Of a DNA stretch of 44,566 nucleotides, positions 1 through 44,566 are shown in pieces. The position numbers and the translations under genes were made by a program. Within the stretch, counting starts at the first letter, position 1; each line of letters opens with the position of its first letter. Under the pieces are notes generated by a model. That model saw nothing but the letters and a program-made list of their open reading frames with translations. It ran no database searches and was not told the DNA's origin. This DNA is from Pseudomonas sp. GM78 (GTDB lineage Bacteria; Pseudomonadota; Gammaproteobacteria; Pseudomonadales; Pseudomonadaceae), in the NCBI RefSeq assembly GCF_000282475.1, contig NZ_AKJF01000209.1, positions 1 through 44,566 on the forward strand, written 5' to 3'.

Positions 1-945
1 GGCGGTGGCAGCCGCTAACGCTTCGACTTCCGCCAGCCTGTCCCTGGGAACAATCATTCTTGTCGGGGCGCTGCACGACTGTCCTACGTTGCGAAACGCA
101 GACATCACGCCCAGTGGCACGGCTTTGGCGAAGTCGGCGTCGGGAAGCAGCAGGTTCGGCGACTTGCCTCCCAGTTCTTGAGTGACGCGTTTTACCGTAG
201 GGGCGGCCGCTTGTGCGACCAGCGCGCCAGCCCGGTTTGAGCCAGTGATCGAAATCATATCGATATCGGCATGCGCAGCCATGGCTCCACCGACCTCGGG
301 ACCACTACCATTGACCAGGTTGAAAACCCCTTGTGGGAGACCTGCGTCATGCACTATCTGTGCAAAAAGCAGGGCGCTCAGAGGTGACAATTCACTTGGC
401 TTGAGGACCACTGTGCATCCGGCAGCAATAGCCGGTGCGACTTTTGCGGTGATTTGATAAAGCGGCCAGTTCCACGGTGTGATGAGACCGCACACGCCTA
501 TGGGTTCGCGTTCAATCGCGGTGCCGCCTTCAACCGTTTGGAAACGATAGGTGGACAGAAGATCCCTTGCGACCCGAACGTGTTCGGCCGCCAGAGGCAC
601 TTGCATAGCCCGTGCGAAGCCGATGGCAGCGCCCATTTCCAGAGAGAGGGCCTGCGCAAGAGCTTCTTTTCGCTCAAGGATGAGCTCGTGGATCTTTCCA
701 AGCACAAGCGCACGTTGCGCAGTGGAGGAAGAAGACCAGCCAGGAAGCGCTGCACGCGCCGCAGCTACTGCCCGATCAACGTCCGCGGCAGTCCCGCTTG
801 CTACCTCTGCAACAACGGTTTCACTCGCCGGATTGATCACCGGCAAACTGGCAGGACTTGCTGGAGCAGACCAACGACCGTTGATATAAAACTGCTGTGA
901 CCTTTGCGGATCAACGCGGTAGCTATTCGAAGATTGTGTTGTCAT
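1..945 (-). CDS. Aldehyde dehydrogenase, NAD(P)+-dependent (3'-truncated by the window edge)
   Basis: The reverse strand encodes 315 residues with no stop before the window edge, so about 160 C-terminal residues of a usual 475-490-residue enzyme are missing. Family marks are ITPWNWP near 155-161, LKPSE near 181-185, the general base Glu257 in QELGG and the catalytic Cys291 in GQSC. The ATG at 943-945 follows AAGGAG (953-958 on the complement), which fixes the start. The enzyme should oxidise an aldehyde to the acid in the cytoplasm. The substrate cannot be told, because nothing downstream is visible and the upstream side is non-coding. It differs from the PchA dehydrogenase at 24470-25954 and is not a copy of it. 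Confidence 0.9.
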   Translation of the reverse strand, partial: MTTQSSNSYRVDPQRSQQFYINGRWSAPASPASLPVINPASETVVAEVASGTAADVDRAVAAARAALPGWSSSSTAQRALVLGKIHELILERKEALAQALSLEMGAAIGFARAMQVPLAAEHVRVARDLLSTYRFQTVEGGTAIEREPIGVCGLITPWNWPLYQITAKVAPAIAAGCTVVLKPSELSPLSALLFAQIVHDAGLPQGVFNLVNGSGPEVGGAMAAHADIDMISITGSNRAGALVAQAAAPTVKRVTQELGGKSPNLLLPDADFAKAVPLGVMSAFRNVGQSCSAPTRMIVPRDRLAEVEALAAATA

Positions 946-1371
946 CCAGCTAGCTCCTTGGAGCGGTGATAGGCGCTGCAAGCAGCAGAGCCGGGAGGTT
1001 GCGACTCAGAGCAGCGCTGTGACGATCCATATATTCCCAGGGCCCTGTTACCTGAATAAGCTAACAAAACACCCCAGGCAAAATATGCCGTTGTTGAAGT
1101 CGGCAAGGGAGAATCTGCTGTATCTCACGACAGGACAGGGGCTGTGTTGGTGCGCGGCAAGGTCGAAGAGGATGCGTTCAGTGACCTTGAACTGCATAGC
1201 GAGGGACATCTGCAAGCCGTTGCAACGGTGAATCAGGGACATGAAAGCCCGAAACCGCCAGTCGATTGCGAAACCGAATCGAATTGGTCCTCGATGCAGC
1301 AAAGGCTTTAGCAGATCGGCATTTGAAACGGGGTGATATGATTTGCCGCATACCAGACAGGGAGTGCGGTA
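946..1371. other. Intergenic stretch with no recognised gene
   Basis: About 425 bases separate the aldehyde dehydrogenase start from the small membrane protein. Several short open frames exist on both strands (for example 1019-1231 plus and 1048-1302 minus). None has a convincing ribosome site, family motif or balanced composition. I see no clear terminator or mobile-element end. It must hold the promoter of the dehydrogenase and probably that of the small gene at 1372. Confidence 0.5.
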
Positions 1372-1569
1372 ATGACGTTGCTCGAAAAACTACAACTATT
1401 GCGTTCACGTTTCACGCCTCGGCAGCGACGCGTTGTCGGTGCTGTACTACTCGGTGCCTGGGCGGTCGGCTTAGTGGTGTGTCCCGGCCAATATCTGCTT
1501 GGGCTATCCATACCCGCAGTTATCATTTTCTTCAGCGGCTGGCCTGCTCAGCCTGACAAAAAAGGCTAA
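1372..1569 (+). CDS. Small two-helix membrane protein, unknown function
   Basis: The 65-residue product starts with a basic amphipathic stretch rich in Lys and Arg (residues 5-20). It continues with two hydrophobic segments at about 21-38 and 43-58, separated by a Pro-Gly turn, and ends in a short polar tail with Lys-Lys. This is the composition of a real small inner-membrane protein rather than of a random frame. A GGGAG ribosome site lies about 8 bases before the ATG. It stands alone between the aldehyde dehydrogenase and the 3' end of the bamA-like gene, so context gives no function. I do not recognise a family. Confidence 0.55.
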   Translation: MTLLEKLQLLRSRFTPRQRRVVGAVLLGAWAVGLVVCPGQYLLGLSIPAVIIFFSGWPAQPDKKG

Positions 1570-1690
1570 GTCGACAACGATCTCATCGCTCGAGTGCTGA
1601 AGCCGAGTCAGTATCGAGTATTGAAATCGCAGGGCGTTTCTCCTGTCGTGCGGACATCTGTATTGCCAGAGGCGCAGGGCAAGAATGGAG

Positions 1691-4057
1691 TCAAAAGGTT
1701 TGCCCCATGGAGAACTGGAACACTTGCGTGTCGGCATTCTCGGGCGTTCGAATCGGAAACGCCAGGTTGGCGCTCAAGGGACCCAGCGGGCTGTACCAGG
1801 TAACGCCAATACCAACGGAACTGGCCATCTGGTCGAGATCGACACCGTCGCAACCCTGGGTGGTGCTCAGGTAGCACTTGTTGGAATAGACGCTGCCGAC
1901 GTCCCAGAACACCGAGGTGCGCAGGGATTTGTTGTCTTTGATGAAGGGCATCGGGAACAGGTATTCCAATCCGCCGGTAATGAGAATGTTGCCGCCCAGG
2001 GCGTCGGTGTCCCGGTCTGAGTAATACGCCTGCCCGGCACTGGCATAGGTACCGGTGGCCGGGGTGTTGCGCGGGCCAAGGGTGCCGCTTTTAAAGCCGC
2101 GCACCGAACCCTCGCCACCGGCGGTGTAGTTTTCATAGAAAGGCAGGCCGTCGGTTAAGCCGTAGCTGTTGCCGTAGCCGAGCTTGGTATGGAAACGCAG
2201 CGAGGTGGCTTCGCTGACGGGCAGGAAAGCCTGCCCGGTGTAATCGATCTTGTAGAAGCTCAGGTCACTGCCGGGCACCGTCACCATGAAATTCAGGTTC
2301 TGTGAATGCCCGCGGGTGGCCAGTATTCCGCGGTTCAGGGTCGACTCCGACCAGCCGAGGCTGGCCTTGAAGTTGGTGAATTGCTTGCCTTCACGTTCGA
2401 TAAAGTCGTAGATCTCATCGGCGCTGTAGGTCCCTGGCTCGAGACTGTCATGTTGCGCACTCAGGCCGAAACTCATCCGTGAAGTTTCATTGATGGGGTA
2501 GCCGAACGTGGTACCGGCACCATAGCTGTTGATGGCGTAGTACGAAACGCCGTTGTTGTAGTAGTCACTGTAATCGGTCGCGCTGTAGAACACGTTGTAG
2601 CCCAGACTCACCCCGTCGGGCGTGAAGTAGGGGTTGGTAAAACCGAAGTTGTACTTGCTTTGGTATTGCGAACGGGTAAGGCCGACGCTGGCATAGTTGC
2701 CGGTCCCCAGGAAGTTGCTCTGGGTGATCGAACCACCGAGGATCAGGCCCGCGCTCTGGGCGAAACCGACGCTGGCGGTGATCGAGCCGGACGCCTGTTC
2801 TTCAACACCGTAGTTCACGTCCACCTGGTCATCGACACCCGCCACCGCCGGCGTTTCGACGTTGACTGCCTTGAAGAAACCCAAGCGCTCCAGGCGGGTC
2901 TTGGACTGGTCGATCAGGTAAGTCGACGCCCAGCCACCTTCCATCTGGCGCATCTCGCGGCGCAATACCTTGTCGTCGGTCTTGGTGTTGCCACGGAAGT
3001 TGATGCGGTTGACGTAGGCACGCTTGCCCGGATCGACGGCGAAGGTGATATCAACCGTTTGGTCGTCATCGTGGGGCTGGGGCACGCCGTTGACGTTGGC
3101 GAAGGTGTAACCGTCGTTACCCAGGCGACGGGTGATCAGGTCGGACGTGGTGGTCATCAGCTTGCGCGAGAACACCTGGCCTTTCTGCACCAGTAGCAGG
3201 GACCTGACCTGCTCTTCGGGGACTTTCAGGTCGCCGCTGAGCTTGATCTCACCAACCCTGTACTTATGGCCTTCGTTGATGTTGACGGTGATGTAGATGT
3301 GTTTCTTGTCCGGTGTGATCGACACCTGGGTCGAGGTGATGTCCATGTTGATGTAGCCGCGGTCCAGGTAATAGGAGCGCAGGCGCTCCAGGTCGCCGGA
3401 GAGTTTTTCGCGGGCGTACTTGTCGTCGTTCTTGAAGAACGATAGCCAGTTGCTGGTCTTGAGGGTGAACTGATCGGTCAATTGCTCGTCGCTGAAGACG
3501 GTATTGCCCACCACGTTGATGTGCTGGATGGTCGCGACAGAGCCTTCATCTATGTTGATTTTCAGGCCCACACGGTTGCGCGGTTGTGCGATGACCTCAG
3601 CGTCGACCGATGCCGAGTAGCGGCCCTGGGCGACGTACTGGCGCTGCAGTTCGTTACGCACGCCTTCGAGGGTGGCGCGCTGGAAGATCTCGCCTTCGGC
3701 CAGGCCGGATTGCTTGAGGCCCTTCATCAGGTCTTCGGTGGAGATCGCCTTGTTGCCCTCGATCTCGATACTGGCGACCGATGGACGTTCGACCACGCTG
3801 ATGATCAGGACATCACCGTCACGGCCCAGCTGGATATCCTGGAAGAAACCGGTTTTGAACAGTGCCCGGGTGGACTCCACCAAACGCTGATTGTCTGCGT
3901 CATCCCCGACGTTCAACGGCAATGCACCGAACACGCTGCCAGCAGAGACCCGTTGCAGGCCGTTGATGCGAATATCGGAGATTTTGAAGCCTTGGGCGTG
4001 CGCAAGTGTGACATTTAGCAAGAGGGCAACCGAGCAGAGCAGACGCGAAAAATTCAT
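1691..4057 (-). CDS. bamA: Outer membrane protein assembly factor BamA (Omp85 family), probably a second copy
   Basis: The product is 788 residues, the usual BamA size. It has a signal peptide ending near LAHAQG (residues 1-21), a periplasmic region of about 400 residues whose start reads FKISDIRINGLQRV as POTRA 1 does, and a C-terminal barrel. The loop-6 motif VRGF is in GGEGSVRGFKSG, and the protein ends in a phenylalanine beta-signal (FSMGQTF). A longer frame reaches 4162, but the ATG at 4057 begins the signal peptide and is preferred. BamA inserts beta-barrel proteins into the outer membrane. The housekeeping bamA of pseudomonads sits with rseP, skp and lpxD. None of these is here, so I infer a paralogue. 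It is divergent from a CpxR-like regulator and may answer to it. Confidence 0.9.
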   Translation of the reverse strand: MNFSRLLCSVALLLNVTLAHAQGFKISDIRINGLQRVSAGSVFGALPLNVGDDADNQRLVESTRALFKTGFFQDIQLGRDGDVLIISVVERPSVASIEIEGNKAISTEDLMKGLKQSGLAEGEIFQRATLEGVRNELQRQYVAQGRYSASVDAEVIAQPRNRVGLKINIDEGSVATIQHINVVGNTVFSDEQLTDQFTLKTSNWLSFFKNDDKYAREKLSGDLERLRSYYLDRGYINMDITSTQVSITPDKKHIYITVNINEGHKYRVGEIKLSGDLKVPEEQVRSLLLVQKGQVFSRKLMTTTSDLITRRLGNDGYTFANVNGVPQPHDDDQTVDITFAVDPGKRAYVNRINFRGNTKTDDKVLRREMRQMEGGWASTYLIDQSKTRLERLGFFKAVNVETPAVAGVDDQVDVNYGVEEQASGSITASVGFAQSAGLILGGSITQSNFLGTGNYASVGLTRSQYQSKYNFGFTNPYFTPDGVSLGYNVFYSATDYSDYYNNGVSYYAINSYGAGTTFGYPINETSRMSFGLSAQHDSLEPGTYSADEIYDFIEREGKQFTNFKASLGWSESTLNRGILATRGHSQNLNFMVTVPGSDLSFYKIDYTGQAFLPVSEATSLRFHTKLGYGNSYGLTDGLPFYENYTAGGEGSVRGFKSGTLGPRNTPATGTYASAGQAYYSDRDTDALGGNILITGGLEYLFPMPFIKDNKSLRTSVFWDVGSVYSNKCYLSTTQGCDGVDLDQMASSVGIGVTWYSPLGPLSANLAFPIRTPENADTQVFQFSMGQTF

Positions 4058-4206
4058 CAAGATCTTTTTCCAGGACACATCGACTAGCAGCGTAGGCGGG
4101 CGCGGATATCTCAAGACAAGACGAGGTACCGCTGGGCGGGCAGGCTGGTGGAGCGCAAGCATAAAAGCTCGGTGCGTTTGGTGCGGTTAACCAAGTGTCA
4201 AGTTAG

Positions 4207-4223
4207 GTAAAGGTTTGTGTAAG
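4207..4223 (+). promoter_or_regulatory. Possible CpxR-type box between the bamA-like gene and the response regulator
   Basis: The 225-bp divergent region holds GTAAA, seven bases, then GTAAG. Enterobacterial CpxR binds tandem GTAAA repeats with a short variable spacer. It lies about 60 bp before the response regulator ATG and about 150 bp before the bamA-like start, so it could serve either or both. Only one such pair was found, and the motif is short enough to occur by chance. Confidence 0.3.
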
Positions 4224-4282
4224 GCCATGACGCTGCTCGGTGCGCGGGCGATAATGGGCCGATACCCACTCAAGAGCTCTCC

Positions 4283-4966
4283 ATGATTTGCGTATTGCTA
4301 GTTGACGACGACCAGGAACTGACTGGAATGCTCAGCCAGTACCTGGAGCGTGAAGGCTTCGAGGCGACGGCGGTGCACTCGGGCGAGGAGGGTGAAATTC
4401 ATGCGCTTTCCGGGCGCTACAGCATCGTGGTGCTGGACGTGATGCTGCCACGCCTGTCGGGCATCGAGGTACTCAGGCGCATTCGGGCTGTCAGCCAGGT
4501 GCCGGTGGTGCTGCTGACGGCCCGTGGCGACAACATCGACAAGATCACCGGCCTGGAACTGGGCGCCGATGACTATGTGCCCAAGCCCAGCTCGCCAGGT
4601 GAACTGGTGGCGCGGTTGCGTGCGATCATGCGCAGGGTGCAGCCGGCGGATCAGCCCACCGCGGAAGTGATCAGGACCGGCCCGCTGGTGTTGTGGCCCG
4701 GCAAGCGACAGGCCCTTTGGCAGGGGAGCGAGCTGGGCGTGACCTCCACCGAATTCAGCTTGCTTGAAGAACTGGCGCGAAACGCCGGGCAGGTCGTGAG
4801 CAAACAGGATCTGTCGCTCAATGCGCTGGGCTGTCCCTTGACCCGCTACGACCGGCGCATAGACGTGCACATCAGCAGCATCCGCCAGAAGCTGGGCCCG
4901 CGCCCCGACACCAAGGCCTGGATCCAGAGCGTACGTGGCCTCGGCTACCTGTTGATTGCCGAATGA
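4283..4966 (+). CDS. CpxR-like response regulator (OmpR/PhoB family)
   Basis: The 227-residue protein has an N-terminal receiver domain (about 1-120) with the acidic pair Asp8-Asp9, phospho-acceptor Asp52 in VVLDVMLPR, Thr79 and Lys101. A winged-helix DNA-binding domain follows at about 130-226, with RYDRRIDVHISSIRQKLG and VRGLGYLL. The YDRxIDxHIS stretch is the CpxR-type version of this motif. Its stop overlaps the start of the kinase gene by 4 bases (ATGA), so the two are translationally coupled. The likely role is a cytoplasmic transcription factor phosphorylated by the kinase at 4963-6252 in response to envelope state. The divergent bamA-like gene is an obvious candidate target; that link is inference. 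Confidence 0.9.
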   Translation: MICVLLVDDDQELTGMLSQYLEREGFEATAVHSGEEGEIHALSGRYSIVVLDVMLPRLSGIEVLRRIRAVSQVPVVLLTARGDNIDKITGLELGADDYVPKPSSPGELVARLRAIMRRVQPADQPTAEVIRTGPLVLWPGKRQALWQGSELGVTSTEFSLLEELARNAGQVVSKQDLSLNALGCPLTRYDRRIDVHISSIRQKLGPRPDTKAWIQSVRGLGYLLIAE

Positions 4967-6252
4967 TGAAGCCGGGTCGCCTGTTCTGGAAACTGTTCCT
5001 GGCGTTCTGGCTGGCTACCAGCCTGACTTTTTTGGTCGGGCTGGGCATTCTGGTGCTGGGAAATTTCGGCCCCGGGGATCCTCATCTGCAGGCGATCCTG
5101 GCCAGCGAAAAACAGCTGCTTGAGCAATATGGCGTCGAGTCCGGCCGACAGTTGCTGACGGTGTGGGAGCACCCGGATGACCAGGCGATTGGCGTGTATG
5201 ACCCCGCAGGTCAACTGCTGGCGGGATCGCCGGTTCCCCATCCGGCCTATGAACGATCGGTCATCAGCAAGGAGGGTGTCGCGCTGTCGCTCAGATCCTC
5301 ACAGTCTCCCGGCAATGCCGGTGACAGAGGGCCCGGGCGCTCGATCCCGTTGATCATCGGCACGCTGATGAGTGCCCTGTTCAGCGGGTACCTGGCCTAC
5401 TACCTGGCGTGGCCGCTGGCCTATCTTCGGCGGGCGATGAGCGACGTGGCACAGGGGCGTTTCGAAACCCGGGTCAAGCCGATGATGGGCGGGCGCCGCG
5501 ATGAAATCGTCGATCTGGCCGAGGACTGCGACCGAATGGCCAATCAGCTGAAACTGCTGGTGCAGGCCCAGCAACACCTGTTGCACGACATCTCTCACGA
5601 ACTGCGTTCACCCTTGACGCGCATGCAGGCGGCCATCGGGCTGCTACAGCAAGACCCGGCACGCCAGGAAATGGTGGGGCGCATCGAGCGTGAGTCGGTG
5701 CGCATGGACACCTTGATCGAGGCATTGCTGACCCTGGCACGCGTGCAGGGCCGCCCCGACAGTATCGAGCGCGAGCCACTCGATATCATTGAACTGCTGG
5801 TGGGGATTGTCGAGGACGCTCAATTCGAGGCCGCCATGAAAGGCTGCCGGGTCAGCCTGCAAGCGTGTCCAGCCTTTGTCAGTCGCGTCAGCGGCGAGCT
5901 GCTGTACCGGTGTTTCGAAAACGTCATCCGAAACGCCGTGCGCTATACCCGGCCGGGCACGACGGTTGTCGTGTCGGCCGAGGTCAATCCCGACACCCAA
6001 TGCCTGAGGGTCCGGATTACCGATCAGGGGCCGGGTGTTGTAAGCGAACGGCTGCAGAGCATTTTTCATCCGTTCGAGCGCGGTGTGAACGAAGCGTGTG
6101 CCGGTTTCGGACTGGGCCTGGCGATCGCCGCAAGAGCCGTGGAAATGCATGGTGGCACGATCAGCGCGCGTAACGAGCCAGCCGGGGGCCTGACCGTGGA
6201 AATCAACCTGCCGGGCCTGGTCTGGTCTTTACACGAAATTACATTGGCTTGA
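4963..6252 (+). CDS. CpxA-like sensor histidine kinase
   Basis: The 429-residue membrane kinase has transmembrane helix 1 at about 8-30, a periplasmic loop of roughly 85 residues, helix 2 at about 126-145, and a HAMP linker (LRRAMSDVAQGRFETRV). A HisKA dimerisation helix carries the phosphorylated His in HDISHELRSPL. The ATPase domain shows the N box (CFENVIRNAVRYT), G1 (DQGPGV) and G2 (GFGLGLAI). It overlaps the regulator gene by 4 bases and forms one operon with it. The periplasmic loop contains no cysteine pair or known ligand fold that I can recognise. By analogy with CpxA it would sense envelope protein damage. No cpxP-like gene is present nearby. Confidence 0.9.
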   Translation: MMKPGRLFWKLFLAFWLATSLTFLVGLGILVLGNFGPGDPHLQAILASEKQLLEQYGVESGRQLLTVWEHPDDQAIGVYDPAGQLLAGSPVPHPAYERSVISKEGVALSLRSSQSPGNAGDRGPGRSIPLIIGTLMSALFSGYLAYYLAWPLAYLRRAMSDVAQGRFETRVKPMMGGRRDEIVDLAEDCDRMANQLKLLVQAQQHLLHDISHELRSPLTRMQAAIGLLQQDPARQEMVGRIERESVRMDTLIEALLTLARVQGRPDSIEREPLDIIELLVGIVEDAQFEAAMKGCRVSLQACPAFVSRVSGELLYRCFENVIRNAVRYTRPGTTVVVSAEVNPDTQCLRVRITDQGPGVVSERLQSIFHPFERGVNEACAGFGLGLAIAARAVEMHGGTISARNEPAGGLTVEINLPGLVWSLHEITLA

Positions 6253-6343
6253 CGGCCCTGAACGCATCACCTCAGTAGACTTCCCGCTCAAACTTACTCA
6301 GCGTTTGCTGATGTGCTAGTGAAGTCATTGAGCGGAGGTGGTG

Positions 6344-6793
6344 ATGTTTCTGGTTCATAAAAAGGGATTCGTGTCCGGCAAGAAAATGGTCGACGGGCTA
6401 GTGCCCTATGACTTTTTTTGCGAAGACAACCCGGCCATCAACCTGTTCGTGTTTACCGGCTCTGCCACGCCGGGCAACGCGGTGGAGGAACAGACGCTCT
6501 GGGGCTTTACCCGCCTGGAGCGTTTCGAGGCGTTGAGCAGCACGCTGGTGTCGAACAAAAAAAATGCCGGCTGGTTTCAAAAGGTCAATGTGCTCACCGG
6601 GCCGGCCCAGAACGGCACCCAGGGCGTGAAGTTCCAGCGGGTGCTGAAAATCATCAAGCACCTCGGTGTGTCGGATCGCGTCGCCAACAAGGCGCATTAC
6701 GAGATCCAGACGGACGAAGGCGACACCTACTTCACCCGCCCGCCTGCTGCGTCGGACAGCGCGCAAACCATCATCTATGCGGCGGATCAGTAA
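6344..6793 (+). CDS. Conserved-looking hypothetical protein, 149 residues
   Basis: A strong GGAGG site at 6334-6338 points to the ATG at 6344 rather than to the two in-frame GTG codons just before it. The protein is soluble-looking, without signal peptide or membrane segment. It has a mixed beta-rich composition and many aromatic residues in its first half ([26 protein letters not shown]). I do not recognise a domain. It lies 91 bp after the CpxA-like kinase in the same direction. Its last 23 bases overlap the end of the convergent baeR-like gene, so the two 3' ends share sequence. It may be co-transcribed with the kinase, but an 8-bp inverted repeat (CCGCTCAA/TTGAGCGG, 6284-6335) in the gap could act on RNA or DNA. 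Confidence 0.7.
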
Positions 6794-7466
6794 CGAGCTG
6801 AAACCGGTAGCCCACGCCATACAACGACTCGATGGGATTCTCCCCCGGGCAGGCCTGTTCGAGCTTGCGCCGCAGATTGCGAATATGGCTGTCGACCGTG
6901 CGATCGGTCACCACTCGATGATCGGAGTAGATCTTGTCGAGCAACTGATCCCGGGAAAACACGCGCCCTGGCGAGCGGGCGAGGGTGCTGAGCAATCGCA
7001 GTTCCAGAGGCGTCAGGTCCAGTGCGATACCGTCGAGGACGGCCTTGTACTGCTCTTCATCAATCTGCAGGCGTGATGGCGCAGACGCCAGAAGGTGCGG
7101 GCTGCGTCGCAGGATGGCCTTGACCCGGGCGACCACTTCACGCGGGCTGAAAGGTTTGCAGATGTAGTCGTCGGCACCCAGGTCCAGTCCGAGCAGGCGA
7201 TCCACTTCCTCGACCCGGGCGGTGATCATGATGATAGGCACCGCACTGAAGCTGCGCAGTTCTTTGCACACTTGCAGGCCATCACGTCCGGGCAGCATCA
7301 GGTCGAGCAAAATCAGTCGGGGCTCAGCGGCACGCACCACCGGCACCACGTCCAACCCGTTATCCAGACACTGGGTCGGGTAACCGGCAGCGCTCAGGTA
7401 GTCGCGCATCAGCGCGGCCAGTTTGGGTTCATCTTCAACGATGAGAATCGGCGTGTCGTTGACCAT
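6771..7466 (-). CDS. BaeR-like response regulator (OmpR/PhoB family)
   Basis: The 231-residue protein has a receiver domain with the acidic pair in VEDEPK, phospho-acceptor Asp in [11 protein letters not shown] and the conserved Lys in CKPFSP. The winged helix contains [15 protein letters not shown] and YGVGYRF. It starts 3 bases after the stop of the kinase gene, and its ribosome site lies inside that gene, so the pair is a single operon. In enterobacteria BaeSR activates RND efflux genes under envelope stress. Here the pair sits divergent from an RND pump, which supports control of that pump. The 3' end overlaps the convergent hypothetical gene by 23 bases. Naming it baeR strictly would need phylogeny. 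Confidence 0.9.
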
Positions 7467-7469
7467 GGT

Positions 7470-8888
7470 TCAGGCATTCCGTGGCAGGCGCAGGGTCAGC
7501 CAGAGGCCACCCAGGGGCGAGTGATCGGCCGTCAAGCTGCCGCCGTGGGCCAGGGCGATGCTATGACAGATTGCCAAGCCAAGGCCGGCGCCGCCGCTGG
7601 CACGATTGCGCGAGGCTTCGCCGCGGTAGAAGCGCTCAAACAGCCGGGGCAATTGTTGCGCTTCAACCCCGGGGCCGGAATCGAGGAACTCGATGCGCAC
7701 GTCGTCGCCCTCGATTGCGGCGCTGATGCGCAATACGCCGCCCGGGTCGGTATACCGCACAGCGTTCTCCAGCAGGTTGCCAAACAGTTGTTGCAGGCGC
7801 TTGGGATCGGCCTCCAACCGCAGCGGTTGCGCCGGCAGGTCCAGCTCCAGGCGCAGCTGCGCAGCGTTGCAGCGTTCCTGAAACATGGCCGCGCTGTTTG
7901 CCAGCAAGTCGTTGAGCACGCATTCGCTCTTGCGATAGTTCAGGGCACCGACGTCCGCCAACGACAGCTCGTACAGGTCGTCCACCAGTTTACTGAGCAT
8001 ACCGACTTCACCCTGCAGCGACTTCATGGAGGCTTGATCGAGGGTGCGTACGCCGTCCTCGATGGCCTCCAGTTCACCGCGCAACACGGACAGCGGGGTG
8101 CGCAGTTCGTGGGAGACATCGGCCATGAATTCCCGGCGCATCTGTTCGTTGCGCTCCAGCGTGTAGGCAAGCTGGTTGAAGTCGCGCGCCAGTTGGCCCA
8201 CTTCGTCGCTGGACGACACGGTCACTCGATTGCTGTATTCCCCGGCGGCCAGTCGATGAGTCGCCGCGGCCACCCTTTTGACCGGATCAAGCAGGGTGCG
8301 GGCGATCCACCAGGCGATCAGCATCGCCAACATTAACGAGAGCACACCCATCCCCAGGCTGGCCCGCAGTTGATACTGCTGAAACCGTTCGCCGCCTGCT
8401 TCCGTTACGCTCTGGAAGGGGGTTACGGCCAGCCAGCCGACGGTTTTGCCGGCCACTTCGATCGGGCGCAGCAGGGCGTCATCACCGATCGCGGGGTAGC
8501 CGGTCACGCGTTTTTTTTGCTGATCCAGCAGGGCAATGCGGAACAATGCGCCCGTCAGATCGGAGGATGAAGGAATCCTCAGTTCGTGGAACACCTCTTC
8601 GTCCCTGGGCTCCGGCCGCATGATGTCGAACCAGCGATCGGGCTGGTGCCGCAGGAATTCCCAACTGCCCTCGCGCTCGTAGGCACTGGCCAAGCGAGGC
8701 AGGACCGGGGCCATGCGCTCCAGGGCCTGTTCATTGAGGTAGCCGAGAAAACCACGGCCAAAGCTCCAGCTTGTGGCCAGGCCCATGCTCAGGATGACGA
8801 ACAGCACGCTGGCCAGTACGGCTACAAACAGCTTGGTGGAGATGCTCAGTTTCATGGGCTCGGGCAGGTCGGTGGATGGCCCGGTCAT
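7470..8888 (-). CDS. BaeS-like sensor histidine kinase
   Basis: The protein is 472 residues from the ATG at 8888, which has AGGG five bases upstream. An in-frame ATG at 8855 gives MKLSISTKLF, the more usual start for this family but without a ribosome site, so the start is uncertain. Features in order are transmembrane helix 1 (about 19-40), a periplasmic domain of about 135 residues and helix 2 (about 180-200). A HAMP domain and HisKA with phospho-His in ADVSHELRTPLS follow. The ATPase domain has FGNLLENAVRYT, DSGPGV and GAGLGLAI. It forms an operon with the regulator gene downstream and is divergent from the efflux pump operon. Confidence 0.88.
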   Translation of the reverse strand: MTGPSTDLPEPMKLSISTKLFVAVLASVLFVILSMGLATSWSFGRGFLGYLNEQALERMAPVLPRLASAYEREGSWEFLRHQPDRWFDIMRPEPRDEEVFHELRIPSSSDLTGALFRIALLDQQKKRVTGYPAIGDDALLRPIEVAGKTVGWLAVTPFQSVTEAGGERFQQYQLRASLGMGVLSLMLAMLIAWWIARTLLDPVKRVAAATHRLAAGEYSNRVTVSSSDEVGQLARDFNQLAYTLERNEQMRREFMADVSHELRTPLSVLRGELEAIEDGVRTLDQASMKSLQGEVGMLSKLVDDLYELSLADVGALNYRKSECVLNDLLANSAAMFQERCNAAQLRLELDLPAQPLRLEADPKRLQQLFGNLLENAVRYTDPGGVLRISAAIEGDDVRIEFLDSGPGVEAQQLPRLFERFYRGEASRNRASGGAGLGLAICHSIALAHGGSLTADHSPLGGLWLTLRLPRNA

Positions 8889-8905
8889 TTAGGCCCTGAC
8901 GCGAC

Positions 8906-8933
8906 GAAGATTCAAGCTCGGCGGGCAATCTTC
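8906..8933. promoter_or_regulatory. Inverted repeat in the baeS-pump divergent promoter region
   Basis: GAAGATT (8906-8912) and AATCTTC (8927-8933) form a perfect 7-bp inverted repeat with a 14-base spacer. It lies in the short region between the kinase gene and the efflux operon. This position suits an operator for the BaeR-like regulator, serving its own gene and the pump. The repeat is seen directly; the binding protein is inferred. Confidence 0.4.
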
Positions 8934-9001
8934 AATTTTCCTGCACATTTGCCTCGCAGTATGGCGCATGGCTCAAGCCACCCCGTCTTGCAGAGGCAGA
9001 T

Positions 9002-10198
9002 ATGTCGACCAAACTTTTCGCCAAATCCCTGGTAACCGCCGCCGTTGTCCTTTCCCTGATCATTTTGTTCGTGCTGAGCGGTTGCTCGGCCGGCGACGCC
9101 ACGCCGGTCGCAGTCGTGCCCAAGGTGTCGGTGATGGTCGTGCAACCTCAGAGCCAGGCGCTGACGACTGAGCTGGCCGGGCGCACCCAAGCGTTCACGG
9201 TCGCCGAGATCCGTCCTCAGGTCGGCGGTATCGTCCAGCAGCGCTTGTTTGTCGAAGGCGCCGACGTCAAGGCCGGGCAGGCGCTGTATCAATTGGATGC
9301 GGCGCCATACAAAGCCGCATTGGCTGAAGCCCAGGCGAGCGTGGCAAAAGCGCGCGCCACGCTGAAATCCGCCCAGGCCACCGCCAGGCGTAATGCCCAA
9401 CTGGCGAAGATCGATGCCATCAGTCAGCAAGACAACGAGGATGCCCAGGCCAGCCTGCTGACCGCCCAGGCGGAACTGCAAGTGGCACAGGCCGGAGCGG
9501 ATACCGCGCGCATCAACCTGGCGTACACCCGCATCAGTTCGCCCGTCGGCGGGCGCATCGAAACGTCGACCGTCACCCCTGGCGCACTGGTCGTGGCCAA
9601 TCAGGACAGCGCGCTGACCACCGTGCAGCAGTTGGACCCGATCTACGTGGATGTCACGCAATCGACCAGCGAACTGTTGCGTCTCAAGCGCGATCTGGCC
9701 AGCGGTGCGTTGCAAGGCAACGCTGAGGGCGAAGCGCGGATCAGCCTGAAGCTTGACGATGGCAGCACCTACAACCACGAAGGCCGCTTGAAATTCAGCG
9801 GGGTCAGCGTCAACCAGGGCACCGGCACCGTGACCCTGCGTGCCGAGTTCGACAATCCGGAGCATCTGTTGCTGCCGGGCATGTATGTGCGGGCGGTACT
9901 GGAGCAGGCCTGGAATGACCAGGCGATCCTGATTCCGCAGCAGGCCGTGAGCCGCGACGCCAGCGGTGTGACCTCGGTGTTGCTGGTGGTCAACGGCAAG
10001 GTGGAGCAGCGCGTACTGACCATCGATCGTGCCGTCGGTAATCAATGGTGGGTCACCGCCGGCCTCAAGGCAGGTGAGCAGGTGATCGTCGAAGGAGGGC
10101 AGAAAGTCCGGGTAGGCGCCGAGGTGTTGGCGCAGAACACCGGCACCCGTGGGCGGGCACTGCAAGCCGCCCCGACGGCCATTGCGCAGGAGGGTTGA
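9002..10198 (+). CDS. RND efflux periplasmic adaptor (membrane fusion protein, MexA/AcrA family)
   Basis: The 398-residue precursor has a long hydrophobic lead (about 9-28) ending in a lipobox, LSGC, so the mature protein should be lipid-anchored with Cys29 or nearby as first residue. The order lipoyl half-motif ([22 protein letters not shown]), alpha-helical hairpin rich in Ala and Gln (about 105-165), second lipoyl half ([10 protein letters not shown]), beta-barrel and membrane-proximal domain ([12 protein letters not shown]) is that of MexA/AcrA. It bridges the inner-membrane pump and the outer-membrane channel. It is the first gene of a three-gene operon, and its stop lies 2 bases before the pump ATG. 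Confidence 0.93.
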
Positions 10199-10200
10199 TC

Positions 10201-13200
10201 ATGGCGCGCTTCTTCATTGATCGACCGATTTTTGCCTGGGTTATCGCCATCGTCATCATGCTCGCCGGGGCGTTGTCCATCAGCCGCTTACCGCTGGAGC
10301 AATACCCGGATATCGCGCCACCGACGGTGCGGATTTCCGCGACTTACACCGGTGCGTCGGCCAAGACCGTGGAGGATTCGGTGACCCAGGTGATCGAGCA
10401 GCAGATGACGGGGCTGGACAACCTGACCTACATGTCGGCCTCCAGCAGCTCGGCAGGCAGTGCCGAAATCAACCTGACGTTTGACGCCGGCACCGATCCT
10501 GACGTCGCGCAGATGCAGGTGCAGAACAAGCTGCAGCAAGTCGAGTCGAGACTGCCGCAGTCTGTGCAAAGTGAAGGCCTGACGGTCACCAAGGGTGGCT
10601 CGGATTTCCTGATGATTGCCGCGCTGGCCTCCGATAACGAATCCGTGACTGGCACCCAGATCGGCGATTACATCTCCAGCACCTTGCTCGATTCCATCAG
10701 CCGCATCGACGGTGTAGGCGATGTGCAGACGCTGGGTTCGGGATATGCCATGCGCATATGGCTGGACCCGTCCCTGCTGGAAAAATACGCACTGATGCCC
10801 TCCGATATCAGCGCCGCCCTCGAGGCGCAAAACACTGAAGTGTCCGCCGGTCAACTCGGCGCCTTGCCAGCGGTGAAGGGGCAGCAGTTGAATGCCACGA
10901 TCAGTGCTCGCAGCAAACTGCAAACCGCCGAAGAGTTTCGCAACGTCGTGGTCAAGTCCTCAAGTGACGGTGCCGTGGTGTTGCTGGGGGATGTCGCGCA
11001 GGTCGAGCTTGGCAGTGAAAGCTATGACGTGAATTCCGCGCTCAATGGCAAGCCCGCTGCCGCCATGGGCGTGCAGTTGGCCGCGGGCGCCAATGCCCTG
11101 AGCGTCGGTGAGGCGGTGAAGGCCAAGCTCAAGGAACTGGAGCCGTTCTACCCGACGCAAATGCAGCTGAAAAACGTCATTGCCTATGACACGACGCCCT
11201 TTGTCAGCCTGTCCATCGAGGAGGTGGTCAAATCCCTGGGCGAAGCCATTGTCCTGGTGGTGTTGATCATGTTCCTGTTCCTGCAGAACCTGCGCGCCAC
11301 CCTGATCCCTGCGATCACGGTGCCGGTGGTGCTGTTGGGCACGTTCGGCGTGTTGGCGCTGTTGGGTTATTCGATCAACACGCTGACCATGTTCGCCATG
11401 GTCCTGGCCATCGGCCTGTTGGTGGACGACGCGATCGTGGTGGTGGAGAACGTCGAGCGGGTCATGGGCGAGCAGGGGCTTGGTGCCCTGGCCGCCACGC
11501 GCCAATCGATGGATGAAATCACCAGCGCCCTGATCGGCATCGCCCTGGTGCTGAGCGCCGTGTTCATTCCCATGGCGTTTTTTGGTGGCTCCACGGGGAT
11601 TATCTACCGGCAGTTCTCGGTGACCATCGTTTCCGCCATGGTGCTCTCGGTGTTGGTGGCGATGACGCTGACGCCGGCCTTGTGCGCGACCTTGCTCAAG
11701 CCCGCCGACGCCCAGGGCCATGGTGCCCAAGGCGGTTTTTTCGCCTGGTTCAATCGCACCTTCGAACGCAGCGCTGAGGCCTATCGAGGTCTGGTGGGTG
11801 GTATTTTGCAGCGCGGGCGCCGCAGCCTGCTGGTGTATGGGCTGGTGGTGTTGGCCATGGCGGCGGGGTACGCCAGCCTGCCGACCTCGTTCGTGCCGGA
11901 CGAAGACCAGGGCATTCTCATGGCTCAGGTGCAACTGCCGGTAGGCGCCACCGACAGTCGCACTCAAGCGGTGATGCAGCAGTTCGAGCGCTACATGCTC
12001 GAACAACCTGAAGTTGAGGCGCTGATCAGCATCACCGGCCTGGGCATGGGCGGCAACAGCCAGAACACCGCACGTGCCTTTGTCCGGCTCAAGGACTGGA
12101 GCGAGCGGTCGGGGGCCGGGCAGGATTCGGCGTCCATCGCCCGGCGCGCGACCCAGGCGCTGGCGGGCATTGGCGATGCCAACGTATTTGTCATGCAGCC
12201 GCCGGCCGTGCGCGGCCTGGGGCAGAGTTCCGGTTTCGACCTGCAACTCAAGGATCTTGGCGGCCTGGGGCACGACGCCCTGGTAGCGGCTCGCGAGCAG
12301 TTCATCGACCTGGCGAAAAAAGACCCGCGACTGCAGGGTGTGCGCAGTAACGGTCTGGACGACACACCTCAGCTCAAGGTCCATATCGATGATCGCAAGG
12401 CCGGCGCCCTGAGCCTGAGCACCAGTGATATCAACGCCACCTTGTCGACGGCCCTGGGCGGCAGCTACGTCAACGACTTCCTCAACCAGGGGCGGGTCAA
12501 GAAGGTTTATGTCCAGGGCCAGGCGTCAGCGCGCATGCAGGCCGCGGACCTGGATCATTGGTTCGTGCGCAACAGCAACGATGAGATGGTGCCGTTTTCC
12601 TCCTTCGCCAGCAGCTCGTGGAGTTATGGCTCGCCGTTGCTGGAGCGCTATAACGGCAGCGCTTCCCTGGAGGTTGTTGGCGATCCGGCGCCGGGCGTGA
12701 GTTCCGGCGCGGCGATGGACGCGGTGGAGGCGATCATCGGGCAATTGCCCGAAGGCATCGGTTATGAGTGGACCGGGCAGTCGTATCAACTGCGCCTGTC
12801 CGGTTCCCAGGCACCGCTGCTGTACGGGATTTCGGTGCTGTTCGTGTTTCTGTGCCTGGCCGCCCTTTACGAGAGTTGGTCGGTGCCGTTCTCGGTGATG
12901 CTGGTGGTGCCCTTGGGTGTGGTGGGCGCGGTGTTGGCGACACGGTTCACGGGCTTGAGCAATGACGTGTACTTCCAGGTGGGACTGTTGACCACCGTGG
13001 GGCTGGCGGCCAAGAACGCGATTCTGATCGTCGAATTCGCCAAGCATCTGCAAGAGCAGGGCAACAGCCTACGGGAGGCGACGTTGATTGCCGTGCGCCA
13101 ACGATTACGGCCCATTCTCATGACATCCCTGGCCTTCATGTTCGGCGTGCTGCCACTGGCATTGAGTTCCGGCGCCGGTTCCGCCGGACGCCAAGCCATT

Positions 13201-13347
13201 GGTACCGGCGTGCTGGGCGGCATGTTCAGCGCCACGGTACTGGGGATCTTCTTCGTACCGCTGTTCTTCGTGTTGATCCGCCGCCGTTTCGGCCGCGTTT
13301 CCACGGTTTCGACCTCCGTCCAATCCGCCCAGGCAGGTGACGCATGA
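10201..13347 (+). CDS. RND efflux pump inner-membrane transporter (HAE-1 family, MexB/AcrB type)
   Basis: The product is 1048 residues, the usual HAE-1 length. The start is the ATG at 10201 with AGGAGGG at 10188-10194; a TTG two codons earlier is not needed. The N terminus reads [13 protein letters not shown], typical of this family. The proton-relay Asp pair lies in helix 4 ([16 protein letters not shown]). Two large periplasmic loops carry the porter and docking domains. A conserved C-terminal helix region reads [15 protein letters not shown]. It exports drugs or other amphipathic compounds in exchange for protons as a trimer. Substrate range cannot be read from the sequence. It overlaps the outer-membrane factor gene by 4 bases. 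Confidence 0.95.
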
Positions 13348-14738
13348 TCAAGTTTCACTGGCCGCTGCTGGCCGTTCTCGCGCTCGGCGGCTGCGTCAAT
13401 CTGGCGCCTCGGTATGAGCGCCCTGAAGCGCCTGTCGCCGAGCAATGGCTGCCGGTTGCCAGCACCCCCAAGGGCCAGGTGGCCGCCGACATCGAGTGGC
13501 AGCAGTTCTTCACCGACAGCCGTCTGGCGCGCTTGCAGTCCCTGGCGCTGGCCAACAATCGCGACTTGCGCCTGGCCAGTCTGAACATCGAAAAGGCCCA
13601 AGCGCAGTACCGCATCCAGCGAGCCGCAGCCTGGCCCTCTATCGATGCGGGCGTCAGCGGCACTCACAGCCGTACACCGGGTTCCTTGTCCAGCAGCGGC
13701 ACGGCGGCCAGCAGTCATGACTACAGCGCGCAACTGGGGCTGAGCAGTTATGAGGTGGATGTGTTCGGGCGGGTACAGAACCTTCAGGACGAAGCGCTGG
13801 AAGCCTATCTGGCGCTGACCGAAACCCGGCGCAGCACACAGATCAGCCTGGTGGCCGAAGTGGCCACGGCGTGGCTGACCCTGGCGGCGGACAACGAACT
13901 GTTGCAGCTGGCCGAGGAGACGTTGCGCAGTCAGCAGGCGACCTACGAGTTGACCCAGCGCAGCCACGCGTTGGGCGGCTCTTCCGGCCTGGCCCTGGCG
14001 CAGGCGCAAACCACCGTGGAGTCGGCACGGGGCGACGTGGCGGTCTTTGCAAGCCAGATTCTCCAGGACCGCAATGCCTTGCGCCTGCTGGTCGGCAGCG
14101 ACATTCCCGAGGATCTGCTACCCGGCACGCGCCTGCAATCAGCCGCGCTGTTGGTTGAGGTACCGGCTGAGCTGCCATCCAGCCTGTTGCAGCGCCGTCC
14201 GGATGTGCTGGCGGTCGAACACACGCTCAAGTCGGCCAATATCGACATTGGTGCGGCCCGCGCGGCATTCTTTCCCAGCATCAGCCTGACGGCGAATGCC
14301 GGTTCCGCGAGTTCGGCCTTGTCCGGTCTGTTCAAGTCCGGCAGCGGCGCGTGGACGTTTGCCCCGAGCGTCAGCCTGCCGATCTTCGATGCCGGCAGTA
14401 ACCGCGCGACACTGGACGCGGCCAAGGTCGAACACGAGATTCAGGTACAAACCTACCAGCAAACCCTGCAGACGGCGTTCAAGGAGGTGGCGGATGCCTT
14501 GGCGGTGCGCAGCACCCTGGATCAACGCCTGGCGGCCCAGCAAGCGCTGACCGACGCCAGCCGCAAAAGCTTCGAACTGGCCGACGCGCTTTACCGCGGC
14601 GGCTCGCAAAGTTACCTCGAAGCCCTGGATGCCCAGCGTTCGCTCTACAGCGCGCAGCAGGACCTGATCACCCTGCGTCTGGCCGAGCAAAGCAACCGGG
14701 TGAACTTGTACAAGGTGTTGGGTGGCGGCTGGAATTAA
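13344..14738 (+). CDS. Outer-membrane efflux channel lipoprotein (OprM/NodT family)
   Basis: The 464-residue protein begins with a lipoprotein signal, LALGGC, so it should be acylated at about Cys17. Two repeated outer-membrane efflux domains follow, each with a long helical segment and an ARA(A/F)FPSI-type motif ([13 protein letters not shown]), as in OprM. The gene overlaps the pump gene by ATGA and is the last of the operon. It would form the trimeric outer-membrane duct. The next gene downstream, hisN, is convergent. Confidence 0.94.
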
Positions 14739-14835
14739 CGGCATCGACCGCGCCAACAAAACCCGCGGATCAGTTTTACATGCCTTTCAGCCCCTCGCCG
14801 TACCCTGAACAGGTGACGCAAGGGGCATCCCTCAG

Positions 14836-15627
14836 TTACCCGGCGTGGCGCAACAATTCGATCAATTGCGCATGCAGGGCGCGATCGCCGCAGGCCACCA
14901 CGGCACCGCCATTGTGGGCGGGCCCGCCGTCCCAGGAGGTCATCACGCCACCCGCACCTTCGATGATCGGGATCAGCGCCTGTACGTCGTAAGGTTGCAA
15001 GCTGGCTTCGACGATCACATCCACGAACCCCGAGGCCAGCATGCAGTAGGCATAACAATCGCCGCCGTAACGCAGCAGTTGCGCCTGAGACGCCACGACC
15101 TCGAAAGCCTTGCGCTGCTCAGGAATATCGAACATGTCGGGCGTGGTGCACATCAACCTGGCCGAGGAGAGTCCGGTGCAAGGTCGGGTCTTGAGCGGTG
15201 TGCCATTGCGCCATGCGCCCTCCGGCGTGCCGATGTAGCGCTCCCCCGTGAAGGGCTGGTTCATCACCCCCAGCACCGGGCGTTGGCCATCGTTGAGGGC
15301 AATCAGTGTTCCCCACAGCGGCAAGCCGGTGATGAAGGCGCGAGTGCCGTCGATGGGGTCCAGCACCCAGGTCAGTTCGCTGCTGCCAAGGGTGGCCGCT
15401 TCTTCTTCGCCGAGAATGCCGTGGGTGGGGTAATGGCTGCGGATCAACTCGCGCATGGCCCGCTCGGCGGCCTTGTCGGCGACAGTCACCGGGTCGAACC
15501 GCCGACCGCCCTTGTCCTCGACTTCCAGCGATGCGCGGAAATAGGGGGCAATGGCCAACGCGGCGGCATCGGCCAGTTGTTCGGCAAAGGCTTGATACTC
15601 AGCGAGTTGATCTACGGTCAGGGGCAT
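14836..15627 (-). CDS. hisN: Histidinol-phosphatase, inositol monophosphatase type
   Basis: The 263-residue enzyme carries the metal-binding motifs of the inositol monophosphatase superfamily: Glu74-Glu75 in ILGEEEA, DPIDGTRAF at 90-98, and QPYDVQALIPIIEGAGG near 211-227. The GGDCYAY stretch near 188-194 is the HisN-type version of the WGDxxxY motif. HisN removes phosphate from L-histidinol phosphate in histidine synthesis, but related enzymes act on inositol phosphates, so the substrate is a family inference. The start is supported by GGAGGT about 8 bases upstream. It stands alone, convergent with the efflux operon and divergent from the flavin monooxygenase. Confidence 0.85.
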   Translation of the reverse strand: MPLTVDQLAEYQAFAEQLADAAALAIAPYFRASLEVEDKGGRRFDPVTVADKAAERAMRELIRSHYPTHGILGEEEAATLGSSELTWVLDPIDGTRAFITGLPLWGTLIALNDGQRPVLGVMNQPFTGERYIGTPEGAWRNGTPLKTRPCTGLSSARLMCTTPDMFDIPEQRKAFEVVASQAQLLRYGGDCYAYCMLASGFVDVIVEASLQPYDVQALIPIIEGAGGVMTSWDGGPAHNGGAVVACGDRALHAQLIELLRHAG

Positions 15628-15687
15628 CGAATGTCACCTCCATTGGTGGGAATGGTTGGGATCATATCCGATGCGCGGCGCGCTCAA

Positions 15688-15796
15688 TCACTCGAGTGAC
15701 GCATGGGCGGCAGATTTCACTGCTCGATTCGACCGCGGGGGCGCGAAGTGTTGGCCACAATGGGCCCTGGCGAAAAGTTGTCTCCTCAAGGGGACA
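15688..15796. promoter_or_regulatory. Two palindromes in the hisN-flavin monooxygenase divergent region
   Basis: The 255-bp gap contains a perfect 12-bp palindrome TCACTCGAGTGA at 15688-15699. An imperfect one follows at 15779-15796, TGTCTCC-N4-GGGGACA with one mismatch. Either could be an operator for the monooxygenase operon, for example for the LuxR-family protein at 19296-20105. No biochemical link is visible in the sequence. Confidence 0.3.
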
Positions 15797-15882
15797 TGTC
15801 TTTGGCGCCACACCCCTTAAAGTCCTCTGCAATTGCGAACCGGCTCACGCCAATAAACATAAAAACCCGGAGATGCATTGCG

Positions 15883-17583
15883 ATGCACACACCACTCGCC
15901 GAGCCTCGCCGCTCAATATATTTCGATTACCAGGTTTTCCCTGCCCACACCGCCAGCGTAAATGCCGACGGGGTCGAACGCCGCCCCGTGGTCATTGTCG
16001 GTGCCGGGCCCATCGGCCTGACCACGGCCCTGGACCTGGCGCGATACGGCATCCCGTCGATCGTGCTGGAGTCTGAGCGTCAGGTCAGCGAAGGCAGCCG
16101 CGCCATTGTGTTCACTCGCCGTTCCCTGGAAATCCTGCAGCAGGTCGGTGTCGCCGATCGTGTCACGGCAGCGGGATTGGGCTGGCGCTTCGGAAACTCG
16201 TTCTACCGCAACCAGCGGGTGTTTCGCATGGAGGCGCCACAGGATCCGGACGACCGCTTCCCACCGATGACCAACCTGCAACAGCCTTGCCTGGAGCAGT
16301 TTCTGGTCGACGCCTGTCAAGCCAACCCTCTGATCGAATTGCGCTGGGGCAACAAGGTCAATGCGCTGCTTCAGGCCGAGGGCTACGCGACCCTGGACAT
16401 CGATACGCCGGCCGGTGAATACGTACTGGAAGCCAACTGGGTGATTGCCGCCGATGGTGCGCGCTCGGCCATTCGCAGTCTGCTCGGCCTGCAACTCGAA
16501 GGGGCGTCCTATGAAGGGCGCTTCGTGATTGCCGATATCAAGATCGACCTCGATCTGCCCACCGAACGCCTGGCCTATTTCGACCCGCACTGGAACCCCG
16601 GCAATACCGTGCTCATGCACCGCGAGCCGGGCAATATCTGGCGCATCGACTATCAGTTGCCGCGCGACGAAACGCCGGAGCAGGCCTTGTCCGCCGACTC
16701 CCTGCGTGAGCGCATCAATGCACAGCTGGGCATCGTCGGGGTGCAAGACCCGCAATGGGAAATGGACTGGTGCTCGGTGTATTCGGCGCGGGCCCTGACC
16801 CTGCCCGAGTACATCCATGATCGCGTGATCTTCACCGGCGATGCAGCGCACCTGCTGCCCATCTTTGGTGTTCGCGGTGCCAACACCGGTTTCCAGGACT
16901 GCCACGACCTGGGCTGGAAACTGGCACTGACCATCAAGGGCGTGGCTGGCCCAGGCCTGCTCGCTTCCTATAGCGCGGAGCGGGTAGGGGCCGCGCGCGA
17001 GATCATCGCCGAAGCAGGGAAAAGCACGCGTTTCATGACCCCGCCAACCCCGGGCCATTGCCTCGTCCGGGACGCGGTGCTGTCACTGTCGCTGACGCAG
17101 GAATTCGTCCGCCCGCTGTATCACTGGCGTACCTCGCGGCCCCATGACTACGTTGATTCGGCGCTCAACTGCAAGGTCGACGACAACGACCGCTACACAG
17201 GCGGTCCCCACCAGGGCGCACCGCTGTTGAATATTCGGCTCGGTGATGACCAGTTCCTGTTCGACAGGCTGGGCGCGTCGTTCTACCTGTTGTACTTCAC
17301 CGATGCCACTGAGATACCGAGCGATATCCAGGCCCAGGCGCAATCGCTGCGCGAGCAAGGTGTACCGCTGCAAATACTGGCCGTTGCCGGCAATCGGCAA
17401 ACCGGGATCCGTGGGGCGGACGGGCTGATCGACGATCACAGCGCGCACCTGCGCAACAAATATGGCGCGATGGCGGGCAGTGCGTATCTGGTGCGTCCGG
17501 ATCAACACGTTTGCGCCCGCTGGCATCAACTCAACGGCCAGGCCCTGCGCGAGGCAATTGAAACGGCCTTGGGCAATGAGTGA
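15883..17583 (+). CDS. FAD-dependent aromatic-ring monooxygenase (class A flavoprotein)
   Basis: The protein is 566 residues from the ATG at 15883, preceded by GGAG at 15869-15872; the longer frame to 15703 lacks a ribosome site. It has the three marks of class A flavin hydroxylases: the dinucleotide fold IVGAGPIGLTTALDLARYG, the DG motif in VIAADGARSAIRSLLG, and the GD motif FTGDAAHLLPIFGVRGAN. A thioredoxin-like C-terminal region follows at about 440-566, as in phenol and MhpA-type hydroxylases. It probably hydroxylates a phenolic substrate using NAD(P)H and O2. It is followed at once by a DUF2783 gene and an MFS transporter. No ring-cleavage gene is nearby, so the substrate is unknown. Confidence 0.85.
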   Translation: MHTPLAEPRRSIYFDYQVFPAHTASVNADGVERRPVVIVGAGPIGLTTALDLARYGIPSIVLESERQVSEGSRAIVFTRRSLEILQQVGVADRVTAAGLGWRFGNSFYRNQRVFRMEAPQDPDDRFPPMTNLQQPCLEQFLVDACQANPLIELRWGNKVNALLQAEGYATLDIDTPAGEYVLEANWVIAADGARSAIRSLLGLQLEGASYEGRFVIADIKIDLDLPTERLAYFDPHWNPGNTVLMHREPGNIWRIDYQLPRDETPEQALSADSLRERINAQLGIVGVQDPQWEMDWCSVYSARALTLPEYIHDRVIFTGDAAHLLPIFGVRGANTGFQDCHDLGWKLALTIKGVAGPGLLASYSAERVGAAREIIAEAGKSTRFMTPPTPGHCLVRDAVLSLSLTQEFVRPLYHWRTSRPHDYVDSALNCKVDDNDRYTGGPHQGAPLLNIRLGDDQFLFDRLGASFYLLYFTDATEIPSDIQAQAQSLREQGVPLQILAVAGNRQTGIRGADGLIDDHSAHLRNKYGAMAGSAYLVRPDQHVCARWHQLNGQALREAIETALGNE

Positions 17584-17593
17584 GGACAAGAGC

Positions 17594-17782
17594 ATGGAAC
17601 ACAAGCAACTGAGCATGACCGACATTGAAAACATCTACGACCAGCTCGCCGATGCCCTTGATCAAGCCGCTGAGGGCAAGCGTGAAATGTTCCTGGTGAA
17701 ACTGGCGCTGCTGAGTGCCCACGCACTCGGGGATGCCGAGCAATTCCTGGCGTTGACTCGCACGGCGTTGCAGGACCTGTAG
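17594..17782 (+). CDS. DUF2783 family small protein
   Basis: The 62-residue helical protein reads DIENIYDQLADALDQA near the N terminus and ends in a second helix with GDAEQFLALTRTAL. I recognise this as the DUF2783 pattern, a short family that accompanies flavin monooxygenases of aromatic breakdown. The ATG at 17594 has GAGGA about 7 bases upstream. An in-frame ATG at 17576, overlapping the monooxygenase stop, would add six residues. It is clearly co-transcribed with the monooxygenase. Its role is unknown; a structural or regulatory partner of the enzyme is a guess from constant linkage. Confidence 0.8.
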   Translation: MEHKQLSMTDIENIYDQLADALDQAAEGKREMFLVKLALLSAHALGDAEQFLALTRTALQDL

Positions 17783-17809
17783 TCAGCACCCCTGCATCCG
17801 TGCAATTGC

Positions 17810-17835
17810 CGCCGGCTTGTCTGTTCAAGCCGGCG
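17810..17835 (+). terminator. Strong hairpin between the DUF2783 gene and the MFS gene
   Basis: CGCCGGCTTG (17810-17819) and CAAGCCGGCG (17826-17835) form a perfect 10-bp GC-rich stem with a 6-base loop, 27 bases after the DUF2783 stop. There is no T-run on the plus strand, so it is more likely a transcript-stabilising or partial terminator hairpin than a full intrinsic terminator. It would let the monooxygenase part be expressed more than the transporter. Confidence 0.45.
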
Positions 17836-17869
17836 AGCCTTCCTATAACAATAATCGGGAAGTCCCCCA

Positions 17870-19219
17870 ATGACTCGCAGTCATAGTGTCAGCGCGACCC
17901 CCTCGGCGGTGGCGAGTGCTCAAGACCGCTACCAGCAGGTCTGTAAAAAGGTCTCGAAAAGACTGATCGGCTTTTTGTTCGTCTGCTTCGTGCTGTCGTT
18001 TCTGGATCGCATCAACATCGGTTTCGCCGGCCTGACCATGATGGGCGACCTGGGCCTGAGTGGCACGCAATTCGGCCTGGCCTCCACCTTCTTCTACATC
18101 GCTTACATTGCCTGTGGCATCCCCAGCAACATCGCCCTGGCGCGCATCGGTGCGCGCCGCTGGATCGGCAGCCTGATGATTGCCTGGGGGCTGGCGTCCA
18201 CATGCACCTTGTTCGCCACGGACGCCACCTCGCTCTACCTGCTGCGCATTCTGGTCGGGGTGACCGAAGCGGGTTTCCTGCCTGGCGTGTTGCTGTACCT
18301 GACCTTCTGGTTTCCCGCCGCCTATCGGGCCCGCGCCAATGCGCTGTTCATGATCGCGATGCCGTTTACCGCGGGTTTCAGCGCGGCATTGTCGGGGCTG
18401 ATCCTGGGCTTGGATGGCACGTGGGGGTTGAAGGGCTGGCAATGGCTGTTTCTGCTCGAAGGCCTGCCCTCGGTGCTGATGGGATGCGTGGTGTTCAGTT
18501 ACCTGGATGACCGTCCGCAACAGGCGAAGTGGCTCGACAGCGAAGAACGGCAACTGCTGCACAACGCACTGGAGGCGGATCGTGCCGCTGCACCGGCCGC
18601 CGTCTCGGGAGATGCTCGTAGTGTGTGGGCCGAACTGGTCTCACCGCCAATCCTGCTGTTCTGCCTGGTCTATTTTTGCCTGGTCAACACCCTGGCAATG
18701 ATTGCGGTATGGACGCCGTTGATCGTAAAAAGCTTCAACACCGCCAACAGCAACGAGCTGATTGGCTTTCTGGCGGCGATCCCGCAAGTCTGCACCATCA
18801 TCCTGATGATCGTCTGGGGCCTGCATTCGGACCGTACCCGTGAGCGACGCTGGCATCTGGTGCTGCCCATGCTGCTGGCCGGGGCCGGCTGGATACTCAC
18901 GGCGCTGTCGAGCGCAGCGCCCTTGCAGCTGCTGGGGGTGTGCATGGCCGCCAGTGGCTCCTACAGCGCCATGTCGATATTCTGGACCACGCCCGACCAG
19001 GCGCTGAGTTTCCGTGCCCGTGCCGTGGGCATCGCCGTCATCAATGCCGTGGGCAATATTGGCTCGGCGGTCAATCCGCTGGTGGTGGGCTGGTTGAAAG
19101 ACTTGACCCAGAGCTTCGGCTCAGGCTTTGCCTATGCGGCCATCCTGATGATCCTCGGGGCGCTGCTGGCTTTGCGTCTGCCCATTGCTAAGCCAGAGGC
19201 ACCAGGGTCTGAACGCTGA
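17870..19219 (+). CDS. MFS transporter, anion:cation symporter (ACS) family
   Basis: The 449-residue protein has about 12 hydrophobic helices. It carries the signature DRINIGFAG at the end of helix 1, typical of the ACS branch that takes up organic anions such as 4-hydroxyphenylacetate, tartrate and phthalate. A cytoplasmic loop splits the two halves near 215-255. It follows the flavin monooxygenase and DUF2783 genes in the same direction after an 87-base gap. It probably imports the substrate of that monooxygenase. The identity of the anion is not shown by the sequence. Confidence 0.88.
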   Translation: MTRSHSVSATPSAVASAQDRYQQVCKKVSKRLIGFLFVCFVLSFLDRINIGFAGLTMMGDLGLSGTQFGLASTFFYIAYIACGIPSNIALARIGARRWIGSLMIAWGLASTCTLFATDATSLYLLRILVGVTEAGFLPGVLLYLTFWFPAAYRARANALFMIAMPFTAGFSAALSGLILGLDGTWGLKGWQWLFLLEGLPSVLMGCVVFSYLDDRPQQAKWLDSEERQLLHNALEADRAAAPAAVSGDARSVWAELVSPPILLFCLVYFCLVNTLAMIAVWTPLIVKSFNTANSNELIGFLAAIPQVCTIILMIVWGLHSDRTRERRWHLVLPMLLAGAGWILTALSSAAPLQLLGVCMAASGSYSAMSIFWTTPDQALSFRARAVGIAVINAVGNIGSAVNPLVVGWLKDLTQSFGSGFAYAAILMILGALLALRLPIAKPEAPGSER

Positions 19220-19295
19220 AGGGTGATAAAGTACCGGGCACGAGCTTTTGGCAATCACGACAAAACCTGTGCCCGACACTCAGAGAGTATTCGTC

Positions 19296-20105
19296 ATGCA
19301 GTACTGGCCCTTACGCCCCGGCAGCAGTGAACACAGCCTCAATATTGGCCACACCGCCAATCTGCTCGCCAGGATTGGCCTCAACCGCAGCCGATTCCTG
19401 GCGGCGGATCTGCTGCAGGTCATCGGCCCCGCTGTACCGTTGGCCCAGTGCACCATCTTCGCTTATCCCAAGCGCCGTAACCCCCAGGTGTTCTCGTTCG
19501 CGGATCGGGCGCGGGAGGTGTCGCTGCCGGTGATTTCCAACAAGTATGTGCAGCGCTTCTTTGGCCAGGATGGCAACCAGCTGGCCATGAGCCAGAGCAC
19601 CGGCGGGCACAGCACCATCGTGCAGCGCCAGTCCATCGATGACATCACCCATGGCGAGTACCGGCGCATCTGTTACGAGCAGCCGCAGATTTCCGAGCGG
19701 ATGGCCTTGCTGACGCACTGCGAAAGCAACCGCTGGCTGTCGGTGAACTTCTACCGTGGCCGTGAGCATGGACGTTTTTCGGAACGGGAAATGGACTACC
19801 TGGAAACCATCGCACCGCTACTGATTCAGTCCGTGCGCCTGCATTACCACGCTTACTTGCAGGCCAACGAGATGCCCCTGTTGTTGGCCGAGCGGGTGAT
19901 CAGGCAGCAGCACGTGGAGCTGACCGTTCGTGAGCAGGAGTTGCTGCGCCTGATGTTGAGCGGTCTGGCTGTGGAAGACATCGCCGAACAACTGGGTGTT
20001 CGTCCCGTCAGCGCCGCGACCTATGCCAAGCGCCTGTACCGCAAGCTGGGCATCAATGGCCTGCGTGAATTGTTCGGGCTGGCCACTCGGGCGGAGTGGG
20101 CCTGA
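19296..20105 (+). CDS. LuxR-family transcriptional regulator
   Basis: The protein is 269 residues from the ATG at 19296, with GAGAG upstream; a TTG at 19248 in frame is less likely. The last 65 residues form a LuxR/GerE helix-turn-helix (LTVREQELLRLMLSGL, then VEDIAEQLGV and YAKRLYRKLG). The first 190 residues contain no receiver domain and no autoinducer-binding pattern that I can see, so it is a stand-alone effector-binding type. It follows the MFS gene by 76 bp, and the gap holds CGGGCAC/GTGCCCG arms (19235-19275). It probably regulates the upstream monooxygenase-transporter operon; that is inferred from adjacency only. Confidence 0.82.
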   Translation: MQYWPLRPGSSEHSLNIGHTANLLARIGLNRSRFLAADLLQVIGPAVPLAQCTIFAYPKRRNPQVFSFADRAREVSLPVISNKYVQRFFGQDGNQLAMSQSTGGHSTIVQRQSIDDITHGEYRRICYEQPQISERMALLTHCESNRWLSVNFYRGREHGRFSEREMDYLETIAPLLIQSVRLHYHAYLQANEMPLLLAERVIRQQHVELTVREQELLRLMLSGLAVEDIAEQLGVRPVSAATYAKRLYRKLGINGLRELFGLATRAEWA

Positions 20106-20188
20106 ACCCGCTTACACGGGCCACGTTTTTTGCGGTTCGTGGAGATGCTGGCCGCCTTCCTGTTCAGTGGAGGGACTGTTGGTATCAG

Positions 20189-20196
20189 CTACAGTT
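20189..20196 (+). promoter_or_regulatory. CTACAGTT element, probable -10 region, copy 1
   Basis: CTACAGTT lies 29 bases before the ATG of the first mini-protein gene. The same octamer recurs at 20535-20542, 25 bases before the second gene. The repeated position suggests that each copy of the duplicated unit kept its own promoter core. Confidence 0.35.
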
Positions 20197-20225
20197 GAGC
20201 AATCAGCCAGAAAAGGGGGAAGTTC

Positions 20226-20465
20226 ATGACTTGCCTGATTTGCAACGACCCCGCAGTGGCAATTGATGTAGATGCTGATTATCTGGAAAGGGTGTGCCAA
20301 AAGTGCGGACACTATCGGATCACCGCTGCAGCACTTGTTTTAATCAAAGCCCATGGCTGGCGCTTCGACGTAGCACTGACTCGCAAGTGGATCGCGGATC
20401 AACAAGCTTCTGGAATGATTCCAACCATCGATTCGCACCAGGTGGCTCGCTTGATCGACGTTTAG
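20226..20465 (+). CDS. Zinc-ribbon-like mini-protein, tandem copy 1
   Basis: The 79-residue protein opens with CLIC and continues with CQKCGHYRIT at 24-33. Four cysteines as two CxxC pairs, Cys3/Cys6 and Cys24/Cys27, are the geometry of a small zinc ribbon. The rest is one helical segment and a conserved tail SGMIPTIDS. AGGGGGAA before the ATG fixes the start. A second gene at 20568 has the same length and aligns without gaps at about 49 of 79 identical residues. I do not recognise the family. No DNA-binding motif beyond the ribbon is visible, so an adaptor, sensor or RNA/protein-binding role are all possible. Confidence 0.8.
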   Translation: MTCLICNDPAVAIDVDADYLERVCQKCGHYRITAAALVLIKAHGWRFDVALTRKWIADQQASGMIPTIDSHQVARLIDV

Positions 20466-20534
20466 AGCTTCATGCTGCTGCGGCGGTTTGGCGAAAGACG
20501 GGGTCAAGCCTCGGCGGTGGAGGGGGGGAATCGT

Positions 20535-20542
20535 CTACAGTT
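20535..20542 (+). promoter_or_regulatory. CTACAGTT element, probable -10 region, copy 2
   Basis: This is the second occurrence of the octamer found before the first mini-protein gene. The offset of 346 bases between the two elements agrees with the 342-base offset between the two start codons, so the duplication covered promoter and gene. Confidence 0.35.
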
Positions 20543-20567
20543 AGGTGTTGAGCCAATGGAGGTAGAT

Positions 20568-20807
20568 ATGGAGTGCCTGATTTGCGATGAGCCTGCTTCG
20601 AACGTCGATGTGGGTGATGATTACCAGGAAAGAGCCTGCGCCAAGTGCGGACACTATCGAATTACTCATACAGCGCTTGAGTGGATGGAAACCCATGGCT
20701 GGCGATTCGACGTGAAGTTGACTCGGGCCTGGCTCTCACATCAACAGGGCTCGGGGCTGATACCGACTATTGATTCGCAGCAGGCGAGAGTTCTGATCCA
20801 GGTTTAA
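20568..20807 (+). CDS. Zinc-ribbon-like mini-protein, tandem copy 2
   Basis: The 79-residue protein begins MECLICDEP and keeps all four cysteines of its neighbour (Cys3/Cys6 and Cys24/Cys27 in CAKCGHYRIT) and the blocks HGWRFDV and IPTIDS. An upstream in-frame ATG at 20556 exists. GGAGG at 20558-20562 is placed correctly for the ATG at 20568, and this start matches copy 1. Differences from copy 1 lie mostly in residues 34-42 and 54-61, the helical part, so the two may bind different partners. Both copies are intact, with no sign of decay. Confidence 0.8.
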   Translation: MECLICDEPASNVDVGDDYQERACAKCGHYRITHTALEWMETHGWRFDVKLTRAWLSHQQGSGLIPTIDSQQARVLIQV

Positions 20808-20836
20808 GCTGCCGCCAGCGGCTCACAACGAGGGCG

Positions 20837-21169
20837 TCACTCGAAGCGCGCCTTCGGAATGTCTCCGCGTTTGTTCTGCAGATAGATCGTGTATGGCAGC
20901 ACGACCGTGTCGGCCACACCAGAAAGGGCTAGATCGAAAAGTATTAATGACGCCGCAGGGTGGCCATCAAAGCCGGAAGAATGACGGGGCTCTGCATCCA
21001 GCGTGCAGTAATTCAGTGCGGCGCCGCTATAAATTCGTGGAATTGAGTCGCAATGTGAGTGCCATCGGGCGAGCTTGTTGCTCGCGACCATGTCATCTCT
21101 GAAGACAGTGTTGACAGTCCCGCAACCTGTTAACAAAGTCGAAATGATTAAAATGCTCGCGAGCTTCAT
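20837..21169 (-). CDS. YceK/YidQ-type small lipoprotein
   Basis: The ATG at 21169 gives a 110-residue precursor with a short basic start (MKLAS), a hydrophobic core and the lipobox LLTGC, so Cys15 or so is the lipid-bearing residue. The mature part begins GTVNT and contains IYSGAALNYCTLD and a hydrophobic LSGVADTVVLPYTIYLQ near the end. This is the pattern of the YceK/YidQ family of enterobacterial lipoproteins of unknown function. A longer frame reaching 21310 has no signal at its start and is rejected. It is convergent with the second mini-protein gene and probably monocistronic. Confidence 0.82.
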   Translation of the reverse strand: MKLASILIISTLLTGCGTVNTVFRDDMVASNKLARWHSHCDSIPRIYSGAALNYCTLDAEPRHSSGFDGHPAASLILFDLALSGVADTVVLPYTIYLQNKRGDIPKARFE

Positions 21170-21364
21170 ATTTAGGCGTCCGTGCTTGGGTTGATCGTGA
21201 TGTTTAGGAAAGACTGACATTCTGTCCGATCCCCGACGGATTGACCACCTCCTCACCGGCTCGATCTCTAAAACACGACGCGCCGGCCATTTGCCGACTT
21301 TTTTCGCCACGAGAAAGTCATGACTGCAACCGAAAAAGATCGCGACTTCCTCACTCGCATGTGC

Positions 21365-21736
21365 TTATTTCAAACTCTTCAGATAAGCAATGAGATGCTG
21401 ACGACTTTGCGCATCGGCCTGCCCCGCAAACATCATCATGTTGCCCGGCACCAGGCTGGCAGGGTTTGTCAGCCACTGCTCCAGATTGGCGTCGTCCCAC
21501 TTCAACCTGGCGCCTTGCAGGGCGGCGGAATAGGTAAAGGCCGGAGCCTGGGCACTGGCGCGATCGAACACGCCGTGCAGACTCGGCCCCATCAGGTTCT
21601 TGCCCGCGTCTAGGCTGTGACAGAAGCCGCATTGGGTGCTGAAAAGGGCTTGGCCCTGTTTGACGTCGCCTTGGGCCAGCGCCAGGGGAGCGGCCAGCAG
21701 CAGAGCGCCGGCAGCCAGAAATTGTGTGTACGTCAT
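21365..21736 (-). CDS. Class I c-type cytochrome, mono-haem, periplasmic
   Basis: The 123-residue precursor begins MTYTQFLAAG, has a Sec signal peptide ending near LALAQG, one haem site CGFCH and a likely axial Met in the PGNMMMF stretch. AGGGA precedes the ATG at 21736; the TTG at 21751 is not needed. The fold pattern (GPSLHGVFDRASA, FTYSAAL, LEQWLTNPASLVPG) is that of the c550/c2 group. It lies downstream of pchF in the same direction but behind a strong terminator. It may accept electrons from the PchC subunit and pass them to the terminal oxidase. That role is inferred from position. It is not part of the standard pchACXF set. Confidence 0.88.
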   Translation of the reverse strand: MTYTQFLAAGALLLAAPLALAQGDVKQGQALFSTQCGFCHSLDAGKNLMGPSLHGVFDRASAQAPAFTYSAALQGARLKWDDANLEQWLTNPASLVPGNMMMFAGQADAQSRQHLIAYLKSLK

Positions 21737-21752
21737 TGTGTTCCCTACCAAT

Positions 21753-21784
21753 AAAAAGCCCCGCCAGGACAGTCCTGGCGGAGC
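21753..21784 (-). terminator. Intrinsic terminator after pchF
   Basis: On the reverse strand CCGCCAGGAC and GTCCTGGCGG make a 10-bp stem around a minimal loop (21761-21781), followed by TTTTT (21757-21753). It lies directly between the pchF stop at 21796 and the start of the second cytochrome gene at 21736. It should stop most pchACXF transcripts; partial read-through would feed the cytochrome gene. Confidence 0.8.
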
Positions 21785-21795
21785 CTGAAGCGCAA

Positions 21796-23364
21796 TCAGA
21801 ATGAGTTGGCGAGGTCGATGCCCGACTTGCCCGGTGCCAGGATGTTGTTCGGGTCCAGCGCACGCTTGATCGCATGTTCAAGCTTGCGCTTGACCGGGCC
21901 GTAGCTCTGCGCAACCCGCTCCTGGAAGGCGGTGTTGACGCGGTATACGGCGTAGCCTTCCTTCTCGAACACATCCAGCAGTTCGGCAAAGCAGGCGTTG
22001 GCGCGCTGGGTCTCTTCGGGGTTGGTGCGGTCATACAACACATCGATCACGTGGTGCATGTCGCGCCAGCCGACGATGAACTCACCGACATAGTCCAGGC
22101 CGTGCTTGTTGAGGATTTTCCTGGCCAAGGCCTGCTGTTTGTCGCACTCGCTGCCCCGGGCCTGGCTCACCGGTGCGAACCACATCGAGCCACCGCCGCC
22201 ACGCCAGTTGTACAGGCCGAACTCCTGCAAGTTAGGTACGCCGGACATCAACTGGGCGCGGTACTTGAACGGCTGGGTGTCACCGGCCTCTTCCTGGGTG
22301 ACGATCCGGCCCTTGCCCAGTTGCTTCAGGGCTGCGGTGACGATGTTCCAGTTGACGTCGACCTGCTCCTGGGTGCCGTACAGCGCGGCGTAGACGTTCC
22401 AGGCGCCCAGGTTCTTGTCTTTCTGGATCTGCTTGAGGATCGCGTCGGACGTCGCGCCCGGCTCGCTGGTGTAGTCGGAGCGGCGGGTGTTGCAGGTGGA
22501 GGCTTCCCAGAGCACACCAGCGATAACCACCGAATTGGGAATGACCTGGGCGATGCGCAGTGGACGGATGAATTCGACGATCTCGGCAATGTCCGATTCG
22601 TTCTCGAACTTGATCTCGAAGGGTTTGAATACCGGAGGTTTTGGCATCAGCCAGAAGCCCATCTTCGTGCAGATACCGTAGTTGGCCTGGGTGAACATAC
22701 CGTCCAGGGTCGGCCCATAGCCCCACTTGAATACCTGCCAGGCGTTGTCGCCTTTCACGCCGCCCATGCCGGTGCGGTACACATCGCCGTTGGCCAGCAC
22801 CACTTCCATGCCGCACTGCATCAGGAAGTGTTCGCCGTAGGGTGTGTAACCCACGCCGCGATCCATGGTATTGCCCAAGGGGCCGGCGATGGCAGACGGC
22901 GCAGAGAACGACAGCATCAACGGCAGGTTGTGTTCCTGGATGTAGTCGTAAAGCTGCTGGTAGGTCACGCCCGGCTCGACCAGGGCGGTACAGAGTTCAG
23001 GGTCGACGTGGAGGATCTTGTTCATCTTCTTCAGGTCGAGAATGATCTGCCCGCGTTGGCCAGGGGCTGCGGAGCCGTACCCGAAGTTGCGACCGGTGGA
23101 GATGGTCCACACCGGGATCTTGTGTTCGTTGCAGATCTTCACCACGCCTTGCACCTGCTCGACGGTGGTGGCGGTGACGGAGGCAGACGGCATGTGCCCG
23201 GCATTGTCCACGGCCATCATGATCTTGGAGTAAGGGATCAGTTGATCGTCTTTGACCAGGACGTTGTCATCGCCCAGCAGTTTGCGAAACCTGGCGATGG
23301 CTTGCTCGAAGTTTGCGCTGTCGACGCCGCGCGGGAGCAGGGTCTTGTTGATTTGCTCAGTCAT
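21796..23364 (-). CDS. pchF: p-Cresol methylhydroxylase flavoprotein subunit
   Basis: The 522-residue protein belongs to the vanillyl-alcohol oxidase/PCMH flavoprotein family. The PP-loop FAD part is at about 60-250 (WTISTGRNFGYGS, GNTMDRGVGYTPYG). Tyr385 in GLYNWRGGGG aligns, one residue shifted, with Tyr384 of PCMH, the residue carrying covalent FAD. Tyr474-Arg475 match the substrate-binding Tyr473-Arg474. It oxidises p-cresol by way of 4-hydroxybenzyl alcohol to 4-hydroxybenzaldehyde and passes electrons to PchC. Relatives act on eugenol or 4-ethylphenol, so alkylphenol range is open. GGAG precedes the ATG. There is no signal peptide, although the enzyme complex is known as periplasmic. 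Confidence 0.93.
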   Translation of the reverse strand: MTEQINKTLLPRGVDSANFEQAIARFRKLLGDDNVLVKDDQLIPYSKIMMAVDNAGHMPSASVTATTVEQVQGVVKICNEHKIPVWTISTGRNFGYGSAAPGQRGQIILDLKKMNKILHVDPELCTALVEPGVTYQQLYDYIQEHNLPLMLSFSAPSAIAGPLGNTMDRGVGYTPYGEHFLMQCGMEVVLANGDVYRTGMGGVKGDNAWQVFKWGYGPTLDGMFTQANYGICTKMGFWLMPKPPVFKPFEIKFENESDIAEIVEFIRPLRIAQVIPNSVVIAGVLWEASTCNTRRSDYTSEPGATSDAILKQIQKDKNLGAWNVYAALYGTQEQVDVNWNIVTAALKQLGKGRIVTQEEAGDTQPFKYRAQLMSGVPNLQEFGLYNWRGGGGSMWFAPVSQARGSECDKQQALARKILNKHGLDYVGEFIVGWRDMHHVIDVLYDRTNPEETQRANACFAELLDVFEKEGYAVYRVNTAFQERVAQSYGPVKRKLEHAIKRALDPNNILAPGKSGIDLANSF

Positions 23365-23377
23365 TGGGTTAGCTCCT

Positions 23378-24070
23378 TCAAGCCTCGATCGAAAACGAAA
23401 CGAAATTACCGGTCAGCGGCGACGGTCGGTGGGCGATCAGTGGGGCTCGCCCGTCGCTGGTAGTGCCCAGGGCCGCGAGGGTGTAGCCCAGCGTGGCCGC
23501 CCATTGGTCTGAGCCGACGCTGTTACGGGCCGCCGCGGACACCTGCAACGGTGCTTGCAGGCCATGCATACGCTGTTCGGTCAGGCTGAAGCCGCTGCCG
23601 CAGGCGTTCAGGCTCAGGCCCAGTTGCGGGGCGCAACCGCTTGCGGCTTCGGCGCTGAGCAGGCGGTGCTGTGAAGCGAGGGGCGTGGCGCGGTGCTGGC
23701 CGAGCCACTGCACGCGCGCGCCAGCGCTGCGCGCCAGGTCGACAATCAGTGCGGCACTGGCATCGTCGACCAGGCCGATGATGCGTTGCGGTTGCCCGCT
23801 GCGCAGGCGTTGTTCAAAACCCAGGATGAAGCCCAGGCTGAGGTCGGTGCGCTGCACCTTGACCTGCTGGCCCGCCGGGCTGGCGTTGACACCCTGGAGG
23901 AAGACCGATTCGGCCACCTCATGGCTGACCAGGGCCAGGGTCGGCAAAGCCGGCTGGGGCCGGGCGCCCAGCACGCTATTGGCCATACTCAGGCCGGAGC
24001 TGCCCATGGCGATACCGGCCAGGCTGCTCAAGGCCAGACCTTTCAGTACCGTGCGACGTTCGACGTTCAT
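23378..24070 (-). CDS. pchX: PchX, Tat-signal protein of the p-cresol operon, function unknown
   Basis: The protein is 230 residues from the ATG at 24070, behind GGAG. It starts with a twin-arginine signal, ERRTVLKG at 4-11, followed by a hydrophobic stretch (LALSSLAGIAMGSSGLSM) and a likely cleavage near Ala30-Ala36. The mature part has a Rossmann-like segment (IIGLVDDASAALIVDLARSAGARVQWLG) and otherwise no domain I recognise. It lies between pchC and pchF with 13 bases to pchF, the same order as the known pchACXF operon of Pseudomonas putida. Because PchF lacks any export signal and binds FAD, PchX could be the Tat escort of PchF, or a maturation factor; this is my inference. Confidence 0.85.
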   Translation of the reverse strand: MNVERRTVLKGLALSSLAGIAMGSSGLSMANSVLGARPQPALPTLALVSHEVAESVFLQGVNASPAGQQVKVQRTDLSLGFILGFEQRLRSGQPQRIIGLVDDASAALIVDLARSAGARVQWLGQHRATPLASQHRLLSAEAASGCAPQLGLSLNACGSGFSLTEQRMHGLQAPLQVSAAARNSVGSDQWAATLGYTLAALGTTSDGRAPLIAHRPSPLTGNFVSFSIEA

Positions 24071-24080
24071 GGCTGGCTCC

Positions 24081-24416
24081 TCAAGGCTTGGTCGCCGGGG
24101 CAGGCGATTTGGAAATGTACTCGGCGACCTGTTGCAGCGCGTTATCGTCGATGAATGAGGCAGGGAACGCCGGCATGGCGCGAAATCCGTTGCGCACAAT
24201 TGCACTGATGTACTGCGCTGGCAGCTGGCGGCCGGTGATTTGGGGGCCGACCTGTTTTTCGTGGCAGTGACCGCACACCTTGGCATAGACGTTTTCCCCG
24301 CCTTTCCAGACGCCGTCGCCATCGGCGGCGGCGTTGCCCGCCAGCACGATGAAGGGCAGGGCAAGGCAGGCAGACAGGGTCCGTTTCACAGCTTGGCTGT
24401 TGAGGAGTGAAGACAT
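24081..24416 (-). CDS. pchC: p-Cresol methylhydroxylase cytochrome c subunit
   Basis: The ATG at 24416 has GGAG seven bases upstream and gives a 111-residue precursor. In-frame ATGs at 24428 and 24452 are less well placed. A Sec signal peptide (KRTLSACLALPFIVLAGNAAA) leads to a mature mono-haem cytochrome with CGHCH and a likely axial Met in FRAMPAF. PchC pairs with PchF in an alpha2-beta2 flavocytochrome and carries electrons from the flavin to the respiratory chain on the periplasmic side. The stop of this gene lies 10 bases before the pchX start. Confidence 0.9.
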   Translation of the reverse strand: MSSLLNSQAVKRTLSACLALPFIVLAGNAAADGDGVWKGGENVYAKVCGHCHEKQVGPQITGRQLPAQYISAIVRNGFRAMPAFPASFIDDNALQQVAEYISKSPAPATKP

Positions 24417-24469
24417 TTCGTACTCCATTTTCTTATTGGCAGGTGGGTTCATGGGGGCCTTGGTCCAGC

Positions 24470-25954
24470 TCAGAACGGATACGCCCTTGGCGCATGTTGC
24501 AGAGTGATCCAGTGGTCAGTGGTGAACTCGTCGATCGCCCAGTCGCCGTTGAAGCGCCCGAGACCGGAGTTCTTCTCACCGCCGAACGGCGCGTTGGGTT
24601 CGTCATTGACCGGGATGTCGTTGACATGGGTCATGCCGGCGTGGATGCGTCGGGCGAACTGCACGCCGCGCTCCAGGCTGGAGGTGAATACAGCGCTGGA
24701 GAGCCCGTATTCACTGCTGTTGGCCAGTTCAAGGGCATGCTCGGCGTCACGGGCGGACTGAATGCCCACCAGGGGGCCAAAGATTTCTTCACGGGCGATG
24801 TCCATGTCGGCGGTGACGTTGCCGAACACGTGCGGCGGCAGAACGTTGCCCCGGGCTTCACCACCAGACAGCAACGTGGCGCCTTCGGCCCGGGCCGTGG
24901 CGATCTTCTCTAGCAGTCCAGCCAGTTGCTTGTTGTTGATCACCGGACCAATCACGGTTTCAGCTTTGTTCGGGTCGCCGTAGGGCAGTGCCTTGACGCG
25001 CTCGACGAATCGCCGGGTGAAGGTTTCCAGCAGCGGCTGCTCGACGATGATGCGGTTGATCGCCATGCAGATTTGCCCCTGGTGGAGGAATTTGCCTACC
25101 ACGGCAGCATTCACGGCCTGCTCGACGTCGGCATCGGCCAGCACCACGAACGGGCTGTTCCCACCCAGCTCCAGGGCAACGTGCTTGAGGTGCTCGCCGC
25201 CGCTGGCGATGCGGCCGATGTTGCGGCCGACCTGGGTCGAGCCGGTGAAGGAGATGAACGCCGGGACCGGGTGCTCGACGAAGGCGTCGCCGATTTCCGC
25301 GCCGGAACCGACCACCACACTGAGCACGCCTGAAGGCAAGCCGGCTTCCTCGAAGATGCGCGCCAGCAACAGGCCGCCGGTGACGGGGGTGTCGCTGGCT
25401 GGCTTGACCACGACGGCATTGCCTAGCGCCAGGGCCGGTGCCAGGGAGCGGGCGGTCAAGTGCAGAGGGAAGTTCCACGGGCTGATCACACCGATCACGC
25501 CCAAGGGGGTGCGGTAAACGCGGCTTTCCTTGCCAGGAATATTGGAGGCAAGGATGCGCCCATGCACGCGGCTAGGCAGGCTGGCCGACTCCAGGGTGAT
25601 GGCGCGGGCGGCGCCCCATTCGATCTGCGCCTTGATGCGCGTACTGCCGGATTCGCGGATGATCCAGTCGATAATTTCTTCACGACGCTCGTCGAAGATT
25701 TTCACCGCGTTGAGCAGCACCTGGCCACGCTCGGCCGGCCCCTTGCTGGCCCAATCGACCTGGGTTACGCGCGCCGTGCGGTAGGCTGAATCGAGGTCTT
25801 CGCGATTGGCCTGGGTGATCTGCAGCAAACGCGTCTGAGTGAAGGGGTCGAACACTTCCAAAGTGCGACCGGCGCTGCCGGCCCGCCATTGGCCGGCGAG
25901 TGGCTGCAATTCAAAGCTCTGGTAGGCAGGGCGAACGGAAGGGGGAGTGGTCAT
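24470..25954 (-). CDS. pchA: 4-Hydroxybenzaldehyde dehydrogenase
   Basis: The 494-residue aldehyde dehydrogenase has PWNFP with Asn161, Lys184 in VVKPAS, the general base Glu262 in LELGGN and the catalytic Cys296 in GQIC. The [12 protein letters not shown] stretch near the C terminus is typical of the vanillin/4-hydroxybenzaldehyde branch. As first gene of pchACXF it converts the aldehyde made by PchFC into 4-hydroxybenzoate, the substrate of PobA encoded at 30441-31628. The substrate is inferred from context, since vanillin dehydrogenases look alike. A sigma54-type promoter lies 45-60 bp upstream. AGAGGTGA serves as ribosome site. Confidence 0.9.
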
Positions 25955-25998
25955 GTCGAGGTCACCTCTGTTTTTATTAAAGTGCTGAGGTGCCTGTT

Positions 25999-26014
25999 AA
26001 CATTTATCATGCCA
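25999..26014 (-). promoter_or_regulatory. Probable sigma54 promoter of pchACXF
   Basis: On the reverse strand TGGCAT-N5-ATGTT gives GG and G at the -24/-12 spacing of a sigma54 promoter; the -12 half is weak (GT in place of GC). The transcript would start near 25988, about 34 bases before the pchA ATG. The divergent gene encodes a sigma54 activator with an intact GAFTGA loop, which supports the call. Confidence 0.55.
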
Positions 26015-26042
26015 TGTCTGTTTCTTTGATTAATTACCTTTA

Positions 26043-26065
26043 AAAACAATGAGTTGAGTTGTTTT
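26043..26065. promoter_or_regulatory. IHF-like site and inverted repeat upstream of pchA
   Basis: AAAACAA (26043-26049) and TTGTTTT (26059-26065) form a perfect inverted repeat. The core CAATGAGTTGAGTT recurs, with one difference, upstream of the outer-membrane channel gene at 29263. Read on the plus strand, AAACAA-N4-TTG is one mismatch from the IHF consensus WATCAA-N4-TTR. IHF bending between activator site and sigma54 promoter would fit the position. Confidence 0.45.
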
Positions 26066-26111
26066 GTAGTCGCGCTGAAGCTTGTCTCCGGCGCGGACTG
26101 GAGAGGCGTTG

Positions 26112-26127
26112 TGCGCAAATTTATGCA
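26112..26127. promoter_or_regulatory. Candidate PchR upstream activating sequence at pchA
   Basis: TGCGCAAATTTATGCA is an imperfect palindrome about 115 bp upstream of the -12 element. Its first 11 bases (TGCGCAAAyTT) recur at 29335-29345, at nearly the same distance from the sigma54 element of the channel gene. Shared sequence and distance suggest the binding site of PchR. The rest of the 343-bp pchA-pchR gap shows no gene. Confidence 0.45.
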
Positions 26128-26297
26128 GAGAAATCGCCCTCTGTTGAAAGCTCGACGCCAAGTGGGAGGTGGGTAGAAGTTGTGCGGTTATCGGACAAAT
26201 GGTCGGCACGGGGAGTGGAGTCGATCGCTGGCGGATTGACCCGACGGGAGGGCTGGGCATACTCACAGGTTACCTACCTGCCTCTTGTTGACTGCCC

Positions 26298-28154
26298 ATG
26301 ACTCGTACTACCTCTTCCAAGACTGGTCGTTCTGCCGCTGAGGATTTCCTCAAGCAGATGCTGGGCCGGCAGAAGCGCCTGATCGTCGACCGCGCCAGCC
26401 AGTTCGGCAACAGCGGCCTGCCATCGGCTGAGCAGCTGGCGGAAACGGTGGCTTTCGCTCCGCAGGACGGCAGCGTCTGGTTGTGTGGCCAGCGCATGAT
26501 GCTGCTGCAAGGCTCTGCGTTCGGGGCCATCCGCCGCGAGCTGATCGAGGCGCTGGGGCTGGACAAGGCACGTGGCCTGCTCACGCGCATCGGCTGGCAA
26601 GCCGGTGCGCGTGACGCAGCCCAGGTCAGCGAGCAGTGGCCGGAAGGTGATGACACCAGTCTGTATAGCGCCGGACCACGGCTGCACATGCTCGAAGGCA
26701 TGGTCAATGTCGAGGTGGTGCGCTTCGAAATCGACTCTGGCATCGGTCACTTCTATTCCGAGTTCCTCTGGCACAACTCACTCGAAGACGACGAGCACAT
26801 CGCCGCCTATGGTCTGGGCGGCGAACCAGCCTGCTGGATGGAGATCGGTTATGCCAGCGGGTACGCCTCGTCGCTGCTCGGCCGCCTGGTCGTCTTTCGC
26901 GAGCAGGAGTGCCGCTCGATGGGCCATCCGGCCTGCCGTATCGTTGGCAAGCCGGCCGATCAGTGGGACGACATCGATGTCGACCTGGCCTATCTGGACC
27001 CGGGCGACTTCCTCAGTCGCAGCACCTACGCCTCGGGCACCGAGACCACCGTTGCCGAGCTGGAGGAACCGGCGGACGGCAAACCGCTGGTGGGCATTTC
27101 GGCGGCGTTCGTCGTTGCCACTCAATTGCTGCAACGCGTCGCACCGACCCAGGCGACGGTGCTGTTGATCGGGGAATCAGGGGTGGGCAAAGAGTTGTTC
27201 GCCCGCTCGCTTTACCAATCCAGTTCCCGCCAGCATAAGCCGCTTGTGGCACTCAACTGCGCGACGTTGCCGGAGAACCTGGTGGAGGCCGAACTGTTCG
27301 GGGTCGAGCGGGGTGCCTTTACCGGTGCCGAGCGTTCGCGTCCCGGGCGTTTCGAACGGGCCGATGGCGGGACCTTGTTCCTCGATGAAATAGCGACCTT
27401 GAGTTTCAGTGCGCAGAGCAAGATTCTGCGCGCCTTGCAGGAGGGTGAAATCGAGCGCGTCGGTGGCACGGCGCCGATCCGGGTGGATGTGCGGGTCATC
27501 GCTGCGACTAACCTGGACCTGCGTCGCGAGGTTGAGGCAGGACGTTTTCGTGAAGACTTGTTCTACCGACTGAATGTGTTCCCGATTCATCTGCCACCGT
27601 TGCGCGAGCGTCGTGAAGATATCCCGTTGCTGATGAGTTACTTCCTGCGTCATTTCAGCCAACGCCATGGACGTCGGCTGGCTGGATTCAGCACGAGGCT
27701 GGTCAATGCGCTGCTCACTTATCGGTTTCCCGGCAATATTCGTGAACTGCAGAACCTGATCGAGCGTGGCGTGATTTGCGCCGGTGATGGCGAGGTCATC
27801 GACATCGTGCATCTGGCCGAGATGGGCGCGCCGTTGATGGCAACGGCGATCGGTCTGACCCCTGAGGGACGCTTGTCGGCTGGCGAGCGACGTGACGAGG
27901 GGGCCGGCAAGGTGCGGGCACCCGCAGCGTCAACCGAGGAGGAGGGTGGGGCAGACAAACTCCGCGAGCCGGTACTGGAAGGTCTGCAGGCCTTCGTTTC
28001 CGGGAGCCAACGGGTGTTGAATACACCCCTGGCAGAAATCGAGCTGCACCTGGTGCGCCTGGCCATGGAGCGCTCCGGTGGCAACATCACGGCGGCGGCG
28101 CAGATGCTCGGCATGAGTCGCGCCCAGGTCAGTTATCGCCTCAAGGGAAGCTAG
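26298..28154 (+). CDS. pchR: Sigma54-dependent activator of p-cresol genes (XylR/DmpR/NtrC type)
   Basis: The 618-residue activator has an XylR-type sensor domain (about 15-130). A V4R domain ends in the [16 protein letters not shown] motif near 204-219. The AAA+ domain has Walker A GESGVGKE (292-299), the sigma54-contact loop GAFTGA (339-344) and Walker B GTLFLDE. A Fis-type helix-turn-helix closes the protein ([19 protein letters not shown]). Such proteins bind an aromatic effector through the sensor domain and open sigma54 promoters. It is divergent from pchACXF and convergent with the channel gene; both carry -24/-12 elements. The ATG at 26298 has no clear ribosome site, so the exact start is less sure. 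Confidence 0.92.
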
Positions 28155-28171
28155 CGCCGGGCGCGACCCGG

Positions 28172-28199
28172 TGCCCCGTAGTGAGATGCTAACGGGGCA
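28172..28199. terminator. Hairpin terminator between pchR and the channel gene
   Basis: TGCCCCGT (28172-28179) and ACGGGGCA (28192-28199) form a perfect 8-bp stem with a 12-base loop, followed by TTTC on the plus strand. It sits between two convergent genes and could end transcripts from both sides. The T-run is short, so efficiency is uncertain. Confidence 0.55.
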
Positions 28200-28217
28200 T
28201 TTCGTGGGCGGCGCAGC

Positions 28218-29153
28218 CTAGAGCGGGACCGTGAATTTCAGCCAATAGGCCTGGCCATCGGTACGGTTGCGTACGCCGGATTCATCTTGCCATTTGGCAC
28301 TGAGGAACCAGCCGTCCGGGCTGGCGTATTGCACGGCCGGGCCGATGGAGTAGGAGCTGCCACGGTTGCCATCGGCGGCATCGACCTGGGCTGCGGCGGC
28401 GCAATGGGCAGCGCTGCACTGGTCATCGCTCACCTGCTTGTAAGCGTGGCCACCGACGCCGAGTACCCAACCATTGCCCAGGCCCCAGCCAAGGGTGTAG
28501 TCGGCATGCAGCTCGCGGCCGGACTGATAGTGGGTGTCCCGGTTTTCGAAGTTGTAATCGTACATCAGGCGCACATCGGCGTTGAAACCCTCGGGGTCCA
28601 TGTAGGTCATGGCATACACCGCTTGTGCGGTGTAATAGTTCGTGCCGAGGTTGACCAGGTCGTGCTTGTCGTACTCGCTGGCGGTGGGCAGTACGAAGTC
28701 GATACCTACGGCGGTGTGGAACTTGTCACTGTGGTGGAAGCCAACCACCGGGCCGAGGTGAGCGTCGCCGATGCCGCGCTTGTGGTCGTGCGGGCCGTTC
28801 TTTATGTTCAGTCGCATGTCATTGAGCGGCAGCAGTGCGTGGAAGCCCAGGCTGCCACCCAATACCTGCTGTTCGGTGACCCAGATGAACCGAGGCACGA
28901 TAGTGGTGACGCGCAGGTCGATGTCGGCCGCCTTGTCACCCGCGTTATCGCGAAGGGTATCGGCCAGGTAGTCGCCGACGAAAACCTGACCGTAGGTGCC
29001 AGGCGGCGGCAGGATACCCATGCCGTAGATTTCAATGCCCAGCGGCCAGGACGACACACCGCCTTCGGTAGCCTGGGCCAGTGAGGCGCTGCCGGCCAGC
29101 AACAGGGCAGCGCTGAGCGAAAGGGGCGTGCAGCGGGGGAGTCTGTGGTGCAT
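28218..29153 (-). CDS. SphA-like outer-membrane channel (meta-pathway phenol degradation porin-like family)
   Basis: The 311-residue precursor has a signal peptide ending near LAQAT. It continues with alternating amphipathic strands rich in Gly and aromatics, ending in an aliphatic-aromatic strand (YWLKFTVPL), so it is an outer-membrane beta-barrel. The start (PLGIEIYGMGILPPPGTY) and FVLPTASEYDKHDLVNLGTNYYT match the family of small porin-like proteins found in aromatic catabolic operons. It probably lets p-cresol or related phenols cross the outer membrane. It has its own sigma54-type promoter with the same layout as pchA, so it should belong to the PchR regulon. A large inverted repeat covers its leader and ribosome site. 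Confidence 0.85.
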   Translation of the reverse strand: MHHRLPRCTPLSLSAALLLAGSASLAQATEGGVSSWPLGIEIYGMGILPPPGTYGQVFVGDYLADTLRDNAGDKAADIDLRVTTIVPRFIWVTEQQVLGGSLGFHALLPLNDMRLNIKNGPHDHKRGIGDAHLGPVVGFHHSDKFHTAVGIDFVLPTASEYDKHDLVNLGTNYYTAQAVYAMTYMDPEGFNADVRLMYDYNFENRDTHYQSGRELHADYTLGWGLGNGWVLGVGGHAYKQVSDDQCSAAHCAAAAQVDAADGNRGSSYSIGPAVQYASPDGWFLSAKWQDESGVRNRTDGQAYWLKFTVPL

Positions 29154-29156
29154 GAG

Positions 29157-29215
29157 AGGACAACCTTATTGTTATGAGTGGCGGACCGCAGTGTTTGACT
29201 GCGCAAGGTTGTCCT
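29157..29215. repeat. Nested inverted repeats in the leader of the channel gene
   Basis: AGGACAACCTT (29157-29167) pairs perfectly with AAGGTTGTCCT (29205-29215). Within them CGCAGT and ACTGCG (29187-29203) form a second perfect 6-bp stem with a 5-base loop. The proximal outer arm contains the AAGG ribosome site and ends 4 bases from the ATG; the distal arm covers the predicted transcription start near 29206. It could be an operator pair, or a translation-blocking hairpin if transcription starts further upstream than predicted. Confidence 0.6.
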
Positions 29216-29216
29216 T

Positions 29217-29232
29217 CTCAACTATTGTGCCA
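29217..29232 (-). promoter_or_regulatory. Probable sigma54 promoter of the channel gene
   Basis: On the reverse strand TGGCAC-N5-TTGAG matches the sigma54 consensus TGGCAC-N5-TTGCA except in the last two bases. The spacing is exact. It is the better of the two -24/-12 elements in this island. The predicted start near 29206 leaves a leader of about 53 bases. Confidence 0.6.
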
Positions 29233-29259
29233 GCCTGAACATTTTTATTAATCCTTGTA

Positions 29260-29272
29260 AATCAATAAGTTG
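29260..29272 (+). promoter_or_regulatory. IHF consensus site upstream of the channel gene
   Basis: AATCAA-TAAG-TTG fits WATCAA-N4-TTR fully. It overlaps CAATAAGTTGAGTT (29263-29276), which repeats the sequence at 26047-26060 upstream of pchA. Both lie 31-33 bases upstream of the respective -24 element. A TGCGCAAACTT motif at 29335-29345 lies further out, as at pchA. Confidence 0.55.
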
Positions 29273-29334
29273 AGTTAATGCCGTTAATGGCTGCAGGGAC
29301 TTGTGACGGTTCTTGTTAAGAAAATTCGACTGTA

Positions 29335-29345
29335 TGCGCAAACTT
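29335..29345. promoter_or_regulatory. Candidate PchR upstream activating sequence at the channel gene
   Basis: TGCGCAAACTT shares 10 of 11 bases with the start of the palindrome at 26112 and lies about 120 bp from the -12 element, just after the pobR stop. Here the second half of the palindrome is poorer. It is offered as a second PchR site on grounds of sequence and distance only. Confidence 0.4.
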
Positions 29346-29354
29346 CGTGAAGGG

Positions 29355-30239
29355 TCACGCGCCGCTTTGCCCGACGCCATGGCGAAAGGCATTCGGTGTC
29401 TGGCCGGCGAGGCGGCGAAAGAAACGTGAAAAATAAGTCGGGTCACTGAAGCCCAGGCTGTCGGACAACTGGTTGATGCTCATGTTGGTGTAAGTCAGAT
29501 TGCGCTTGGCTTCCAGCAGCAGGCGTTGGTGAATGACCTGCAGCGCGGTTTGCCCGGCCAGCTCGCGGCACAGGGCGTTCAGGTGCACGCTGGAAACGCC
29601 GATGCGCTGGGCGAACACTTCCACCGACAGGTGCTCGCGGTAATGCTGCTCTACCAACTTGATGAAGTGGCTGAGCAAGTGCTGGTCGCGTTCGCCACGA
29701 TTGCTCGGCGGCGTGCTGAGTTGACGGTGGCGACTGATCCACACCATCAGCACGCTGACCAGCGAGTGCATCAGCACGTCGCGCGCCGGTGCGCTGCTTT
29801 CGTATTCCTGCAGCAGGGCGGCAAACAGGGTGTTGATATAACGACGATCACGCCCCACCGGGTAGCACCCGCAAGACGCCAGGACGGTCAGCGGTGCGCC
29901 CAATTGCGACTCCAGCCGGGCCACCAGCGGCGCGCCGAGGGTGAGCACATAACCCTCGATTTTTTCCGAGAACTGAAAACCATGCACGGTCAGCGGGGGA
30001 ACGACCTGGATGGCCGCTTCCAGCACGTCACTGCGCTTGCCCTCGATCTCGACCACCGCCTGGCCACGTTGCACATAGAGCAGCTGGAGCAGGTCGGCGT
30101 GACGGTGAGGCTTGATCTCCCAATGGTGCAGGCTGCTGCGTTTGGGAATGGATTCACAGTGCAGCAAGTCCGGGGTGGACCACGCCTTGTTTTCACCATA
30201 CAGCTTGAACACCGGGATGTTATTGACGCTGGGTTTCAT
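29355..30239 (-). CDS. pobR: AraC-family regulator of pobA
   Basis: The protein is 294 residues from the ATG at 30239; the longer frame to 30386 runs through the promoter region and is rejected. The N-terminal part is a cupin-like effector domain with HHWEIKPHRHADLLQLLYV near 38-56. The C-terminal 100 residues form two helix-turn-helix units of the AraC/XylS type (VEVFAQRIGVSSVHLNALCRE and INQLSDSLGFSDPTYFSRFF). It is divergent from pobA with a 201-bp gap, the arrangement known for AraC-type PobR/PobC in pseudomonads. It should activate pobA with 4-hydroxybenzoate as effector. The effector is family knowledge, not seen here. Confidence 0.88.
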   Translation of the reverse strand: MKPSVNNIPVFKLYGENKAWSTPDLLHCESIPKRSSLHHWEIKPHRHADLLQLLYVQRGQAVVEIEGKRSDVLEAAIQVVPPLTVHGFQFSEKIEGYVLTLGAPLVARLESQLGAPLTVLASCGCYPVGRDRRYINTLFAALLQEYESSAPARDVLMHSLVSVLMVWISRHRQLSTPPSNRGERDQHLLSHFIKLVEQHYREHLSVEVFAQRIGVSSVHLNALCRELAGQTALQVIHQRLLLEAKRNLTYTNMSINQLSDSLGFSDPTYFSRFFRRLAGQTPNAFRHGVGQSGA

Positions 30240-30284
30240 CGTGCTCGGCGACCTCGAGAATGGAAATGCATCGTGTGTCGAGTC

Positions 30285-30299
30285 GTTCGATAATCGAAC
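30285..30299. promoter_or_regulatory. Perfect 15-bp palindrome, PcaR-type operator, in the pobR-pobA gap
   Basis: GTTCGAT-A-ATCGAAC is perfectly symmetrical. From memory, the PcaR (IclR family) operator of Pseudomonas putida pcaIJ is GTTCGATAATCGCAC, which differs at one base. The site is 46 bp before the pobR ATG and about 142 bp before pobA, so it probably overlaps the pobR promoter. No IclR-family gene is in the window. Confidence 0.6.
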
Positions 30300-30383
30300 C
30301 AAATTAGTAAAAGTGCAATTTTCCTCTGAAAAAGCACCTTTTATTCCAGGTTTCCTCAGTAAAAATGCAGGAGAGAAATATAA

Positions 30384-31628
<1,245 letters not shown>

Positions 31629-31656
31629 TCGAGGGGATGCAATGTCTTTACAGGGT

Positions 31657-31685
31657 GTGAACTGCGAACTCGATACGCAGTTCAC
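31657..31685. terminator. Hairpin between pobA and the sugar-binding protein gene
   Basis: GTGAACTGC (31657-31665) and GCAGTTCAC (31677-31685) form a perfect 9-bp stem with an 11-base loop, between two convergent genes. There is no T-run on either side, so it may end both transcripts only weakly or with Rho. Confidence 0.5.
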
Positions 31686-31707
31686 CAAACCCGGTGATCT
31701 CGCCTGA

Positions 31708-32631
31708 TCAAGGATTCACAAAATCCTGATAGTTGGCCTTGGTAATCAGCTGATAGGGAATGGTCAACTCTGCTGCAATGGGTTCTTTCCTGATCATCTT
31801 CAGTGCCAGGTCAATGGATCCGACGGCCTGGCCCTTGTTGTCCTGATAGACAGTCACCAGCAACTGCTCCTTCTTGATTGCGTCCAGACCGGCGGGGCCG
31901 CCGTCGCTGCCGCCGACCAGGATATCCTGGCCTGGGCGCATTCCGGCCTGGGTGATGGCCATGGCTGCGCCAATAGCCATTTCATCGGCGTTGGCGACCA
32001 CGGCATCGATTTTTTTGCCTGAGAGAATCCAGTTGTTCATCAGGTCCATAGCCTTGCTGCGTTGCCACTCGGCGCTTTGTTCTTCAACCACGTGGATGTC
32101 CGGATAGCGCTTGAGCACTTCCTTCACGCCTTGGGTGCGATTGTGGGTGGCGTTGTTGGAGAGCAGGCCAAGCATGATCGCCAGATTGCCCTTGCCACCC
32201 ATTTTTTCCGCCAGGTAGCGCATTTGCATCTCGCCGGCCTTTATCTCATCCGAACCCACATAGCCGACACCGGGCGGCAGTTCGGCCTGGTCGGGGCGGC
32301 GGTTGACATAGACCAGGGGAACGCTGGCCTTCTGCGCCTCATTGGTCATCCTTTGCGTCGCAGCGGTATCGACCGGGTTGACGATGATCGCGTCCATGCC
32401 CTGGGCGGTGAAGTTCTGCACCTGGTTGAGCTGGCGCACCACATCGCCCTGGGCATCTTCGAATTGCAACGTCACTCCCGGCAGATCCTTGGCGTGGGCG
32501 GCCATGTAGTCGCGCATCTGCGCCAGGAACACATCGTCCACCTGGGCGATGCTGACACCGATGCGGGTGTCGGCCAGTGCCAAGGGGGATAAAAGGGCGG
32601 CAAAGAAGTAGGTCAGGAGTTTTTTTTTCAT
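31708..32631 (-). CDS. Periplasmic sugar/polyol-binding protein of ABC type (RbsB/IbpA-like)
   Basis: The 307-residue precursor has a Sec signal peptide ending near LALA (MKKKLLTYFFAALLSPLALA). It is followed by a type 1 periplasmic-binding fold: TRIGVSIAQVDDVFLAQM, AIIVNPVDTAATQRM, VVANADEMAIGAAMAITQAG, ILVGGSDG. Such proteins bind ribose, inositol or similar polyols and deliver them to an ABC permease. It is the last gene of an operon with a dioxygenase and an SDR. No permease or ATPase gene is adjacent, so it is an orphan within the window. It may share the inositol transporter that usually accompanies iol genes. The ligand is not known. Confidence 0.85.
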   Translation of the reverse strand: MKKKLLTYFFAALLSPLALADTRIGVSIAQVDDVFLAQMRDYMAAHAKDLPGVTLQFEDAQGDVVRQLNQVQNFTAQGMDAIIVNPVDTAATQRMTNEAQKASVPLVYVNRRPDQAELPPGVGYVGSDEIKAGEMQMRYLAEKMGGKGNLAIMLGLLSNNATHNRTQGVKEVLKRYPDIHVVEEQSAEWQRSKAMDLMNNWILSGKKIDAVVANADEMAIGAAMAITQAGMRPGQDILVGGSDGGPAGLDAIKKEQLLVTVYQDNKGQAVGSIDLALKMIRKEPIAAELTIPYQLITKANYQDFVNP

Positions 32632-32679
32632 GGTTTCAGTCCGATTTTGTAGTTGTTTTTGAACAGGTTCGAAATAGCG

Positions 32680-33834
32680 TCATGCCTGGCGTTTGGCGCT
32701 CATTTGCGCCACGCGATCGGCAAAGGTCGCATAGGTCCAGCGTTCCGTCAGTGCTTGCAACATCAGTTGCTGGCCGGTCTGCGGGGCCAGGCCGTGCAGG
32801 GGCGGGTCGGTGTCCAGGTTGGTGGGAAAGGAGTAGCCGTCGGCAGTGCAGGCAATCACCGCGTCCAGCTCTTGCGCGTCCAGTACCTGATCCGCTAACC
32901 GCTGCAACAGGCAGGGGTAGAGGGCCAGCATCATGCGTTCGCGGTCCACGCTTTCCATCGGCTTGCCGAATGCCGAGGAAATTTGCAGCAGGTTGGCCAT
33001 GCGCTGGCGGTCCGGCGTTTGATTGGTGCCGGCGGCGTGAAACAGTGCCGGGTTGAAAAACAGCAGGTCGCCCTTGTTCAGCGGCAGTTGTACGGCGTGC
33101 TGTTGGAAGTAGTCGATGAATTCCGGGCGGCGCCAGGCCAGGTAACCATGAGCGTATTGCTGGGAAAACGGCAGCAGCAGGGTGGGGCCGGTTTCCAACG
33201 GCATATCGGAGTGGGCCACGGCTCCTTGCAATGTCAAATACTGCGACAACGCATGCAGGGGCAGCGGGAAGCGCTCGACGACGTCCTCGGTCTGGAAGCC
33301 CAGGTGGTAGTCACGATGGGGCTGTTGGGCCTGCCCTCCCGGGTGCACCACGTTGACCTGGGCCGTCACCTGAAAACCGGGGCCCAGCCAGGCTTCGGCA
33401 ATCAGCCCCAGTAGCGGGTTGGCGTAGTACTCGACAAAAGACGACGGCGATTGCAGCGCCGCCTTTTGCAACGAATTCCAGATGCGCCCGTTGCTGCCGG
33501 CCTTGGCGAAGTGATCGGCGCTGAGACCCTGGGCAGCTTCCTTGGCGAAGATGGCTTCGAACACCTGGCTGTGGCGATCCACCACATTCAGGTCGGCATA
33601 ACCCTGGCGTACGACCATGACCCCGGGACCGTCGCGAAACAGCCGATGCAATTCATCCAGCACCTGCCCGCGATCGCCGTCGCGTAAAGCCTGCGCCTGA
33701 TAGATCGGCACGTTGCCTTGCACTTCGCTGCAATGGGGATAGTCCTGGGGATTGGCGTGTTGCCCGCAGAGTCTGGCGAAGTCCTGCAACTGCACTGAAT
33801 CGGCACGCACAAACACGGTTAGCGGCTGGTTCAT
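32680..33834 (-). CDS. Phytanoyl-CoA dioxygenase family Fe(II)/2-oxoglutarate enzyme
   Basis: The 384-residue protein carries the iron-binding HxD pair His173-Asp175 in QPHRDYHLGF. The distal His266 is in NPALFHAAGTN, with an Arg at 276 or 278 for 2-oxoglutarate. This is the PhyH arrangement. The surroundings (FVEYYANPLLGLIAEAWLG, LETGPTLLLPFSQQYAHGYL) fit that family. It should hydroxylate or oxidise a small molecule using O2 and 2-oxoglutarate. It overlaps the SDR stop by 4 bases and is followed after 48 bases by a sugar-binding protein gene, so a polyol or sugar acid derivative is a plausible substrate. I know of no defined reaction for this gene set. Confidence 0.82.
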   Translation of the reverse strand: MNQPLTVFVRADSVQLQDFARLCGQHANPQDYPHCSEVQGNVPIYQAQALRDGDRGQVLDELHRLFRDGPGVMVVRQGYADLNVVDRHSQVFEAIFAKEAAQGLSADHFAKAGSNGRIWNSLQKAALQSPSSFVEYYANPLLGLIAEAWLGPGFQVTAQVNVVHPGGQAQQPHRDYHLGFQTEDVVERFPLPLHALSQYLTLQGAVAHSDMPLETGPTLLLPFSQQYAHGYLAWRRPEFIDYFQQHAVQLPLNKGDLLFFNPALFHAAGTNQTPDRQRMANLLQISSAFGKPMESVDRERMMLALYPCLLQRLADQVLDAQELDAVIACTADGYSFPTNLDTDPPLHGLAPQTGQQLMLQALTERWTYATFADRVAQMSAKRQA

Positions 33835-34679
33835 AACGCTACACCCGTCAGGCTCAGCGGGCTGGCGGGGCGCGGGGCGGTGTCGTCGCCGCAGCCGATC
33901 ACGCCTTGTTCCAGGTCGATGACGGTACCGGTCATCATGCCCGACTCACGCGATAGCAGGAACGCAACGCTCTGCGCCACTTCCTCGGGCTTGAGCAGGC
34001 GGCCAAACGGCTGCGCGCGCTCGACAGTCGCCAGCCAGCCATCCTCGGCACCATGGTAGCGGCGCTGGATTTCGTCTTCATGGGGCGTGTCCATCCAGCC
34101 GATGTTCAGGCCGTTGACCCGGATGCGGTTGTGCAGGGCGCTGAAGGCCACGTTTTTGGTCAGGATCGACAAGGCGCCCTTTGACGCCGAGTAAGCGCTC
34201 AGATAGGCCGGCCCACCATGGCTGACGATGCTTTGGATGTTGACGATGGCACCTTCCACGCCTTGGCTGATCATCAGTTTCAACGCTTCCTGCATGAGGA
34301 AGAACGGTGCTCGAACATTGACCGCGAACAGGCGATCGAACAGTTCAGGGTCGGTGTCGAGGATGCTGCCGCGATCAGACATGCCGGCGCAGTTGACCAA
34401 GCCATGGAGGGTACCGAAGCGAGCGCGGGCGGCGTCGATCACCGCTCGGCAATCCTCGACGCGCTCCAGGTCGGCCTCGACGAAAAATGCCTGGCAATCG
34501 AGTTCCGCCAACTGGCGCACCTGGGCCTGGCCCTGATCGGCGCGGCGCCCGCAAATGATCAGGCCGGCGGCGCCCCGGCGCGCCAGGGTGTGGGCCACCG
34601 CAGCACCCAGGCCTTGGGTGCTGCCGGTGACCACAAAGTACTGGCCGCTGAACGAGGTAGTGAGGTCGGTTTGAGGCAT
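33831..34679 (-). CDS. Short-chain dehydrogenase/reductase (SDR)
   Basis: The 282-residue enzyme has the cofactor motif VTGSTQGLGAAVA at about 17-29, NCAG at 96-99 and the catalytic triad Ser150, Tyr163 and Lys167 (SAYSASKGAL). Its C-terminal extension of about 25 residues past the usual end (DTAPRPASPLSLTGVAL) is a little unusual. GGAGAA precedes the ATG. It overlaps the dioxygenase gene by ATGA, so the two steps are probably linked: oxidation of a polyol followed by, or following, an oxygenation. It is divergent from a LacI-family gene. The cofactor (NAD+ or NADP+) is not clear; Arg45-Arg46 after beta strand 2 lean towards NADP+. Confidence 0.87.
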   Translation of the reverse strand: MPQTDLTTSFSGQYFVVTGSTQGLGAAVAHTLARRGAAGLIICGRRADQGQAQVRQLAELDCQAFFVEADLERVEDCRAVIDAARARFGTLHGLVNCAGMSDRGSILDTDPELFDRLFAVNVRAPFFLMQEALKLMISQGVEGAIVNIQSIVSHGGPAYLSAYSASKGALSILTKNVAFSALHNRIRVNGLNIGWMDTPHEDEIQRRYHGAEDGWLATVERAQPFGRLLKPEEVAQSVAFLLSRESGMMTGTVIDLEQGVIGCGDDTAPRPASPLSLTGVAL

Positions 34680-34743
34680 GGGGGTTCTCCTGGATTCTTG
34701 TTGTTGTCCGGCTCGACGCCTGGCGAAACAGAGACTAGCATCG

Positions 34744-34786
34744 GAAAAACCTCAGTAATGCCCGAAAAGACCTCAAGAAAACCTCA
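34744..34786 (+). promoter_or_regulatory. Three phased direct repeats in the SDR-LacI divergent region
   Basis: GAAAAACCTCA (34744-34754), GAAAAGACCTCA (34764-34775) and GAAAACCTCA (34777-34786) are three copies of a GAAAA-CCTCA element. The CCTCA parts start at 34750, 34771 and 34782, that is 21 and 11 bases apart, so all lie on one face of the helix. They end 11 bases before the LacI-family ATG. This looks like an operator array, perhaps for autoregulation and for the divergent SDR operon. Confidence 0.5.
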
Positions 34787-34797
34787 GGCTTAATACG

Positions 34798-35823
34798 ATG
34801 CTCGAACGTGCCAAACACTTTTCCATGAAGCAGATCGCCACCCAGGCTGGGGTCAGCAAGGCGACGGTCGATCGCGTGCTGCACCAGCGCGGCAGCGTGC
34901 ACTATCAGACCCAGCGCCGCATTGAGCAGGCCCTGAGCGAACTCGAGGCTCAGGAGAAAAATGGCTTGGCGGCCGGGCGAACATTTCACGTCGATGTGAT
35001 CATGCACACGCCACAACGCTTCAGTGCGGCGGTGCAGGCGGCCATGACCGCGCAATTAAGCAGCCTGGCGCCGTTTCGCATCGCGCCGAGGTTTCACTTG
35101 TTTGAAGAAATCGAGCCACAGGCGATGCACGACCAGTTGCTGCGCTGCGCAAGCACCGGCAGCCAGGGCGTGGTGCTCAAGGCCGCCGACGAGCCGGCGG
35201 TGAACCTGGCAATCAAGCAGTTGGCCGCGGCCGGAATTCCGGTGGTCACGCTGGTCACTGACTTGCCGCACAGCGAGCGCATCGGCTATGTCGGCATGGA
35301 CAACCGCACGGCCGGGCAGACCGCTGCCTATCTGCTGTCGCGGTGGCTGGCACCACAGCCACAGGACGTTGCCGTGGTCATCGGTAGCGAGCTGTTTCGC
35401 GGTGAAGAAGAGCGGGAAATGGGCTTTCGCATGTGGCTGCGCAACCGCGCCGCACATTTACGGGTGCTGGACATCAGCGGTGGCTACGGCGTTTACGAAC
35501 GCACCTTTGAACGCGTGATCGAGGCGCTGAAACAGCACCCCGGGCTAAAGGCGGTCTACAGCGTGGGCGGGGGCAACCTGGCAATTGTCGATGCGTTCGC
35601 CGCGATGGATCGGCCACTTGAGGTGTTCATCGGCCACGACCTGGACGAGGAAAATCGCCAATTGCTGGCTGAGGAAAAAATCGCCGCGATCATCGACCAC
35701 AACCTGCAGATCGATGCTCGCCACGTGTTCCTGCATATCCTGCAATTTCATCGGCTGTGGAAGGCCGGGCCGATTGCGTCGTCACAGGTGCAGATCGTCA
35801 CACCGTTCAATCTGCCGTACTGA
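34798..35823 (+). CDS. LacI-family transcriptional regulator
   Basis: The 341-residue protein has an N-terminal LacI helix-turn-helix (MKQIATQAGVSKATVDRVLHQRG at about 10-32). Asp replaces the common Ser in TVSRVL; this marks a LacI subgroup. The C-terminal part is a periplasmic-binding-like effector domain (GVVLKAADEPAVNLAIKQL, PVVTLVTDLPHSERIGYVGMDN, AVYSVGGGNLAIVDAF, FIGHDLDEENRQLL). The ATG at 34798 is used; one at 34825 is possible. It is divergent from the SDR-dioxygenase-binding protein operon, which it probably represses until a sugar-like ligand binds. Its last 17 bases overlap the end of the convergent dehydrogenase gene. Confidence 0.88.
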   Translation: MLERAKHFSMKQIATQAGVSKATVDRVLHQRGSVHYQTQRRIEQALSELEAQEKNGLAAGRTFHVDVIMHTPQRFSAAVQAAMTAQLSSLAPFRIAPRFHLFEEIEPQAMHDQLLRCASTGSQGVVLKAADEPAVNLAIKQLAAAGIPVVTLVTDLPHSERIGYVGMDNRTAGQTAAYLLSRWLAPQPQDVAVVIGSELFRGEEEREMGFRMWLRNRAAHLRVLDISGGYGVYERTFERVIEALKQHPGLKAVYSVGGGNLAIVDAFAAMDRPLEVFIGHDLDEENRQLLAEEKIAAIIDHNLQIDARHVFLHILQFHRLWKAGPIASSQVQIVTPFNLPY

Positions 35824-36934
35824 CCTCACTGACGTTGACCCAGCGCTGCTCCCGCGCCGCCAACCGAATCGCCGTCGCCAGCCGCTCCACTTCCAGGGCT
35901 TGCGCGAAATCGGTGCCGGCTTGTCCTTGGCCGGCCAGGGCCATGATCAACTCATGCACTTCCAGCGTCTTCAACTCGTTGTAGCCCAGCTGATGCCCCG
36001 GCGCTGGACTGAACGCTGCATACCCGGGCAGGTTCGGCCCGGCCAGTAAACGCTGGAAACCCTCCTGGCCGGCGCGGCACAGGCGCAACTCATTCAGACG
36101 CTCCTGATCGAATGACAGGGTGCCCTGGGTGCCACTGATCTCGAAACTCAGGTGGTTCTTGTAGCCGTGCTTGAGCCAACTGCTGCTGAAGGTGCCGCGC
36201 GCGCCGCTGGCGAAGCGCAGCAATGCATGGGCCTGATCGTCGACGGCAATGCTGCGTTGTTCCTGGCTACCGGCGGTGGCCGGGCGCTGGCGGTGTACGG
36301 TCTGGGTATCGGCGCATACCGCTTCGACATTGCCGAGCAGATAGCGCGCCATGCCCAGCAAGTGACTGCCCAGGTCCGCCAGCGCGCCACCGGCATGCTC
36401 GGCCTCACAGCGCCATGACCAAGGGGACGCTGGGTCGGCCATGAAGTCTTCGCTGAATTCGCCTTGGAAGCTGATGATCTCACCGAGCTTGCCGCTGTGA
36501 ATCAACTCCCGCGCCAGGCCGATGATCGGGTTGTGCTGGTAGTTGTAGCCGACACGGGTGACCACACCGGCATCCTTGGCCGCCAGGTGCATGGCGTTGG
36601 CCTGTTCAAGGCTCACCGCCAGGGGTTTTTCGCAGTACACCGACTTGCCAGCGGCAATGGCAGCCATGGCCATCGGGTAGTGCAGGTGGTTGGGGGTGGT
36701 GATGGCGATCAGGCTGACCTTGGGGTCGTCGATCAATTGCTGCCAGTCGCCATAGGCCTGCTCAAAGCCCCAGGCGGTGGCGCAGGCTTGGGCACGAACG
36801 GGATCGGCGTCGGCCAGGGCGGCGAGGCGAAGCGTGAAGGGCAGCTCGAATGCCGCGCTGACGTTGCGAAAGGCCAGGGCATGGGCACGGCCCATGAAGC
36901 CCGTGCCGATGAGTCCGATTCCGAGTTCGCGCAT
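35807..36934 (-). CDS. Gfo/Idh/MocA-family dehydrogenase, probably acting on inositols
   Basis: The 375-residue oxidoreductase has the NAD(P)-binding motif GLIGTGFMGRAHA at 8-20 and the family signature CEKPLAV with Glu102, Lys103 and Pro104. A conserved GGALADLGSHLLGMARYLLG near 186-205 carries the Asp and His of the active site. Relatives include myo- and scyllo-inositol dehydrogenases. It sits 90 bp after the RpiR regulator gene on the same strand and has an RpiR-type operator pair in that gap, so an inositol-related substrate is likely. It differs from classical IolG by length and position. Naming it iolW or iolX would need activity data. Confidence 0.85.
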   Translation of the reverse strand: MRELGIGLIGTGFMGRAHALAFRNVSAAFELPFTLRLAALADADPVRAQACATAWGFEQAYGDWQQLIDDPKVSLIAITTPNHLHYPMAMAAIAAGKSVYCEKPLAVSLEQANAMHLAAKDAGVVTRVGYNYQHNPIIGLARELIHSGKLGEIISFQGEFSEDFMADPASPWSWRCEAEHAGGALADLGSHLLGMARYLLGNVEAVCADTQTVHRQRPATAGSQEQRSIAVDDQAHALLRFASGARGTFSSSWLKHGYKNHLSFEISGTQGTLSFDQERLNELRLCRAGQEGFQRLLAGPNLPGYAAFSPAPGHQLGYNELKTLEVHELIMALAGQGQAGTDFAQALEVERLATAIRLAAREQRWVNVSEVSTAD

Positions 36935-36975
36935 GACAGGATCCTTTGGTTTTTGTTTTCAGGAAGCCTGTTTAT

Positions 36976-37017
36976 AGAATAAAAATTCCTTTTCATCAAT
37001 TATGGAATAAATATTTA
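36976..37017. promoter_or_regulatory. Paired RpiR/IolR-type operators before the dehydrogenase gene
   Basis: AGAA-N6-TTCC (36976-36989) and GGAA-N6-TTTA (37004-37017) each differ from GGAA-N6-TTCC by one or two bases, and their centres are 28 bp apart. They fill the gap between the rpiR stop and the dehydrogenase start. The same paired layout occurs before iolC. Confidence 0.55.
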
Positions 37018-37024
37018 CACGCGA

Positions 37025-37945
37025 TCAGTCTTCGAAACCGACCTGTTCGTGAATCTCATCGACCTTCAACTCCAGTCGATAGGCCACGGCGATAAACAGC
37101 GCCTGGCACAGGCACAGGGTCGCGCTCAACGAACGGAACGCAAACGAACTGCCTTCGTTGACCAGCAATACGGTGTTGGCGCGCTTGGCCAGGGGCGAGA
37201 GATTGCTGTCGGTGATGATCAGGGTTTTCGCCTGGTGATGCTGGGCGATGCGCAGGCAGTGCTGGGTTTCCTTGCCGTACGGCGTGAAGCTGATGGCGAT
37301 CACCAGGTCATTGGCGCGCACACTGCGCATCTGCTCGCGGTAGCTGCCGCCGAGCCCCGAGACCAAATGGATGCGCTTGTTGGTGTGTTGCAGGTTGTAG
37401 ACCAGGTAATCGGCCACCGCGAACGAACGGCGCACGCCGACCACGTAGATGTTGTCGGCATTCACCACCAGGTCCACGGCCTTGTCGAATGCCTGGTCAT
37501 CGAGTTCCAGCCCCAGCCTTTCGATGCCCGACAGGGTGGCGTTGATGCATTCGCGCGCCAGGTCGCCGCCGCTGGCCTTCTGCGACTTGTTGCTGATCAT
37601 GCTGCGAATGCGCTGCTGGTAGTTCTGTACCGGCGTGGTCTTGTGGGTGTAGGCCTCGCGGAACAGGGCCTGCATTTCGCTGAAGCCGCTGAAGCCGAAA
37701 CGCTGGGAAAACCGCACGATGGCCGACGGATGCACTTCGCACTCGCTGGCGATGTCGCTGATGCGGTCGACCATGATCCGGTCGCTTTGCTGGCTCATGT
37801 AGCTGGCGATGCGTTTGAGCTGGCGCGGCAGGCTTTCGTATTCATTGGTGATGAGCTGCAGCAGGCGCTCGGCATTGATCGGGGGGGTGACAAGGTCGCT
37901 CTCGGGCGTGCTCTCGGTCGTATCCGGCTGATCGGTGCGGGACAT
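37025..37945 (-). CDS. RpiR-family regulator, probable repressor of inositol genes
   Basis: The 306-residue protein has an RpiR helix-turn-helix domain at about 28-105 (LPRQLKRIASYM, ISDIASECEVHPSAIVRFSQRFGFSGFSEMQ). A SIS sugar-phosphate-binding domain follows at about 135-275 (IYVVGVRRSFAVADYLVY, DLVIAISFTPYGKETQH, TLIITDSNLSPLAKRA). RpiR-type IolR proteins of other proteobacteria repress iol genes until an inositol breakdown intermediate binds the SIS domain. It is divergent from iolC, with GGAA-N6-TTCC sites in the shared region, which supports that role. The symbol iolR is not assigned, since that name also covers a DeoR protein in Bacillus. Confidence 0.88.
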   Translation of the reverse strand: MSRTDQPDTTESTPESDLVTPPINAERLLQLITNEYESLPRQLKRIASYMSQQSDRIMVDRISDIASECEVHPSAIVRFSQRFGFSGFSEMQALFREAYTHKTTPVQNYQQRIRSMISNKSQKASGGDLARECINATLSGIERLGLELDDQAFDKAVDLVVNADNIYVVGVRRSFAVADYLVYNLQHTNKRIHLVSGLGGSYREQMRSVRANDLVIAISFTPYGKETQHCLRIAQHHQAKTLIITDSNLSPLAKRANTVLLVNEGSSFAFRSLSATLCLCQALFIAVAYRLELKVDEIHEQVGFED

Positions 37946-37973
37946 TGGGAAATCCTTCTGGCTTGTTCTTATA

Positions 37974-37996
37974 GGGACGATCTTTCACCTCGTCCC
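37974..37996 (-). promoter_or_regulatory. Inverted repeat in the rpiR leader
   Basis: GGGACGA (37974-37980) and TCGTCCC (37990-37996) form a perfect 7-bp inverted repeat, 29 bases upstream of the rpiR ATG. As DNA it may be an operator for rpiR; as RNA it would be a leader hairpin. The rest of the 311-bp rpiR-iolC gap holds the iolC operators and no gene. Confidence 0.35.
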
Positions 37997-38118
37997 CCGA
38001 CAATAGGTGGGCTGAGCGCAGTCTACAGGGTCGGCCTGAATAAAATCTTGAGCTTGCAGCAGTGTGAAGCCTGCTGAAACGATGCACTGCATCTGGAACG
38101 CTTGTACTAAAGCTTATT

Positions 38119-38161
38119 GGAAAAAATATTCCACGTAAAAAATATTTGGAATAATTATTGA
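38119..38161. promoter_or_regulatory. Paired RpiR/IolR-type operators before iolC
   Basis: GGAA-N6-TTCC (38119-38132) is a perfect match to the motif reported for RpiR-type IolR in alpha-proteobacteria. GGAA-N6-TTGA (38148-38161) is a half match, with centres 29 bp apart. They precede a possible -35/-10 pair (TTGATT near 38158 and TTTAGT near 38180), so binding would block iolC transcription. Confidence 0.65.
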
Positions 38162-38256
38162 TTGTTCGGGCCCGGTCGTTTTAGTCTGCCTCCACCAAGA
38201 GTGTTCGGCGCGGTCATCGCTTCGAGCGCAGGCTGATAAAAATAACAGGAGCCAGC

Positions 38257-40194
38257 ATGGGCCAGACTCGTTTTGCCAGTGGGCGTCAATTGGATCTGAT
38301 TTGCCTGGGGCGCCTAGGCGTCGACCTCTATGCGCAGCAAGTCGGGGCGCGGCTGGAGGATGTAAGCAGCTTTGCCAAGTACCTCGGCGGCTCGTCCGCC
38401 AACATCGCCTTCGGCACCGCGCGGTTGGGGCTCAAGTCGGCGATGCTGAGCCGGGTGGGGGACGACCATATGGGGCGCTTCCTCGTCGAATCCCTGACCC
38501 GTGAAGGCTGCGATGTCAGTGGCATCAAGGTCGACCCGGAACGCCTGACGGCAATGGTGCTGCTGGGTCTCAAGGACCGCGAAACCTTTCCCTTGGTGTT
38601 CTACCGCGAAAACTGCGCCGACATGGCGCTGCGGGCCGAAGACATCAGCGAAGCCTTCATCGCTTCCAGCAAAGCCTTGCTGATCACCGGCACCCATTTC
38701 TCCACTGATGGCGTGTACAAGGCGAGCATCCAGGCCCTGGATTATGCACACAAGCACAACGTCAAACGGGTGCTGGACATCGACTACCGCCCGGTACTCT
38801 GGGGTCTTGCCGGCAAGGCGGACGGTGAAACCCGTTTTGTCGCCGACCAGAACGTCAGCCAGCATGTGCAGGAAATCCTCCCGCGTTTCGATCTCATCGT
38901 CGGCACCGAAGAAGAGTTTCTGATTGCCGGTGGTTCCGAGGATTTGCTCACGGCGTTGCGCAATGTCCGGCGGGTGAGCACCGCCACCCTGGTGGTCAAG
39001 CTCGGCCCGCAAGGCTGCACCGTGATTCATGGCGAAATCCCGGCCCGTCTCGAAGACGGTGCGATCCATCCCGGTGTGCGTGTGGAAGTGCTCAACGTGC
39101 TGGGGGCAGGCGACGCCTTCATGTCGGGCTTCCTCAGTGGTTGGCTGGAGGACGCCAGCGATGAGCGCTGCTGCCAGCTGGCCAATGCCTGTGGCGGCCT
39201 GGTGGTCTCGCGCCATGCCTGCGCCCCGGCGATGCCGACCCGGGCCGAACTCGATTATCTGTTCAACAGCCCGGTGCCGATTACCCGGCCGGATCAGGAC
39301 GCGGTGTTGCAGCGCCTGCATCAGGTCAGCGTGCCGCGCAAGCAGTGGAAGCAGCTGTTCATCTTTGCCTTCGACCATCGCTGGCAACTGGTGGAACTGG
39401 CCCAGGCGGGTGGTCGTGACCTCAACGCCATCAGCCAACTCAAGCAACTGTTCATCCGGGCCGTGGAGCGGGTCGAGGCCGATTTGCAAAAGCAAGGTAT
39501 CGAGGCCGATGTCGGGCTGCTGGCCGATCAACGTTTCGGCCAGGACTCACTGAACGCCGCCACGGGTCGCGGCTGGTGGGTGGCGCGGCCGGTAGAAGTG
39601 CAGGGCTCGCGGCCATTGGCCTTCGAACATGGTCGCTCCATCGGCAGCAACCTGATCGCCTGGCCACAGGAACAAATCATCAAGTGCCTGGTGCAATTCC
39701 ACCCGGACGACGAGCCCATGCTGCGCCTGGAGCAGGAAGCGCAGATCAAGGGTTTGTACCAGGCATCGCAAGTCAGCGGTCATGAACTGCTGCTGGAAAT
39801 CATCCCGCCCAAGGATCACCCCTCGACCCACCCGGACGTGCTGTATCGCGCCCTCAAACGCCTCTACAACCTGGGCATCTACCCGGCGTGGTGGAAGATC
39901 GAAGCGCAAAGTGCCGAGGAGTGGAAGCAACTCGACGAATTGATCCAGGAACGCGATCCGTACTGCCGTGGCGTGGTGCTGCTGGGCTTGAATGCCCCGG
40001 CATCAGCGTTGGCCGAAGGCTTTCAACAGGCCAGCCAGAGCCAGACCTGCCGCGGGTTCGCCGTGGGGCGGACGATTTTCCAGGAGCCGAGTCGCGCGTG
40101 GTTGGCCGGGGAAATTGACGATGAGGCGCTGATTCAGCAGGTGCAGGGCACCTTTGTCGAATTGATCGATGCCTGGCGTACTGCCCGCGCTTGA
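38257..40194 (+). CDS. iolC: Fused 5-dehydro-2-deoxygluconokinase / DUF2090 aldolase-type protein
   Basis: The 645-residue protein has two parts. Residues about 12-325 form a PfkB-family kinase with the Gly-rich GGSSANIAFGTARLG near 44-58 and the catalytic base Asp286 in NVLGAGDAF. Residues about 335-645 form a DUF2090 domain (LFIFAFDHRWQLVELA, GLLADQRFGQDSL, WKIEAQSAEEWKQ), related to the class I aldolases that cleave 5-dehydro-2-deoxygluconate 6-phosphate. One polypeptide therefore probably carries out the phosphorylation and the cleavage of inositol breakdown. GGAG precedes the ATG. It is the first gene of the iol operon and is separated from iolE by a REP pair. Confidence 0.93.
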   Translation: MGQTRFASGRQLDLICLGRLGVDLYAQQVGARLEDVSSFAKYLGGSSANIAFGTARLGLKSAMLSRVGDDHMGRFLVESLTREGCDVSGIKVDPERLTAMVLLGLKDRETFPLVFYRENCADMALRAEDISEAFIASSKALLITGTHFSTDGVYKASIQALDYAHKHNVKRVLDIDYRPVLWGLAGKADGETRFVADQNVSQHVQEILPRFDLIVGTEEEFLIAGGSEDLLTALRNVRRVSTATLVVKLGPQGCTVIHGEIPARLEDGAIHPGVRVEVLNVLGAGDAFMSGFLSGWLEDASDERCCQLANACGGLVVSRHACAPAMPTRAELDYLFNSPVPITRPDQDAVLQRLHQVSVPRKQWKQLFIFAFDHRWQLVELAQAGGRDLNAISQLKQLFIRAVERVEADLQKQGIEADVGLLADQRFGQDSLNAATGRGWWVARPVEVQGSRPLAFEHGRSIGSNLIAWPQEQIIKCLVQFHPDDEPMLRLEQEAQIKGLYQASQVSGHELLLEIIPPKDHPSTHPDVLYRALKRLYNLGIYPAWWKIEAQSAEEWKQLDELIQERDPYCRGVVLLGLNAPASALAEGFQQASQSQTCRGFAVGRTIFQEPSRAWLAGEIDDEALIQQVQGTFVELIDAWRTARA

Positions 40195-40210
40195 GGAAAC
40201 ACCGCGCAAT

Positions 40211-40318
40211 CCTGTGGGAGCGGCGGTGCGACGTTTCGACTTGCCCGCGATGACGGTGGCACATACAGCATCAATGTGACAGCGAGATCACAATCGCTGG
40301 CAAGCCAGCTCCCACAGG
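40211..40318. repeat. REP doublet (REPIN-like) between iolC and iolE
   Basis: CCTGTGGGAGC (40211-40221) and GCTCCCACAGG (40308-40318) are the inverted ends of a roughly 108-bp element. Its arms carry ACTTGCCCGCGAT on one side and ATCGCTGGCAAGCCAGC on the other, the usual shape of Pseudomonas REP pairs. It falls inside an operon and may act as a transcript-stability or attenuation element between iolC and iolE. Confidence 0.75.
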
Positions 40319-40366
40319 GTTCCGTGTCGTTCTTACTGGTTATGTAAAACAATAAAAGGTGCAGCC

Positions 40367-41260
40367 ATGCCCGCTATTCGAATTGGCATCAACCCGATTT
40401 CCTGGAGCAACGACGACCTGCCGTCCCTCGGTGGCGAGACGCCATTGAGCACCGCCCTGAGCGAAGGCAAGGAAATCGGTTACGAAGGTTTTGAACTCAA
40501 CGGCAAATTCCCCAAGGACGCCAAAGGCGTCGGCGACGTGTTGCGGCCCTATGATCTGACGTTGGTATCGGGCTGGTACTCCAGTCGCCTGGCCCGCCGC
40601 TCGGTGGCCGAGGAAATCGACGCCATCGGCAGCCATGTCGAGCTGCTCGCCAGCAACGGCGCCAAGGTGCTGGTTTACGGAGAAGTCGCCGACTCGATCC
40701 AGGGTCAACGCATTCCACTGGTGGAACGCCCGCGTTTCCACACCGAGCAGGCCTGGCAGGAATACGCCGACAAGCTCACCGAGCTTGCGCGTTTCACCCT
40801 GTCCCAGGGCGTGCGCCTGGCCTATCACCATCACATGGGGGCTTACGTCGAATCCCCGGCCGACATCGACAAACTGATGGCGTTGACCGGCAGCGAGGTC
40901 GGCCTGCTGTTCGATTCGGGTCATTGCTACATGGGCGGGGGCGAACCCTTGCAGGTACTGCGCAAGCACATCGATCGCATCTGCCACGTGCATTTCAAGG
41001 ACGTGCGCAAACCGGTGGTGCAGCTGGCGCGCAACAACCTGTGGAGCTTCCCGGACTGCATCATCAACGGCACCTTCACCGTGCCGGGGGATGGCGACAT
41101 CGACTTCGCCGAACTGCTGGACGTGCTGCTGGCGGCCGATTACCACGGCTGGCTGGTGGTCGAGGCCGAACAGGATCCGGCGGTGGCGCCGAGTTATGTC
41201 TACGCGAAAAAAGGCTACGACACCTTGCGCGCGCTGCTCGACGAGAGGACTGCACGATGA
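40367..41260 (+). CDS. iolE: myo-Inosose-2 dehydratase
   Basis: The 297-residue TIM-barrel protein of the xylose isomerase-like family starts IGINPISWSNDDLPSLGG, the IolE opening. It shows GYEGFELNGKFP, LAYHHHMGAYVE, GLLFDSGHCYMGG and WLVVEAEQDP, which supply the metal-binding Glu, Asp, His and Glu. It dehydrates 2-keto-myo-inositol (inosose) to the diketone 3D-(3,5/4)-trihydroxycyclohexane-1,2-dione. Its stop overlaps the iolB start by 4 bases. It lies behind the REP pair after iolC and could also have its own weak promoter there. Confidence 0.94.
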   Translation: MPAIRIGINPISWSNDDLPSLGGETPLSTALSEGKEIGYEGFELNGKFPKDAKGVGDVLRPYDLTLVSGWYSSRLARRSVAEEIDAIGSHVELLASNGAKVLVYGEVADSIQGQRIPLVERPRFHTEQAWQEYADKLTELARFTLSQGVRLAYHHHMGAYVESPADIDKLMALTGSEVGLLFDSGHCYMGGGEPLQVLRKHIDRICHVHFKDVRKPVVQLARNNLWSFPDCIINGTFTVPGDGDIDFAELLDVLLAADYHGWLVVEAEQDPAVAPSYVYAKKGYDTLRALLDERTAR

Positions 41261-42066
41261 GCCTGCTGGTCAAAAGCAATGCCCGTGGCCGGACCATGGT
41301 CGAGCTGGGCAAAGGTGAGCTGGAATACGTCGGCTTCGCCGCGTACCGCTTGAGCCTGGGCGAAAGCCTGCCGGTCTCGGCCGGTGACAAGGAACTGTGC
41401 CTGGTGCTGCTCAGCGGCCGGGCCAGTATCAAGGGTGAAGCGCCGGTGCACGGTGCGTTCGACTGGGACAACCTTGGGGATCGTCAGTCGGTTTTCGAAG
41501 ACAAATCCCCCTTCGCCGCGTACTTGCCGCCTGGCAGCCAGGCCCAGGTGGTGGCGTTGAGTGATGTGCAAATTGCCGTTTGCGCCGCGCCCGGTTCGAC
41601 CACCGGTGATATCGGCCCACGCCTGATCAAACCTGAAACCATGAAACGCAGTGTGCGCGGCAAGGGTGCCAACACCCGTTACGTCTGCGACATCCTTCCG
41701 GACACCGAGCCCGCCCATTCACTGCTGGTGGTCGAAGTGCGCACGCCGTCCGGACACTCCTCGAGCTATCCACCGCACAAGCACGACACCGACGACCTGC
41801 CGCACCAGAGCTTTCTCGAAGAAACCTATTACCACCAGATCAACCCGCCCCAGGGCTTCGTGTTCCAGCGGGTGTACACCGACGATCGCAGCATCGACCA
41901 GGCCATGGCCGTGGAAAACAGCGACCTGGTGGTCGTGCCCAAGGGTTATCACCCGGTCAGTGTGCCGTACGGCTACGAGTCGTATTACCTGAACGTGATG
42001 GCCGGCCCGAAACGCGTCTGGCAGTTCCACAACGATCCGCAGCACAGCTGGCTGCTGGATCTCTGA
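41257..42066 (+). CDS. iolB: 5-Deoxy-glucuronate isomerase
   Basis: The 269-residue cupin-type protein starts at the ATG overlapping the iolE stop; the longer open frame from 40924 is only a reading-frame extension over iolE. It contains HSSSYPPHKHDTDD and LEETYYHQINPPQGF, which provide the His and Glu metal ligands, and ends VWQFHNDPQHSWL, typical of IolB. It converts 5-deoxy-D-glucuronate to 5-dehydro-2-deoxygluconate, the substrate of the IolC kinase half. The preceding hydrolase step (IolD) is not encoded in the window. Confidence 0.94.
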   Translation: MSLLVKSNARGRTMVELGKGELEYVGFAAYRLSLGESLPVSAGDKELCLVLLSGRASIKGEAPVHGAFDWDNLGDRQSVFEDKSPFAAYLPPGSQAQVVALSDVQIAVCAAPGSTTGDIGPRLIKPETMKRSVRGKGANTRYVCDILPDTEPAHSLLVVEVRTPSGHSSSYPPHKHDTDDLPHQSFLEETYYHQINPPQGFVFQRVYTDDRSIDQAMAVENSDLVVVPKGYHPVSVPYGYESYYLNVMAGPKRVWQFHNDPQHSWLLDL

Positions 42067-42110
42067 ATTCCACCGTCTGAATTCCACTATCTGCAGGGAG
42101 AACAATAACG

Positions 42111-43613
42111 ATGAGCGACGTCCAGGTTGTAGGCCACTACATCGACGGTCAGGTGCAAGACACCGGCAGTGAGCGGTTCAGCAATGTTTTCAACCCCGCC
42201 ACCGGCAGCGTGCAGGCACGGGTCGGGCTGGCCAGCGAGAAGACCGTGGATGAGGCAGTGGCATCGGCCCTCAAGGCTTTCCCGGCCTGGTCCGAGCAAT
42301 CGTCCCTGCGCCGTTCGCGGGTGATGTTCAAGTTCAAGGAATTGCTCGACCGCCATCACGACGAACTGGCAGAAATCATCAGCCGCGAACACGGCAAGGT
42401 GTTTTCCGATGCCAAGGGCGAAGTCACCCGTGGCATCGAAATCGTCGAATACGCCTGCGGTGCGCCGAACCTGTTGAAAACCGAATTCAGCGACAACATC
42501 GGCGGCGGCATCGACAACTGGAACCTGCGCCAGCCCCTGGGCGTCTGCGCTGGGGTTACCCCGTTCAACTTCCCGGTGATGGTGCCGCTGTGGATGATCC
42601 CGCTGGCGCTGGTGACCGGTAACTGCTTCATCCTCAAGCCGTCCGAGCGCGATCCGTCCGCCAGTTTGCTGATGGCGCGGTTGCTGACTGAAGCCGGTCT
42701 GCCGGACGGCGTGTTCAACGTGGTGCAGGGCGACAAAGCGGCGGTCGATGCGCTGCTGCAGCACCCGGACATCGAAGCGATTTCCTTTGTCGGTTCGACG
42801 CCGATTGCCGAGTACATCCACCAGCAAGCCACCTCCCGTGGCAAGCGTGTGCAGGCCCTGGGCGGGGCGAAGAACCACATGATCGTCATGCCCGATGCGG
42901 ACCTGGATCAAGCGGCGGATGCCTTGATCGGCGCGGCGTACGGCTCGGCCGGTGAGCGCTGCATGGCGATCTCGATTGCCGTGGCAGTGGGCGATGTCGG
43001 CGACCGGTTGATTGCCAAACTGCTGCCGCGCATCGATCAGCTCAAGGTTGGCAACGGCCTGCAGGGCGACACCGACATGGGGCCTTTGGTGACGGCCGAG
43101 CACAAGGCCAAGGTGGAAGGTTTCATTGACCAGGGTGTGGCCCAAGGCGCGCAGCTGATTGTCGATGGTCGCCACTTCAAGGTGCCGGGGGCCGAGAACG
43201 GCTTCTTCGTCGGTGCGACGCTGTTCGACAAGGTCACGACCGAGATGAGCATCTACCAGCAAGAGATTTTCGGCCCGGTGCTGGGCATCGTGCGGGTGCC
43301 GGATTTCGCCAGCGCCGTGGCCCTGATCAACGCCCATGAATTCGGCAACGGCGTGTCCTGCTTCACCAGCGACGGCGGCATTGCCCGCGCCTTCGCCCGC
43401 AGCATCAAGGTCGGCATGGTCGGCATCAACGTGCCGATTCCGGTGCCTATGGCCTGGCACTCGTTCGGCGGCTGGAAGCGCTCGCTGTTCGGCGACCACC
43501 ATGCCTACGGCGAAGAAGGCATTCGCTTCTACAGCCGCTACAAAAGCGTGATGCAGCGCTGGCCCGACAGCATCGCCAAGGGCCCTGAATTCAGCATGCC
43601 GACTGCCAAATAA
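42111..43613 (+). CDS. mmsA: Methylmalonate-semialdehyde dehydrogenase (CoA-acylating)
   Basis: The 500-residue aldehyde dehydrogenase is of the CoA-dependent MmsA/IolA branch. The catalytic Cys284 is in GERCMAIS, and the usual general-base Glu is replaced by Asn in [14 protein letters not shown], which marks this branch. The stretch [15 protein letters not shown] is also typical. In inositol breakdown it turns malonate semialdehyde into acetyl-CoA and CO2; the same enzyme serves valine breakdown. GGGAG lies upstream of the ATG. It follows iolB by 44 bases and is clearly in the operon, so iolA is an equally suitable name. Confidence 0.94.
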
Positions 43614-43639
43614 TTCGCTTGTACGGAGAACAACAAAAA

Positions 43640-44461
43640 ATGAGCAAACCCCTGCGTTTCGCCCTGAACCGTATGGTCGCACCCCGTTTGTCCCTGCCGG
43701 CGTTCATCGAGTTGGCGGTGACCCTCAAGGCCGACGCCATCGAGATCCGCAACGATCTCAAGGGCGTTGAAATTGAAGACGGCACCGCGCCCGAGCATGT
43801 GCGCGAGTTGTGCGCGGCCAAGGGCATCACCGTGTTGTCGATCAACGCGCTGTATCCGTTCGACGTCTGGAATGACGAGCGCCGTGCACAGGCCCTGAAG
43901 CTTGCCGTATATGCCCGCGATTGCGGTGCGCAGGGTTTGGTCATGTGCCCGCTGAACGAGCGCACTGATCCACGTACCGAGGCGCAGCGTGCGTCCGGCC
44001 TGCGCACGGCGTTGAGTGAACTGGCGCCGATCCTGCGCAATCACGGCATCCTCGGCTTCATCGAACCGCTGGGTTTCGAAGAGTGCTCGCTGCGGCGCAA
44101 ACGCACGGCGGTGGATGCGATCAAGGCCATCGGCGGGCTGGATGTGTTCCGCCTGGTGCATGACACCTTCCACCACCATCTGGCCAGCGAACATGAGTTT
44201 TTCCCTGAGCTGACCGGGCTGGTGCACATCTCCGGTGTAGAAGATGCCGAGGCGCCGCTGGCGACCATTCGCGACGGTCATCGGGTGCTGGTGGGCGAGG
44301 GCGACATCCTCGGCAATGCGGCGCAGATCGATACCTTGCTCGGTAGCGGCTACAGCGGCTACCTGTCGTTCGAACCGTTTGCCGACAGCGTGCATGGCCT
44401 GGCGGATATCCAGGCGGCGATCGGCGCGAGTATGGATCACCTGCAAAAAAACCTGGGCTGA
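43640..44461 (+). CDS. iolI: Inosose isomerase-like TIM-barrel protein
   Basis: The protein is 273 residues from the ATG at 43640 with ACGGAG about 10 bases upstream; a start at 43619 would only add seven residues. It is a xylose isomerase-like TIM barrel with likely metal ligands Glu142 (IEPLGF), Asp175 (LVHDTFHH), His196 (VHISG) and Glu245 (LSFEPF). These are close to the ligand positions of Bacillus IolI. It would interconvert inosose isomers such as 2-keto- and 1-keto-inositol, feeding D-chiro- or other inositols into the pathway. It is the last iol gene visible and is followed by an inverted repeat. Confidence 0.87.
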   Translation: MSKPLRFALNRMVAPRLSLPAFIELAVTLKADAIEIRNDLKGVEIEDGTAPEHVRELCAAKGITVLSINALYPFDVWNDERRAQALKLAVYARDCGAQGLVMCPLNERTDPRTEAQRASGLRTALSELAPILRNHGILGFIEPLGFEECSLRRKRTAVDAIKAIGGLDVFRLVHDTFHHHLASEHEFFPELTGLVHISGVEDAEAPLATIRDGHRVLVGEGDILGNAAQIDTLLGSGYSGYLSFEPFADSVHGLADIQAAIGASMDHLQKNLG

Positions 44462-44471
44462 TATCTCTCCC

Positions 44472-44554
44472 GTAGGAGCTGCCGAAGGCTGCGATCTTTT
44501 GATTCTGTTTTTAAAGATCAAGATCAAAAGATCGCAGCCTTCGGCAGTTCCTAC
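44472..44554. repeat. Long inverted repeat after iolI (REP/terminator-like)
   Basis: The arms at 44472-44503 and 44523-44554 are 32 bases long with a single mismatch and enclose a 19-base loop. Each contains the GCCGAAGGCTGCGATC block common in intergenic repeats of fluorescent pseudomonads. Placed 10 bases after the iolI stop, it probably ends or stabilises the iol transcript. Sequence beyond 44566 is not available. Confidence 0.75.
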
Positions 44555-44566
44555 AAGGGGGCATGG

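Follow-up and report, generated by a model that had tools for sequence, protein, structure and literature searches.

The Tat pathway carries folded proteins and the Sec pathway unfolded chains; c-type cytochromes are exported by Sec and have their haem attached outside the cytoplasm. p-Cresol methylhydroxylase (PCMH) is a classic periplasmic flavocytochrome, the solved form of which we take to contain PchF and PchC only. In hydrogenases a Tat signal on one subunit exports folded partners that have no signal of their own, and in hitchhikers of the PaoABC and hydrogenase type this signal sits on a cofactor-bearing enzyme subunit. The locus described here is similar to PaoABC, where the Tat signal of one subunit exports folded, signal-less partners (PMC4273604, sections available to us). 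A like composition is found in the FAD glucose, gluconate and fructose dehydrogenases, which consist of a FAD catalytic subunit, a Tat-signal small subunit that the catalytic one needs for its secretion, and a haem c subunit for electron transfer; the gamma subunit of the gamma-alpha-beta FAD glucose dehydrogenase of B. cepacia (BcGDH) is such a Tat hitchhiker small subunit (both from the available sections of PMC6719666). Their catalytic subunit belongs to the GMC oxidoreductases and contains an Fe-S cluster, whereas the present one is of the VAO/PCMH type, and BcGDH gamma stays in the complex, whereas PchX is not among the subunits that we take the solved PCMH to contain.

The window (the whole stretch of DNA analysed, 44,566 nucleotides of contig NZ_AKJF01000209.1 from Pseudomonas sp. 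GM78) carries on its minus strand a run of genes in the order pchA, pchC, pchX, pchF and a second cytochrome c gene. The name and the aldehyde dehydrogenase function of pchA are assumed from the known pchACXF operon, and pchX is the gene for PchX of that operon, known from P. putida. The features are as follows.

pchA, 24470..25954, minus strand: aldehyde dehydrogenase, first gene in the run, from the translation.
pchC, 24081..24452, minus strand: cytochrome c subunit with a Sec-type leader (Pfam Cytochrome_CBB3, E 5.2e-18).
pchX, 23378..24070, minus strand: protein of 230 aa with a Tat signal, proposed export escort of PchF.
Twin-arginine codons R5-R6 of PchX (ERRTVLKG), 24053..24058, minus strand: from the translation and the orthologue alignment.
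pchF, 21796..23364, minus strand: FAD subunit of 522 aa without a signal peptide, proposed cargo (Pfam FAD_binding_4).
Second c-type cytochrome gene, 21365..21736, minus strand: directly after pchF (Pfam Cytochrom_C, E 1.8e-8), a possible electron acceptor.

PchF is a p-cresol methylhydroxylase by sequence: its top PDB match is 1dii chain A (E 2.4e-301), and the other top match is 1wve chain A (4-cresol dehydrogenase). It has the features of the flavoprotein of this enzyme, being a VAO-type FAD protein with Tyr385, which we take to be the FAD-linking tyrosine, and an adjacent cytochrome c gene. Tat and Sec signals were called from motif and hydropathy throughout. By these means the N-terminus of PchF (MTEQINKTLLPRG...) has no leader, and that of PchC (MSSLLNSQAVKRTLSACLALPFIVLAG...) reads, on inspection and under the hydropathy rule, as a hydrophobic leader of the Sec type; PchC carries a CxxCH haem site. 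The sequence-only reading of this DNA had described a Sec-type leader on PchC, a twin-arginine signal on PchX and a signal-less PchF within one operon, all of which was confirmed by translation, motif and hydropathy. The pchC start that it placed at 24416 is an internal ATG, and the gene begins at 24452. The second cytochrome gene behind pchF does not figure in that reading. PchX is the sole Tat-type protein by the Tat rule in the stretch from 20000 to 27000, and a TatC gene is present in the same genome.

PchX begins MNVERRTVLKGLALSSLAGIAMGSSGLSMANS... (MNVERRTVLKG), with the arginine pair at residues 5-6 and a hydrophobic stretch behind it. The NCBIfam Tat-target model matches residues 2-29 only, far under its cut-off. 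In 69 aligned orthologues (mean column identity 42%) nine columns are invariant, including R5 and R6 (69/69), and these two are the sole invariant columns when five more divergent rows are added. A Pfam scan of PchX yielded 0 families at E up to 1, including none for the gamma subunits of GMC dehydrogenases, presumably of the Gluconate_2-dh3 type, and a PDB sequence search with PchX gave no match. The AlphaFold2 model has a mean pLDDT of 84.6, with per-block means of 79-97 from residue 41 onward, and the mature part is predicted to be alpha/beta, with eight strands besides helices. On this prediction PchX would differ from BcGDH gamma, which has five alpha-helices (PMC6719666, available sections). 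Foldseek gave no match to the model at E 0.001; VIA-align gave middling matches to alpha/beta proteins, partly Rossmann-like and all weak, and the model weakly resembles periplasmic binding proteins and other alpha/beta proteins. A read-through PchX-PchF fusion was modelled poorly by AlphaFold2 (mean pLDDT 69.4, pTM 0.44), the PchF part being largely of low confidence. Inspection of PchX by eye revealed no cofactor motif, in which it differs from the signal subunits of the PaoABC and hydrogenase type; an azurin-like or redox role was rejected on this ground. A published function for PchX was not found in searches of an open-access literature library.

Judged from sequence and gene arrangement, PchX is very probably a dedicated Tat escort, or 'hitchhiker' partner, of PchF. 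A folded FAD protein without a signal would need a Tat partner, because Tat moves folded and Sec unfolded proteins. PchF would fold in the cytoplasm and take up FAD non-covalently, mature PchX would bind the folded PchF, and the twin-arginine signal of PchX would deliver the pair to the Tat translocon. PchC would cross separately by Sec and receive its haem outside; in the periplasm PchF would join PchC, the covalent FAD-Tyr bond would form only then, and PchX would be released or lost after export. We infer the binding of PchX to PchF, their joint export, the handover to PchC and the later fate of PchX. The sequence-only reading had PchF exported in already flavinylated form, which is probably wrong: the title of Kim et al. 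1995 names the cytochrome subunit as required for covalent FAD attachment, and the bond should therefore form after export.

Co-occurrence of pchX with signal-less pchF, proposed earlier as a check, was examined in a close set made up of the best 80 pchF loci (78-97% identity) that a scan across species genomes yielded. In 78 of these 80 loci pchF is immediately preceded by an ORF of 160-241 aa with a Tat signal, always of the RR type by motif and hydropathy, and the two loci without it (L077, L082) are at contig ends, with just 114 and 178 nt upstream. The spacing from pchX to pchF is 11-19 nt in 65 of the 78 loci and ranges from -4 to 36. None of the 80 PchF proteins has a Tat signal of its own, and a cytochrome c gene was found upstream by rule in 77 of the 80 loci. 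For 178 other large genes at the same loci, used as a control, a Tat-like non-cytochrome ORF lies upstream in 12 and downstream in 7; the adjacency of pchX and pchF exceeds chance. Across 398 Pseudomonas genomes the PchF profile matched in 23, of which 18 at E below 1e-250 (canonical pchF), and the Pseudomonas-type PchX profile matched in 18, a number that covers close-type pchX only and to which five divergent X genes, found later by position, do not belong. The same 18 genomes hold pchX and canonical pchF, adjacent and co-directional in 18/18. Six divergent PchF relatives occur in the Pseudomonas sample, in the other five genomes and as a second copy in G1092. Five of the six adjoin a cytochrome c gene, and each of these five loci (L267, L268, L270, L271 and L272) also carries an X-like gene with a Tat signal, its start at L272 being read by eye; the remaining one, L269, has neither cytochrome c nor an X-like gene.

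Three arrangements were seen among plasmid-borne relatives of PchF. The order is cytochrome, small Tat protein and flavoprotein in Sulfuricurvum (L007), Massilia (L008) and Rhizobium (L009), and small Tat protein, cytochrome and flavoprotein in Novosphingobium (L006, L011). In Novosphingobium sp. ES2-1 (L010) the cytochrome is followed by a flavoprotein starting MSDLNLDRRGLLGAG, and the small Tat gene is absent. Flavoproteins of this ES2-1 type belong to the same PCMH-like family and have an adjacent cytochrome c with a Sec leader; they differ from PchF in carrying the Tat signal themselves, with no pchX-like gene found nearby.

This variation was followed in a wide set composed of a phylum sample, two family samples and the loci above. 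Sampling took in 36 loci and 60 regions of 121 places (most, not all), and 38 of 72 places in another sample. It gave 250 hits, 234 of them distinct and 231 of at least 480 aa; the three shorter rows (L170, L174 and the second of L128) were left out. Four rows were corrected by hand, one as to its own signal (L223) and three as to X (L165, L204 and L180), and five were set to unknown where the upstream sequence was too short (L077, L082, L125, the second of L177 and the first of L243). The 231 proteins comprise 135 with X and cytochrome, 44 with X and no adjacent cytochrome, 14 with their own Tat signal and cytochrome, one with its own Tat signal and no cytochrome, 7 with cytochrome only, 25 with neither and the 5 unknown. 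A nearby match to a PchX-family HMM thus accompanies 135 of the 142 signal-less proteins with an adjacent cytochrome c and none of the 15 with their own Tat signal (Fisher p 5e-16, relatedness ignored). That X is missing beside flavoproteins with a signal of their own points to the signal as what X provides. Three marks of a Tat hitchhiker are present, namely a cargo without a signal, a partner with a Tat signal and, in natural variation, absence of the partner beside cargo with its own Tat signal. Co-occurrence and the 0/15 count together support, by comparative genomics, the earlier proposal of PchX as a Tat hitchhiker escort for PchF.

For 13 of the 15 own-Tat proteins the first view took in roughly 1.4 kb to either side and a single strand. 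When the neighbourhoods were extended to up to 8 kb on both strands (L281 and L285 being shortened by contig ends, L010 and L165 spanning 4-5 kb), X was again found in 0/15; the top profile match had E 0.0095 and no Tat start. In genome G505 the sole PchF relative at E 1e-60 carries its own Tat signal, and the one match of the downstream-type X profile was weak (E 1.2e-4) and fell on the Tat signal of an oxidase-like protein of 512 aa. A tree of 100 rows placed the own-Tat proteins in two separate places (the ES2-1 clade with 7 rows, and L128) among X-partnered rows; the tree is unrooted and fits gain and loss alike. A test of independent pairs for Tat source against adjacent cytochrome had 7 pairs, a median p of 1 and no power. 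The 44 relatives with X and no adjacent cytochrome by rule indicate that X does not strictly track the cytochrome partner. Relatives without cytochrome, X and signal are presumably cytoplasmic oxidases.

No same-strand X was found in the operon for 7 of the 142 signal-less, cytochrome-linked PchF proteins (L172, L180, L187, L188, L234, L235, L238). Profile searches of the genomes and inspection of the loci located X adjacent and divergent at L187 and L188 (L258 and L259). The genome of L234 and L238 holds an unlinked X of the KR type (L256), as does that of L235 (L260), while other X genes (L253 and L252) lie elsewhere in the genomes of L172 and L180. For L172, L180, L234, L235 and L238, where X lies only elsewhere in the genome, the escort would have to act in trans, which is possible. 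KR also replaces RR in two X proteins encoded beside pchF (L228, L233).

The export of PchX by its own signal and its conservation with PchF would also suit an exported periplasmic factor for the assembly or folding of PchF-PchC, with PchF taking another way across the membrane, such as the Sec signal of PchC. The available text of a 2025 paper on bisphenol F proposes such a cytochrome Sec-signal route for the homologous BpfAB. This explanation is unlikely for PchX. Own-Tat PchF proteins still pair with a cytochrome, adjacent in 14 of 15, and would be expected to require an assembly factor just the same, yet none has X as a neighbour. A folded flavoprotein should, moreover, not ride on a Sec cytochrome, as Sec moves unfolded chains. 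Twin clusters in S. yanoikuyae SJTF8 that fit the bpf description also hold a Tat-signal gene (MSAIEVTRRVALGAG) right behind the cytochrome, between it and the hydrolase. That gene matches the X profiles weakly (E 0.0058 with its signal and 0.53 without) and by gene order would be orf5017, although the strains differ; orf5017 is not named in the available main text of the 2025 paper.

Two further roles were weighed against that of an escort. The position of pchX in the operon of a covalent flavoenzyme and the predicted alpha/beta, partly Rossmann-like fold, all matches to which are weak, could point to a factor for FAD attachment or flavin delivery. Such a role is extremely unlikely: its Tat signal places PchX outside the cytoplasm, the title of Kim et al. 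1995 assigns the attachment requirement to the cytochrome subunit, and the FAD-linking tyrosine is absent from the PchF homologues of 28 of 42 X-with-cytochrome representatives. X thus accompanies PchF relatives without the linking tyrosine, which makes its role independent of covalent flavinylation, and the flavinylation factor was rejected. The predicted model bears a weak likeness to alpha/beta proteins, periplasmic binding proteins among them, which could be read as a sign of an independent periplasmic protein of cresol metabolism that, for example, binds substrate or transfers electrons and has a Tat signal unrelated to PchF. We consider this highly improbable, given the lack of a cofactor motif by eye, the genome-by-genome tie to canonical PchF (18/18) and the failure to find X beside PchF proteins that carry a Tat signal themselves.

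An escort role for PchX would answer, in testable form, how signal-less PchF reaches the periplasm, a step that the 2025 paper, in the text available, still attributes for the homologue to the Sec signal of the cytochrome. It points to what an orphan gene family may do and may help to explain the poor assembly of such enzymes when produced without PchX. The GMC dehydrogenases solve the same problem with their gamma subunits, to which PchX would be a second and apparently unrelated answer. The escort would be of use in the biocatalysis of lignin and cresol, a field in which relatives of these enzymes are being engineered. The kind of export, Tat hitchhiking, is already known; what is new here is the proposed escort family.

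With the signals removed, X of the sphingomonad (downstream) type and of the Burkholderia type are related (97.7%). X of the Pseudomonas type shows a weak match to the downstream type (48%, against 0.1% for the reversed control) and none to the Burkholderia type (0.4%), and the short Novosphingobium X has no profile link to the others. Of the 82 loci where X lies immediately upstream of pchF, 39 were hit by the mature downstream-type profile at E 0.01. Because the X groups beyond the 80 close loci were collected under a rule requiring RR, their RR invariance is in part a product of the search; the set of 80 suffers less from this bias, since every locus with enough sequence had a Tat-signal gene. 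On balance we lean slightly towards regarding the X-like proteins as an unrecognised, fast-evolving family of Tat escorts with an alpha/beta fold of their own, unrelated to the helical escorts of the GMC dehydrogenases, that would serve most cytochrome-linked PCMH/VAO flavoenzymes across Proteobacteria and Campylobacterota, PchF being handed to PchC in the periplasm and the covalent FAD bond formed only at that point. Common marks of the X types, by eye, are a core of the GL-x-DD type and a C-terminal strand (VSFSIE, GWVLAP etc.).

The FAD-linking tyrosine, Tyr385 in the PchF of the window, is kept at the corresponding alignment column in 14/42 cytochrome-linked representatives partnered by a PchX-like gene and in none of the 8 that carry their own Tat signal. 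Covalent Tyr-FAD is, as read from the alignment, a minority state within the sampled PchF representatives.

The Tat motif of the PchX-like proteins also varies. PchX-like genes adjoining pchF at two loci encode KR instead of RR (L228, VNKREFLAGS; L233, VSKRQFLTGA) and provide a natural test of twin-arginine strictness. KR is likewise found in unlinked PchX-like genes at L256 (genome G503) and L260 (genome G429), whose Tat motifs read MNKREFLKAS and MNKRDFLKAS, respectively. In both genomes an apparent ribosomal protein S1 gene, recognized by eye, lies upstream of the KR-type gene.

A second cytochrome gene directly follows pchF in the window:

21365-21736, minus strand, c-type cytochrome gene

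The Novosphingobium plasmid loci L006 and L011 have a similar c-type cytochrome gene trailing pchF. The product of 21365-21736 may serve as a soluble electron acceptor, replacing azurin.

Plasmid pF1 of Sphingobium yanoikuyae SJTF8 (L245) carries twin divergent clusters that fit what has been published on the bisphenol F bpf genes; in both clusters the cytochrome gene is directly followed by an unnamed gene:

571-1140, Tat-signal gene
6997-7566, Tat-signal gene

PchF relatives at L136-L164 and L217-L224, in genomes read by the analyst as Burkholderiaceae-like, have no adjoining cytochrome c gene; the majority are accompanied by a PchX-like Tat gene.
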